Assembly (NCBI GenBank): GCA_030280995.1
Contig: JASXTE010000001.1
Location: 8,341,001-8,405,000, forward strand
Direction of reading: 5' to 3'
From: Hemileia vastatrix
Lineage: Eukaryota > Basidiomycota > Pucciniomycetes > Pucciniales > Zaghouaniaceae
DNA length: 64,000 nt
Both the position numbers and the translations under genes were made by a program. The first letter of the stretch is position 1; each line of letters opens with the position of its first letter. Below, in pieces: positions 1-64,000 of the stretch. The notes under the pieces are model-generated. The model made no database searches, was not told where the DNA came from, and was given only the letters and a program-made list of their open reading frames with translations.

Positions 1-649
1 TTTGCTCCCTGAGGTAATCTTGTTAACTGTAATTTTCCAAGTGATGTATCAAAAGTTGTGAGAGGCCAAGAGTCCATATTAAGCTCCCTTTTCACATATC
101 CCTCCATTATATCTCCTAAATTGTAACACACTTTCCCTGCAAAGATTTCTACAACTCCTCCAAACCAGATGGTATTCCTGCCTCTTTTATTGTAGCCCTA
201 TTTAATTCTCTTAAATCATGAACTACCCTAAACTTTCCATTAGATTTTTTAATACAGAATTCTGAAATTGAATAAATTGATGATGAATTTTTTTATAATC
301 CAGTTTTAATTCTTTCTCTAATGAATTCAATAAAATCTTCTTTTAAAGTGAGGGGTATTGGAATAGGTTTTTTTTGCCATGGTTCATGACAAACAAATGG
401 AATCTTGTAGGGCTCCCTGTAAGAATGCTTTAACACACCTCTCTCCTCATCTACAAATGCAATGGCCTTATTCTTCTTAGCTATTAAATCAAACAACAAC
501 CTTTTTTCTTCACCTGACAGCCATCCTTCATGTACAAAATTAACAACCTCCAATTTCTTAAAAGTGATACTTGAAGTTTCAGAATATTCTGGTGTGCTCT
601 TGACTAAAGGACTTTCAAATGTATCTCTTGATAGTTCTGCTCTTCTCAA
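1..649 (-). pseudogene. Gypsy A reverse transcriptase, N-terminal fragment
   Basis: The reading 293-649 gives KHSYREPYKIPFVCHEPWQ followed by a KKPIPIPLTLKEDFIEFIRE segment. It closely matches the start of the Gypsy B reverse transcriptase at 22701 (KHSYGETYLIPVVCHEPWQ). Downstream (1-292) the homologous DNA continues, but stops break the frame. Reverse transcriptase would copy the element RNA into DNA in cytoplasmic particles. Here no YxDD-like catalytic segment is present before the window edge, and the fragment cannot work. Confidence 0.75.
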
Positions 650-657
650 AGGCGTAT

Positions 658-1378
658 CTAATTTGGCCAGAAGTGGTTCATTGATTGGTCTAATTTTATT
701 GCCACCTTTTTATATTTTGCTGCATCAACGTCCACTTTGACTTGAGATACTTGATTCATTATAGTTTTTCCATTATATAGTTTGTCATATAAAGTTTCTT
801 CATCTTCATCCCCAGAATAAGAAATAGAATAAGTTAAAATATAATTTTTATTTTTAATATTCTCATTACCACTCCCTTTTCCTTTGTCTAGCTCAACATC
901 TAATTTTCCAACAACATTTTCCTTATCATTTTCCTTCATAAAACTCCTGGTAAATCAAGTTGGAAGTGTAACCTCTTGCTGGGGGAAATAAATAGAATCA
1001 TCAAAAAAAAATTTTTTTGTGAATTTATTATACTAAGATTTTTTTTTTGTTTTTGATGTGATAATTTCAGTTTATCCTCTCTCTAGAGGGCATAAAATAA
1101 TCAATCACTAATATCACCATAATTAGCTGAATTCCCTTTCCAAATTTTATCCAACATAATACATATAATCTTTCCCTTTGAACCATTTTTAAATTTTATA
1201 GATTAATTTGATAAAGATAATAAACATATAGAAAAATCCAACACATAATGACATTCCAATGAAATATCAACAGAAAATAATTGAGAATCCACTTGAACTA
1301 TCTCCAAGTGAGCTGACCTATTGCTATCTGGGATCTCTTCTTGAGGAGAGATTGAAAAATTAGAGAAAGAAGCCCTAA
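658..1378 (-). pseudogene. Gypsy A protease-RT linker region, decayed
   Basis: This stretch corresponds in position to 22702-23875 of Gypsy B, between the protease-like and RT segments. An acidic, Asp/Glu/Lys-rich minus-strand reading (658-939) is all that remains open. About 1000-1378 is AT-rich with poly-A/T runs and no support for coding. No independent function can be assigned. Confidence 0.45.
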
Positions 1379-2185
1379 CTATCCCAAAAAATGAGGGTCT
1401 TCATACTTATCTTTTTTTATAAATTCACCAGAAACTGACCTTCTGTTATGTCTCTTCTTGGTCCACATACAACACTGACACATTTTGGTTGGGCCAGGCC
1501 TTGTCTCCCAACCATTGTCTCCTGGAGGTGCCAACTGCATATGAAGCCACCTCATATCATTACCAGTAATTTCCAAACTTATTCCCATACTACACTGATA
1601 TCCTATTTGGGCTTCAAAATCCATCAGAAATTTCCCACCAAGAACAGATTTCACAACTCCTCTGACCACATAAAAATTCACCTTACCAACAGATCCACCA
1701 ACACTTAATTATAAATTTTCAGCCATCCCTATAAGTTTGGTTGCATGTCCGCCTATACCACTTAAATTTCCACCAGATCCAGGTTTTATTGGAAAGCCTA
1801 TATAAGTTGATTTCTCTAAAGAAATTAAGTAAATTTGAGACCCAGAATTCACCAGGGTCTTTACCTCTTTACCATTTTTCATCACAATTAAATACCCTAG
1901 AGGAGCAGAAAAATTAGTTTCCAACTCCTCTCCAAGCTTCTCTAAATTTTCACATATATACTCCACCTCTCCTACAGATACCCGTCTCCTTTTTAGATGC
2001 TTCTTTTTCTTCTCTGCAAGGGCAGGACTAATTGTAAATAATTTGCCTAGAGATAGAGGAATCTGGAGTTGATTCACTATATCAAAAACCATCTCCATAG
2101 CATTTTTATAAACAGATACTACTGGACTTTCATATTGAACTTTATTTTTAATAACCTTGCCCCTGGGCACCTCTTGAGGAGCCAC
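1379..2185 (-). pseudogene. Gypsy A retropepsin-like protease segment
   Basis: Two overlapping minus-strand pieces match Gypsy B at 23876-24208 and the C-terminal part of its gag-protease ORF. The piece at 1709-2185 contains LVNSGSQIYLIS where a retropepsin would have a D(S/T)G active-site triad, so the catalytic Asp is Asn here. The piece at 1379-1681 carries GDNGWETRPGPTKMCQC, equivalent to the GEDGWETRPGLSSMCQC of Gypsy B. Retropepsin would cleave the element polyprotein. Loss of Asp and broken frames make this copy inactive. Confidence 0.7.
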
Positions 2186-3888
2186 ATTTCCATCTTCACC
2201 CCCATAATAACATCTTTATCTACCATAACCCTAGCTCCATCACCAGGTTCTTTCACTATTCCAGATCCATCACTGGTTCTCCTTACCCCCTCGATAGGAG
2301 AAGGACAAGAAAAACCTTGTCTGGGAAGAGATGCTATTGGTACATCTCTGTCAGAATCAGATTTTTCTTCTTCAGGAATAGGCTCAACATTTAAATTGAA
2401 TTTTACATAACTGGGAGGCCCCATATCTGTAATTCCCTTCTGCATTTAATAAATTTTGTCCTTGGTGTAAGTTTTCCGCTCAATTTTTTTTGTTCCAGCC
2501 TTTCCTGGTTAAGCCCTAAGTTGGCTTTGAATGCTACTTTTTGCTTTATTAGCAGCAGCTCTTCTGGCAGCATCAACATCATATTCTCCAATAATACAAT
2601 TTACATCCACCTTAGAAACTTTTCCCAACTCTAATTCACCAAATGAAGTTGTAAAAGTGGCCTTACTGACCTCCTTTTCTTTTACCTTATCTATTTTTCC
2701 ACAATAAGTACCACAATCACTTTTACCACCTTTAATATTTCAATCATTATCACCAGTCAATTCTTCAAACCTGGCTCTCATTTCAGCCATAATGTTCCTC
2801 CTAACTAAATCTGAAGGATATTTCCCATTGTGGTCTTCCAACATTGGCAGAGGCCTTTCACTTGGTTTACTGAAAGATCTATCTGGGAATTTATAAACCT
2901 TTTCATCAAATTTGTCTCTACCAGCCTGAAATTCCTTGTCCAAAAAATAAAATTCTACTGCTTTTTGCACCCTCCTGTTACAATAGGATCAAACCCTAGG
3001 TTCTCCATAACCAACATTACTATAACTACCACCATTTCCATTTCCATACCCATTAAACCAGTTTCAATTTCCAATATTCCCATAATTCCTCCTCTAATAA
3101 CCTCTTGATTGATAAGATGAAGAAGTTGAAGTTGAAGCCACAGGTGCTCTGTTGGCCTTCTGAGCCTTCTGAACAAATATTTTGAGCTTCTTAGTTAATT
3201 CAGCTAAATAATCCACCATTTTATTATCAAAATTCCTATTAGCCTTAGAAAAATGCTGACCCATCTGAGCCTTCTTTGACTCCTGAGCCTTGACTAAAAT
3301 ATTATTTTTTTTGACCAAAAATTCACTAACCTTGCTTACATATTGAGTACAGGATTCCTGATACTTGTCCAATGCCATTAATTTTAAATATTCCTGAATG
3401 TTTTCTTTAATGACCTCTAAAGCAGGCAGTTTCTTTTCTCCATTCAGTAAATCCTTCATCAAATTTTTCATAGACAGCTCCTTTAACACATCCATCCTGA
3501 TGTCCCTACTGAATGATCACCAAAATAAATCATTTGCATGATTTTCATGGCCTATCTCCTCCACCAGAATTAAATACTCCACCACTTCATCAAACTTCAT
3601 ACATTACTTTTTGAAGTCCACCATAGTTGAAACACCAAACTTTACTTTCCAGTCACTGACAATCTTATTTAGGTCCACCATAGTATACCTGACTCCCCAT
3701 CTATCAACCATCTCCTTTGACAATCTCAACCAGTCCGATATTTTATAACCATCCATAGAAATGACCTCAATTTCTGCCTCTCTGTTCACAATAAAGAACT
3801 TAATTTGCTTCACCATGTCCAGATGTGAAGCGCCATCAACAGCAGCAGCAGCCTCATACCAATTTAAAAGCCATTTAACTTCTTCCAA
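2119..3888 (-). pseudogene. Gypsy A gag
   Basis: Minus-strand fragments at 3604-3888, 3094-3495, 2740-2970 and 2119-2445 line up in order with the Gypsy B gag at 24205-26100. For example, MDVLKELSMKNLMKDLLNG here matches MDVLKELSMKDLMKTLSNG there. Gag would form the particle and bind RNA. The zinc-knuckle region near 2955-3176 is degraded, and the pieces sit in different frames. The upstream piece (3604-3888) has a poly-alanine stretch encoded by a short GCA/GCT run. Confidence 0.75.
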
Positions 3889-4108
3889 ATTAAACTTGGG
3901 CCCATCCCAAGACGCAATCCTGAATAATTTGTTTACAGGAAGAGAAAAACCAGATCCTGCAGCAGAAGAAATCCCAAAAATGTAAGATAAACTGTTGAAA
4001 AAACATAAGCATTCTTTAAATATGTCTCTTTCAGGCTAAGAAAGTCCAGATACCAAGTAAGATCAATTAAATGCAAGAAAAGTCAAACCCCATTTTGGGA
4101 GCCACCAA

Positions 4109-4330
4109 TGTATAAAGACTCTTACAGTTGCCTTTCTTTAAGCAGAATCCAAGGGAGTTGGATAAACAGAAGAAAACCCTGTCCCTTTAAGTAAGTAAAG
4201 AGTTTAAAATTAACTAAGCTAAAACCTATACTTGATCTAAAAATTACTAGTAAACTATTTTTATTAACAGTTTTGAGATGCAGAATCAGTGTTCTTAATA
4301 ATGAGGGAAAGAAATACAACAGTGAAGCTG
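4109..4330 (-). repeat. LTR remnant of Gypsy A
   Basis: This begins TGTATAAAGACTCTTACAG and includes CAAGGGAGTTGGA and CCCTGTCCCTTTA. The same blocks occur near the starts of the Gypsy B LTRs at 6362 and 26348. Similarity fades after about 4200, so the far LTR boundary cannot be set. Confidence 0.55.
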
Positions 4331-6361
4331 TATTCAGACAATTTATTTAAATGATTGAATATTTATATTTTTATGAAGCTTTTACTTTTATATAATTTAG
4401 TTATTAAATTTAGATCCCTGGTGATAAGACCTTTATAATTTTTACCTATAAGTTAATATATTTAATTTTAAGCAAAATTTATAAAATGTTATGTAAAAGT
4501 GTTATATTTACAAGGATATTATAATTTTAAAATTTGTTATGTAAAATAATAATGAGTGTTGTTGTAAGATACTCTGATGTTATGTTATTGTTAGCTGTAT
4601 TTTGTTAGCTTTATTCTGATTTCATGTCTACATGCTTTATATGCATAATATCTCATGTGCCTTATTTTTTCCCAGCTGGAGCATCCTGTAGCTTGTCCAA
4701 AGATTGCTAGAGCTTTTACTGAGCCTTTCCAGTGCATTCTGGAGCTTGTACAGACTTCCTGACTCAATTAGATATTTAAATTACTAGTAAAAAATCTAGA
4801 AAATTACAAATGATAGAGATACTTCTCCTTTATAATTTCATCTTGTTTTAGAATTTTACGCAGCCCCATTCATCTAGTAAAGAATTATTAAAGTTAAGTA
4901 AATCATGAAAAATTAAAAATAATCAAAAATACTTTATAAAATCAATGAAAATTGTAGAAAAATAATAAAAATTCAATATAAAATTTCCAAAGGTTCTTGA
5001 GACTCCTTAATTTGATTCCAATATACTTTTAGACCTGTACTTGCATTTTATATCTGTTAATTAATTTTTTTTATCTTGACTTGTAAAATTACCCTTTTTT
5101 TACCCTTTTTATATACTCAATCCTTTAAATATATTCAATTATATAATAGATTGGCTTTTCCAATCCATATAATCAACTCCATAAATCCACTTTTTAAAAA
5201 CCTATAGTGCCACACTAAACTTTAGACTTCCACAATGGTTATTTTGTTTGGTCCACCATGACCAAAAACTGGAATGAACTATAGATATTGGGTCCTCCAT
5301 CACCTTAAAGTGGCAAAATGTCAATAATCAGTCCCCCATTAACTTAAACTGGCAAATTAATTTCTCTGCATTCCACCAAGACTATAAACTGGAAATTAAT
5401 TAAAAGTTTAGTTTTCAAGGATTTTAGAAGGGAATGTCAATATAGTTGGATATTCAATTCAATTAATTTTAATTTATCACTGTTTAATAAGTATTCAAAC
5501 TGGTACTAACTCATTAGTACCACCCAGTAACTGACAAAAACAGTGAAACTAACTTTAGGAAATGAAGATGTCACTAAATAGATTTATTTTATGATTGAAG
5601 AAAAATGGAGATTTTAAAAGATTATTAGTGGAGATTGTAAAAAGTGCTGAAAATGAAGGTGCTAAGAAATTCTGGTAAAATTATGAGTTCTGATAAAATT
5701 TAGGATTGGTTTAAAGGGTTGGAAGTTTATTTGAGTGTTGTGGTGATGAATCATTAAAGATGGATAGGAGTTGGAATTTAGTGTGTCTCTTTTTTAGACT
5801 ATTTAGGTGGAAGCTTGGAGGACCTTATGGAAAGAATGGAATCAAAACTATTTGGCTCAGGTACAAGCCCAATGGGAATGGACTTAAAAGTATTTGGCTG
5901 ATTAGGGAGGCCTGCTCTCTCATGCGGTGAAAGAAAGTAGAGACTTGTATAGGGGAGTCTGAAGGGAGTTAAAACTTGCTCTCAGTAGTGCAATAACTAC
6001 AAGTCAAATACAGTTAATTAAAAGTTCATTTCAAATATGAAGATTAAAAGTCAATTAAAAGACAATTAAAAGAAATAAAATAACCAGACAAGAACATTTA
6101 TCAGTACCAAAAAGAATTAAAGTATTAAATTTTAAAGAAGGGAAGACAATCAAAATAAATAATCTCTTTGAAATCTTTCAACATCATTATCAAAGCTTTT
6201 CATTAAAATGTTTCTCTTCATTATATCTTCAGTATTATTAGCAGGGGTTTCATGAAAATATGTTAAAACTTTACACTTCATATCATCACAAAAATCAAGA
6301 AAGAGATATCTATGAAGCTTAGGATAGTGATTAATATAATCATTCTGAACCTGAACAACAT
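4331..6361. other. AT-rich non-coding interval
   Basis: I see no convincing gene here. The only structure is a loose repeat near 5245-5400, where phrases of the type CCACCATGACCAAAAACTGG, CCATCACCTTAAAGTGGCAA and CCATTAACTTAAACTGGCAA recur about every 50 bases. The rest is AT-rich sequence, perhaps decayed LTR or transposon DNA. Confidence 0.5.
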
Positions 6362-7441
6362 TGTAGACAATCCTATAGTACTAGCTATAGGCCTTGACTA
6401 AGGGAGTTGGAGTAAAACAGGAGAGAAAAACCCCTGTCCCTTTGAGAAATACCAGGTGAGATTTATTTGCTACAGCAAATTAGAGACTTTTACTATACCC
6501 CTTCCAACACACTTCTTGACTGCTTAACAAGTCAAGACAGCAGCCAATAGCAGACCACTGAGAAGCAAAGAAACAGAAACCTGAAATGCATAAAGATCCA
6601 CACCAGAAATACAAAACACTGTGCATTTGTTGCACAGAAAACAGCAATAATACTTGATTCAGGTTGCAAAGCTACACCAGAGAAACCAGTTGCCAAAGCT
6701 GAGTTAAATGTAGAGCTAACCTTGCAAAAAACACAGCCAATTGTGGCCCAAAAACAGTGAAAACTGAGTGAGAACAATGATATCACCTCCAGATGGTTGT
6801 ATGATAATTAAAGTTCCCCCAAACTGTCTTATTCAGTATGTACACACAGACCACCATCTAAAAAATCCATGCACAGCAAGAAATTTGGTGCTTTTGACAG
6901 CCAAATTGAATAAAAACCCTCTAGAAGCGCTCCGCAGACTTCTAAAACCAAGGCAGGCGGCCCGTCTAGAAGAGACCAGACCTCCCTGAAGCCAGAAAAC
7001 CACCAAAAACCTCAAATAATGCCCAAAATACTTAGAAAAATCCACCACAACTACTAAAAACCTTAAACCACAAAATTAAGCTATGACAACATTGAGACAT
7101 AAAATATAGAGCAAAATTATCTCTACTTAATGGTACTAAGGACTTAAACCTAAGACTTAAGGCTAGCCTGTAAAACATGAAAAACAAAATTAAACAGCTA
7201 TCTTTTAGAAATGAAAAATGAGCAAATGACCCCTTAAAACTTAGAATATGAAAAATTTCAAAATTACATAAAATATAGAGAAACACTGGGGCTATCCAAT
7301 GGTAGTACCCACATTACCATAGTCCCAATATTCACTGAATAAAACCAGAAAAACATGCAATAATTCAACCAATGTCAATCAAGACATACCAAAACACCTC
7401 CAAACAGACCAACAAAGGCCTCTGCCAGTTTTGGAAGACCA
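6362..7441 (-). repeat. Left (3') LTR of Gypsy B
   Basis: This starts TGTAGACAATCCTATAGTAC and ends about TTGGAAGACCA. It is collinear over ~1.08 kb with 26348-27444, with small indels and many substitutions. Right of its end, the sequence TTATCCCCCAAATTC (reverse complement GAATTTGGGGGATAA) could be the polypurine tract. ORFs inside it are not credible genes. Confidence 0.7.
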
Positions 7442-8756
7442 AATTATCCCCCAAATTCAGAATGTCCACATTCTCCTTCATCAAAACCACCATGTTCACA
7501 CATTTTTGAAAATCCATTTCTGAAACGGGTCCCTGTCAAAACTGTATTGACCATAACCTCATCTGCACCATAACACCACCAATTCTTCCATACAGAACTG
7601 CTTGTGATTCCTGCTATTCCAGAAAGAAATCATGCTCCAGACCTGGTCCATTATCATCTGCAACTGATTCACTTCCCCCTCAACCTGGTCCATCTTCCAT
7701 CAAAACCAAAAGATCTAGGCCTTCCATCTTGATAGCCAGAATAATCAACAAGTTACACCCTTCCAAAAAGAGTTCCAACACCACTAAAACCACTAGCTCT
7801 ACCATACATGGTCTTTCTGATGGTAAAACTAATGTCTCTCCATAATGAAATTTAAGCTTATGAATTTCCAGCTCATTCCCATCCAGACAGTGATTATGAC
7901 AATGTGGGAACAATTGGAACACCACCACCCAATCAATTGCCCACCATAAAGGAAAAATTCAAACAAAACTCTTCTCAACAAAAACATCTCATTTTAAACT
8001 ACTTCAAATACACTCCTGCCAAAGATCCACAGGAAATTGTAAAAAGAAGACACCTCATCCACCAATTCAACACTAATTCTGAACACTTTGTTTCATCTCT
8101 TGATTCGCATCTGTAATTAATTCTTGCCTGAAATTCTTGACTTAGAAATAAAATAATTAAAAAAACTCGTTAGTTTAAAGTCTTGGGTGACTCATTCTCA
8201 GTTTTAAGTCTTGGGGGACTAACAGCCCTAAATTTATAGTCTTTGGGGTCTCAGAAACCCTCAATTTATAGTCTTGGGGTACTCAAAACCTAAATCATAA
8301 AGACAGAACCAGAGATCAAACCATTAAAGACCAAAGGAAATAAACTGACATTCTGGGGTAACTTTTCCACAGAGCAGCCAGCTCAACAGTTACACCCACA
8401 CTTTCCTTAACTAAATTCAGAGACTCCCCCTTTGGATGCCTTCTGCCAGAATTACACCAACATCTAATTATCAGTTTATAGTCCTGAAGGACTCAACCAT
8501 CAACCCATCTTCAGTTTGTAGTCATGCGGTACTATACCATTTCTCAGCTTGAAGTCTTGATGGACTGCCCACAGTGTTCAGTTTAAAGTCTTGACAGACT
8601 TCCACACTTTTCATAAAAAAGACAGAGTCAATTCCATGCACAATACTCTGCAACCATCCTACTGAATGTTCACTTTCCCTTCATCATATACACATAATTG
8701 ATAAAAAAAATTCTTTTTTTTTCTCTTTTCTCTTCATTATTGTCCCCTCACAGATA
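7442..8756. other. Gypsy B 3' region with hairpin-type short repeats
   Basis: No gene is supported. Between about 8168 and 8600 a ~21-nt phrase of the form AGTTTAAAGTCTTGGGGGACT occurs roughly eight times with variation, each able to form a small AGTC/GACT hairpin. At 8335-8440 lies the first copy of a ~105-bp module (GGGGTAACTTTTCCACAGAG, then CAGCCAGCTCA, then a pyrimidine-rich end) that recurs at 11205-11300 and 11460-11560. Confidence 0.55.
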
Positions 8757-9155
8757 ATGTCCAGATCCCCAGATTTTGACCCATCAGACCTTCCTTGTTT
8801 CACTGCTCCCAAGGACTCTGCTTTCAAAAAGTGTATCCACATGTGCAGAGCTTGCACCTTCACTCTTCCAACTCCTGAAGCCAAACTATACAAAAGGGCC
8901 TGTGATTCCTGCACCTCCAAAAAGAAAAATTGTGACAGAGACCCTAATTATCCTATACAACCACCTTCACCTTCACACAAATACACCTCTATATCTCCTA
9001 CCAGATCCCCAGAATTGGGTCCTGTTTCCTCTTCTCTATCTTCAGCTCCAGCCAGAAGATCACGCCACTCAGTCCCCAGAACTCTCTCCAAAAGACCTGC
9101 TTTATCATCCCAAGAAACAGCCTTTCTCTCAGCGAATCTAGCTAAAACAGCTTAA
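8757..9155 (+). CDS. Antisense ORF in Gypsy B, cysteine-rich and Ser/Pro-rich protein
   Basis: This ORF starts MSRSPDFDPSDLPCFTAPKD, encodes 132 residues and runs opposite to the retrotransposon genes. The motif ACDSCTSKKKNCDRDPN has the CX2CX6C spacing of the first half of a fungal Zn2Cys6 cluster, but the second half is not visible. An earlier CRAC pair may contribute. The C-terminal half is rich in Ser, Pro and Arg. The ORF at 9315-10433 is in the same frame, separated by stops at 9153-9164, so the two may be a single broken gene or be joined by splicing. The function is unknown. A DNA-binding role is only suggested by the cysteine spacing, and the ORF may be fortuitous. Confidence 0.4.
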   Translation: MSRSPDFDPSDLPCFTAPKDSAFKKCIHMCRACTFTLPTPEAKLYKRACDSCTSKKKNCDRDPNYPIQPPSPSHKYTSISPTRSPELGPVSSSLSSAPARRSRHSVPRTLSKRPALSSQETAFLSANLAKTA

Positions 9156-9314
9156 AAATAGGCTCCAAGGCTTCTAGACCGGGTCCAGGTGGCCCACCCA
9201 CCTTGCTAGGAAGCAAAAATCAGGCTCAAAACTGCCAAATTCAACCAAAAAAACCAAAATCCACCAGTAAACAACAACAACTCCACACAACAACCTCCTA
9301 GTGCTCACAGAGCT

Positions 9315-10433
9315 ATGGGCACAATGATTTCTTCATCAAAAATTACAAAAACCTCTAAAACTTCTAGAAAACCTGCAAAAGGACCTCAAGAAAGCACCAT
9401 GGAAACCAACACTTCCCCCAAACAAAATTCTCCCTCTCAGTCAAGAAGAGTTAACTACACCTCTCCTCTACAAGCCCATTACTCCTCTGAAAGTTCCATT
9501 TCTTCCAGATCTTCATCCAGAAGATCTCAATCAGCTTCCAGGTCACCTTCTCCTGGTCCATCCTACAACAACCCTGGTACTCCACCACCAGTGTCCAACC
9601 AAACTGGGCCAAGCAATAATATCAACAACAACAACAGCAGCCCTGATGCTCCAACCAGGCCACATGAACGCCCTTCTTCTAGTCCATCTTCTCAAAACCA
9701 TTTAGAGAAGGATCATGAGAATCCATACCTCCATCTGGTTGATCCTCCTACAACATGCATTCAGAATTCTTCAACAGCCCAAATCCCAGCTGCTTACAAA
9801 TTTTATGAGCTCCCAATCTTTAAGTACCAAATTAATAAATCCAATTTCTTTAACAGAGAACAATTACTAATCCATTTCTTCTGTTTAGTTGGAACCCCGC
9901 CTCCTGAAACTGCAATTGCAATTGGCCAACCTCCAGAGACTACCTTAATGCTGGATCATGCCGACATGAAACAACACCAAAGCATGATGTGTTCTAACAT
10001 ATTTAAGGCCTTTGTTTTTGTTTTTATTTTTATTTTTAGTTTTATTTTTATTTTTATTTTTATTTTTATTTTTATTTTTATTTTTATTTTTATTTTTATT
10101 TTTATTTTTATTTTTATTTTTATTTTTATTTTTATTTTTATTTTTATTTTTATTTTTATTTTTATTTTTATTTTTATTTTTATTTTAATTTTTATTTTTA
10201 TTTTTATTTTTATTTTTATTTTTATTTTTATTTTTATTTCTATTTTTATTTTTATTTTTGTTTTTATTTTTATTTTTATTTTTATTTTTATTCTTATTCT
10301 TATTCTTATTTTTATTTTTATTTTTATTTTTATTTTTATTTTTATTTTTATTTTTATTTTTAGTTTTATTTTTATTTTTATTTTTATTTTTATTTTTATT
10401 TTTATTTTTATTTTTATTTTTATTTTTATTTAA
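9315..10433 (+). pseudogene. Antisense Ser/Asn/Pro-rich ORF running into a satellite
   Basis: The first ~235 residues are low-complexity Ser/Pro/Asn/Arg-rich (for example SRSSSRRSQSASRSPSPGPS), followed by a more ordinary segment, YKFYELPIFKYQINKSNFF. From about 10014 the frame enters the TTTTTA satellite and encodes an alternating Ile/Phe run, which is not a real protein part. It shares its frame with 8757-9155. The satellite probably replaced or extended the original end. No family is recognised. Confidence 0.35.
10014..10431. repeat. TTTTTA hexanucleotide satellite, ~420 bp
   Basis: This is an almost uninterrupted run of TTTTTA units. A few variant units (TTTTTG, TTCTTA, TTTTAG) cluster near 10017-10040, 10243-10262, 10291-10310 and 10361-10365. 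The variants divide the run into purer blocks, as expected from local unit duplication. Confidence 0.95.
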
Positions 10434-11647
10434 GCTACTAAAATACTAAAAAAAACTTGAAAATAATTAACAAAATTACACAAAAAATATGTGAGGTGAA
10501 AAATTAAAATGAAATGAATAAAAATAATAAGATGAGATAAATAATAATTACAATTTGTATCTCACAGCCAATCGATGAGCTGATCCCCTGATACCTTACC
10601 CACATCCAAGTGCACCTTGATGTGGATACACCTTTAAATAATTTTTAAATGCATTGATATAAAACATAAACTAAGACAATTAATTTCAATAAATAAAAGA
10701 TGAAATAAATAGAAATCAAGGAAAATAATAAAAAATGAGATAGAAATAAAAAAAAGCATTTCCCAGCCAATTGATGAGCCTTTCCCTACGGATGCTTGCC
10801 CACATCCAGGTGACCCTGATGTGGTGACACCATATAATATAATTTGTGATTTTTCCGCTTTTATATCCTAATAACCTCCAAAAAAAATTACATGAAAAAA
10901 AGAGAAAAAAGAAAAACATCTAAAACTACTATCTAAAACAACCATAGACACAAAAATCAAAGAAAATAAAAAGAAAAAGTCCAGCTTCATAGAAAGTCCA
11001 GTCTGAGGAAAGAATCGCTGGGTGGGCTCCCTCCAATAAGCACAAATGATGAGAGACCACCAGTGATCCATAAACAATCCAAATAGACCAAAGAAGCCAG
11101 TCCAAGCTAGTAAGCCAGTTTAAAGTCATAGTGGACTTGAAACCTGAATAACAAAAACCTGAACTGAGATTCAACTAGGAAAAATAAAATACTTGAAACA
11201 GAAATTATGGGGTAACTGTTCTACAGAGCAGCCAGCTCATCTTTTACACCCACACTTTCCAAAATAAAAACTAGAAGCCCCCCCCCTGGGAACCTTCTAA
11301 CAAAAACACAACATCCAACACCATAAACCAAAACCAATAAGCGTGAAGAGTCCAACACTTGAAGACCAAAAGAATTTTTAGTTTAAAGTCATAGAGAGCT
11401 AAAACCTGTGAAGATAAACCAATACTAGGGTTCAACCAAATTAAGAGAATGGGTTGGAAACATAAAATCTGGGGTAACATTTCTTCAGAGCAGCCAGCTC
11501 ATCAGTTACCCCTACACTTGCCAAGATCAAATCTAGAAGCCCCACCCATGGGTACTTTCTAGCAATTAGTTTCCAACAAAACAGATGCAGAGCATCACCA
11601 AAATCCAAAATTTAAAGAAGGGTCCATAGTTTATCCTCATTGCTGAA
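10432..11647. other. Gypsy B 3' region with duplicated modules
   Basis: No gene is supported. A ~75-bp segment (CAGCCAATCGATGAGC, then CCCACATCCA, then TGATGTGGATACACC) at about 10564-10636 is repeated at about 10743-10830. Two copies of the GGGGTAAC...CAGCCAGCTCA module lie at 11205-11300 and 11460-11560. Two more AGTTTAAAGTCATAG hairpin phrases lie near 11118 and 11379. Confidence 0.6.
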
Positions 11648-12715
11648 TTAATCTTCTTCACTTCTAGTGCATCTTGGGTAAAATCTTTTTACCTGATCAG
11701 CAGCCACTCTCTTCTTTAAGACTGCACCATCTAACTCCTCCAAAACATAAGAGCCTCCAGACACCTGATATCTGACTCTGTAAGGCCCATTGCATCTGTC
11801 AGCAAACATTTTTCCCCACTGACTCTCCAAACTTCTATTATACAATAAAACCAAACAACCAAGTTTCAAAGGATTCCTGAGTTTATGAGCCAACTTCTTG
11901 TCCCAGTATAAGACTGATTGATTTCTTATCTTCATCATTCTAGAGTATGCCTTCTCTTGACATTCCTCTCTACATTACCACTGTTGCACTCTGGAACAGA
12001 GAAAATCTTCTGTTGAGCACACATCATCCCAGTGAATTCTAAGATAAGAGAAAGCTTCCAAATCCACTGGTAGAACGGCTTTCTTCCCAAACATTAATTC
12101 ATAAGGGGAATAGCAAGTTGTCCTTTTCACAGTGACCCTATCAGCAAATAACACCAAGGGTAAATAATTCCTTCACTTCTCAGCACTATCTCTACACTTA
12201 TTCACCAATGCATTCTTGATAAATTGATGGCCTTTTTCAACTATGCCTTAGGCTTCAGGATTATAAGGTGTAGCCACTCTGGCTTTAGAACCAAAACTTG
12301 CCACAGCTTCTATAAATTCAGCTCCAAACTCTGGCTAACCATCAACATTCACCAAATTCATCAACCCATACCTAAACACCCATTGCTTCTTCAAAAACTC
12401 TGCCAAATTTTTTTCAGTCAAATTATCCAGAGGCACTGCTTCAACCCAACTAGACAAATCATCCCTAGAAACAATAAAGTATCTATACCAGCCCTCTTTA
12501 ATATGGACAGGATTAAAACTGACTCTTCCAAACACAGTTGATTCACCAGTATCATGGCCAACCTCTTTAGGTTTCAAGTGACTTCTTCTTTGAAATTCTT
12601 CATAAGATTGAGCGCAACCCTGTACAGCCAAATTCATATCTGGCCACCAAAATCTATTAGCTACTCTCCTATAAGTCTCCCCAAAGCATCTATGACCAAG
12701 GTTATTGGCCGTTTG
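11648..12715 (-). pseudogene. Gypsy B integrase
   Basis: Three minus-strand pieces form an integrase. The first, at 12335-12715, starts near a GHRCFGETYRRVANRFWWPDM reading (in three frames) with the degraded second half of the HHCC zinc-binding domain (CAQSYEEFQ) and the start of the catalytic core (WYRYFIVSRDDLSSWVEAVP). The second, at 11975-12157, has TCYSPYELMFGKKAVLP. The third, at 11648-11938, is a C-terminal domain with FADRCNGPYRVRYQ. Integrase would insert the cDNA into chromosomes in the nucleus. Stops and frame changes separate the pieces. The N-terminal link to RNase H is lost, because AT-rich DNA and Harb1 lie between 12716 and 20685. Confidence 0.8.
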
Positions 12716-12749
12716 TCTGGAAGAAGGAGAAAAGGGAGAAGAAGCTAAA

Positions 12750-13643
12750 ATGAACTAAAGGAAAATGATAAAATAGATTTTTATAATAATTGATAGCTTA
12801 AGAAAGTAAGAGAGAAAAATAAAGAAACATTACAACGAGATTTGAGAAGTGACACAACAGTGAGGTTCAATTTATAATATTTAAATCTTGTAAGTTATAT
12901 AGCAGTGTGCAGTTCACAATTATAATTATTAATATACTTATAGCAAACTTAGATAATTTATTTACTTTTAAATTTAGACTTATAATGCTAATAAAAAATA
13001 AAATAAATGTAATATATTTAAAATTGTATTTGAGTTGAGTGTATAATAAGTGATGCAGCTACAGGGGATTATCCAAAACCTTTTATAGGCAAAGGACCCT
13101 CTGAAGCGCCACAAATGAGTAATTACAAAATAGTAATAAAATGAAGCAAGAATATAAAAGAATAGAATTAAAACATGGGGATTGAGAGAAAAACATGAAA
13201 CAATAAACTAAACAAGTGAGTAAGTAACCAATTTTCACACCATAAGTTCCCAAAACAATTAGTTAAAATAATTAGTAACTAAGTAAGTATGAAACATAAG
13301 AACAGTGAGTAAAATAATCCAAAACAGATATTACAGTGAGATGTAAAGGGTTGAATTAAAACAAATAGAATTATTTTCATGCAAAAATCCATATAATTAA
13401 TTCAATCCAGTATAAAACAATTTTAATTAATTTTTTAACTATATAATTAATTCAATAACTAGTTTAATTGAAACAAATAATTAATTTAATACTATCTCTA
13501 ATTTAAAGTGAGAACTTTAATACCATTTTATTAAATAAGTGTTATAATTTATTTGATAATTTTACTGACACAATTAAGGGTCAAAAAAGCGCCCAACATT
13601 ATTGTTTAATAAGATATGTATGGCCTTATTTAATACATAATTT
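12750..13643. other. AT-rich non-coding interval
   Basis: This is very AT-rich DNA with many TTAATTAA-type words. I see no gene or RNA. Together with 20499-20685 it probably forms an older insertion into Gypsy B pol, since the pol sequence stops near 12715 and resumes near 20686. Confidence 0.45.
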
Positions 13644-13737
13644 TAATTAATTAATTCAATTAAATTATAAGTTAAATTTTCATTTATGATTTATGATATA
13701 TGTTTCTAATTAATTAATTATTAATTTTCATTTATTA
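13644..13737. repeat. 94-bp direct repeat, left copy, flanking Harb1
   Basis: It is collinear with 20405-20498 over 94 bases, with about five substitutions and no indels. It ends exactly at the Harb1 terminus. Confidence 0.9.
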
Positions 13738-14008
13738 GGGGGTGTCAGTTCTGGAAAATCCGCACTTAAATAAGTGCGGATTTCCAATACACACTAGCCC
13801 CAATACTGGTGGATTTCAAAATGAAATAAGTTACTTATTTCACTCAAATCCACACTTTCTCAACCAAAAGTGCTGATTTCACCATCAAGTCCCATTTCAC
13901 TGATTTGTCAGCATCATCCCATTCATACGCAGCACTCCGCAGCATAACACTTCATAACTCAAAACATCGTACATCACTTACATCTTCATATCATATCATA
14001 TAAGAGTT

Positions 14009-15269
14009 ATGCCTTCCTCACTTTCGAATCGTGATAAATTACATAAAGCAATGACTTTCATGGCTCTTGAACTGCTCTTGGACTCTGATTCCGATTCTGA
14101 TCTAGAAGAAGATTTTGTTGTTTTATCAAAAATTGCCAGGAAACGTTACCTTCTTCCCAGAAAGCCTCAAGTACTTCATACCCCCAAGTACACCATCCAA
14201 ACACTTCTTAACCTATCTACACCCAGTATTAGACAGCTGTTCAGGACTTCTCAGGAATGTTTCCTTAAATTGCTTGAACTTATTCAGGATCATCCCATAT
14301 TTCACAATAATTCTCAAAAAGAACAACGACATCCTTCAATTCAATTGGCCATCACACTATGTCGTTTTGGGTTCAAATGGTAATGGAGCCGCTTTGAAAC
14401 GTTTAGAAAATGTCTTTGATTTAGGGTATGGTTCAGTTAACACTTATACCAAACGATGTATCACTGCCATCAACTCCTTGGAATCTCAACTTCTCACCTG
14501 GCCAACAAAAGAAGAGCAACTTGAATCATCTCAGGTTATGCAAGCAGAGGGCTTTCCAGGATGTATTGGTTTTGTTGATGGTACTACTATTCCTTTGAGC
14601 CAGAAAGCTGCTCAAGGTGGAAACAATTACTTTGACCGTAAAAAGAGGTAGATTATTTTTAACTCCTTTCATCCTCTTTGAAACTAACACAAACAAATAT
14701 ATCTTCTTTATAGATATTCAATTAACGTTCAGCTTATATGTGACGTAAACAAAAAATTTATATCATTCTTCGCTGGCTATCCTGGCTCATGTCATGACTC
14801 CTACGTCTTCCAAAGAATGCATATTTCAAATGAACCTGAAAAATTCTTTGATGAAGATCAGTATCTTCTTGCAGATTCTGCTTATGTGAATGGAAAGTAT
14901 GTACTTCCTGCTTTTCGGGGAGCAGCTTCAGAAGACAGTCAAAATGCCAAATTCAACAATCGTTTGACAAAGTCAAGAGTCCGTATTGAACATTCTATTG
15001 GAATATTGAAAGGCCCTTTTTCTATTTTAAGGGAATTAAGAAGTCCTCTTAGAAATAAATCTGAAATGGAGGCGGTGATCAACTGGATTCTGTGTTGCAC
15101 TATACTTCATAACCTACTTGCTGACCTCAAAGATCAATGGTTAGAGCTGTATGAAGATGAACAAGTTGATTCACCTCCGACTATATCCAACACTTCTATT
15201 TCTCAATCAACTAGTATAAGGGCAAAAACTCTTCCAATAACACTCCAACATTTTTCAACGCAATTTTAA
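14009..15269 (+). pseudogene. HARBI1-like DDE transposase (Harb1)
   Basis: This is a DDE_Tnp_4 nuclease of the PIF/Harbinger type, which cuts and joins the transposon ends. Exon 1 begins MPSSLSNRDKLHKAMTFMAL. A one-base shift near 14370 (CRFGFKW then stop, where Harb2 has CRFGSNGNG) breaks the frame. The reading continues in the next frame to FDRKKR at 14647. A 66-bp GT-AG intron (14648-14713) follows, then exon 2 (14714-15269). Catalytic motifs are visible: GFVDGTTIPL (first Asp), GSCHDSYVFQR (second Asp) and RIEHSIGILKG (Glu). Apart from the frameshift the coding sequence is complete, about the usual 350-420 residues. Confidence 0.88.
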
Positions 15270-16915
15270 TTTTTTTTTCTTTCTCTTCAAATTATCAATT
15301 TGCATGTGTTATTCACTGAGAATGGTAAATTTTTTTGCATATTTTTTTGGTTTTTGAATTTGCTGTGAAAGTCTTATTTTTTTTTCTCTCTGTGTTTTCT
15401 TTCATCAACTCAACATGAAATCGCATATTTTCAGCAAACGCATATTTTTTCAGTCAATCTCTTTTTTTTCTTCACTCATATCCGTTTTCTCCTCTCTTCC
15501 TACATCACTCAATCAATTTCACTTATATTTCTTTTTTCTCAACTCATCTCTCCAGGTAAGTCATTTTATTATTTTTACATAATTTTTTGCTAATTTTTTT
15601 TTTTTTGGTTTTTTGGTTTGTTTTTTTTTTTTGTTTTTTTTTTTTTTTTGTAAGTGGTTGTTTTTAAATTTATAGGTAAAATTAACCTTTTTTTTTCTCT
15701 CTCTTTCTCTCCCTCTTTTCTCTCTTTATCCCCCCTTGGCCTGGTCTTTTTCCCACCTTTACCCTCTCCTTGGAATGGATACATCCCCCTTTGGCTGCCT
15801 TATTCCCCCCTCCTTGGCTCACTCTAACCTCCCTTTTCTCCCTCTTTGGTCTCATCTTTCCCTTTCTCCCCCTTCTTGGTCTCCTCATATCTTCCCCTCA
15901 TTCCACTCCACCCCCCACCAAATCCCCCAAATCCTCCCTCCAAATCCCCACCAAACCCGCCTCTAACCCCCCCCTCCAAACCCCCCTCCTATCCCCCTTA
16001 AAACTCCCCCAAATCCTCCCTCATATCCCTCCTACCCCCCCCCCTTAAACTTCACTTAGCGATTCGTTAACAAATCTTTAAGTTAAGGAACGATTGCAGC
16101 GAATCGTTCGTTAACAAAACAATTCATTAGCGAATCATTAAGTTAATGAAAAATTGCAGCAAATCGTTCATTAACTTGACGATTCGCTAACAAATCGTTA
16201 ACTTAACGATTTGTTAGTGAATCATTAAGTTAATGAACGATTAGCAGCTATTGTTCATTAACTTTACAATTCGTTAGCGAATTGTTAAGTAAGTTGGAGG
16301 GGAGGTTAGGGGGGTTTAGAGGGACGTATTGGGGGGGGTTTCAAGGGGGATTTGGAGGGGGGTTAGAGGGAGTTTGGAGGGGGTGAAAGGAGGTGGATTG
16401 AAGGGGGTGTTTGGGGGGGTTTCAGGGGGTTTGGAGGGGGATTTGCAGGGGGGTTTGGAGGGGGATTTGGAGGGGGATTTGGAGGGGATTTGGAGGTGGT
16501 TTTGAAGGGGGGATTTGGGGGATTTGGTGGGGGGTGGAGGGGGGGTTTTCCAAGGGTTTTTGGGAGGTGGGAGAGGGCTTTGGAGAGGGGAATTTAGGGG
16601 AATGGGGAAGTGTTAAAAAAAAATTAACAGTTTATTGATTTTTTTTTTAATTTTAGAGAAAAATATTCATTAAGTTCAAGTGAAATAAAAAAAATTCTCA
16701 TTAGTCTTTTGAGGAATTTTTATTTTTTAATTTAAATTAAGTGAGTTTTTTTTAATGTATAATTTTGGGTGTTTGAAAAGTAACAAATTTTTAAGTAGAA
16801 AAATACATGACTTTAACTTCAGATTCACCACTTACCTCACTCTAATCTTCTTCAACTTCATTATCATCTTTAAATTCAGCTTCTTTTCAATCATCATCTA
16901 AAACATTGTCAAAAA
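15270..16915. repeat. Pyrimidine/purine foldback with palindromic core inside Harb1
   Basis: A C/T-rich arm (about 15680-16043, with CCCCCAAAT-type words) faces a G/A-rich arm (about 16291-16620, with GATTTGGAGGGGG-type words). Between them, 16044-16290 is a chain of near-palindromic words such as AACGATTCGTTAGCGAATCG and AAGTTAATGAACGATT. The two arms are roughly reverse complements, so the whole can fold back. ORFs read from the arms are low-complexity Lys/Arg/Pro or Gly/Trp strings and are not genes. 15270-15680 is T-rich, with no feature beyond a possible splice-like CAGGTAAGT near 15554. Confidence 0.7.
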
Positions 16916-16959
16916 ATGAACAGTATCGAAATAAAAGAAATTAAAAAATAAAAATTCAC

Positions 16960-17997
16960 TTGGATCAATTATTTGGCCATATTTCAAAAATCAAGTACTA
17001 TAAAACTAAAGTTGAAAGAAAAAAAAAATATCCGAAAACGTTACCTGAAAGTATACATTATTTAACTGAAACTGGAGGTGATGAAGTTAAAGCAGTTATT
17101 AATAATACTTTCAAACCTCAATTTATTTACGAAAACCATTCTTTTAATGGTTTAAAAGATGATTCATTTAATCAACTCTGTGATATCATCATAACACTCT
17201 ATCAAATGGCTTTGGTTTGCTTATCTTTAAGGAATAAGAATTTGTTGGTTGGAATCATGATTGGAATTGGATGGAGACCAGGATTTGTTAAAGGTTTTTC
17301 TCTTGGTATGTTTAAAGATTTTTCAGGATTTTTTAATATCATTTTACTGAATTTAATTCAAATAGGCATATATTCTTTACTCAGATCTTTATCTAAAGCT
17401 GAATTAGATAATGATTTTCGAAAATGGAATACTTTACCTTCATTTAATTCATTTATTACTCTTCGACTTAAAAAACTCTTCAATAAGGCTTTTGAAAAAA
17501 ATCATGAAGTTGCTATGAGATTTGGAATACCAAACTGGTGCGACTCTGAATAGGAAGATATTTGCAGAGATTATCTAATGTTTTCAAATGTTATAATCAC
17601 TCATTTTGGATTTCATAATCTAATTCACACCGACACAAATGATGCCAATTACCTCACTTATGGAACTTTTACATATATTCATCCTATCACTGGACAACCT
17701 ATTCCATCACCTGCTAAAATTAAAGGACATGGATTATATTTCCCGGATCATAGATGTATAATAGATTTTGGATTAAGAAATGGAATCATCGAAACAGTTT
17801 GGAATTCTTCTTACGATAATCACCAAACCACAAAGGCTCCTCCAGGCTTGGAAACTTGTCAAGACTTCACGCATTTTGGTTGCTCTTTCCAGATCAGTCA
17901 AAAGTTAATCCAACGAATAAACAAGTTAAAAAAAGAAGAAAAAGGTAATAAATTTAAATATTATTTGGGTAGATCTAAAAAGTATGGGTATTTGTAG
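16960..17997 (+). pseudogene. Tet/JBP-like 2OG-Fe(II) oxygenase (Harb1 passenger)
   Basis: The reading runs in one frame for ~345 codons, broken by a single TAG at 17551-17553, where the Harb2 homologue has a Trp codon (CDSE-stop-EDI versus CDFKWEDI). The C-terminal half carries GFHNLIHTDTNDANYLTYGT, with HTD as the likely HxD iron-binding pair, then GHGLYFPDH and a distal His in DNHQTTKAPPG. This order resembles the Tet-like 2OG-Fe(II) oxygenase family expanded in rust fungi. Tet/JBP enzymes oxidise 5-methylpyrimidines in DNA using 2-oxoglutarate and O2; the substrate here is unknown. The first displayed codon is TTG, so the true start, perhaps in an upstream exon, is unresolved. Confidence 0.72.
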
Positions 17998-18059
17998 AGT
18001 CACCAAATATTTAATATTCTTCCATAAATTTTTAATAAATAAATATGATATTTCAATTT

Positions 18060-18240
18060 ATGAAATTAAAGTAATGGGCCCACGACCTTGTGTTGTATAA
18101 ATGGTAATCATGAAACATTAATTTGTTTCATGGGGTTCCTCTAGCCTATACTTGTGGAAAGTCCCAAACCTAGTTTCTAGACTTGATCTGCATTTTGGCT
18201 TAAGGAATTGTCATTACTTTAAAAGTATTATATTTGACAT
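18060..18240 (+). other. Conserved non-coding or C-terminal block after the oxygenase gene
   Basis: The block beginning AAGTAATGGGCCCACGACC and containing TTTCATGGGGTTCCTCTAGCC and TGTGGAAAGTCCCAAAC is also found at 50122-50280 in Harb2, although the two elements are otherwise well diverged. Frames differ between copies, so a regulatory or 3'-UTR role is as likely as coding. Confidence 0.6.
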
Positions 18241-18285
18241 ATCTTATTTATATATTAATTAATTTATGTAATTATATTAAATTTT

Positions 18286-18560
18286 GATGACTTTCACCCT
18301 TTACTTCAATAAAATGCAGTGGAGGGTATTGCCAATTTTTTAAATCTGACATGTGAAATTGATGACTTAGAAAAATTTGGTGGTACCCACCCCTTGTTTC
18401 AATAAAATGCAGGGGAGGGTATTGCCAATTTTTTAAATCTGACATGTGAAATTGATGACTTAGAAAAATTTGGTGGTACCCACCCCTTGTTTCAATAAAA
18501 TGTAGGGGAGGGCATTGTCAATTTTTTAAATTTGACATGTGAAATTGATGACTTAGAAAA
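18286..18560. repeat. 93-bp tandem minisatellite in Harb1 (about three units)
   Basis: The unit contains CACCCCTTGTTTCAATAAAA, TGCAGGGGAGGGTATTGCCA, GACATGTGAAATTGATGACT and TTAGAAAAATTTGGTGGTAC. The period is 93 bases (18388 to 18481). Homologous, more diverged units lie at 50341-50760 in Harb2. Confidence 0.9.
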
Positions 18561-18733
18561 ATTTAGATAAGCAAACTTATTGACTAGAAAGTAAAGATAG
18601 AAAATTTTTTTTATAAATTCAAATTGTTGTCAAAAATAACGTACTATATTCTTTTCCTTATATAAATCAGCATATAAGAAAATATTAACAAAAAGAAATC
18701 AAACAAAATTAAATTAACTAGAAAAACAATTTA

Positions 18734-20048
18734 TCAATTGAAAAGGTCAAGTAATTTTTTAATGTCCTCATAAGATTGGCCATTTTTAACACATTCCATA
18801 ATGAAATCTTTTTTTTAAAAACTCTCTTGTTTTTCCAATTCACAAGTAGCCATTTTTCTTTGAAATTGACGGTCATTTACTCTTTCCATCTGCTCTACCT
18901 CAAATTTTTTTTCTTCCAAATCTAAGGCTTGCTGATCTTTCCTTAGCATATGATCAAACTTCATCTTCTCAAAGTCAAGGGCATTATTTGCAATAGTTGA
19001 TTTCGCTGAGAAAATTAAATTGAAATAAATAAATAAATGAGTTAATGATTAAGATATATAGTAAACAAAACTTACTTATATCTTTTTTTTCAAAATAATC
19101 CTGAAGGGAGCCAAATGAGCTTGTTGAAGTATTACCACGTTTTAATAGATGGTTCAAGTTCATTGAAGTTGAGGCTCGACGCTTTAGTTTGGAGTTTGAA
19201 CAAGAGGCTTCAGGAAGTTCTTCTAAAGCAGCTTCTAAAGAGGTATTCACATTTCCAGAATTGAGATTATTTAATGGAGATTGAGTTTGAGTAGGAGGAG
19301 ACTAGAAAGAAAGAGAAATTCAGAGAAGAATTGAAGAAAAAACAAAAAGTAAACATACATTTAAATTTTGGGCCTCTGAGGATTCAGATCTTCTGCGATA
19401 TAATTGTTCTGCTTGATAGTTGGGATCATCTTCAGCTGAACTATGGCTAGAAGGTGGAGGGGATTGATCTTCTTCAAGTAAAGGTGTGTTGGGAGGATTA
19501 TGGGAAGGTTTGGATCCAGAGGGTATATGCTTAGTAGTATCGTGTAGAAACCAAGGGTTTACATCAACTCGGGTGCTAAAAAGATTATCCATTTCCTCAT
19601 AGAAAGGACACATGACATTGAGCTTTTTGGAAACAGTAGTAATTCCAATCTCCAAATCATCATCGTCAATACCAAAGCCAGTTTCATTTACAGCATGATG
19701 AGTCTTTTTATATTTTGAATGGTAACTCTTAAATCTCTCCTTCATTTGTTTAGGATTGATATCGATTCTCCCCCTTTTTTTCTTCCTTACTTCATTGGCC
19801 ATCAACAAGTAGCCATTAACCTTTGAAGAAGGTGGACGTCCAATACGAGTGGACTTTTCACATCCAAAACATGCTTCAAAATTTGATTTTATTTTAAGGA
19901 AGTTGATTATGATGAGATAATCATCCTTTTTAAGCTGACCTGAACCTGCCTTTGATTTTTCAGGTGTAGGGCTTGCTTTACGAGGAGACTTTTGTGACAA
20001 AGCAGATTTTTGAGTTACCTTTTGAGATTTGGAATGTCTGGGAGGCAT
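18734..20048 (-). pseudogene. SANT/Myb-like coiled-coil protein (Harb1 second ORF)
   Basis: Harbinger transposons usually carry a SANT/Myb-like DNA-binding partner of the transposase, and this is its likely equivalent. Exons fit GT-AG rules with consistent phase: 20048-19359 (starts MPPRHSKSQKVTQKSA), 19301-19076 and 19005-18734, with introns GTATGT...TAG and GTAAGT...CAG. Exon 1 holds a helical domain with LKKDDYLIIINFLKIKSNF, then GRPPSSKVNGYLLMANEVR and QMKERFKSYHSKYKK. Exon 3 is a charged coiled coil (DFEKMKFDHMLRKDQQALDL). A TAA at 18815-18817 interrupts the coiled coil ~27 codons before a second stop, where Harb2 homology continues. It may merely shorten the protein. Confidence 0.75.
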
Positions 20049-20404
20049 TATGAAACTGGCACATAACAAGAAAAAAGATTAAAAAGTAGAAGAAATAAGT
20101 AAAAAAGAATGTAAACATGCCTGGTCAAAATATTGAAAATGTCAGGAAGGGGTGTGTGCCGAGGATTGATGGGTAGGTAGCGAGGAAGGTCAGTGTGTCA
20201 CATGTTACAGGGATGGGGTAAGAAAGGAAGGGATGTTTTGTGGCCAAAATGTGGTTGTGAAAAAAAACGGGAAAAAAGTGCTGATTTGAGGTCATAACTG
20301 ACACCCTTTTTTGAAATAAGTGACTTTTTTGCAAAATTTAAGTGCTTATTTGGTTTGAAATCCGCACTTAATTTAAGTGCGGATTTGCCAGAACTGACAC
20401 CCCC

Positions 20405-20498
20405 TAATTAATTAATTTAATTACATTATAAGTTAAATTTTCATTTATAATTTATTATATATGTTTGTAATTAATTAATTATTAATTTTCATTTATTA
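20405..20498. repeat. 94-bp direct repeat, right copy, flanking Harb1
   Basis: It begins exactly after the right Harb1 terminus and repeats 13644-13737 with about five substitutions. Such a long duplication is not a normal Harbinger target-site duplication. Confidence 0.9.
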
Positions 20499-20685
20499 AA
20501 TACATAAAAATGTGTCATAATTTATAGAATATATATCATGCTTAATTTGAATGTATAAATAATTTATATAATAATAAAATTAATATAATACTTATTATAT
20601 GTATTTAATTAAATTAATTATATCATTTCATTATGAAATATAAGATTAATTTATATACATAATAAGCATATTTTTATGTCCTGTT
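20499..20685. other. AT-rich non-coding interval
   Basis: Nothing coding is seen. It is the right-hand counterpart of 12750-13643, between the Harb1 flank repeat and the resumption of Gypsy B pol. Confidence 0.45.
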
Positions 20686-21606
20686 TTAGTTCCAGCCATT
20701 TGACGTAAAATTTACTGGGCTCCTGGTATAGCCTGGCTGATAAAGGTCTTCATGCAAAGACTTTAACACCAACTCTTGACCCTTCTTCTGAGTCACCGCT
20801 ACCTGAGGATTTGTATGTCTGCTCCTTATCAACCTCCTTCCTGGCACATAGAATCCAGGACTCTTCTTCTTGATTGCCACTTAAGTATCATCATCACAAA
20901 TATCTAGCCATTCCAAGGTTAACAGATATTCAACCATAATAAAATAAAACCCAGTCTGACCTCAGGTATCATCTTCAAAATCACCATTGTACACATGAGC
21001 AACACAACCAGCCCATCCAGGACACCAATCCCTAAATTTTGGTACATCCTTTTTATTCCACTGAATCTTAAGCAAATCCAGTTCACCAACAAAGACACCA
21101 TTCTCCAATTTTGAGCCATCCCAAACAAAAGCCCCATATTCATCAAAAAAAACATCCTTATCACCAGAATCAAGATCAGAACCAGCCAGTTTAACCTCTT
21201 GGTGGAGAAGAGAACATTCATCCAGTTTATCTTCAAGGGAGAGGAGAGAAAATTCTTCAGCACCCTTTTTGCTGGCCCTAACCACTGGAACATCTTCATC
21301 AAATTCGTCTGAGTCTAAATCTTCATCTGTGGGTGGTCTCCTCAATAATCCATCTGGCATTGTAAAAGTTTTTCCAGGTTTGTGTACCAGGTCAAAAGAA
21401 AAATGCTAAATAAATGCCACCCACCTAGTCATTGGAGCGTTTGGAAGACTAGGTGTATTGAACATTTGAACCGAAGATTTCACATCCACCTGCAATTCAA
21501 AATGCTGCCCCCACAAAACATATTGCAGCTTCTTTAAAAAAATTTCTATGCCACAAAATTCCAACTTGGGTTGAGAATATCTAGATTCAACCTCATTAAA
21601 TACCAC
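20686..21606 (-). pseudogene. Gypsy B RNase H and downstream linker
   Basis: The piece at 21406-21606 reads NEVESRYSQPKLEFCGIEIF and then HFELQVDVKSSVQMFN, the second half of a Gypsy RNase H of the type that follows RT in basidiomycete elements. It is followed by TRWVAFI at the usual end of this domain. The linker at 20962-21360 is acidic and at 20686-20880 basic. The first RNase H aspartate region lies upstream in broken frame (about 21660-21790). RNase H would remove RNA from the RNA-DNA hybrid. The pieces are separated by stops. Confidence 0.75.
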
Positions 21607-21798
21607 AGACTCATACCTTACTGGCCTGAACCTCCCAGTTTTATCTTCCTAAGACAAAACAGCACCAGCAGCAATATAACTTGAGTCCACTTCCAGATAA
21701 ATTCTTCCAGCTACAACACCATAATATAACTTGTGAAGAATAATATCTTCACCTACCACCTTTTTCAACTTCTGAAAAGCCTCTTCACACTCTTCAGT

Positions 21799-22701
21799 CT
21801 ATACCCACTCTGCATCTTTCCTGGTCAGCTTCCTCAAATGTGAAGCCAACAAAGAAAAAACTTTAATAAATATTCTGAGGTACACATAAACCCCCAAAAA
21901 TCCCCTGACTTCAGTAGTGTTTTTAGGCCTTGGCCATGACTGAATTTTATTAACTTTCTTCTTTGCCATAATCCTTCCCTCTTTACATACCACATGACCC
22001 AATATTTCCAGAGAAGGAACACAACAAGAAAAATTTGACCCAGAAATGGTCAAACCAGCCTCTTCAATCTTGAACAATACTCTCTCTAGAGTAATTGCAT
22101 ATTCCCAAACAAATCTCCTTATACCTGGGTTCTCCTTCAGCACCGCATTCCCATAATCAGTGGATGGTCCTTTTATTCCACCATCATCAAAAAAAATACC
22201 AGCATGAGTAGGAACCTCATCCTTTAAAATCCAATCCATTTGTGCTTGATAAGCTGCTACTGAATTAGTTGCTCCTTGAGGATACCTAGTGAGCTGAAAT
22301 CTTCCCAGAGGAGTCTCAAACGTTGTAAGTGGCCCTGAATTGGTGTGAAGTTCCCTTTCATCATAACCACCCATAATATATCCCAAACAATAACACACCT
22401 TTCCAGAAAAAGCTTCCACAAAGTCCTCTGCTCTTGGCAGCATCCCCACATCCTTGATAGTGACTCTATTCAAGGACCTAAGATCATGCACCACCCTCAG
22501 CTTCCTATTATGCTTCTTTACACAGAAAACCAGACTTGAGTAACTAGATTTTGATTGTTTGTATAAACCAGTCCTGACTCTTTCTCTGAAAATCTCTAAA
22601 TAATCATCCCTAATAGCAGCTGGAATTGGAATAGGTTTGATTTGCCAAGGTTCATGACAAACCACAGGAATCAAGTAAGTTTCCCCATAAGAGTGTTTCA
22701 A
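21799..22701 (-). pseudogene. Gypsy B reverse transcriptase
   Basis: This is a 300-residue open segment of Ty3/Gypsy reverse transcriptase. Motifs in order are KQSKSSYSSLVFCVKKHNRK, LRVVHDLRSLNRVTI (motif with catalytic Asp context), TPLGRFQLTRYPQGATNSV, AGIFFDDGGIKGP (the catalytic YxDD equivalent, FFDD, both Asp present), LEILGHVVCKEGRI and the VRGFLGV connection region. It would make element cDNA. The catalytic domain itself is intact, but both flanks are broken by stops (for example at 22717-22719 upstream) and no full pol frame exists. Confidence 0.88.
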
Positions 22702-24204
22702 AACACCCCTCTCCTCCTAAACAAATGAAACCACTTTCTCCCTAAGCACAATAATTTGCAACAACAACTTCTTTTTCTCATCCAATAACTACCCATTGGG
22801 GACAAAATAAACAACTTTCAACCTTTCCACAGTCACCCTAGCAGTTTCCACAAAATCAGGAGAATTCTTCACCATAGGAGTAGAGTATGGATCTCTTGAC
22901 AAAGGAGGTCTCTTATAAGGAGTATTCAAACCTACAGGCATAGGCTAATTGATATGCCTAATACTCTGTGCTACCTTCTGATAATTTGAAGCTCTACCTT
23001 CAACTTGAGGGATCTTCAGGATGTCTTCACCACCAGACCTGGAACAAAAACCAAGGGTTTCCCCATTTATCATATGTGTGGCCGAGGTAATGTTTTTGAA
23101 AGGTGTAGAAGAAATCCTAGCAGTGCACAATTGGGAGGACTTTCTTTTTTTCCCCAATCTCACCACTCCAAAACCTTTTTATAATTCCACATCTTCATCC
23201 TCACTTCCATCTTCTAAATCTTCAAATCTTGATTCATCTTCTGAATCACATCTTCTAAAATTTTTCAGTTTATCCTCATGCCAGAGTCCCAAAAATTGAT
23301 CTTGCTGATCTTCTTTCTTTAAAAATTTGTGCAGGTCAACATCATGATAATGGCCTGAAAATTGATCTTGATGATATTCATAAAAATAATTCTTTTCTTC
23401 TTTCTTTATTATCTTTGGATTTTTTTCTTGATTTTCTTCATTTATCTTGAAATTTTAATTTTCTTTTCTTGAGTTTTCTTCTATCCTACAAACATAACCA
23501 GAGGGTTCCCCAATTCTCACAGACATGGCCAAGGTAATGTTTTTGAAAGGCATAGAAGAAAACCTAGCAGTGCACAATTGGGAGGACTTTCTTTTAGACC
23601 CCAATCTCACTACTCCACAGCTTTTCTGCATATCTTTCAATAAAGATATAAAACCAATCTTCCTTTTTGAACTTGAATTAAAAATAATTGAAAATCTTGA
23701 GAGAGAACAGATACTTGATAAAAAACATGAAGAATACTTGCAGAGAAGAGAAACATTAAAAAGAAAAAGTTGAGAATCCACTTGGTATATCTCCAAGGGA
23801 GCTGACCTACTACAAACTTGGATTTCCTCATCTTGGAGAGAGTTTGTAGCACTTGAGCAATCAGCCCTCATCACTCTAAAAAAAGACAGACTCATTAGAG
23901 CCTGAGCCACACTCCAAAAATACAGAGGCAGCACCCACTTCTATTCTTCTCCTACAACAATCTATGCACTGGCACATTGAAGACAAACCAGGCCTGGTCT
24001 CCCAACCATCCTCTCCAGGTGATGATAACCTCATGTGAAGTCTCCTTTCATCTTCACCAGTCAACTCCAAACTGATTCCACCATCAAACTGATAACCAAT
24101 TCTTGCTTGGAAATCAATCAACAATAGCCCACCCAAAACAGCTTTTACAGTACCTTTGGCAATGTAAAAATGAACCTTCCCTGAGGCTCCACAAAAATCT
24201 AACT
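22702..24204 (-). pseudogene. Gypsy B protease C-terminus and linker, with internal duplication
   Basis: The minus-strand pieces are 23876-24208 (FCGASGKVHFYIAKGTVKAV and GEDGWETRPGLSSMCQC) and broken linker readings at 22945-23934. A ~45-residue segment is present twice: VRLGKKRKSSQLCTARISS (from 23166 leftwards) and VRLGSKRKSSQLCTARFSS (from about 23617). The corresponding 85-bp DNA repeats are at 23085-23169 and 23533-23617. This linker type, between protease and RT, has no assigned function. Confidence 0.6.
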
Positions 24205-25764
24205 TCACAACTCAGATTTTCCAACCAATTCAGTGACATGGCCACCAATCCCTCTCAATTTCCAACCAATATCTGTTTTGATGGGGAGGCCCAGATGAGT
24301 AGCCTCAAACAAAGAAATAAGGTTAATCTGAGAACCTGAAACCAGAAATTTCCTAGCCTCCCTGCCATTCAGAGTGACATTGACATAACCCAGATATGCA
24401 GAAAAATGAGTTTCCAACCCCTCACCAAATTTTTCAGCAGAATCACAAATGTATTCTACCTCCCCAGAAGAAACCCTTCTCCTGGTCAACAACTTTTTCT
24501 TCCTATCAGCCAACCCAGGACTGATAGCATACAACTCCCCATAAGTAAGAGAAACCTGATCCTGTTTTATCTTTTCCAGGACAAAGTCCATAACATCAAC
24601 TTGGCCAGAAACCGCCAGCCTCTCAAAGTGAGCTCTTTGCTTCACTACTTTGGTCCTAAAATATTCTTGAGGACCAGAACCACCAACATATTTATCATCA
24701 ACAGGAATCAAACCAGATCCCTCACTAGCACCTCTAATTCCAGCAGGCTTTGGAAATGAAGCCAAAGGCACATCCTCCTCAGAGTCAGAATCAACATCCA
24801 TAGGCATTGGCTCACCATTCATGTCCAATGCTCCAAAACTAGGGGGGCCCATATCTGCCATACCCTTTTGCATTTTATACAGCTCCTCTTTGCTGTACTT
24901 GTTCCTAGCTGCACTCAGCTTACAATCCACCTTTGAAACCTTAGGCTTTGGTTGAGCCTGAGAACTGCTCTTAGGCCTTCCCAACTTTCCTGCTTCCACA
25001 TCATAAACACCAGACAAGCATTCCCCACTTGAGTTTCCATCACAAGAATACCACTCCAAACCATTAAAGGAAGATGTAAATGAGACTATATTAGCCTCCT
25101 TTCCCTTTCCCTTTCCATCATCTCCACCTCTAACAGAAGAAGAAGCCTCATTAGGAAACTCCTCAAATCTTGGCCTCCATGAGTTGACATTAAGTCTCCT
25201 CATCACCAAGTCCACTAGAGCCTGGCCATCATTAGGCTTCACAAAAGAACCATCTGGGAACTTGAACACTTTCCCATCAAATTCCACCTTCCCTTGAGAC
25301 ACATCCCTATTCAGTGCCCAGAAATCATTGGACTTGTGGCCCTTCCTGCTGCAATAAGAGCAGACCCAAGAATCATTCCTACCAACCCTCCTATCAAAAT
25401 CTCTAGGCTGAGAAGGAGTCTTATTGGCCTTCTTATCCTCCTGAACAAAAATATGTAGCTGTTTTGTCAGATAAGCCATCAGCTCCACCACTGGGTCCCT
25501 CTCCTGTTTGGGAACCTCAACCATATTCTTCTTCTCCTCCTTCTTCACTCTATTCTCCTCTTCAGCCAAAGACTCACTGACTTTGCTGACATATTTGGCA
25601 CACCTGTCTTGATAGGTGTCCTCAGCCAAAAACTTCAAATGGGCCTCCACAACCTCCTTCACCTTTTCAAAGGCAGGAAACCTCTGATCCCCATTGGAAA
25701 GAGTTTTCATCAAGTCCTTCATTGACAACTCCTTCAACACATCCATCCTGACATCTCTAGCCAA
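24205..25764 (-). pseudogene. Gypsy B gag with zinc knuckle and protease-like end
   Basis: This is a 519-residue open reading with an alpha-helical gag part (MDVLKELSMKDLMKTLSNG and the following ~100 residues) and a zinc-knuckle-like WVCSYCSRKGHKSNDFWAL, in which the final Cys of CX2CX4HX4C is Trp. An acidic linker follows, then a retropepsin-like region near the end with KFLVSGSQINLISL, where the D(S/T)G aspartate has become Val. The frame is continuous with the upstream gag piece (25771-26100) apart from a TAG at 25771-25773. Both defects (knuckle Cys and protease Asp) argue that this copy is inactive despite its length. Confidence 0.82.
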
Positions 25765-25770
25765 TTCAGA

Positions 25771-26150
25771 CTAAAAAACATCCTTGGCAGCATTTTCATG
25801 TTCCAGCTCCTCCACTTCTACCAAATATTCCACCACAGGATCAAACTGTAGCAGAAACTTCCTGTAACTGAGTAAGGCTCCAACACCACCATAAGACTGC
25901 AATTCACTGACAGCCTTGTTCAGATCTACCATAGTGAACCTGACACCCCATCTATCCACCATTTCTCTACACAATAACTTCCAGTCCCTCTTCTTGCAGC
26001 AAGACATGACCACAACCGCCTTCTCCACTGCCCTATCACAAATGAAGAAAATAGTTTTCTTTTCCATGTCCAGCTAAGAAGCACCATCCACAACAGCAGC
26101 AGTTTCATACTTCTCCAGAAACCACTTCACATCTTCACCCATAAAACTTG
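25771..26150 (-). pseudogene. Gypsy B gag, N-terminal part
   Basis: This lies in the same frame as 24205-25764 but is cut by TAG codons at 25771 and 26074. It reads MEKKTIFFICDRAVEKAVVV and EKWWIDGVRFTMVDLNKAVSE-type sequence, matching 3604-3888 of Gypsy A (RWGVRYTMVDLNKIVSDWK). This N-terminal gag region is conserved between the two elements and probably acts in particle assembly. Confidence 0.7.
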
Positions 26151-26326
26151 GTACCATCCCAAGTTTTAATCCTAACACACTCCCTAACCATCAGAGTAGG
26201 AGGACCTTCCCCCCCACTGACAATCCTCAAAAGAATAGAGGAACCAGAAGCTATTCCTCCAGAATAAAATCACCAAAAAGGACCAACCAAAGACAACAGA
26301 TATTCCAAAGAACTAGCAGGCTCAGA

Positions 26327-26343
26327 CTCCACGTTGGGCACCA
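26327..26343 (-). other. Primer-binding site of Gypsy B
   Basis: The minus strand reads TGGTGCCCAACGTGGAG four bases inside the LTR edge (26348). TGG at the start matches the CCA end of a tRNA. The tRNA identity was not determined. Confidence 0.75.
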
Positions 26344-26347
26344 GAAA

Positions 26348-27444
26348 TGTAGACAATCTTATAGTACTAGCTATAGGCCTTGACCAAGGGAGTTGGAGAA
26401 AACCCAGAGAGAAAATCCCCTGTCCCTTTAGAAAAATAAAGTGAGATTTACCTGCTACAGTAAATTTCTTCCTTTTTCTAAAGCCCCTTTTCAAACACAC
26501 TTGAATTCCTTATCAGCCAAGAATGTAGTCTCCAGACAGATGACCAAACCACAGAACTGAAATGTAGACCAATTTCCACACCAGAGAAAGCAATGATACT
26601 TGATATAGGTTGCAAATCCACACCAGAGACAAAAATAATACTTGACATAGCTATCAACAATATAACAGAGAAACCAGTTGCCAAGTTAAGTTAAATAAAG
26701 AACTCACCTTGCAACAAACACAGCCGCTTGTGGCCAAAAAACAGTGAAAACTGAGTGAGGAACAAGGATATCACCTCCAGATGGTTGTATGATAATTAAA
26801 GTTGCCCCAAACTGTCATATTCCCTATTTACACACAGACCACTATCTAAAATCCCATGCAAACCAACAAATTTGGCGTTCTTGAGTGCCAAATTGCATAA
26901 AACCCCTCTAGAAACACTTCCCAGCCTTCTAGCACCAAGGCGGGTGGTCTGCCCAACATCGGGAGGCCCGCCTGAGACAGCTGGACCACCCTGAAGCCAG
27001 AAAACCACCAAAAATACCCAAAAATACCCAAAATACTTAGAAAAATATACTACAACTACTAAAACCTTTAAAACACATAATTAGACTATAACAACATTGA
27101 GACATAAAATGTAGAGAAAATTTGCTCATTCTAATGGTACTAAGCACTTAACCCTAAGACTTAAGGTTAGCCTTTAAAACATGAAAAACAAAATTAAACA
27201 GCTATCTTTTAAAAAGGAGAATGAGAAATAATCCTTTTAATACTTATAATCTGAAAAATTTCATCAAAACATAAAATATAGAGAAAAACCAGGGCTATCC
27301 AATGTAGTACCCAAATCCCCGCAGTCCCAATATTTGCTGAATAATTTCAGAAAAATACCCAATTATTAAACAATGCCAGTTAAGACATATTAAAACAGCG
27401 CCAAATATACCAAAAAAGGGCTCTGCCAATGTTGGAAGATCACA
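26348..27444 (-). repeat. Right (5') LTR of Gypsy B
   Basis: This begins TGTAGACAATCTTATAGTAC next to the PBS. It is collinear with 6362-7441 to about 27444 (TTGGAAGATCACA). As the 5' LTR of a minus-strand element it would hold the promoter. ORFs within it are not credible. Confidence 0.72.
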
Positions 27445-27770
27445 CCAGGTCATGTTTTTTCTCAAAAAAATTAAATCAAGTACCATTAAAATCTGGTATA
27501 TTGTTGAATTCATGTTCATAATCCAAAACTCATCCATTTATGTGCATAAATATTTATGTATAGCATAGAATATATGTTACTTTAAATTTTATAAATCTAA
27601 AGTTAAATAAATTGCTTTTTTTCTTACTTTTTTCCTTAATTTCTCACATCAAAAAATGTCAATATCTCACTCTGAATTTTATCCTAGTAAGGGGTTCAGA
27701 TTGTCAAATTTCAATTTAAATTCATAAATTATAAATATAAAAGTCATTCAGAGATAGACAAAAAGATAAA
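27445..27770. other. Non-coding interval
   Basis: This is AT-rich sequence between the Gypsy B LTR and the palindrome-bounded element. No feature is recognised. Confidence 0.5.
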
Positions 27771-30217
27771 CACCACACAATATGGATGGCAGACTTGATA
27801 GCAAGTCTGCAACCTTGAACCCTAATTCATATCTTCTTCAGAACACATTGAGGTGGCAATGAAACAATCATGAAGAAATATTGAATTTACTTTGAAAACA
27901 CCTTGAAACTGATTTGAACCTTCATTGAACCACAGTTGATTAATAGTTCAAAAAATATTCACAGCAAGAAAAAAGTGTGCACTAGAGGTCTAGTGCTTTT
28001 TTTGCTTCCTGAAATAATTCCTGGTAGAATTCCAAGTGGGGCTTCCATCTGATACCCTCCTCCCCTAATTCTCCCTTATCTTAAATCTGCCTTCCTATCC
28101 TACCCCCCTTATCTTTTTGATAACCTTGCCATCTACTTACCCTTTCTACCCTATCCCTTCCCTTCACAGTGAGAAAGCAACTCTCCTCTACTTCAACCCC
28201 TCTCCCTTCTCTTCTCTTTATTTCTCACACCTCCCCCAGAACCTCACTCACCTTTCCCAGCCCACTGTCATTATTTAGTTTTATTTTACTTTGTATTTTT
28301 TTCTTTTTTCATGTTTCTTCCCTAAAAATATCTTCCTTTCTCAACACTTGGCCACATTTTTTTGGTAAACACAAGCAACTCAAATTCTGAAATATGTATT
28401 TAGTTACTTAATTTACCACTTGGAATTGTTTATAATTCCTCAAAATTTTATTTCTTGTTATTTCTAATTTATACATATTAATTATTCCCAAATTTATCAA
28501 AAGTTGGCTACTTCCCAAGCCCTTGCATGCCTCCCCAGCACTTTTTTCACCTCTCCAATCTCATTGCTCACCTCACCCAAAAAAATCAAGGGACTGGGGA
28601 AGGCTGGAGAAGGTGAGAGAGGGGCTTTACAGGGCTGGGAGAGGTTATAAAAGCCCCTAATCCACTTCGGGAAGGCTGGAAAAGGTGAGAGAGGGTCTTT
28701 AAAGGGCTAGGAGAGGTGATAAAAGCCTCTCACCTACTGCTCCCAGCCCTACTTAGTCTTTACAGCACCTGGCTCACACCTCACGCCAAATTAAGGGACT
28801 GGGGAGGCTGGGGAAGGTGATAAAAGCCTCTCACTCCTTTCTCCCAGCCTTCCTTAGTCTATACAGCACCTTTCTCACATCTCCAGCCAAAGTAAGGGAC
28901 TGGGGGAGGCTGGGGGAGGTGAGTGAAGGACTGGAAAGGTCTTGGGAAGGTGAGAAAGGGCTAGAGGAGGTAAGCGAGTGCTTGGTGATGTGGACAATAG
29001 ACTGGGGAGATGAGTAATATTTTGAGAATGTGAGAGAAAGGCTGTTGAGGGCTAATGGAGGTAATTTGGGTTATTGAGGGGAATGGGAGGTGAGCAAGAG
29101 GTTTCAAAAGGTGTGGAGTTGTGTTAAAAGCAAAAATAGTGAGGAGGGCTTAAACTTAGATTTTGAAGCTTAAAGGGTGTATAAAATGTATCAGGAGGGC
29201 AATAAAAGGGTGGGGAGTGGTAATAGAATTAACAGAAATGTCAAGGCAGAAAAAGTTGTGTGGAGAGATTGAGAGGTTGTCCATTGAGGTAGTGAAAAAT
29301 GGAGAATGAACTTTGTTCTTTGGGCGAATATCAGAGTCCACCCCCTCAATCTAAAGCTCTATTCTGCAAATATGGAAAATGATTGATAATTATTTTTATT
29401 GATTTTTTGAACTTAAACCTATATTTTATACGTTTTTATTTTATATTTTTGATTTACAATGCACTTTAAGACTAAGAAATTAATATAGTAAAATAATTGG
29501 TAATGAAATACTATTTTGCTTTGTTACACAGGAATTCACAGAATGATTCTGATAACTATAAATGATATAAATAAATACTATAATAGGAAAATTGTAGCAA
29601 AAAGTTCAAAACTAGAATAAAACATTCAAAGAAATTTTAAACTATTGAACTTATGTATTTTATGAGTTTATTGTATTTATTTTTAAATGTAATAGCAAAA
29701 TATGTTGGTTATATTTCATAATCAGAAATAATAAAAATACAAAAAAACAGGTAATATGGTTTAAATTAAAAAATAAAAGCTTCAAATTCTTGGTTAAAAG
29801 GAGTTATTGTTAAAAAGAACCACTGATCTTATTTTATATTTTTTCAAAAAAAAAAAATAGAATAAAATCATTAGAGAGGTTAAAAGTGATGTTTTTGAAA
29901 TAAATAGTATAATTTTCAGTATTTTTAATGATCAAGTGAAATTCAAAATGAAAATGAAAATGAGTTTGATGAAAAAATTTCTGTGAATGGATCAGATTAT
30001 TAATCTTCCCTTGCTATTATTTCTATAAATTATTCATTAAACTTTCACTATTATTCCAGCACTGACTAATCCATTTTTGGTTAAGAGCTCAAGATGAGTT
30101 CAAAGTAAAGTTCAGCCTGAGTCAAGTTTGGGTTCAGTCTGAGTCCAGTCTGAGTTCCATCTGACTTCAAGTTGATGACTTGCTAGCAAGTCCCCCCCCC
30201 CCAAATATTGTGTGGTG
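27771..30217. mobile_element. Non-autonomous element with CACCACACAATAT inverted ends
   Basis: The left end reads CACCACACAATATGGATGG, followed by a palindrome-like GACTTGATAGCAAGTC (27792-27807). The right end, reverse-complemented, reads CACCACACAATATTTGGGG, followed by GACTTGCTAGCAAGTC (30177-30192). The inside is non-coding. It has a C/T-rich stretch (28040-28320), tandem GGGACTGGGGAGGCTGG-type repeats (28585-29110), and AT-rich DNA with no gene. It is related to the short element at 33431-33672. No clear target-site duplication is seen, so the pairing of the two ends is an inference. Confidence 0.5.
28585..29110. repeat. Purine-rich degenerate tandem repeat
   Basis: Words such as AAGGGACTGGGGAAGGCTGG, GAAGGTGAGAGAGGG and GGTGATAAAAGCCTCTCACC recur with a period of roughly 75-130 bases. 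Units 28585-28655, 28665-28735 and 28790-28920 are the clearest. The repeat becomes irregular to the right. The possible ORF at 28817-29017 is low complexity and not a gene. Confidence 0.65.
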
Positions 30218-30403
30218 AATTGAATTAGAATCCAAGAAAAAAATTTGAATCACAATTAAATTCAAGAAAAAATGTCATACATAAATATAGAGATTCTAAA
30301 ACAGAAGCATGGCCAAAAAGGCTAAATCCTTAAGTAAGTAAAGTGGATAAAGAACTTGTATATATTAAATTATGAAATGGAAAGAGAAAAATGAAAAAAT
30401 TTC

Positions 30404-30604
30404 TTATACCCCATACGTTTCATATCTACCTAAACATTTAAAAGTAATAAAATCATCTTTTATCACCTTTCTTATCCTATTGATTAAGTCTTGATTGATT
30501 TGAAAAGAACAGCTAAGTTTAGTGAGGTTATCACATGATTCTAAACTAGGGAAGGCTTGTGTTGTTTGATTATTTTCTTGAGAATGATAAAGAACTATAT
30601 TCAC
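30404..30604 (-). pseudogene. Tet-like oxygenase C-terminal fragment (Harb relic)
   Basis: The reading contains NQTTQAFPSLESCDNLTKLS followed by CSFQINQDLINRIRKVI. It lines up with HQTTKAPPGLETCQDFTHFGCSFQISQKLIQRIN of the Harb1 and Harb2 oxygenases. The His of the distal iron-binding position (NHQTT) is Asn-Asn here. Only the C-terminal ~60 residues survive, so the fragment is dead. Confidence 0.75.
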
Positions 30605-32725
30605 TGTTTTTGATTTGAGTCAAAATGATTTTATAATAAACAGAAAAAAAGTGAATACATTGATTATAAATTTATTAAAATATAATACTTACTTATTTTA
30701 ATAAAATTACACAATGAGAAACCCAAAAATATCCAACCCATAGAAAATAAAATCCAAAAAGATGCTAAAAGTGTGCCAAACTAAATCCAAAGAGTCCCCA
30801 AGAGTGAAAATGAAATCAGTAAACTTATGTCTTTTGTTGGAAATGCAAACTGACTATTACAAATTTTCATATCATGATAACATAAGCATTTCAGAAGCTG
30901 TATTTTCTAAGTATGAAATACCAAATTTAAAATTTAAATTGTAAAAAAAAAGACTTGAATTTTTAGTTCAATATATCATAAACTACTGAACCAAATTCCA
31001 AACCATTTTATGGAAATGAATGGCATGTTAATGGAAAATCTTCAGTTAAATGGGAATGTGATCTAATTAAAAATAACCCTAAGTCAAACTTTTTTTTTCC
31101 AACTTGTAAGAAAAATTGAAAATTGATAATGAAAATGACAACTAGAGAGGTTTAATATGTCTTCTATTATCCAAATAAGTGTCCTATATAGATTGAAGTA
31201 GGAATTTATAATGGAAGTGAGACCTACATGTTAAAATTTGACAAAAGATTGATTCAATTTTTGTAGATAAAATTAGTGAAGAAGCATCACATGCTAATCC
31301 AAATATAATCTTTAGGTACTTTAATGAAAGCTAAAATCTTATATAGTCACCAGATAAGATTTTCAGAAGCCCTACTATCTATTTATTTAATATCAAAACA
31401 GATAATAGTAAAATTGAACAAAAAAGGGCTCAACTTTAATGGGAAATATCTCAACAAATACTTGAAAAAATTGAATACCATTTCAGGGAAATTAAAGAAA
31501 GGCTTCAAGAGAATATTCATTTAGAAGGATTTGAGATTTGAATAAACCTAACCCCAATTCTGAATTTTTTTTCAAGTTGAATTAAACTCTGAAAAATGAT
31601 GGTAAAAAAAACAAAAAGAAGGATAAAATAAGTCCACAATTATCCAGATAAGAGTCCTACACATCTTAATGTGAAAAATCTTCATAAAAAGAAAGAGATA
31701 TCTGATAGGCATGAAAAAAAGGAGATAACACTTGCCTTGATGGAAAGGAAGGAAGAAATAGAGTGAGAAAGAGTGAAATTAGAATTGGTGAGAAATTGAA
31801 TATGGAGCTAGTGAAATGCATTAAGAATTCACTATGAATAGTGTAAAAAAGAAGGCTCAAATTTTAAGGTCAATATCTCAGCAATCACAAGATGCAGGGA
31901 TGGCTGAAAGCTTCAGCTAGATAAGAGAAATTCAAATTTTTTAAAAATGTGACAATAAAATGTTGAAAATTTAAGTGAGAGGTGTGTGCCAAGGATTGAT
32001 GGGTAGAAAGGGTGCTCTGTGTGTGACATGTCACAGAGATGTGGTGAGCAAGGAAGGGATTATTTGGCCAGCATGTGGTTGTGAAAAAAATCATGCAAAA
32101 AGTGCTGATTTGAAGTAATAACTGATGCCTATTTTTGAAATAAGTGACTTTTTTTGCAAAAGTTAAGTGCAGATTTTACAAAACTGACACACCCTATTGT
32201 AACCAAAACTTGAGTGGGATGTGGCACTTATTAGTGAAAAACACATGTTAAATTAAAATTGATATACTTTTTTTTAATTTTATTTAATTTTAAGTCTGAA
32301 TAAATAATTAGATTTGGATTCATCATCTTTATCTATCTATATCTCAAATAATGATTTAAGCTAAAAAAAAATTGAGAGAGATATGGTAATTATTTGTGAA
32401 AAACACTTATTAGATTGAGATGGCTATAAATTTTTTAATTTCACTTTGATTTTGGATCTGAGTAGCTCATGATATTCAGAATAATTATATCAATCATTCT
32501 ATATCTTTAAAATATTATCATAGCTAAAAATTTGAGTGAAATATCAATGGGAAATGTTTTTATGGGCCCAGGATGTTGTGAAAAAGTGAAAAACAACTGA
32601 TTTGAAGTCAGAACTGACACCCATTTTTGAAATAAGTGTCTTATTTGCAAAATTTAGGTGATGATTAGGTTTGAAATTTGCACTTAACTTAAGTGCAGAT
32701 TTTCCAGAACTGGTACCCCCTAATT
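30605..32725. mobile_element. Scrambled Harb-family relics
   Basis: The interval holds no gene but several Harb pieces. 31418-31570 and 31850-31900 are reverse-complement matches to the repeat units before the Harb2 oxygenase (49002-49311). 31690-31840 is a reverse-complement match to 48715-48830. 31980-32195 and 32570-32724 match the right terminal region of Harb1 (20150-20404), ending ACTGACACACCCTA and ACTGGTACCCCCTAA. The mixture of orientations means that at least two insertions or rearrangements are involved. Confidence 0.65.
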
Positions 32726-32828
32726 TATTTACAAAATGCAAACATATATCACAATTAGCTCAATTAATTTTTATTGCTTGTCTTAACTTTTCCTCTATCC
32801 CATAAAATAATAATAATCAAATAAATTA

Positions 32829-33160
32829 CTATTTATTTTTCATAGCATGTTTTAGAACCACTTCAAACCACTGAGGATCCCGGAAAAAATAACAAGCATG
32901 ACCAATTGGAACACTGCATTTTGCCAGGTCTTTTAATGGAAAATTAATAAAGTAATTCCATTGATATATTCCCTTTTCAATGAGAGCCTGACTAATTTTA
33001 GGTTCTTCAGGAAGTCTTCTATAATGTTTTTGTCCTCACAGCCATATACAGATGAGTTTGTGGCTACTGCAGCTTTTGAAATTTTACTAGTTGAGGGTGT
33101 TACATTAGCTGGTGGTTTAAGCATACTTACAGGCATTGTCGGAGGAATCATTGACAGTTG
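32829..33160 (-). pseudogene. Unidentified protein fragment
   Basis: A minus-strand frame ending at TAG 32829-32831 reads RRLPEEPKISQALIEKGIYQ and later LAKCSVPIGHACYFFRDPQW followed by FEVVLKH. It has natural amino-acid composition, unlike the surrounding AT-rich DNA. The adjacent ORF in another frame (32933-33151) shares its DNA, and a frameshift or short intron near 33035 may join them. I do not recognise the family. It could be a transposon gene fragment or the end of a decayed host gene. Confidence 0.35.
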
Positions 33161-33430
33161 ATTTCAAGCAGAAGAAGAGGAATTTATCCAAAGTAGAAAT
33201 GAGTAAAACCATGTTGGAGTCAAATCCCAGCCTATATTGGAGAAAGGGGTTGAAGGCAATGAGGGACATTAGGAGACTGAACATCTGATTAATTCACCAG
33301 CTGATTTAAATTGACAGCATCATAATGGGGACCAATTCATAGTTTTTGGCTGGTAAGATTAAAAAAGAATAAATAAATAATGAAAAACAAAGAAAAATGA
33401 ATTTGACAGAAGAGTAGAGAGAAGTACTAT

Positions 33431-33672
33431 CACTACGCAATATAGGGGGTGGACTTGCTAGCAAGTCCTCAACCTGAACTCAGATGGAACTCAGACTGAA
33501 CTCATACTGAACTCTACTTGAACACCCACCTAAAACTGTTCTGCTGAGTGGTGTTCATCCCTGATTGTATGGTTCCTTTATCAATAGCTCAATGTGTGTT
33601 CAATCTGTGGTGAGTTTGGGTCCAAGGTTGCGGACTCGCTAGCAAGTCCGCCCCCCCCCCTTTTATGTGGTG
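33431..33672. mobile_element. Palindrome-tipped MITE, 242 bp
   Basis: The left end CACTACGCAATATAGGGGGT is followed by the perfect palindrome GGACTTGCTAGCAAGTCC (33451-33468). The right end, reverse-complemented, starts CACCACATAAAAGGGGGG and is followed by CGGACTTGCTAGCGAGTCCG (33631-33650). TAT flanks both sides and may be the target duplication. It is related to the ends of 27771-30217. Confidence 0.68.
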
Positions 33673-33802
33673 TATAGCTTTCTGATTTCCCCACTTTGAA
33701 AATACAGCTAATTTTTCATTCTCAGCAGTATTAATTGTCATGAAAATGGCCCCTTTTAGCGGTGAGGGGGACTTGGATTACCACAAAAAATGAGGGGGGG
33801 GG

Positions 33803-33864
33803 GGACTTGCATGCAAATCCATACCCAAATCAATTCTGTAGGGGCAAAGACTTGCATGCAACTC
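33803..33864. repeat. Pair of CTTGCATGCAA palindromes
   Basis: GGACTTGCATGCAAATCC (33803-33820) is preceded by a G run. GACTTGCATGCAACTC (33849-33864) is followed by a C run. The layout is that of the 33431-33672 element, compressed to ~60 bases and with CATG instead of CTAG at the centre. Confidence 0.7.
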
Positions 33865-34718
33865 CCCCCTCTTTTTTTCCTGGTGGAAGGTAGCTTTTGT
33901 TCACCCTGTAGTCTAGCCTTCTTTTTCTCTTTCTCCTTTTTTCATTACTGTTCAAGTAAAAAGTAGAATCAAGATAAATAGAGATATTCTTATCCCCAGT
34001 TGAGTCAGAAGATTCCAGAGCCTGAGAGGCATTGGGGATGTAGGAATTTTCAGCAGAGTCTGAATCGTTGGCTGAGTTTTCCATGGGTACAATGATCCAG
34101 CATGCTAACAAGAGATTAAGAGCAGTTAAAATAAAGAAATAAAAAGTAAAATAATAATAAAAAACATACAAAATAGACCCGGAGGTGGAGGTGGATGGAA
34201 AAGGATGGGCGAAAGGGGAGCTCTGGACTGGACAGAGAAAATCAGCGCAGGCAAACAAGAAAAAAGAATTACCTACTAGGTAATCTTCTTGTCTCATTCC
34301 AAAGATGAGGTTGGTTGGTGGGGAAGCCAAATGGGCAAAATGTGTGTGCAAGGATTTTCAAACATCACAAGTGTTTTTACAATAGCTGTTAATTGGACCT
34401 TTTGCAACATAAAATGAAAGAACAAGCGTAAATAAATTTATAAATTATTTAGGGCTGCAATTCTCCCATAATTTCTACAATGTTTTGTGCTTTTAATTTT
34501 AAAGTACAATGGGATGTGCTCTAGCTTTTCTCGACACAGTATAGTAAAATCCATAGTGGCAAGTTAGTGTTTGCTACACCATATAATTTACCATCTTTCT
34601 TTTCAACATCGCTCACTTTTTCACATTTTGGCAAGCCAATCTTGTTTCTGAGTGAGAGTGACTGAAACGACAAATAGCAAAATGTTCATATAATGATCCT
34701 AATTTTGTGTTTGCCCTC
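33865..34718. promoter_or_regulatory. Intergenic region upstream of the WD-repeat gene
   Basis: This lies between the palindromic repeats and the WRAP73 start codon. A minus-strand ORF (33830-34351) crosses the palindromes and has low credibility. The ~340 bases before the ATG are less repetitive and probably hold the promoter and 5' UTR. No definite TATA box can be named. Confidence 0.4.
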
Positions 34719-36993
34719 ATGGATTTCACTCCGCTCTATCCTCACGACTCACCCGCCTCTTCCGTCCTCTCTCCCGACAGTCTCCACGTCCTCACAGCTA
34801 TCGGCCTCCGCCTCGTCCTCCGCTCCTCTGCAACTCTTGCTGTCAAGCAGAGCTGGAATTGTGACATCCAATCTGAGACTATTCGTCCTTCTTCTACCTC
34901 ATCAAAGCGGGTGAAGTCGGTTCCGCAGAAGACTCCTAAATCAGGTTCTTCAAACATCAACTCTGCAAGCCTGACTAAGAAATCCTCTTGCTCTTTATCT
35001 TCTCTCTCGTTTTCACCCAATTCGACTCATGTTTGTGCACTCTCAAAATGTGAAACCCATACGATATATGTCTTTGCAATAGAATCTGACGAGCTTATGG
35101 CTGCCATTCAAGTGGGTGCTGAAGGCGTTGCAAATAGTGAGAAGGCGGTGGTTTGGAGTCCAACAGCTGATAGTTTGCTCATTTGGTCTGATTGGGGGGT
35201 GTGTTATTTTAAGATTTTGTTTTGTTGAAACGGATCATATCTTTTGTACCCATCATTCTGTTTCGCTTACGCTTTCATCGACTCAAAGAACAACTACTTA
35301 TGAAATGTTGTGGATATTTGTTACTAAAGCTTAGAGTCACAGTCTGGACACTTTCTTCGCCACAAACACAGCCTTTGCAATTGCAACATCCAAAATTTGG
35401 TCCAACTGCGGGTTGGGCATTTTCTTCCTGTAAAAGATACTTTGCTCTTTTGTCGCGTCATCCAACCACATATCATGAACATGTTGGAATATATGATATT
35501 TGCGACAAGTGGATTTGCATCCATCATTTTGATGTTTCGATCAGCACCTCAGATATCGTTGATATTTCTTGGAGCCCAGGGGATAACTATATTGCCTGTA
35601 TTGAATCTGCTTTATTCGATTTTCGTGTCGAAATTTGGTCACCTGTTGGTGTCAAGTTGGGGAGTTTTACGCCGTACAGTCAGCTTATCTCTCATATTGA
35701 AACACCAACTGATAGTAAACCTAATCTAAGGAAAAAGGCCAATACTACCCCGAAAAACACATTAGAAAAAGAAGAGCTTCGCGATGGCTATACAGGACTA
35801 GGCGTTAGATGTGTCAAATGGAAGCCTGGCGGCGAGTATTTGGCTGTGGGTGGATGGGACGGTAAAGTAAGCTATGATATTATATTCTATATGATGATTC
35901 ATCATAATGTTTAGGTTAAGGTTTATAATTGATTCATATTTTGTTTTATTGTATCTCTCTATTGATAGATTCGAATTTTAAATGATTTAACCTGGACTTC
36001 TTTATGTGAAATTGACCTCAATTCTAAAATACCTGATGATTTAGTCAGTAATATTAGATTACTTTTTTCGAAAAAGTCCTGATTTTTGTTTGCCTTGTTT
36101 ATGTTTAGCGAATCTTCATGGAACCTGCTGATTGGATCTCTCGCACACGAGGACACGGGATCATACCCTGTCTGTTGATTGGGCCTTCATCCTGTGTAAT
36201 CTTTCACATCAACTGACAATTTTAAATTTTCCTGATCTTTATGTAGTTGAGCATGTGCCTGGCCATCATGTACCCCCACCATTACCGACAGATTACAGCA
36301 AAGCCAATCCTCAGATGGGTGTTAAAGAAATGGAATGGAGTGCGAATGGAGAGTTTCTTGCTTGCCGTAATGGTAGATACGTTTTGTCCTTGTCGTTTTG
36401 AAATTATAGTGCCCTTGGAATTCATTGAAAATGACTAAAATTTGGATGTGGGTTGGGGATGCTGAAATGTAGACGCGATTCCCCGTGTGATTTTTATGTA
36501 CTCATTTTCTTCTAATGGAATTCCTTTACGGGCGCACCAGTCTTGCCTGATTCTTTCTAATGAGCCGGTTAAGAAGATGCGATGGCATACTAGCAAAAGC
36601 GTACTGACATTTATATGCTCAACATCTGCAATCTACTGTTGGTATCCTCAACGGCCTGGAATATCATCTGAAGCAGCTGTGGATTGGGTCGAAGGAGTCG
36701 GTATTCCAGCACGTACGTTATTTGCCCGTCATATTACTATTTCTTGTCAAACTGTATACTTGTCATTCAAGGTTTTTTAACTTGAGTGATACGGCATCCA
36801 TTTGTGTTTTGGATGATGTTTTGTAGGCGTCCCTTTTACTGCTACAAATTTTCATTGGTCACATGATGGAACTCATATGTTGATTAGCGATCAATCGGCA
36901 TTTTGCTTGGCTTTTCCAACTGATGAGGTGGATGATCCGATAGAAGGTGATTCACGAGACTCGTCAGTTAGAGATGATTTTCCATCAAAGTGA
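34719..36993 (+). CDS. WRAP73: WD-repeat protein, WRAP73/WDR8 family (seven exons)
   Basis: WRAP73 proteins are WD40 propellers acting at centrosomes or spindle-pole bodies and in microtubule anchoring. My exon model is 34719-35198, 35330-35866, 35969-36043, 36109-36193, 36247-36372, 36473-36712 and 36827-36993. All boundaries are GT-AG with consistent phase and give 569 residues. The start MDFTPLYPHDSPASSVLSPD resembles the family MDFT start. Other matches are LRVTVWTL, VDISWSPGDNYIACIESALF, CVKWKPGGEYLAVGGWDGK followed by IRILNDLTW, FMEPADWISRTRGHGIIP, GVKEMEWSANGEFLACRN and NFHWSHDGTHMLISD near the end. The exon 3/4 and 4/5 junctions are the least certain. An upstream in-frame ATG at 34707 is possible. 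No disabling change is seen. This is the clearest host gene of the window. Confidence 0.9.
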
Positions 36994-37583
36994 TTTCAAA
37001 AGTGTTAAATGAGATTAATGAAACAAAACAGGATGGAGAAAGCTGTCATTAAGATAGATTGAACCTTTTCCTTTCTTATAATAAGTGGTATCGGAAGATG
37101 AATGTATATTAGTTTATGGAGTGTGATGTTGAAAGGTGCTTGGTGTACATATGTGTATATAGCAAGTGTAGGCATTGAAACTTTGAAACTAGGTGTGGCT
37201 CGGTGATTTTATGAACACCACGTCCTAAACTAAAATCAAATTGCAATAGTGGCTGGATCGATGTGACTATCCAACAAGCTATCAGATTTTTGTCTTTGTG
37301 ATCTTTAATCTCCTTTAACCTTTCTTAAAGTTTTTTGGTCAATTTTTGTGCTGAGAGCAAATCTGTCGTAATAATATATTATGCTTTTTTTTTTTTTTTT
37401 TTTTTTTTTTTCATCTTTATAATAGTATCAATCTTAAATTCATTTTAATTTCTGGTTTGATGATAAACTTTTGATTTTTGATTGATATTTACTTGTATAC
37501 CTAGTCATTTTTTCAAATGATTTCTGAAAGTTCCAATTGTGGAAATCAAAATTGAGGTCTGCAATTTTTTTCGGATATTCTTT
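36994..37583. other. Intergenic region between WRAP73 and Copia-1
   Basis: It contains the probable 3' UTR of the WD-repeat gene and a 26-27-base poly-T run near 37386-37412. No gene is seen. Confidence 0.6.
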
Positions 37584-37588
37584 GTAAT

Positions 37589-37709
37589 TATGGTAGCAGC
37601 GTCAGCGTTTCTTCCGGAGTGAACCGGAGTTACACACTTCTGCTGCACCATAGGATATACTACATACAATTGCATAAATCACTAAGCATATAGTATTATG
37701 TACTCAACA
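37589..37709 (-). repeat. Copia-1 3' LTR (left)
   Basis: On the minus strand it starts TGTTGAGTACATAATACTAT and ends CTACCATA. The outer boundary is fixed by the GTAAT duplication. The seven-C run with CTCTTA at 37710-37721 is the complement of the polypurine tract (TAAGAGGGGGGG). Confidence 0.93.
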
Positions 37710-37797
37710 CCCCCCCTCTTAGTGATTTCCCTACAACCGTAAAATGAATGTAAGAAAGTGAAAAAATAAAATAAAAACAAAACAAAATAACATAGAA

Positions 37798-40700
37798 TTA
37801 GAAAACCCCCAATAAAATTCTTTTCTCCTTCCAGATAGTTGGTCCCAGATTTTTTGTCAACAAATCCGCTACTTGGTTATTTGATGAGACCCATTCAATT
37901 ACAATTTCTTTTCTGTGTACTTGCTCATTAACAAAATAGAAATCACGGTCAACATGTCTACACCGTTTGTCTGAAGGGTTGTCCGTAGCAGCAACAATGG
38001 CTCCTTTATTATCACAGTAAAGTGTTGTTGGGCCATGACACAGATCAACTTCACGCAGGAGGTTTCTTAACCAAAGAGCTTGCCTTGTAGCATTGGACAT
38101 TGCCATCAATTCTGAGTGGAGGGAAGCTGTTGCTACTCTTGACTGTCGTTTAGATTGCCACAGAATGAGACAGTTGTTGACTTGAAGAACATGACCTCCA
38201 GTGGCTCTTGCAAATTCACCGCCCCATGTTGCATCACAGTAAACTTCAGTTGACGGAGTTGCTTTGATAGATGGAAATAAATGAAATTTCATATCCTTGG
38301 TGAATTGCAAGTATCTCAGTAAATGATGTAGTGCATCCCATTCAGCTTTACCTGGTCTTGATGCATAACGTGCCAGGAAGTTAACGGGATACGCTAAATC
38401 AGGTCTGGATCCGGCAACAAGATAAGATAAAGAACCTATTATTGACAGAAATTTGATTGTTTCTTGGGGAGGGTGTATTTTATCCTTCAGAGATGTCAAA
38501 TAAAGACCCATTGGTAAAGGTGAGTATGACATGAGACCAGTTGGATTATGTTCATTAAGAATTTTATTCACCAGAGCAGGTTGATGAATGATAAAACCAT
38601 CTGGACATCTTGAAACTGCCAAACCAACTATTGAAGAAATACCATCAGACCATTTCACTTTCAACTTTTCATCCATATCCTCCTCTAAAACCTTCAAAAC
38701 CGTTTCATCACTTCCAACTACCACACCATCATCCACATGGATCCAGAGCATTCCCTTTGATCCATTTTTAGTCAGTACATATACACTAGCATCTTGATTA
38801 CTTGATCTATAACCCAAATTTGCCAGGATACTACTGAGGTGTTTCCACCAACATCTTGCTGCTTGTTTGGTTCCATATAATGCTTTTTTGAGTTTGCATA
38901 CATGGGTGGGTTCGGCTGATTCAAAACCTTCAGGTTGCTTGACATAGATTTCTTCATCAAGATCACTGTGAAGATAAGCTGCTGTAACGTCAAAGGTTTT
39001 GATTGGCCAATTGTAAGTAGCTGCAAGAGTAAGAATTAATTGTAGAGAGGCAAAAGTAGCTGTTGGAGCAAAAGTTTCTTTGAAATCGACTCCCTCAACC
39101 TGCTTGAAACCTTGAGCAACATATCGTGCTTTATGTTTGATGATTTTGCCATATTCATCTCTTTTCAAAGCAAAAACCCATCTGGCACCAGTAACTGTTT
39201 TTCCTGGGGGAAGAGGCACAATATCCCATACTTTCATTTTTGACATGTTGTCCAATTCTTGATTACATGCTACCTTCCACTCAGCAGAATCTGGTCTCTT
39301 CATAGCTTGTTTGAAAGATCTGGGTACTTGATCAGACAGTTCGCTGGCATTTCTGTTGATGAAATTGACTAATACATCTTGTGCAGCTATAGTTTCTTCT
39401 GCTGTGAAATCGCCAAATTTTAAAGAGTTAAGAATGAAATTAAGATCACCCTTTGATGCAGATTCAGATGAGTAAGGTTTAGTCAGAGAGTCATCAGTAA
39501 TATCTTCTCCTTCAGGTATGAATTTAGCCATTGCTGATTGGACAAAAGAATTTGTTTCAGGGTGCCAAAAAATCCAACCTTTCCCACCATCAACAAAACC
39601 AACTACTCTACACCTCATAGCTCTTGGCTCCATTCTGGTTCTTTTTTCAGTTGGTATATGGACATAAGCCCATTGACCAAAAATTTTTATTGGAGAGAGA
39701 TCCGCTGTTTTATTGAAAATGATTTGATAAGGCGTGCTTTCAGTAACTCTAACATTTGGTAATCGGTTATGAATGTATGATGCCCAACAATAAGCTAAAG
39801 TCCAAAAAGTAGAAGGTAGATTTGAAGCTAAGAGTATAGTGCGTGCAATTTCGCCAATGGTTTGATTGAATTGTTCAGCCATTCCATTTTGTTCATGGTG
39901 ATATGGCATTGAGTGTTCATGAAGAATACCTTGAGTTGACAAGAAATCAGAAAACTTTCTATTCATATATTCTTTACCATTGTCTGTACGTAGAATTTTC
40001 ATGCATTGATTGGTAACATTTTCCAATCTATTCTTGAAATTCAAAAAAGCTTCAAAAACATCGGATTTCTTTCTCAATATGAAAACTTCACCATATGTTG
40101 AGAAAGATTCTCTGAAAGTTGCAACCCATATCTCTCCATTATCCGTCACATCAACCATTGGACCAACAAGATCAGAAACTACCAATTCCATCAGAGGATG
40201 ATCTCTTTTTGTTGCCAGACAAGTGTTTTTCTTTTTACTCTTAGATACAGCACAGACATCACAATGTAACCTACATGAAGGGACATATGAAGGGGCATTG
40301 AGACATAGGCCTAGTTTGGCAAATTTTTTTAGAATTCTAGTGCTGGTGTGTCCTAGACGACGATGCCAATCCATAATAGAGTCGGGAACAGCTTTGGGAT
40401 ATGGGATGTTAGAGGTAGGAGAAGGAACAAAAGGAGCAGGCAGGGTAGCCAAAGAAAGAGAATTAAAATAATTGATTTCAAAAGGATTACTGTCTAGATT
40501 ACATGGATAAACCAGATCGACAGTCCATTTACGTTCAGAACAGGATATTGGAGCTATGAATAATATTTTTTTGTTTTTTGAAATTATATAATCATTATTT
40601 TTATTAAGGGATAATGAAATACCATTCTGAAGAAGATCAAAAGGAGAAATAAGAGTAGATTTTGCTTTATCACAGTAGAAAACACCTTTGAGGGTGATCA

Positions 40701-42489
40701 ATTCTTCTCTGGGTCCTTTGATCAGAAGATTGCCATAACCAGTAATAAAAGCAGCCGCCAAATCAGTAGCTGTTTTAACCAGAATAGGTCTTTTCAAACT
40801 TTGAAAGTTAGAAAGAAGACGTACATCACCAGTGACATGATGGGTGGCACCAGAATCAAAAACAGCTTGATAGCCATCACCTCCCATTTCAGTTTGCCAT
40901 TCTTCACTACCTAGTTCAAGTTCTTGAAGTGACGTAGTAAGAACATCAAGAGCTTTACAGTCAATTTCATTCAATTTAACTTTTGAAGAGCTTTGAGCTG
41001 GTTTTCCTTTTCGGTCTCCCAAAGATCTACGTATATGACCTATAGCTGCATGATTTTGTTGGCTTCATGCTTCACGTTGTGCCCATAGTTCAGCATTGAA
41101 TGAATTCCCATCAGGATTATAAGGAGAGTTCGGTACAAAATGTTCAGTTGATTTACATAAGTGACAAGAGTAATCTGGTCGTTTGTTTCCAGGACGATAA
41201 CTGTCCATTTTTCCTTTTCTAAAAGCTAGTGTAGAGATTGAGTCAGGGGCAATAGTTGTTTCAAAAGAGGTGGAGAGTGTTGGAGCACTGGGAGAAGTGG
41301 AATTAGAAGCATTAACAAAAGAGTTTTGCAATACATCCATCATCTGATCAAAGGATGGTTGAGAGATGTCAGGGCGTAGTTCGAAAAAACGGCTTGCTTC
41401 AGATGATAGATATTTAAACGAGGAGGGTAACAATAGTTGAGTAAAGATCGCCATCATTTCATCAAAACCAAAAATAAAACCGGATCGTTCAACAGCCTCA
41501 AAAATGGATTTCACTTTTTCACCATGCGACATAACATCAGTAAAAGGAGCATTTTTGATTTTTAAAAGGTCTTCAAAAAGTGATATTCGTGATGTATGAG
41601 ACGCTTTATCAAATTTGTTGCTGAGGATTGAAAATGCTTGAAAGCAGGTGGTGCCAAAATTGATAAAGCCTTGAAGTTTTTCTTCAAGCGTATAATATAA
41701 TATGTGCCAACTCATTTCATCTATTATTGCACCCGGATTAGTTGTATATCTAGTTGTACGTACACGTCGCTTTAGAAATAAATGCAGGTTTTTAACCCAT
41801 ATCTGCCAGTTAGATCCATCAGTTTTAAGTTTTGCCATGTTTTTTGTTTTATGTACTATCTCTTCTATTATTTCAGCGCAGTCTTTCCCTTTATATGTTT
41901 CTAAACCTTCATCTGACTCATCTCCCATTTCTTCTGCTTCCACAGGCTCGGTTCCAGCGTTTCGCGACGCCGTTGCACGCGGGGCAAAGTGCCTCGGTCG
42001 TCGCGAACACGAACACGAGGCTGCCGAAACAGGCATGGTGTTAGGTTGAGGGGGAGGTAGTCTGGGGTCAGGGTAAGTGGTGGTAAGTTGGTGGGTTGGT
42101 GGCCTGGGTTGGGGATGAGGGGCGGTAAGGTGAGTTGGAGTTGGCCTGGGTTGTGGGGTAAGGCTCGCGCGACTATCTGCAGTCGGTCGCGAGCTAGTGG
42201 GGGATTGGCTCGCCTGCCTAGCGAGGGGTGGCGAGGCCAAGTGAGGTGATTGTCGGTTCGTCCGACGAGTAGTATGAGGAGATGGTGTTTGACGAGCAGT
42301 ACTAGCACTGCCGGTAGAGGAGGTAGGGGAAGATGGTGTACCCGAAAAAGACCGGGACCGTCAGCGTAAACGGGTATTAACCAAGCCGGGTGTTGAATTG
42401 AGGTTGCGCAATTCGCGTGACAGGGGTGGATGGCGTTCACGAGCTATTCGAGGGCGTGACTGGAAGGGGTCTTGAGAATCAACCGGCAT
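37798..42489 (-). pseudogene. Copia-1 gag-pol polyprotein with two TGA stops
   Basis: Read from the ATG at 42489, one frame runs to 37798, broken only by TGA at 42361-42363 and 41065-41067. Visible domains, in order, are a Ser/Pro-rich N-terminus, a gag domain (KTDGSNWQIWVKNLHLFLKR), a zinc knuckle degraded in its second half (CHLCKSTEHFVPNSPY), protease (FDSGATHHVTGD), a pre-integrase HRRLGH motif, an integrase core (SDLVGPMVDV, LRTDNGKEY, HHEQNGMAEQFN), RT (WIHVDDGVVVGS) and RNase H (VYCDATWGGE, HSELMAM, YCDNKGAI). It is collinear with the uninterrupted 1496-residue Copia-2 product. At both stops the alignment and codon suggest an original CGA. Product assembly is blocked unless the stops are read through. 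Confidence 0.93.
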
Positions 42490-42616
42490 GTATTAGATGG
42501 CCGATAAGCGAGAAAAGATGAGGTTTCGCTGGTAGACACTTTTAATGTGGGGCAAGCACAGGGTACGTTAACTCTCGGGTGTATACAAAAAAAAAATTAC
42601 TGCTAGTAATAATTTA

Positions 42617-42632
42617 GGGACGGCCCATAACC
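42617..42632 (-). other. Copia-1 primer-binding site
   Basis: The minus strand reads GGTTATGGGCCGTCCC directly after the LTR. GGTTATGGGCC is complementary to the anticodon arm of initiator tRNA-Met, the internal (half-tRNA) site used by Drosophila copia. That use here is inference from the sequence. Confidence 0.75.
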
Positions 42633-42753
42633 TATGGTAGCAGTGTCAGCGTTTCTTCCGGAGTGAACCGGAGTTACACACTTCTGCTGCACCATAGGAT
42701 ATACTACATACAATTGCATAAATCACTAAGCATATAGTATTATGTACTCAACA
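42633..42753 (-). repeat. Copia-1 5' LTR (right)
   Basis: It is identical to 37589-37709 except for one C/T difference in CAGTGTCAG. As the 5' LTR of a minus-strand element it would drive gag-pol. Confidence 0.93.
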
Positions 42754-42758
42754 GTAAT

Positions 42759-43512
42759 CTAAGACAGGTGTTCAAAGATCTGGGTTAGAATACCGTAATG
42801 AAAAAATAACGCTGAAAAATATGTGAGATATATCTGATGCTACATCTTTTAAGCTGATGCAAACCAAGCGTGAATTGACATTGAAATTTGATTAATTTTT
42901 TGATATCCTTAAATGAGGCCTTAAAAAAAAAAAAAAAAATTAACATTAAAATTAAAACCCGGAAGATAGAGAAATTATAGAAACAAGTATGAACATTGCT
43001 TGGTTATAAAGCTGAGTAAAAAATTGAGGCAAATGTTCTAATATGATAATGGAGAGCAAAAATAAGAAAAGAAATTTCACACTAACGTGTATAGCTAAAC
43101 CAAAAAGAAAAAAAAGCTTTCATTCTTGAAGACTCACACACACACACACACAACTGGCATTAGGATTCCACTGTAAGGAGTAATATCGGACAACTACTCT
43201 CACCCTCAAAAATATCGACAGAGGAAAATTAAAAGATGAGTCTGCGATTCAAGGAAAGTAACTTTTTAAATAAATTTAACCTCAACTGCTTTTTTTGGCT
43301 ACCATTTGCATATTTAGTTCTTATACTGCTTCTTGCGAGGTGAAAGAAATTGTGTCAAATATCTTCAAATTGTTCAGATTTGATTTCTCTATCTAAAAAT
43401 TGTTGATCTCATTAAAAAACACTCATACTTTTATAAAACAGAATTCCTAATTTTCACTTTGAGTAACATTTAAATAAACATTAAATATTTCACACTTTAA
43501 TTAAATTCAAAA
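42759..43512. other. Intergenic region
   Basis: No gene is seen. There is an A run near 42925-42940 and a short CA microsatellite at about 43136-43152. Confidence 0.6.
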
Positions 43513-44304
43513 TCAATTTTTGGTTTTCCTCTTTATGCAGAGTTTTTCCACAGTTCTCTTATGATCAGCCTCTTCTATTAGAGAGTGAAAGTTGATAAAA
43601 TCGCAAGAGCTGAATTTTCCGCTGTCCTCGATATGTACAAATTTTTTGAACCATTCAGGCTTTTCAATATTATCATCAAACAAGTTAAATAGCTCTTCAC
43701 TTGTGGCTTCTTGAAATTTCTCAGTGACTTCTTTATCAAGATTTGTCAACCGATCTATGCATATTTCGACCAAAACTCGGCGCAAATCAGCGGCGGTAGA
43801 TTCACTTTCTGCAAACACAAAAAAATAAATACCAACATCATTATTGATAATTGAATGGCTAAATATCTGTAGATAATAAGTTTATAATAAAGCTAGACTC
43901 TTACCAGTAATTTTTTGTTTATTTTCTCTGTCATCAACCACTTGGAAAGGGAAGTGAAGGGTATCAGAATGGTCGGTAATGACTATTTGAATGCGCCCAC
44001 CATTGAGCTCGAAATCCTTGTACCATTCAGGTTTTTCAATCGTATCATCAAATAAGTTAAACAACTCTTCAACTGTCGCGTTTTCCAAATTCATCTTAAT
44101 CTTTTCATCATTCTCAAACCTATCTAAACAAAGATCAACCAAGGCTTGATGTAAATCAGACATTGTGTTACTGTAAAATAAAAACATTCATGAATCAGAA
44201 CTTTTACACATTACATCAAGCTTATTTATATATTTATTCAAAAAAAAAAATCAAAATTAGGGTAGAAATTTTTACCTTTTATGTTTATTAATGGAATTGA
44301 ACAT
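43513..44304 (-). CDS. Small protein with a duplicated domain, unknown function
   Basis: Three exons fit in phase: 44304-44276, 44170-43905 and 43808-43513, with introns GTAAAA...CAG (105 bp) and GTAAGA...CAG (96 bp), giving 196 residues starting MFNSINKHKSNTMSDLHQAL. A shorter form would start at the ATG at 44163, with the first intron then in the 5' UTR (184 residues). The protein holds two copies of one ~50-residue unit: ALVDLCLDRFENDEKIKMNL then EELFNLFDDTIEKPEWYKDF, and VLVEICIDRLTNLDKEVTEK then EELFNLFDDNIEKPEWFKKF. There is no signal peptide or membrane segment. I do not recognise the family. Good introns, conserved repeat units and ordinary composition support a real, perhaps lineage-specific, host gene. 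Confidence 0.72.
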
Positions 44305-46517
44305 TTTGTGATGTTTTATAAGTCTTGAGGTGTTGTGTTTGGAAATGTTGGATGTTTTGTATTGATAATGATTTAAACCGTATGAAGATTGACTCAATGA
44401 TTTCACACACTCTATATATACCTAATTTTTCAACTCTTTTATATGTGGCGCAGGTTTTACCAATAGAAGGTTCTATTCCATTTTTACAAAATGGACTTTC
44501 TCTTCAAACATGACAAACTGCGCTCTGCTTACACTCCTTACATTCAAAACAGAGGGAGAAAAAAAAGCTAATACCTCTTTTCTGATATGGTATAAATCCT
44601 TTCGTAGCTCTGTGTTCTCCAAATATTCAATTAAATATATGATAGAGGGAGTGTGGAGAAGTGAGAGTAAGAGATAGAAGTAGTTTTTGAAGATAAATGA
44701 AGAATATATTTTTTCTATACTTTTAACCACACGTAAACACGTGACCTTTCGACTGAACTTTTCGTGTTTACTGAGCGCCGCGAAAAGAACTGTTGCTTAT
44801 ATAATAAACCAATGATCCTTTTTGACTTTTCTTCTTTTGTCCAATGCCAACAAAGAGTTGGGGAAGAACAAGGTAAAAAAAAAAATGGCAACTCTGGCCA
44901 CTTCAAACTAAGGTTCATTCATCAAAAAATAAACTTACAAAAGTGGGATTTCAAGACCATTTACTACGATACCACAAACCACAAAAAAATTTCAGAACTC
45001 GTAATATGAAATAAAACAAGCACCAAAAGAAGTCAAACCATCTGTGTGTGTGTTTGAGAGCTAGATTTTACAAGGAAAAGAATGTAAAAGTAAATATCAT
45101 CATCCAAAACTTCTGCTATGACGCAGAGAGTGGCAAGCGCGTAACAAATGCGTAATCATGGTGCAAAAAATACAGCTGTTTCTGCAAAGCTTGAGATATT
45201 CTAATCTCGCCTCTCTTTCAAAAATCATAAGCTTAGAGCAACTGAAATAGGATTTTAGCGGAGGAGATAAGACAAAAAACCGCAACATTTTCAAAATAGC
45301 CGTATGTAGCAGTTATTTTTGTAGCTTGAGGACACAAGAGAATTGGGTGATTTGTTACAAACAGCCAATGTTGAAATTCAAGAGTATTTTTAAACTTCTA
45401 TTGTCAGTGTATGCTAGTATCTAAGTATGATATATAGTAAATATTAATGGTCCAACTACTTATTGATAAATGATTTAGTGATTAAACCTCAGGGGAAGAC
45501 TAATAAAATAGTTGTGCTCAGTGTTAACTCACAATATTTGGATTGGTGCATGCTAGTGGTGGAAAATAGGTAAATAAAATATAGTTATAGTTTTATAAAG
45601 ATAATATAAATTTATAAATGCTTTATAATATTTATATATATGATAATAATTCCGTTATAATTTTTATTTGAATTGTGGTAAGTAATCAATGTCCAATAAC
45701 CCGTCAAATCCTCCCTTACTTATACCAAAATCCACTGGAGTGCACAGACCTTCAATCCAGATCATGTCACTTCTCTCCTGAAAATTACAGCACTGTGATG
45801 GCTCATCACCTCCCCATGGCGTCCACTTCAAGCAGTTTTAACACCTAGACCTCCAGTAAGGACCCTCCATCACAATTAATGATATCATAAACCCATACCA
45901 TAAATGGAGAAAACAGATAAAAGCGAATGACATAAAGAAATAGGTAAAATAGCTCATACAAAGAGTATATAATTAAACCTAAAGCATATAAAGGAACCAA
46001 ATCATCTGTCCAATCCACTAATAACATCCCCAAGCATCCATATTAACCCAGTAATCATATCCCAAACCATAAATATGTGAAAATCCATCAAAGGAAGCAG
46101 ATTAAGTTGCCCAAACTGGATATATGCGCCTGAAAAAGGTGTATGGGCTTGTGTAGGCATTGTGAGTTCATTTAACATGTCCATATTACCTAAAATGAGC
46201 AGAAAAATAAAGATTATAGGCTATTTAGAGGTTAAAACCTGCTTATATACCTATAGATACATAATATAACTACATTTTTCACTGAATATGAGGTTTATGC
46301 ATACATATAAGCTTATGTATGTCTATAATTACTTAATATCACGTAAGATAAATATATTATGACTCCATTAGCACCTTAATAAGTGTTATAGGGCTATGGA
46401 TAAGCTATTTAAACTTATATAAGTCATTTAATAGTGTAATAAATATATATATAAGCACAATAAAAATATATATAAGTATTATAACCATAATTTTTACTTA
46501 TAAGCTTGATGTAATTA
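44305..46517. other. Intergenic region
   Basis: No supported gene. A TATATATAG sequence on the minus strand near 44411-44420 might serve the gene at 43513-44304. From about 45560 the sequence becomes AT-rich. Two overlapping minus-strand readings (45845-46184) with repeated VWDMI/VWVYDII phrases look like decayed repeat DNA. Confidence 0.5.
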
Positions 46518-46896
46518 GGGGGTATCAATGTTCAGGGATCCTCAATTAGGGATCAGTAATTTTTTTCCCCGGGATCAGACATTATTAATTGCGGAAGATT
46601 CTTATCCACTAGCCCCAGGGCTAGTGGATAAGAAATCCACGATAATACATTATCCCGCCTCTTATACCCCAATTTCCATTCCTAATTCCTGATCCCAAAC
46701 TCATCTCATCCATGATGGATTTGCAAGAAAGTCACATGACTCATAATTGCTGATTCCATCCTTAAGTCTTTCCTCACTCTATGCTACTTAATTTTGGTGG
46801 CAAACACTTAAGTTTTTTTTCTATCTACACACCCCAACTGCACATTTGGCGGTGAATTCCCACTTCCCTCATCACATAACCCTTCCACCGGCAACA

Positions 46897-48159
46897 ATGA
46901 AACACCTCTCTACTAGACAGCTACTTCACTCCACTATTAATGCCGTCACTTTACTTTTAGTTCTCTACTATAAATCTGACTCTGATTTGGAAGATGCTTT
47001 AGCTTATATGTGTTTACTTTCCAAAAAGTGTTACATCATCACCAGGGGGCCAAATCTTTATCATGATCCCCGATATGATCTGGCCTCCATTCTCAACATT
47101 CCTCATTTAAACTTCACCCAACTTTTTAGAACTTCTCCCGATTCTTTCTTCAAACTTTATCAACTCATTTCTGAACATCCTATCTTCCATAACAATTCTC
47201 ATAACAAACAGCGTAATCCTTCCATCCAACTTGCTGTTGCTCTATGTCGCTTTGGCTCAAATGGAAATGGTGCTGCCGTAAGACGTTTGGATAATCTCTT
47301 TAACATAGGATATGGTACCGTGATATTATACACCAAGCGCTGTATGATTGCTATCCTTTCCCTCAAGTCTCAAACTCTTGCTTGGCCAACTCCAGAACAG
47401 CGACTTGAATCCTCTCAAGTAATGCAAGCTGAAGGTTTCCCTGGCTGTGTAGGATTTGTTGATGGCACAACTATACCTTTGAGTCAAAAGCCTGCTCATG
47501 ATGGCAACCATTATTTTGATCGCAAAAAAAGGTTTCTTCCAAATCTTCTCCAAGTTCTCATCTTTTACAATCTAACTTTTTATCTTCTTTCTAGATACTC
47601 TATCGCCGTTCAACTTGTATGTGATGTCAATAAAAAATTTATTGCTTTTCACAGTGGCTGCCCTGGATCATGTCATGACTCTTCCGTCTTCCAAAGAATG
47701 AGGATTTCTCAATCCCCTGACTCATACTTTGACGAATCTCAGTACCTCCTTGCAGACTCAGCATATGCAAGTGGAAAGTACATTATACCTGCTTTCCGTG
47801 GTGCAACTTCAGAAAATGACCCCAAAACTTCCTTTAATTATCACCTTGCACAATCAAGAGTACAAATTGAACATGCTATAGGTATTTTAAAGGGACAATT
47901 TTCTAGTCTTTGGGAGCTCAGAATCCAATTTCAAAAAAAATTGGAGATCAAAACTGCAAATCATTGGATCTTGACTTGTGTAATACTCCACAATATTCCA
48001 GCTGATTTAAAGGATGAGTGGAATGATCTTTATGTAGAAGAGGATCCTGAACCACCACCGGCACTCCCCTCCCTTGATTCACAAATCATTCAATCAACTG
48101 GCATAAGCTCCATTATAATGCCAATTACTCTCCAACATTTCACTTTGCAACGCTTTTAA
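46897..48159 (+). CDS. HARBI1-like DDE transposase (Harb2)
   Basis: This would cut and insert Harb elements in the nucleus. From ATG 46897 (MKHLSTRQLLHSTINAVTLL) the frame is open to 48159, about 420 codons. The catalytic motifs are GCVGFVDGTTIPLSQ (Asp), GCPGSCHDSSVFQRMR (Asp) and VQIEHAIGILKGQF (Glu). A GT-AG intron of 63 bp (47532-47594) lies exactly where Harb1 has its 66-bp intron. Because it is a multiple of three and has no stop, the ORF reads through it. Removal joins FDRKKR to YSIAVQLVCDV, as in Harb1. No disabling change is seen, so this may be the one potentially working transposase of the family here. Confidence 0.88.
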   Translation: MKHLSTRQLLHSTINAVTLLLVLYYKSDSDLEDALAYMCLLSKKCYIITRGPNLYHDPRYDLASILNIPHLNFTQLFRTSPDSFFKLYQLISEHPIFHNNSHNKQRNPSIQLAVALCRFGSNGNGAAVRRLDNLFNIGYGTVILYTKRCMIAILSLKSQTLAWPTPEQRLESSQVMQAEGFPGCVGFVDGTTIPLSQKPAHDGNHYFDRKKRFLPNLLQVLIFYNLTFYLLSRYSIAVQLVCDVNKKFIAFHSGCPGSCHDSSVFQRMRISQSPDSYFDESQYLLADSAYASGKYIIPAFRGATSENDPKTSFNYHLAQSRVQIEHAIGILKGQFSSLWELRIQFQKKLEIKTANHWILTCVILHNIPADLKDEWNDLYVEEDPEPPPALPSLDSQIIQSTGISSIIMPITLQHFTLQRF

Positions 48160-49403
48160 TTTTTAATTTTTATGTTTTCATACTTTCCAAATGTCCTCTT
48201 TGTGTACTTTATTCACTTGGTTTTATATTTTGGTTTGTTGCATATTCATTTTTTTTTTGAATTTATGGTGAATATCTTTTTTTTGGATGGCTCATTGGTT
48301 TTCTTTCACCAGCTCAACATGAAATCACATATTTTCTGAAATTGCATATTTTGTCAGTGATTTTTTTTTTCATTCATCCCTCATATCCTTTTCCTATTCT
48401 CCTCCAACATCCCTCAAACAATTTGGTTTCATTCATTTTGTCATCTCATCTCTCCAGGTAAGTCATTTTATTCTTTTTTTTTGATTTTTTGATTACTAAT
48501 TATAATTTTTTTTGTTTTTTTCTGTTTATTTTATTTTTTTTATCTAAATTTTTTTTGTAAGTGGTTATTTTGGATTTCAATGGTATAATTAACCTTTTTT
48601 TCTCTCCCTCTTTACTTTCTCTTTTAGCTCCATCACCCTACTCTTCATCCCTCCTTGGCATTGTCATTATCCCCCCTTTCCCTTATTTCACTTTTTTTTG
48701 GCTCCATTTCATTGAAACACATACATTGCACATTCTTGATGCATTTCACTTACTCCATATTCAATTTCCCCACAATTCCAACATCAATCTTTCTCACTCT
48801 ATTTTTCCTACTTTTCAATCAAGGTAAGTTTCATCTCCTTTTTTTCATGTCTATATGATATCTCATTCCTTTTATGAAAACTTCATACTTAAATATATGT
48901 ATGACTCTTATCTGGATAACAGTGAACTTATAAAACTCCTTTTGATCTCATCTTCATTACCACTTTTCAAGTTTTTGTAAAATTTTGAAAATCAGACTCG
49001 GAATTAGGGTTAGGTTAATTCAAATCTAATGTTCTTTTTACTGAAGATTCTCCTGAAGGCTACCTTTCATTTCCTGCAAACAGATTTGAATTTGATTCAG
49101 TGGTTGCTGGGATATTGACTGTTAAAGTTGAGCCTTTTTTTTTGCAATTTAAATTTTTATTTCATTTTTTTATGTAACAAATTAGGGTTAGGTTTATTTA
49201 AATCACATGTCCTTTAACTGAAGATTCTACTAAAGCATATCTTTCATTTCCCACAAACAGGTTTGAATTAGGTTCAGTGGTTGCTGAGATTTTGACCTTT
49301 GAAGTTGAGCCTTTTTTCCAAATTTCACTTATCTTATTTCACATTTTTATATTGCATATTTAGAGGATAAGGATTCTGAAACTCTTATATGATTATTATC
49401 TAG
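48160..49403. repeat. Harb2 spacer with C/T-rich tract and a duplicated ~130-bp unit
   Basis: 48590-48840 is C/T-rich and matches the start of the Harb1 pyrimidine arm (15680-15740), but the purine arm is missing. Two direct copies of a unit beginning AATTAGGGTTAGGTT and ending AAAGTTGAGCC or GAAGTTGAGCC lie at 49002-49134 and 49190-49311. Reverse-complement copies lie in the relic at 31418-31900. No gene is seen. Confidence 0.7.
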
Positions 49404-50154
49404 GCATTTCAATCATATAGGCATATATTCGTTGGTCAAGAATATCACTAAAGCTCAAAAAGATGAAGATTTTCGCTTATGGGACATTCTACCTTCCTTT
49501 AACGCTTTACTTGCTTTTCGACTCAAAAAGCTCTGTAATAAAGCATTTGAAGAAAATCATGAACTTGCAACCAAAGTTGGAATACCGAACTGGTGTGACT
49601 TCAAATGGGAAGATATCAGCCACAAATATCTTTTATTCTCTAATGTTATTATCACTCATTCTGGATTCCACAATAGGATTCATATTGATAGGAATGATGC
49701 CAATTTTCTTACTTTTGGAATATTCTCATATATCAATCCGATAACTGGCCACCCAATACCATCTCCAGATAAAATCAAAGGACATGGTTTATATTTTCCA
49801 GACCACTGGTGCATCATTGATTTTGGTTTGGGAAATGGTATCATCGAAACTATTTGGAATTCATCTAAGGATAATCATCAAACGACCAAAGCTCCTCCTG
49901 GTTTGGAATCCTGTCAAGATTTCACACATTTTGGTTGCTCATTTCAAATCAGTAATAAGTTGATACAAAAAATCAATAAGGTAATGAAAGAAGGTAAAGT
50001 TAATCAATTTAAAAAAAAAATTTTAGATCCAAAAAGTATGGGGATTAGAGTTGTCATCGAAAATTTTATATTTTTTCGTAAATTTTTAATAAATATTTTT
50101 TATGTATCAATTTCCTCAACAAAAGTAATGGGCCAACAAACTTGTGTTGTATAA
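49404..50154 (+). pseudogene. Tet/JBP-like 2OG-Fe(II) oxygenase, 5'-truncated (Harb2 passenger)
   Basis: The open reading begins in HIGIYSLVKNITKAQKDEDF, just after a splice-acceptor-like TATCTAG at 49397-49403, and corresponds to the last two thirds of the Harb1 gene. The ~130 upstream residues seen in Harb1 are absent. The iron-binding features are present: HIDRNDANFL (HxD), the GHGLYFPDHWCIIDFG core, and DNHQTTKAPPG (distal His). The Trp codon that became a stop in Harb1 is intact (CDFKWEDI). The enzyme would be a Tet-like DNA or RNA base oxygenase, with substrate unproven. A missing first exon may lie in the spacer, but I could not find it, so I call it truncated. Confidence 0.7.
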
Positions 50155-50280
50155 ATGGTAATCATGATAACATTTATTTGTTTCATGGGGTTCCTCTAGC
50201 CTATACCTGTGGAAAGTCCCAAACTTTTTTTTCTAGACTTGGTCTGCATTTTCGTTTGAGGGATTGTCATTACTTTAAAC
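50122..50280 (+). other. Conserved block after the oxygenase gene
   Basis: This is the counterpart of 18060-18240, with shared TTTCATGGGGTTCCTCTAGCC and GTGGAAAGTCCCAAAC. It overlaps the last codons of the oxygenase reading. Confidence 0.6.
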
Positions 50281-50340
50281 TAGTGAAATTGATATATATT
50301 AGATATTTATTTAATAATTTACGTAATTCTATTAAATTTA

Positions 50341-50760
50341 GATGACTTCCACCCCTTACTTCAATAAAATGCAGGGGGGGGGTAATGCCAAATTTTCAAA
50401 TCTGACATGTGAAATTGATGACTTAGAAAAATTTTGGTGATACCCACCCCTTGCTTCAATAAAATGCAGGGGAGAGTATTGCCAATTTTTTAAAACAGAT
50501 ATAGAATTTTTTTGACTTGTAAATATTTTGGTGATACCCATCCCTTACTTCAATAAAATTCATGGGGGGTTTTGCCAAAATTTCTTATAAGACTTGTGAA
50601 ATTCTTGACATGTAAGAATTTTTGGGATACCAGTAAAATGCAGGAGGTAGTAAAGCCAAATTTTCATATAAGACTTTCAAGATTCATGACATGAAAGAAT
50701 TTTCGTGATACCCACCCCTTACTTCAAAAAAAATCCAGGGGTGGGGGATCGTCAAATTTT
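50341..50760. repeat. Degenerate tandem minisatellite in Harb2
   Basis: About five diverged units built on CACCCCTTACTTCAATAAAA, TGCAGGGG and GACATGTGAAATTGATGAC. It occupies the same place as the 93-bp array of Harb1 (18286-18560). Confidence 0.85.
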
Positions 50761-50880
50761 CAAAGGAGACATGAAAATTTTATTTAAAAAAAGTGGTAGA
50801 GTAATGAAATAAAGGAAATTATTGGAAATTTTATGTACAAATAATTATGAACAGTTGAAGTGTGAGAAAAATAAAACAAA

Positions 50881-52281
50881 CTAGTCATCCAACAATTTCT
50901 TTAAACGTTCAATTTAATCAACAGATTTATTAGCTTTAACACATTCTATCAAGAAATCTTTCTTTTTGGAATTTTCTTCATGATCAAACTTATATTTCAT
51001 CTGCTCTAATAGGTTTTGATGTTCAAGTGTTTTCTCCTCTTTTTTTGATTTTTCAATACTTAGAGTTAACTCAAACTTCTTCTCCTCCAAATCTTGGGCC
51101 CGATCATCCTTCCATAAAGAGAGCTGGTACTTCCTCTCCTCCAAATCTTGGGCCCGATCATCCTTCTGTAAAGAGAGCTTGTACTTCCTCTCTTCCAAAT
51201 TTTGTAGCCTATCATCCCTCCTTAAAGAGAGCTCATATTTTTGCTTTTAAAACTTTAGAGTCTCTTTAGCAGCTTCCACTTGTTCTAGAGTGATAAGCAA
51301 TGTTAACAAAAAGTAGAAGAAAAGCAGAGTAAAGTATTAATAGGTATGGTATCACTTACCAGCATCACGTTTCTCTAAAAGTTGTTCCATAGACGAAAAA
51401 GGGGTTTGTGATGAAGTATCACTTTTTTGTCTTCTTTGGGAGTGGAAATTTAGACTACTTGAAGCCCTTCGCTTTTTGTTCAACATAGAATTTTCCTCCT
51501 CATCATTGTCACTAGCTTCAGACTCAGTTGATTGTGGGTCCTGGGCTTGTTCATCAGCCTTTTAAGAAATGAGAAAATCTAAGTAAATAAAAAAAAGTAT
51601 TGATAAGATAAAAGAAAAAAAACAGACCTGAGTTAGATTGGGTTGGGTTAAATCGCCAATAGGATCAGTAGCAAAGCTATCTAGATTTGTAGAATTTAGA
51701 AGAGGGGAGGCTTGAGTGGAGGAAGAGGATGGGAAAAGATTTGCTTCGACATCATGTTTGGAGATAGGATCTTCACCATCCAACATGTTTACAGGATTAG
51801 CATTGGCTCGCTCTCCAATAATTGCATCCATCTCTTTAAAGTAAGGACATAAAGTTTCAAGTTTATCGTCTATGGATTTTATGCCCTTAGTTATATTGTT
51901 GTCGGTAACCCCAAAACCAGTGGAAGATGAAAGAGCCTTTGCCTTCTTGTATTTTGCTCGGTAATGCTTGAATCGCTCAGACATCTGTTTAGGCAAAAGA
52001 TCAATCCTTCCCTTGGTCTTATTCCATAATTCATTTGCCATTAAAAGATAGCCATTAACTTTTGATGCGGGGGGCTGTCCTACTTTAGTGACATACTCAG
52101 TACCAAAACAAGAATCATAGTTAGATTTGGTTTTCAGCCAGTTGATAAGAATGAGATGTTCATCTTTTTTTAATTGAACGGTCTTTGATTTCTTGGCTGA
52201 GAAGGGGAAAGAGGAAGTAGTGGGAATTTAAGAACAACTGGGTGATGTCTGCCTTTGAGAAGATCTAGGATGACGAGGCAT
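50881..52281 (-). pseudogene. SANT/Myb-like coiled-coil protein (Harb2 second ORF)
   Basis: This reads from ATG 52281 (MPRHPRSSQRQTSPSCS), with a TAA at 52228-52230. It then has the conserved LKKDEHLILINWLKTKSNYD, GQPPASKVNGYLLMANELW and QMSERFKHYRAKYKK segments. A GTCTGT-type donor after NLTQ and a GTAAGT donor after LLEKRDA mark introns matching Harb1. The last exon is a coiled coil with a 20-residue unit repeated (EERKYKLSLQKDDRAQDL, EERKYQLSLWKDDRAQDL, then EEKKFELTLSIEKSK), but TAA codons at about 51247 and 50914 interrupt it before the homologous end at 50881. It is the probable DNA-binding partner of the transposase, now broken. Confidence 0.75.
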
Positions 52282-52683
52282 GTTATTATAAATGAAGATG
52301 AAAAGGAGAAGAAACAAGCAGATGAGATAGCGAGATGAAAAGGAGCAGAATAAAATAGATGAAATGGGGAGAAATTCTGAGCAGATAGAATGAACAGGAT
52401 GGGATGAGAATGGAAGTGCGCAGCAAGGTAGAAGGCATATCCAGGGAGTAGTCCAAGATGTGGTTATGGCAGAAAGTAGGTCAAGATGTGGTTATGACAG
52501 AAGGTTGTCCGATATGTGGTTATGAAAAATAGAGTAAAAAAATGTCAGATAAGAGGTGAACATTGACACGTAAAGTGTCTAATAACCCAATTATTAGCAA
52601 AAATAATTGCGGAAGATAATTGGGGTATGAAGATTATTTTCCGCAATTAATTTAATTGCAGATCGGTCAAAATTGATACCCCC

Positions 52684-53832
52684 TATTAAGTTTATCTTAT
52701 TTTAAGCTTAAGAAATACTCAGTCCTGGGGATACCTATGCTGACACTCCCTCACCCAAAAAAAACAATAAAAAAATTTCAAGACATTTCAATTAATAAGT
52801 AAGTAGTGAATAGAAAAATTATTTTTTTTAATTTGTATAATACATATACTGAATTTTTAAAAGTATTATTTGGTTTTAAATTTTTTCAAGAGATTTTTAA
52901 GATCAAAGATTTAATTTTCTGAAATCCACTGGTCATATTCACTTGATTTATTTTTAAACCTTACTAGATACTCAACTCCCTTGTATTTTGTAAGGTGTCT
53001 CTTTTAAAGTATCTTTTTGTCATGCGCCATGTGACACTTGAGGAAAAAGCAGCTCATTAAATCAATAATACAGAGGTATAAATCCATACTCGAAGTGCAG
53101 AAAACGATTCTACATGGCAACTACGACTTTCCTTTGTGTACTCACTATTCAACCGTGCTAATCTAAACTTTAAATCTAACTTAGTCAATCTCTCAATAGT
53201 GTGTTTAGTCTTTTCTTTGATAAGCAACACACAGCGCAATAGTTAAGGTAATATTCCTCAAAAGGTTTATTATGTATCTGTGGGTTATTAACAGGGATAG
53301 TGAGCATGGACGGGAAGGTTAGTGGAGGATTAAAGGGTTAACGGATGTTAGTGAGGAGGGTCCAGGTGTAACGGGTGTATTTTTGATGGTCTGTGGTGTG
53401 CGGAATGATAGATGGATATGAGGTCAATGCAAGGAGGGGTAATGCATATAAAAGGGGTTGGATTTTGGTTCAATATTTCTTTAGAATTAAATTATAAAAC
53501 ATATATATAGTTAATAGTGGTAAATCTTCAGGTTAAATCATTATTATTGTAAATTTCCTTATTTTCTCAGTAATCATTTCTAAAACTTAAATCTTTGATT
53601 ATTGAGTTTCCAACCTTTGTGAGATCCTAAGAATATTAATATTACCTTTAAATTATATTAAGATTATTATCAAACATATCTCAAAGCAGTAGCTCTTCCT
53701 TTGAGTCATCTTCAAATCACTTCCTCAAAAATTTCCTCTGTGCTTTGAAGAAGTTTCTAAACTACTCCCTCCATCTCACTTCCAGGAAAAACCTCAACCT
53801 TGTGCATAGGTTGTCTGGTGACACTTTTCAAT
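52684..53832. other. Non-coding interval, possibly the Gypsy C 3' end and LTR
   Basis: Near 52740-52760 the plus strand reads TGCTGACACTCCCTCACCC. On the minus strand this is GGGTGAGGGAG|TGTCAGCA, like a polypurine tract joined to an LTR start. If so, Harb2 inserted into the left LTR of Gypsy C. A TATA-like ATGCATATAAAAGGGG is at about 53444-53460 on the plus strand. No gene is seen. Confidence 0.4.
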
Positions 53833-54653
53833 TTATGCTTTTTCAACTATTTCTTTAGGTTTCTGTTTATGCCTTCCTGATCTTCTTGGAAATAGAGCAG
53901 TATCATTAGAATGGTATGGTTTTATAAGAGAAATAGGAAATACTGGATGTTTTCTATCATATGGTGCATATAGAATAACTTCAACAGCTTTGTTACCAAC
54001 CATCTTTTTTACTAAAAATGGTCCAATAAATGGTTCTTTCAATTTATAATTACCATTTAAGTTGAAATTTAAAGTAGAAATAAAGACTTCAACACCCTCT
54101 TTGAACATTGACTCTTTATGGGCTTTATCCCATTTTTTCTTCTCATGCTCAAATGCCTTATTTATACAATCTTGAGCATGCTTTCTGCATAATTTTTGCA
54201 TTTGAAGAAAAGATTTTGTACCTGTATGGATAACCAATCAAGGTATTTCATTAAGAGTTTTAGCAGGGGTATTAGGTACATAACCCAACCATAACTCAAA
54301 AAGCTTTTTGCCAGTGACAGAATGAACTGTACTATTGTATTCAAATTCTAAACCTGGGATAAGGATTACCCAGTCATGAGTGAATTTGTCATTGTATTTA
54401 AAGTCAATACCAAAAGCAGAATATCTTCTTATCATATCTTCTAAGGTTTGTATCATTCTTTCTACTAGCCCATCAGTTTTTGGATGGTGTGCTGTAGAAA
54501 GTTTTAATTTACAACCTGAAAAAACTCCATAAGTGATGTCCAGAACTTAGAAGTAAATTTTAGATTTCTGTCTGAAACTATTTATTTGGGGAATACTGCT
54601 ATATTTAACATTTGTGTTCACCATAAAAAAGCTAAGTCCTTTTCAGAAACCTC
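53833..54653 (-). pseudogene. Gypsy C integrase, C-terminal half
   Basis: This continues the core started at 59811-60563. It has a readable catalytic-core end (SFGIDFKYNDKFTHDWVILI-type sequence, then STVHSVTGKKLFELWLGYVP) and a C-terminal domain (GVEVFISTLNFNLNGNYKLK, EPFIGPFLVKKMVGNKAVEV, FPISLIKPYHSND), ending PRRSGRHKQKPKEI. Frames change near 54240 and 54460. It was separated from its N-terminal half by Copia-2. Confidence 0.82.
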
Positions 54654-54843
54654 TATGATAGCAACGTCAGTGCTGTCTCCGGAGTGAACCCATAATATTT
54701 CATTCTAACATACCTATGATAGCAACGTCAGTGCTGTCTCCGGAGTGAACCGGAGATAATACGACGAAGTATCATAGGTTTATATACTTCTCTATGTACA
54801 TAACACATAATATCGCTAAGTCTATGTCTGCCTAGTCATAACA
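54654..54843 (-). repeat. Copia-2 3' LTR (left), with internal duplication
   Basis: On the minus strand it starts TGTTATGACTAGGCAGACAT and ends TTGCTATCATA. The 37-base end block (TATGATAGCAACGTCAGTGC and onward on the plus strand) occurs twice, at 54654-54690 and at about 54715-54751. A polypurine tract adjoins at 54844-54855 (minus TAAGAGGGGGGG). Confidence 0.95.
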
Positions 54844-54871
54844 CCCCCCCTCTTAGCGATTTTCCCACTAC

Positions 54872-57800
54872 CTAGTAAACTCCCAATAGATGCCTTTTAT
54901 CTCTCCATACATTTGCCCCCAGGTTCTTGGTTAGAAGGTCCGCTATTTGATGTTGGGAGGATACCCACTCAATATCAATTTCACGACGGTGTAGTTGCTC
55001 GTTTACAAAATAGAAATCACGATCCACATGGCGGCATCGTTTATCAGAGGGGTTGTCAGTTGCCGCTACAATAGCACCTTTATTATCGCAGAATAATTTG
55101 GTTGGCCCATGACATAAGTCAAGTTCGCGTAGCAAATTCCTCATCCATAAAGCTTGACGCGTAGCATTTGACATTGCCATGAGTTCTGAGTGCATGGAAG
55201 CAGTAGCAACTCGAGATTGACGTTTTGATTGCCATAGTATCAGGCAATTATTAAGTCGGAGAATATGACCACCAGTTGCCCGGGCAAATTCTCCACCCCA
55301 TGTAGCATCACAGTAGACGTCCGTGAGAGGTTTATGGACAACTGTCGGAAATAAATGAAATTTTTTATCCTTGGTGAATTCGAGATATCGGAGTAACTGA
55401 TTCAGTGCAACCCATTCCTCTTTACCTGGTCTTGATGCAAAACGTGCCAGGAAGTTGACTGGGTATGCCAGATCAGGTCGAGATCCCGCTACAAGATAGG
55501 ACAAAGAACCAATGATGGATAAAAATTTAGTTGAGTCAATAGGGGTGTTTGTTTTTTCTTGTAGTGAAGTCAATACTAGACCAGTGGGAAGAGGCGCATG
55601 TGAGGTCAGGTGTGCCGCATTATGCTCATTCAGGATTTTATTGACAAGAGCTGGTTGGTGTATTGTAAATCCTTTTTCGCATCTAGAAATTGCCAAACCC
55701 ACAATGGAAGAAATACAATCAGACCATTTAACCTTTAAATACTTTCCCATATCCTTTTCTAACTCATCTAACACCGCTTTACTACTACCCATTACCACTC
55801 CATCATCAACATGAATCCAAAGCATAGCTTTGGATCCCTGTTTAACAAGAACATAAACACTGGCATCTTGATTACTTGATCGGTAACCAATTTGTGATAG
55901 CAAAGAGCTCAGATGTTTCCACCAACATCGTGCTGCTTGTTTGGTGCCATATAAGGCCTTTTTCAGTTTACATACATGCAATGGATTATCAGTTTCAAAA
56001 CCTTCAGGTTGTTTGACGTATATTTCTTCATTCATGTCGCTATGAAGATATGCCGCGGTAACATCAAATGTCTTGACTGGCCAGTTGTATGTTGCTGCTA
56101 GGGTAAGAAGGAGACGAAGTGATGCAAAAGTGGCAGTGGGAGCAAAAGTAGCATCAAAATCAACACCTTTTACCTGTTTAAAACCCTGCGCAACATATCT
56201 TGCCTTGTGCTTGACAATTTCACCTAATTCGTTCCTTTTAAGAGCAAATACCCATCTGGCGCCAGTGACAGTCTTTCCTTCTGGAAGAGGAACAATGTCC
56301 CATACCTTCATGTCAGTAAGATTGTGAATTTCATTGCTACATGCATTTCTCCATGCCTCTGCATCAGGTCGATTCATGGCTTGTTTAAAGGTACGTGGTA
56401 TTCTGTCAGAAAGATCAATAGCATTATTGTTAATGAACTCTACCAATGAATCTTGTGCAGAAATTGTCTCTTCAGTGGTGAAGTCGCCAAAACGTAGTGA
56501 ATTGAGAACAAAAGATAGGTCCCCTTTTGATTGGTGTTGCACAGATGAAGAGTTTGGGTATGGGTTGGTGAGGGCAGAGGTAGATTTCTCTTCACCATCT
56601 GGGATAAAATTTGCCATTGCCGATTGGACAAAAGTGTTAGTCTCTGGGTGCCAGAACATCCACCCTTTTCCACCATCTAGGAAACCGACGACACGACACC
56701 TCATTGCACGGGGTTCCATACGGGTTCGTTTTTCGGATGGTATATGAACGTATGCCCATTGGCCAAAAATCTTAATCGGCGACAAATCGGATACTCTATT
56801 AAATATAAGCTGATAAGGTGTTGAGTCAGTCACCCGTACATTAGGGATTCTATTGTGAACATACGATGCCCAACAGTAGGCCAGGGGCCAGAAAGTAGCA
56901 GGCAGATTTGTGGCGAGTAAGATTGTTCTTGAAATTTCGCCAATTGTCTCATTGAATCTTTCCGCCATGCCATTCTGTTCGTGGTGGTATGGCATTGAGT
57001 GCTCATGAAGAATTCCTTTATCAGACAGAAAATCCGAAAATTTTTTGTTCATATACTCTTTGCCATTGTCCGTACGAAGAATTTTCATGCGCTTGTTGGT
57101 GACATTCTCTAGGCGGTTTTTAAAATTGATGAAGGCATTAAAAACATCGGATTTCTTTTGAAGGATAAACACCTCACCATACGTGGAGAAAGATTCTCTA
57201 AACGTAGCTACATAAATTTCACCATGATCAGTTACATCAACCATAGGTCCCACAAGGTCAGACACAACCAACTCCATCAAGCCATGTTCACGCTTTATAG
57301 ATTTGCATGTGTTTTTCCGTTTGCTTTTTGAAACTGCACATATATCACAGTGCAATTTACACGAAGGGACATGGTCAGGTGCACCTTCACAAAGACCCAT
57401 TTTAACAATGCGCTGTAGGATTCGGGTGCTTGTATGTCCTAGGCGTCGATGCCAATCCATGATTGAATTGGGGACCGCTTTCGGATAAGGTATATTTGAA
57501 GGTGGGTTAGATACAAATGGCGCTGGTAAGGTTGCTGATGATAAAGAGTTAAAATAATTAATTGCAAAAAGACTAGTGTCTAGACTACATGGATATACTA
57601 GATCAACAGTCCATCTGCGTTCAGAAGGAGAAAGGCAAGCAACAAATAATGTTTTATTGTTTTTTGAAATAACATAATCATGGCAATCATTAAAACGTAG
57701 AGAGACACCATTTTGTAGAAGATCAAAAGGTGATAAGAGAGTTGATTTTGCCTTGTCACAGTAGAAAACGCCTTTAATCGTGATCAGCTCTTCATTGGTG

Positions 57801-59362
57801 CCTTTAACTAGAATGTTACCATAGCCCGTAATAAAAGCAGCCATGGAGTCAGTTGCTGTTTTCACTGATATTGGAGTGGGGAGTGATTTAAAATCAGATA
57901 GAAGACGTACGTCACCGGTTACATGATGCGTTGCCCCAGAGTCAAATACTCCTTTTACACTATCACTCTCCAGTTCCGCCAACCAGTCCTCACTTCCTAG
58001 ATCAAGCTCATTGAGGGCAGAGGTGAGTACATTCAAAGCTGATGAGTCAATTTCGTTTAATCGTACTTTAGATGAAGTTGAAGGGTGTTTTCCTCTTTTG
58101 TCGGTTAAAGAACGACGGATTTGACCGACCGCATTTCGTGCTTGTTGAAGACGTGCTTCTCGTTGTCCCCATACTTCAACATTAAAAGCTGAGCCATTTC
58201 CATTGTATGGACATGTTTTCCAGAAATGTTCAGTTGAACGACAAAAACGGCATGAAGCGTCGTCTTTGTTGTATGCGGGTCGATAGCTATCTGTTTTACC
58301 TTTGCGGAAAGCTAGAGTAGAGACTTCATCATCCGACGGGTTCAAAGCTGTGGTCAGGGCAGTGGACATGGTTGGACCAGCAGACAGAGCATTTGAGGAT
58401 GAATTCGAGTATGAGTTTTGTAGGACGTCCATCATTTCGTCAAAAGATGGTTGGACAATGTCTTTTCGAAGTTCAAAATGACGATTCGCCTCCGTGTAGA
58501 GATTATTAGCAGATGCTGGAAGGAGCAACTGTGTGAACGTCGCAGCCATCTCGTCAAATCCAAAGGTAAACCCCGAACGTTGTATCGCTTCCAAAATCGA
58601 CTTGACGTTTTTTCCATGCGTCATTACATTTTCGAAAGGGAGATTCTTAACTTTTAGTAAGTCATTGAACAGGGACATGCGAGCTGTGTGTGACGCTTTA
58701 TCAAATTTTTTACTAAGTATAGTAAAAGCCTTTTTACATGATGTGCCAAAATCAATAAACGATTGGAGTTCCTCATCTAGGGTGTAGTATAGAATATGCC
58801 AACTCATTTCATCTTCAAACCGTGCGATCGAAGTATTTAGATCAATTGATTCAGTAGCATATTTCGTAGTCCTGATCCGTCGATTCAGAAACAGATTTAG
58901 ATTTTTAACCCAGACATGCCAATTCGAACCATCGACTTTTAATTTGGCCATATGTTTTGTTTTTGAAATAATGTCTTCGATAATGTCGGCACAGTCCTTC
59001 CCTTTGTACTCCGATAGTGGTGCCAGTTCAGATTGGTCAGGCATATTGTGACGTGGAGGGGAACAGTGGGCAAAGGGATTGGGCAAATTATCAGTTGGGG
59101 AACGCGTGGAAGTTGAAGTATTATTTAGAGGTGATTCTGGGGGAGAGTCCGCTGGGAAGAAAGGTCGGGCAGTGTTGCCACTAGAAGACGAGATGGGAGA
59201 TGCAGTATGGGAGAAAGATTTTGAACGCCGTCGATCACGTGTTGTGATTTTTGCGTTGTCGGTGTTAGAGAGGTGAGGAGGAAGATCCAAGTTACGGATT
59301 TCGCGTTGTAGTTTTGGTTTGGATTTGAATGGGTTAGGGTTATTGACGTCGAATGCTGGCAT
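54872..59362 (-). CDS. Copia-2 gag-pol polyprotein
   Basis: This is a single 1496-residue polyprotein starting MPAFDVNNPNPFKSKPKLQR at an ATG. In order it has a gag domain around residues 110-330 (KVDGSNWHVWVKNLNLFLNR), a zinc knuckle CRFCRSTEHFWKTC (CX2CX4HX4C, complete), protease GVFDSGATHHVTGD, a pre-integrase WHRRLGHTSTRI, an integrase core with SDLVGPMVDV (Asp), LRTDNGKEY (Asp) and HHEQNGMAERFNET (Glu), RT with KTFDVTAAYLHSD and LWIHVDDGVVMGS, and RNase H with VYCDATWGGE, SMHSELMAMSNATRQALW and FCDNKGAIVAATDNPSDKRC. All expected catalytic residues are visible. The protein would be cleaved into particle, protease, integrase and RT units. Gag and pol share one frame, so the Gag:Pol ratio must be set by other means. 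Confidence 0.96.
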   Translation of the reverse strand: MPAFDVNNPNPFKSKPKLQREIRNLDLPPHLSNTDNAKITTRDRRRSKSFSHTASPISSSSGNTARPFFPADSPPESPLNNTSTSTRSPTDNLPNPFAHCSPPRHNMPDQSELAPLSEYKGKDCADIIEDIISKTKHMAKLKVDGSNWHVWVKNLNLFLNRRIRTTKYATESIDLNTSIARFEDEMSWHILYYTLDEELQSFIDFGTSCKKAFTILSKKFDKASHTARMSLFNDLLKVKNLPFENVMTHGKNVKSILEAIQRSGFTFGFDEMAATFTQLLLPASANNLYTEANRHFELRKDIVQPSFDEMMDVLQNSYSNSSSNALSAGPTMSTALTTALNPSDDEVSTLAFRKGKTDSYRPAYNKDDASCRFCRSTEHFWKTCPYNGNGSAFNVEVWGQREARLQQARNAVGQIRRSLTDKRGKHPSTSSKVRLNEIDSSALNVLTSALNELDLGSEDWLAELESDSVKGVFDSGATHHVTGDVRLLSDFKSLPTPISVKTATDSMAAFITGYGNILVKGTNEELITIKGVFYCDKAKSTLLSPFDLLQNGVSLRFNDCHDYVISKNNKTLFVACLSPSERRWTVDLVYPCSLDTSLFAINYFNSLSSATLPAPFVSNPPSNIPYPKAVPNSIMDWHRRLGHTSTRILQRIVKMGLCEGAPDHVPSCKLHCDICAVSKSKRKNTCKSIKREHGLMELVVSDLVGPMVDVTDHGEIYVATFRESFSTYGEVFILQKKSDVFNAFINFKNRLENVTNKRMKILRTDNGKEYMNKKFSDFLSDKGILHEHSMPYHHEQNGMAERFNETIGEISRTILLATNLPATFWPLAYCWASYVHNRIPNVRVTDSTPYQLIFNRVSDLSPIKIFGQWAYVHIPSEKRTRMEPRAMRCRVVGFLDGGKGWMFWHPETNTFVQSAMANFIPDGEEKSTSALTNPYPNSSSVQHQSKGDLSFVLNSLRFGDFTTEETISAQDSLVEFINNNAIDLSDRIPRTFKQAMNRPDAEAWRNACSNEIHNLTDMKVWDIVPLPEGKTVTGARWVFALKRNELGEIVKHKARYVAQGFKQVKGVDFDATFAPTATFASLRLLLTLAATYNWPVKTFDVTAAYLHSDMNEEIYVKQPEGFETDNPLHVCKLKKALYGTKQAARCWWKHLSSLLSQIGYRSSNQDASVYVLVKQGSKAMLWIHVDDGVVMGSSKAVLDELEKDMGKYLKVKWSDCISSIVGLAISRCEKGFTIHQPALVNKILNEHNAAHLTSHAPLPTGLVLTSLQEKTNTPIDSTKFLSIIGSLSYLVAGSRPDLAYPVNFLARFASRPGKEEWVALNQLLRYLEFTKDKKFHLFPTVVHKPLTDVYCDATWGGEFARATGGHILRLNNCLILWQSKRQSRVATASMHSELMAMSNATRQALWMRNLLRELDLCHGPTKLFCDNKGAIVAATDNPSDKRCRHVDRDFYFVNEQLHRREIDIEWVSSQHQIADLLTKNLGANVWRDKRHLLGVY

Positions 59363-59599
59363 GAATTAAATGCCGGCGTGGTTAGGATGAATAGTAGAAT
59401 TCTGTGGCAAGGATTAGTTGACCACGACGAGATTAAAGGGAGATGGAGTATGCGCCAAGAGTTAGTTGAACACAAAAAAAAATTGTTGAATTGTGAATGC
59501 CGATGATTAGTGGGCACCACTTCAGGCACGTTTAACGTGGGACAAACACGGGATTCACACTTGCTTCCGAGAGAATAATACAAGAACTTCAATTGTTCA

Positions 59600-59615
59600 G
59601 GGACGGCCCATAACC
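59600..59615 (-). other. Copia-2 primer-binding site
   Basis: The minus strand reads GGTTATGGGCCGTCCC, the same as Copia-1, directly next to the 5' LTR. It is complementary in its first ~11 bases to the initiator tRNA-Met anticodon arm. Confidence 0.78.
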
Positions 59616-59805
59616 TATGATAGCAACGTCAGTGCTGTCTCCGGAGTGAACCCATAATATTTCATTCTAACATACCTATGATAGCAACGTCAGTGCTGTC
59701 TCCGGAGTGAACCGGAGATAATACGACGAAGTATCATAGGTTTATATACTTCTCTATGTACATAACACATAATATCGCTAAGTCTATGTCTGCCTAGTCA
59801 TAACA
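59616..59805 (-). repeat. Copia-2 5' LTR (right)
   Basis: Identical to 54654-54843, including the internal duplication. It would provide the promoter. Confidence 0.95.
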
Positions 59806-59810
59806 ACCTC

Positions 59811-60563
59811 TTTGTGGGTAGGAATAAATTTACACATTTTTGTAAATCTATCTACAATTACCCAGCAGGAGTTATAACTCTTATTCCCTGCTATTGGGAA
59901 ACCTGTCACAAAGTCCATGAAAACAATTTCCCATGGAGATTTTGGTTTCTCAATTTTTTGTAACAAACCAGCTCTTTTGCTTGTCAATCTTTTATATTTT
60001 TGACAAGAGTCATATGTCTCAACATATTTTTGAACATCATCAGACATTTTAGTACACAAAGCTGTATTTTTTACTCTGGTTAATGTCTTATGGGAGTCAA
60101 AATGTCCTGCTAATATATCATCATGACATATACTTAACATTAACTCCTTCATTGAAGGGGGAATCACAATTTTATTATCTAATTTTTTCCTGTAATATAT
60201 AAAACCATACTCAATGGAAATTTTTTCTTTTTCTAATTCTTCCCTATATTTTTGTGGTAATGATTTTATTATAACACTCATTGAAGCATTAGATGGACCA
60301 TTTAATATTGTAGTAAGTTTACTCAAGTCAGGATCTGAAGCATAATTATCAAGAGTTGATTGCATAAATTCATCCTCAAGATCTGCAATATAAATGCCAT
60401 AAATGTTAATAATATCTGTTTCAGGAATATAAGCAAGATTATCATCATTATTAGGTAGAGGTACTCTAGATAACAGATCTAAATTAGAGTTTAAAGTTCC
60501 TGCTCTATGTGTAATAGTAATCCATCCTCTATATTCTTGTACAGCCAATTGCCATCTAAACAT
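59811..60563 (-). pseudogene. Gypsy C integrase, N-terminal half, and RNase H end
   Basis: The reading starts in the RNase H end (FRWQLAVQEYRGWITITHRA, GTLNSNLDLLSRVPLP). It continues through the integrase zinc-binding domain (DDILAGHFDSHKTL, CQKYKRL, with one Cys of the HHCC set appearing as Ser in YDSCQKYK context) into the core (EIVFMDFVTGFP with the first catalytic Asp, then CWVIVDRFTKMCKFIPTHKE). The core stops at the Copia-2 target site and resumes at 54653. Confidence 0.85.
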
Positions 60564-60647
60564 ATGCCTATTAGGGATTTTTATGTTTAAGAGTGACTTA
60601 ACTGAACTAAAGTCAGTTATTAACTCAAATTTTTGGTCTTCAAGGTA

Positions 60648-60965
60648 TTAATGTAGCTTCTCAAGAGCCCATACTACTGCCAAACATTCAAGTTGAGTAG
60701 CACCATATTTCAAATCACTACTTCTTAGAGTATGTGAAATATAGCAAATTACTACTTCTGACATTTTTTCTTCAATAAGTTGTTTTTGATGCAAAGCAGC
60801 ACGCAGACCAATAAAACTTGCATCTGTATATAATACAAAAGGCAATCGGAAATCTGGTAATCCCAAGATAGGAGCTGTCATTAAACATTCTTTCAACTTA
60901 TCAAAAGCCTGTTGTCTTTCATTATTCCATATGAAAGCTTCAGATTTCTTTATCAGTGTGATCAA
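60648..60965 (-). pseudogene. Gypsy C RT connection and RNase H start
   Basis: It reads KKSEAFIWNNERQQAFDKLK, LMTAPILGLPDFRLPFVLYT, DASFIGLRAALHQ (first RNase H Asp in the TDAS motif), then YISHTLRSSDLKYGATQLEC and LAVVWALEKLH (Glu). It lies downstream of the MITE that separates it from RT. Frames break at 60647 before the HFELITD-like part. Confidence 0.8.
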
Positions 60966-61052
60966 TGGTGCAGCAATTAATTGGTAGTTTTTTATATATT
61001 GTCTATAATAACCACAAATACTAAGAAAAGATTGTAAATCCTTTATACATTA

Positions 61053-61259
61053 GGGGGTATCAAAGTTGTAAGTCCTTCATTTCAAAATGCCTCTTTTTTC
61101 CCCTAATCAACCATGATTATTTATTAAAATATGAAATATTGTGCCCCAAAAAACCTTTTTACTGAGAGTTAATTTCAAGTTAATGTCAAGTTTGTGGCTT
61201 TGATTTTGTGTTGTAAAATACCTTTTAAAAAATTACAAATTCCTAACTTTGATACCCCC
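61053..61259. mobile_element. Harb-family MITE, 207 bp
   Basis: The 15-bp perfect terminal inverted repeats are GGGGGTATCAAAGTT. TA lies on both sides (61051-61052 and 61260-61261). There is no coding sequence. The end sequence matches Harb2 (GGGGGTATCAA), so a Harb transposase could have mobilised it. It is inserted in Gypsy C between IPQ and the KDLQSFL connection segment. Confidence 0.9.
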
Positions 61260-61885
61260 TATTGAGGAATTCCAATATTCTTGATTGCAGACACCTTATT
61301 TTTGTCTGCACATATTTGTAAGCCAGATAAAATATGACCAAGCACCTTTAAAGACTCAAACCCAAATTTACATTTTTTCAATGCAAGGGTCATTTTTATT
61401 TCATCCATCTTCTGAAATACTTTCTTTAAATAGATTAAGTGTTCATCATGTGTCTTAGAGAACACTATGATGTCATAAATGTATACCATTGACCATCCCT
61501 CAATCATTTTATTATGGTATGTTATATCCATTAACTTGTGAAATACTTAAGGAGTATTTTTAGGTCCAAATGGCATCCTGTTATATTTATATATTCCCAT
61601 ATGTGTTGTTATCAACAAAAGTTTCTGTGAATTCTTTTCAACAGGCATTTGATAGCACTCTTTATTTCAATCTAGACAACTTATTTATTTAGAGCCTTTA
61701 ATAATAGTATGTATAGAGGCAATACTTTGAAAATAGTAAATATAATCTACACTAAATGTATTTAATGCTATACAATAAACACACAGTCTTGTTTTATCTT
61801 GTTCATAGGAAATTAGCACTGGTGATATCACACAATATTTTGGTGTAGTTTTGACCTTTTCAATAATGTTCATGTTTAACAACAT
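61259..61885 (-). pseudogene. Gypsy C reverse transcriptase
   Basis: Two pieces: 61685-61885 (NIIEKVKTTPKYCVISPVLI, RLCVYCIALNTFSVDYIYY) and 61259-61531 (MVYIYDIIVFSKTHDEHLIY, VLGHILSGLQICADK). The catalytic YxDD is YIYD here, with the first Asp replaced by Tyr, so activity would be lost even without the stops between the pieces (61532-61684). Confidence 0.82.
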
Positions 61886-62093
61886 TTTAAATTATCCCCT
61901 ATGTCTTTTCTCTTCATTGGTGAAGTAGAGTATGGTTTCTTTTTAAGGCTAGCAGCAATATTTCCCATTTAACAGGTTAAACTAATTTTCATCTCATGAT
62001 CTTTCACAAGGCCAAGTTTATTGGTCCCATGTGCAAAAGCCAATGGAAACGCTTTAATTAAGTCCAAAATTTTTCTTCTCACTTTCATTTATC

Positions 62094-62966
62094 TCAGTGC
62101 CAAATGATGCTTTTTGAAATTTCTGTTTCCAGAAGTTCCATCTCACCAGATTCTATTCCTTTGCAAGGAATATCTATTACTGACTCAATGTGTATGACTG
62201 TTTTAAAAGAATTTATTTTAAATTGTCTTTTATCATTAATGCCAATTTTAAAATTATTATTACAAGGGTCTAATTTCACACCAAAACTTGTCAGAATGTC
62301 ATTGTCAATGATATAACAGCTACTACAATTAGTATTATCCATTACTACAAAGTAACATGTTACTCTAACATAAACATGTTAATGTTTAAAGAAAACAGCA
62401 GCTTTGTATCTACAAATAGGGTTTAGTACTGATCCAAAACCTCTACAATTTTTACTTTGAAGGGGTTCAAGATTTGAATTATAATCACTTTCAATTTTCT
62501 GTAATTTATATGCAGAAACAAGAGAGCCAGAAGCTCCTGTATCCAATACTATATTTACAGTTTCTCCAGAAATTATTGCTGGAACCGTGATAGGTGTCAT
62601 TCTTAAGTTGTCAATTTGTATATCCTTAATGATGTCAGAATCTTCAAAATTCATTAATGATACATTTGAGTCCATATTTGATATTGGATTTTCAAAGATG
62701 TACAAATTATCTTCCAACATACAGACCTCATTTTCATCACTATATGAGATATTACTGTCATAAACACTTGAATCTTTACTTTTTTCTGTTTCATTTTCAA
62801 ATTCTTGCTGATTTTCAAAAATATTTATATTTTTCTCAAATTTGTGACTTTTAAGCCAAGACTTATTACACTTATAACAAGTAATAGTCTCATACTTTTT
62901 AGGTACTACAGGTGAAGTAGGTTTTTTCTGCTTTTCTTGCAGTGGTTTTGAATTCTGATTTTTCAC
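62094..62966 (-). pseudogene. Gypsy C zinc knuckle and protease
   Basis: 62379-62966 reads a degraded knuckle (TCYKCNKSWLKSHKF, only the first Cys pair left), an acidic linker and a retropepsin motif NIVLDTGASGSLVS with the catalytic DTG intact. 62094-62342 reads NCSSCYIIDNDILTSFGVKL, resembling the protease C-terminal part with the ILG-type loop (DILTSFG). A frame break lies between, around 62343-62378. Confidence 0.75.
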
Positions 62967-63309
62967 ATGCTCATTAATTTTTTTTAAGTGGTGTATCCTT
63001 TTCTTACTTATGGGTTAATAATATTTAATTACAAATATTAATAAATTCACAGTATTCATTAACCATTATTGTTATAGCTACAACAATGTCTCAGCCAGAT
63101 ATAGGTAATTTATATATTATTTTATCTTTCCATAAGTTAAAATAAATATTTGACTCAATGGCTTTTAATATTTTATTTAAATTCATTAAAAATACCATAG
63201 CTTTGTCACCATTCAACAGATTATACCTTGTTTTCATATATAATCTTTTCTGAGTCAGTATGAATTTAGAACCTCCAAATTGTTTTTCAATCAGGTGTTT
63301 CCATTCAGC

Positions 63310-64000
63310 TCAAGAGTAATCTTTACCCTCAGTTAATACAGCTTCAAACAATAATAAAGCAACATCCTTAAATAATGAAATTTGTTTTGATGTTATTTCT
63401 TCATCTGGTAAATTACATAAGAATTTTAAATTGTCAATTATTTGAATAAAATGTTTCCAATCAGAGCTGTCTTCCCCATAATAAGTTGGGTACTGGTCCA
63501 TTTTTGGCCAATTCTTCTGATTGGATTCAATCTCAATAATCCTGGGAGAATTCAGTAACTCATTTAATTTAGATAAATTGTCTTGTATTTCCTCTTGTAC
63601 TAATTTGTGACTTACATTTGTTCTTTCAGATTTGAAACTTCCACCAGATGTTTTCATTTTTAGTGGCAATGGGAATGATTGAGATTCATTTTTGCAAATG
63701 AATGGATTATTATTATACTGTGTATACTTATGATTATCCTGATTCATTAGTAGATTGGCAGTTTTAATCTCCACCTTAGTTAATATTTGTAGAAAATCAG
63801 AGACACTTTGATTTTTTTTATGAAAAAGATAACTTTGTTCTTGATTCATATTTCAATAAATGTGCTTCATAGAACTTATCTAACTCACAGGATTTGTTTG
63901 AAAGGTCACTATATTTAAAACTTAAGGAATCATATTTAAGAGTTAGAGCCAAGTTTTCTTTATCTAATTCTTTATTTCTTTTAGCCAGTTGAGAAAAATT
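63310..64000 (-). pseudogene. Gypsy C gag, N-terminal portion
   Basis: 63310-63849 reads a hydrophilic gag-like sequence ending in a capsid-like segment (WPKMDQYPTYYGEDSSDWKH, FIQIIDNLKFLCNL). From about 63800 to the window edge another frame continues as a coiled coil (LAKRNKELDKENLALTLKYD, SLSFKYSDLSNKSCELDKF). A frameshift therefore separates them and the gene starts outside the window. 62967-63309 is a gap of AT-rich broken sequence. Confidence 0.65.

What the first reader, a model, noticed from the sequence alone, without database searches (positions are those of the whole stretch)
13738..20404. Harbinger-type transposon carrying a Tet/JBP-like oxygenase plus a SANT partner
One transposon, delimited by clear inverted ends, contains a HARBI1-like transposase, a Tet-like 2OG-Fe(II) oxygenase gene and a SANT/Myb-like protein. 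Tet/JBP genes in fungi have been linked mainly with KDZ-type transposons; a PIF/Harbinger carrier would be a different association. Oxidation of 5-methylcytosine at the element or its target could be an anti-silencing strategy. The gene content is seen directly; the substrate and role are inferred.
Basis: partly seen in the sequence, partly recalled or inferred. Interest (0 to 1): 0.88.

Follow-up and report, generated by a model that had tools for sequence, protein, structure and literature searches.

The report
Transposon carrying a TET-like DNA oxygenase
A very abundant jumping gene of a large fungal genome carries, beside its transposase, a TET-like enzyme that probably removes silencing marks from DNA; such TET-carrying Harbinger elements were already described in rust fungi in 2025, and this report adds evidence that the enzyme is under strong selection and details that differ from the published description.

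Summary
Window 13738-20404 is one PIF/Harbinger element with a DDE_Tnp_4 transposase, a TET-like oxygenase (PF20515, two pieces split by a stop) and a reverse-strand SANT-like gene. It is not chance nesting: all 6 long copies fetched hold the three genes, and a diverged second element, 46518-52683, repeats the layout. The family is huge (5,172 exact TIR ends). Between the two elements the oxygenase is the most conserved protein (dN/dS 0.08); copies show 17-30 times more C>T change at CpG than at other C sites, as expected of methylated DNA.
The association is not new: Kojima 2025 (PMC12730594) reports TET+ Harbinger ('PHISTA') in rusts. Two details differ. Four insertions with empty sites fit 3-bp AWT duplications, not TA. 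The third protein weakly matches Myb_DNA-bind_4, below cut-off. A 154-nt noncoding block after the oxygenase is 91% conserved against 58% at third codon positions.
Against an in-cis need, many equally similar copies lack the oxygenase. Structure models failed. Substrate and role remain inferred.

The parts
13738..20404 (+). TET-carrying PIF/Harbinger element, el1 (first G of left TIR to last C of right TIR)
   Evidence: TIRs; other full copies; empty sites of other copies suggest that the element also owns the outer A and T
13738..13771 (+). left terminal inverted repeat
   Evidence: (I6)
20371..20404 (-). right terminal inverted repeat
   Evidence: (I6)
14010..15269 (+). HARBI1-like DDE transposase, two exons (about 14010-14650 and 14714-15269, bounds inferred); frame broken in exon 1 of this copy
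   Evidence: DDE_Tnp_4 3.1e-25; open 230-aa and 193-aa frames in other copies
16945..17997 (+). TET-like 2OG-Fe(II) oxygenase; in-frame stop at 17551-17553 in this copy; HxD and distal H motifs present
   Evidence: PF20515 in both pieces; 393-aa open frame in other copies, PF20515 1.3e-31
18069..18222 (+). conserved noncoding block directly after the oxygenase frame
   Evidence: 140 of 154 identical between el1 and el2 against 119 of 206 third codon positions; 3,151 matches to its core pattern genome-wide; no coding signature; structure not supported by covariation
18279..18564 (+). three tandem 93-bp repeats, each with AATAAA on the oxygenase strand
   Evidence: (D4); similar repeats after other oxygenase genes
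18815..20048 (-). SANT/Myb-like protein with a coiled-coil-like last exon (by eye); exon bounds inferred
   Evidence: Myb_DNA-bind_4 0.0022, below cut-off; relatives
15690..16600 (.). C-rich/G-rich imperfect inverted repeat between transposase and oxygenase
   Evidence: I1-I5; matched in varied form in other copies
46518..52683 (+). second TET-carrying Harbinger element, el2, same gene order
   Evidence: TIRs; genes; main matched stretches 69-79% identical to el1
46792..48159 (+). el2 transposase
   Evidence: DDE_Tnp_4 1.9e-25
49393..50154 (+). el2 TET-like oxygenase, main exon
   Evidence: PF20515 4.7e-29
51562..52227 (-). el2 SANT-like protein
   Evidence: Myb_DNA-bind_4 0.0064, below cut-off
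61053..61259 (.). 207-bp MITE with the same kind of ends, beside a gypsy-like pol frame (frame judged by eye)
   Evidence: empty sites

Best explanation
It is a PIF/Harbinger DNA transposon of a rust-like fungus that encodes its transposase, a SANT-like protein and a TET-like dioxygenase (PU type in Kojima's terms, by analogy). Shown: gene content, repeated layout, strong purifying selection on the oxygenase, methylation-like mutation of the copies. Inferred: transposase and SANT-like protein bind the ends and cut and paste; the oxygenase oxidises 5-methylcytosine on element copies and so counters host methylation, helping the whole family, including copies that lost the gene.
For: Three genes in one TIR-bounded unit in the window and in 6 of 6 long copies, and in a diverged second family. 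Of the first 12 places on contig C2 that match the 3' block core, 10 have the oxygenase directly upstream. el1 (copy L033) against el2: oxygenase exon 2 dN 0.12, dS about 1.5 (near saturation), ratio 0.08; transposase exons dN 0.28 and 0.31; SANT-like dN 0.38. HxD kept in 13 of 14 and distal His in 13 of 13 aligned rows with letters there (rows chosen by family score). C>T at CpG against other C sites, distinct places only: 0.083 against 0.0049 (oxygenase part, 13 places), 0.048 against 0.0016 (SANT part, 13), 0.040 against 0.0019 (transposase part, 14), so the DNA looks methylated.
Against: No enzyme assay and no usable fold: AlphaFold mean pLDDT 33.7 for the oxygenase, 44.9 for the SANT-like protein. 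The PDB profile search found no oxygenase, only two chance-like transporter hits, and none for the SANT-like protein. Copies without the oxygenase are common at the same similarity: of 9 non-window transposase-picked loci 6 lack it, 1 has it, 2 are undetermined; of 9 SANT-picked loci 6 show none in the stretch held and 3 have it. CpG mutation is high despite the oxygenase. Against a more distant oxygenase clade (L004) dN/dS is weaker, 0.23. DNA methylase PF00145 was found only on four small contigs.
Confidence: 0.65

Rival explanations
1. The oxygenase is a passenger: a host gene or a separate TET transposon that happens to sit inside one Harbinger copy.
For: TET-like genes are very numerous here (10,849 first-look candidates for PF20515, 150 scored), and oxygenase-less copies are common.
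Against: Same place and orientation in 6 of 6 long copies and in el2; dN/dS 0.08 between families. No dedicated search for a nested element around the gene was made.
Confidence: 0.05
2. The oxygenase acts on another substrate or step: for example oxidised bases as an active mark at the donor or target site, thymine, N6-methyladenine or RNA, rather than removal of 5mC silencing.
For: Substrate untested; Kojima notes that other cytosine or thymine modification cannot be excluded and that CcTET also acts on 6mA.
Against: The CpG mutation signature suggests that a 5mC substrate is present on the copies; characterised relatives named by Kojima mostly oxidise 5mC, CMD1 being an exception.
Confidence: 0.2
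3. The oxygenase gene serves its own spread: the module (oxygenase, 3' block, tandem repeats) moves by recombination between Harbinger families and is kept because it works in trans for any carrier.
For: L074, L077 and L079 are a chimeric, transposase-truncated derivative: el1 ends and transposase exon 1 (95-96%) joined to an inverted el2-type oxygenase module (91-92%). Kojima reports transfers between superfamilies.
Against: Compatible with the main reading; no independent transposition of the module was seen in the loci held.
Confidence: 0.25

Closest known systems
TET+ Harbinger families ('PHISTA') of Puccinia and Austropuccinia (Kojima 2025, PMC12730594; abstract, passages, sections 1, 3.1, 3.4, first part of 4, legends)
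   Same: Harbinger transposase, TET/JBP dioxygenase and a third protein inside one TIR element of rust fungi; TA seen just outside the ends.
   Different: Here four insertions with empty sites fit a 3-bp AWT duplication. The third protein has a weak Myb/SANT match in both families, whereas Kojima states that none contains one.
Nuwa-type PIF/Harbinger elements (as described in Kojima 2025)
   Same: Transposase plus Myb/SANT-like protein; 3-bp duplication.
   Different: An added TET-like gene; no transposase tree was made here.
KDZ transposons with TET/JBP genes (Kojima 2025; Iyer et al. cited there and recalled, not read)
   Same: TET/JBP dioxygenase carried by a DNA transposon.
   Different: Unrelated transposase superfamily and ends.
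VANDAL anti-silencing of plant MuDR elements (as cited in Kojima 2025; mechanism recalled)
   Same: A transposon-encoded factor thought to relieve its own silencing.
   Different: Not a dioxygenase (recalled); no target motif is shown here.

Membership tests
PIF/Harbinger superfamily | DDE_Tnp_4 (HARBI1-like) transposase | tested here: met
   3.1e-25 in el1, 1.9e-25 in el2
PIF/Harbinger superfamily | terminal inverted repeats | tested here: met
PIF/Harbinger superfamily | 3-bp target site duplication | tested here: met
   AWT in 10 of 11 end pairs, the window el1 pair being the exception (read; L041 shifted by one base for an extra G). Of 11 insertions joined, 3 (L042, L044, L014) have a gap-free empty site under the 3-bp reading only; the MITE's one weak match (L017, 71%) fits neither reading; 7 have no junction-spanning match. 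MITE in the genome: 35 matches for 3 bp, all at the 3-mismatch limit, 0 for TA
PIF/Harbinger superfamily | Myb/SANT partner protein | tested here: inconclusive
   Myb_DNA-bind_4 below cut-off in el1 and el2; 9 of 9 relatives hit it at E up to 1, but 4 of these had been picked by that profile; model pLDDT 44.9; profile comparison with one protein that passes the cut-off gave probability 0.2%
PHISTA (TET+ Harbinger of Kojima 2025) | TET/JBP gene inside the element | tested here: met
PHISTA (TET+ Harbinger of Kojima 2025) | duplication of TA only | tested here: not met
   TA flanks 44 of 46 distinct ends, but empty sites fit 3 bp
PHISTA (TET+ Harbinger of Kojima 2025) | transposase clusters with PHISTA in a tree | not tested
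TET/JBP 2OG-Fe(II) oxygenases | family profile match | tested here: met
   PF20515 1.3e-31 for an open frame of another copy
TET/JBP 2OG-Fe(II) oxygenases | HxD...H iron-binding motif | tested here: met
   13 of 14 and 13 of 13 rows of A1 with letters there; meaning of the motif from Kojima
TET/JBP 2OG-Fe(II) oxygenases | double-stranded beta-helix fold | tested here: inconclusive
   model pLDDT 33.7, not usable
TET/JBP 2OG-Fe(II) oxygenases | oxidation of 5-methylcytosine | not testable with these tools
   needs an assay

The most novel reading that the evidence does not exclude
The transferable unit is a cassette: oxygenase plus a 154-nt conserved noncoding block and AATAAA-bearing tandem repeats. 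The block is a cis-acting element (RNA control element, or a site that guides the oxygenase or SANT-like protein to element DNA) kept across oxygenase clades. In addition, the 'TA' duplications of TET+ Harbingers are really 3-bp AWT, so these are Nuwa-like Harbingers with a SANT-like partner rather than a separate TA-duplicating lineage.
Probability: 0.3. Interest if true: 0.65.

Novelty: new member of a known kind. Interest (0 to 1): 0.5.

Why it matters
It supports, from an independent genome, the claim that rust transposons recruit TET enzymes, and adds evidence on function: between two families the oxygenase changes less at the protein level than the transposase, and the copies carry a methylation-type mutation signature. 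The 3-bp duplication and the SANT-like partner bear on how TET+ Harbingers are classified. The conserved block gives a concrete new target for study.

Tried and rejected
Structure prediction of the oxygenase and SANT-like protein: both models too poor to search with; no fold search was made. Protein database searches gave no relatives, so the sequence comparisons are within this genome. Viral contigs: no relative. The species could not be named; rust-like is inferred from the oxygenase type and Kojima's distribution.

The 154-nt block as a structured RNA: el1 folds well (z -4.4), but el2 and L002 stand out less (z -1.2 and -1.9). On 24 close sequences 0 of 42 pairs have a double change and the measures equal the shuffles. 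On 15 sequences with the distant clade, 2 of 13 predicted pairs have double changes, in 3 related sequences. No Rfam match at gathering level; 23 matches below it, none within the block. No tRNA. As a coding exon: no frame shows a coding signature. I first took L074, L077 and L079 for a third Harbinger family; they are chimeric derivatives with transposase exon 1 only in the stretch held.

TA as the duplication: rejected for the four insertions with empty sites. The L044 site is only 75% similar, and the MITE matches are all at the mismatch limit. Weaker matches of L042 (window, L011, L021, L049) have gaps under both readings, fewer under 3 bp. 5-bp and 4-bp readings fit only some end pairs (by eye).
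Full report
What is there. The window lies at G000:C26:8341001-8405000 of an unnamed 747.6-Mb genome in 791 contigs. Exact inverted ends GGGGGTGTCA sit at 13738 and 20404. Between them are, in order: a transposase on the + strand (DDE_Tnp_4), a C-rich/G-rich inverted repeat, an oxygenase on the + strand in two open pieces split by a stop at 17551-17553, both matching PF20515, a noncoding stretch with three 93-bp tandem repeats, and a gene on the - strand whose first exon weakly matches Myb_DNA-bind_4 (0.0022, below cut-off). The transposase of this copy also has a frame break in exon 1; in other copies the frame is open.

It is one element. Six long copies were fetched, five from the oxygenase hit list and one from the transposase list; 6 of 6 hold transposase, oxygenase and SANT-like parts in the same order, and five show both exact ends (L046 shows one). 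A second element in the window, 46518-52683, has the same order and orientations; its three main matched stretches are 69.6, 78.7 and 69.3% identical.

Abundance and decay. Exact matches to a 26-nt TIR end number 5,172, with 0 for the reversed control. Of the first 100 listed, all on contig C2, 32 form + then - pairs within 12 kb; lengths run from 2.6 to 7.4 kb with median 3.5 kb, and 16 of the 32 contain the core of the noncoding block. So in this sample most pairs are shorter than the 6.7-kb window element. Among loci picked by transposase (L012-L020, 9 without the window), 1 has the oxygenase, 6 lack it and 2 are undetermined within the 1.5 kb held; among those picked by the SANT part (L022-L030, 9), 3 have it and 6 show none in the stretch held. 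In these lists, which are capped at the 40 best, oxygenase-less forms are as similar to the window (98-99%) as the others.

Selection. Between el1 (copy L033) and el2, oxygenase exon 2 has dN 0.12 and dS 1.5, ratio 0.08; transposase exons have dN 0.28 and 0.31 (ratios 0.12 and 0.09); the SANT-like domain has dN 0.38 (ratio 0.20). Against the more distant clade of L004 the oxygenase gives dN 0.33, ratio 0.23. Synonymous sites are near saturation, so the ratios are rough, but by dN the oxygenase is the most conserved of the three proteins between el1 and el2. An enzyme useless to the element would not be kept this way (inference).

Methylation signature. Counting each place once, C>T (or G>A) change against the majority is 17, 30 and 21 times more frequent at CpG than at other C or G sites in the oxygenase (13 places), SANT (13) and transposase (14) parts (one search gave similar rates with some loci counted twice). 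CpG observed/expected is 0.39 in el1, 0.33 in el2, 0.79 in a long copia frame and 0.07-0.10 in three gypsy stretches. This fits deamination of 5mC; it also shows that the oxygenase does not abolish it, and no control family of equal age was compared. A DNA methylase profile hit only four small contigs; this search cannot prove absence. Two other small contigs (C470, C177) carry metazoan-looking proteins by eye, so some small contigs may be contaminants.

Target duplication. Of 46 distinct ends in hand, 44 have TA outside (49 of 51 with overlapping loci), and genome-wide 5,124 of 5,172 do. But in 10 of 11 end pairs the next bases pair up as AWT on both sides if the outer A and T are counted as element (read; L041 shifted by one base for an extra G). 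The exception is the window el1 itself, which is flanked by a 94-bp direct repeat, 89 of 94 identical. Of 11 insertions whose flanks were joined, three match an unoccupied site without a gap only under the 3-bp reading: L042 (97.7% over 175 bases, in L005), L014 (85.7%, in the window) and L044 (75.4%, in the window); the TA reading leaves a 3-base gap in each. The MITE gave one weak match (L017, 71%) with gaps under both readings (3 for TA, 6 for 3 bp), and seven gave none. In the genome the MITE's 3-bp joined 30-mer has 35 matches, all with the allowed maximum of 3 mismatches, and the TA 33-mer has none. I read the TA as the last base of the duplication plus the first base of the element.

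The 3' block. From 18069 to 18222, 140 of 154 bases are identical between el1 and el2, against 119 of 206 third codon positions in the oxygenase next to it. A more distant oxygenase clade (L002, L009, L061) keeps a 75-nt core at 81-85%; five of the 20 further oxygenase loci fetched (L055, L057, L062, L067, L071) and eight of L001-L010 show no core. The core pattern occurs 3,151 times with 0 for the reversed control; of the first 12 by position, 10 have the oxygenase directly upstream. It is not coding by substitution pattern. A structure is not supported by covariation in close sequences, although el1 folds better than shuffles. I read it as a conserved part of the oxygenase's 3' region of unknown action.

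Exchange of the module. L074, L077 and L079 join el1 ends and transposase exon 1 to an inverted el2-type oxygenase module, evidence of recombination between families.

The SANT-like protein. Myb_DNA-bind_4 is hit below its cut-off in el1 and el2 and in 9 of 9 relatives at E up to 1, best 3.3e-5; four of the nine (L049-L052) had been picked with that profile. Genome-wide no element-type hit passes the cut-off among the 150 scored. The model was poor, and a profile comparison with one protein that passes the cut-off gave 0.2%. The label stays tentative.

Comparison with what is known. Kojima 2025 (PMC12730594; abstract, passages, sections 1, 3.1, 3.4, first part of 4 and legends) reports TET/JBP genes in seven transposon lineages of rusts including fifteen Harbinger families, named PHISTA for their TA duplications, with a third protein said to lack a Myb/SANT domain, and proposes escape from methylation. 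The present element is the same kind. Among the rows listed by my further searches (capped lists, listings only) I saw no other paper on TET+ Harbingers. A 2025 survey of rust repeats (PMC12210899, passages) reports RIP-like signatures in less than 0.5% of each genome, DNMT5 in all species studied and DNMT1 in all but P. hordei.

How it most likely works. Shown: content, layout, selection, CpG signature. From established knowledge of Harbinger elements (recalled): transposase and Myb-like protein act together on the ends. Inferred: the oxygenase oxidises 5mC on element DNA and relieves silencing, acting in trans on derivatives. I put this at 0.65.

Noticed in passing
window 13644-13737 and 20405-20498: A 94-bp direct repeat (89 of 94 identical) abuts both ends of el1; the two sides do not share the AWT duplication seen in other copies.
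   Followed up: partly
window 18279-18564; L001, L003, L004, L006, L008: The 93-bp tandem repeats with AATAAA recur downstream of oxygenase genes of another clade, suggesting a shared 3' end.
   Followed up: partly
window 15690-16600: A long C-rich/G-rich imperfect inverted repeat lies between transposase and oxygenase and aligns only in part between copies.
   Followed up: no
L074, L077, L079: Amplified chimeric derivative of el1 and el2 with transposase exon 1 only and an inverted oxygenase module.
   Followed up: yes
G000 contigs C470 and C177 (L047, L048): Small contigs with metazoan-looking Myb proteins (by eye); possible contamination of the assembly.
   Followed up: no
L042, L005: L042's insertion has a 98% similar unoccupied copy of its target about 1 kb from the oxygenase match in L005, so the target is itself a repeat.
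   Followed up: no
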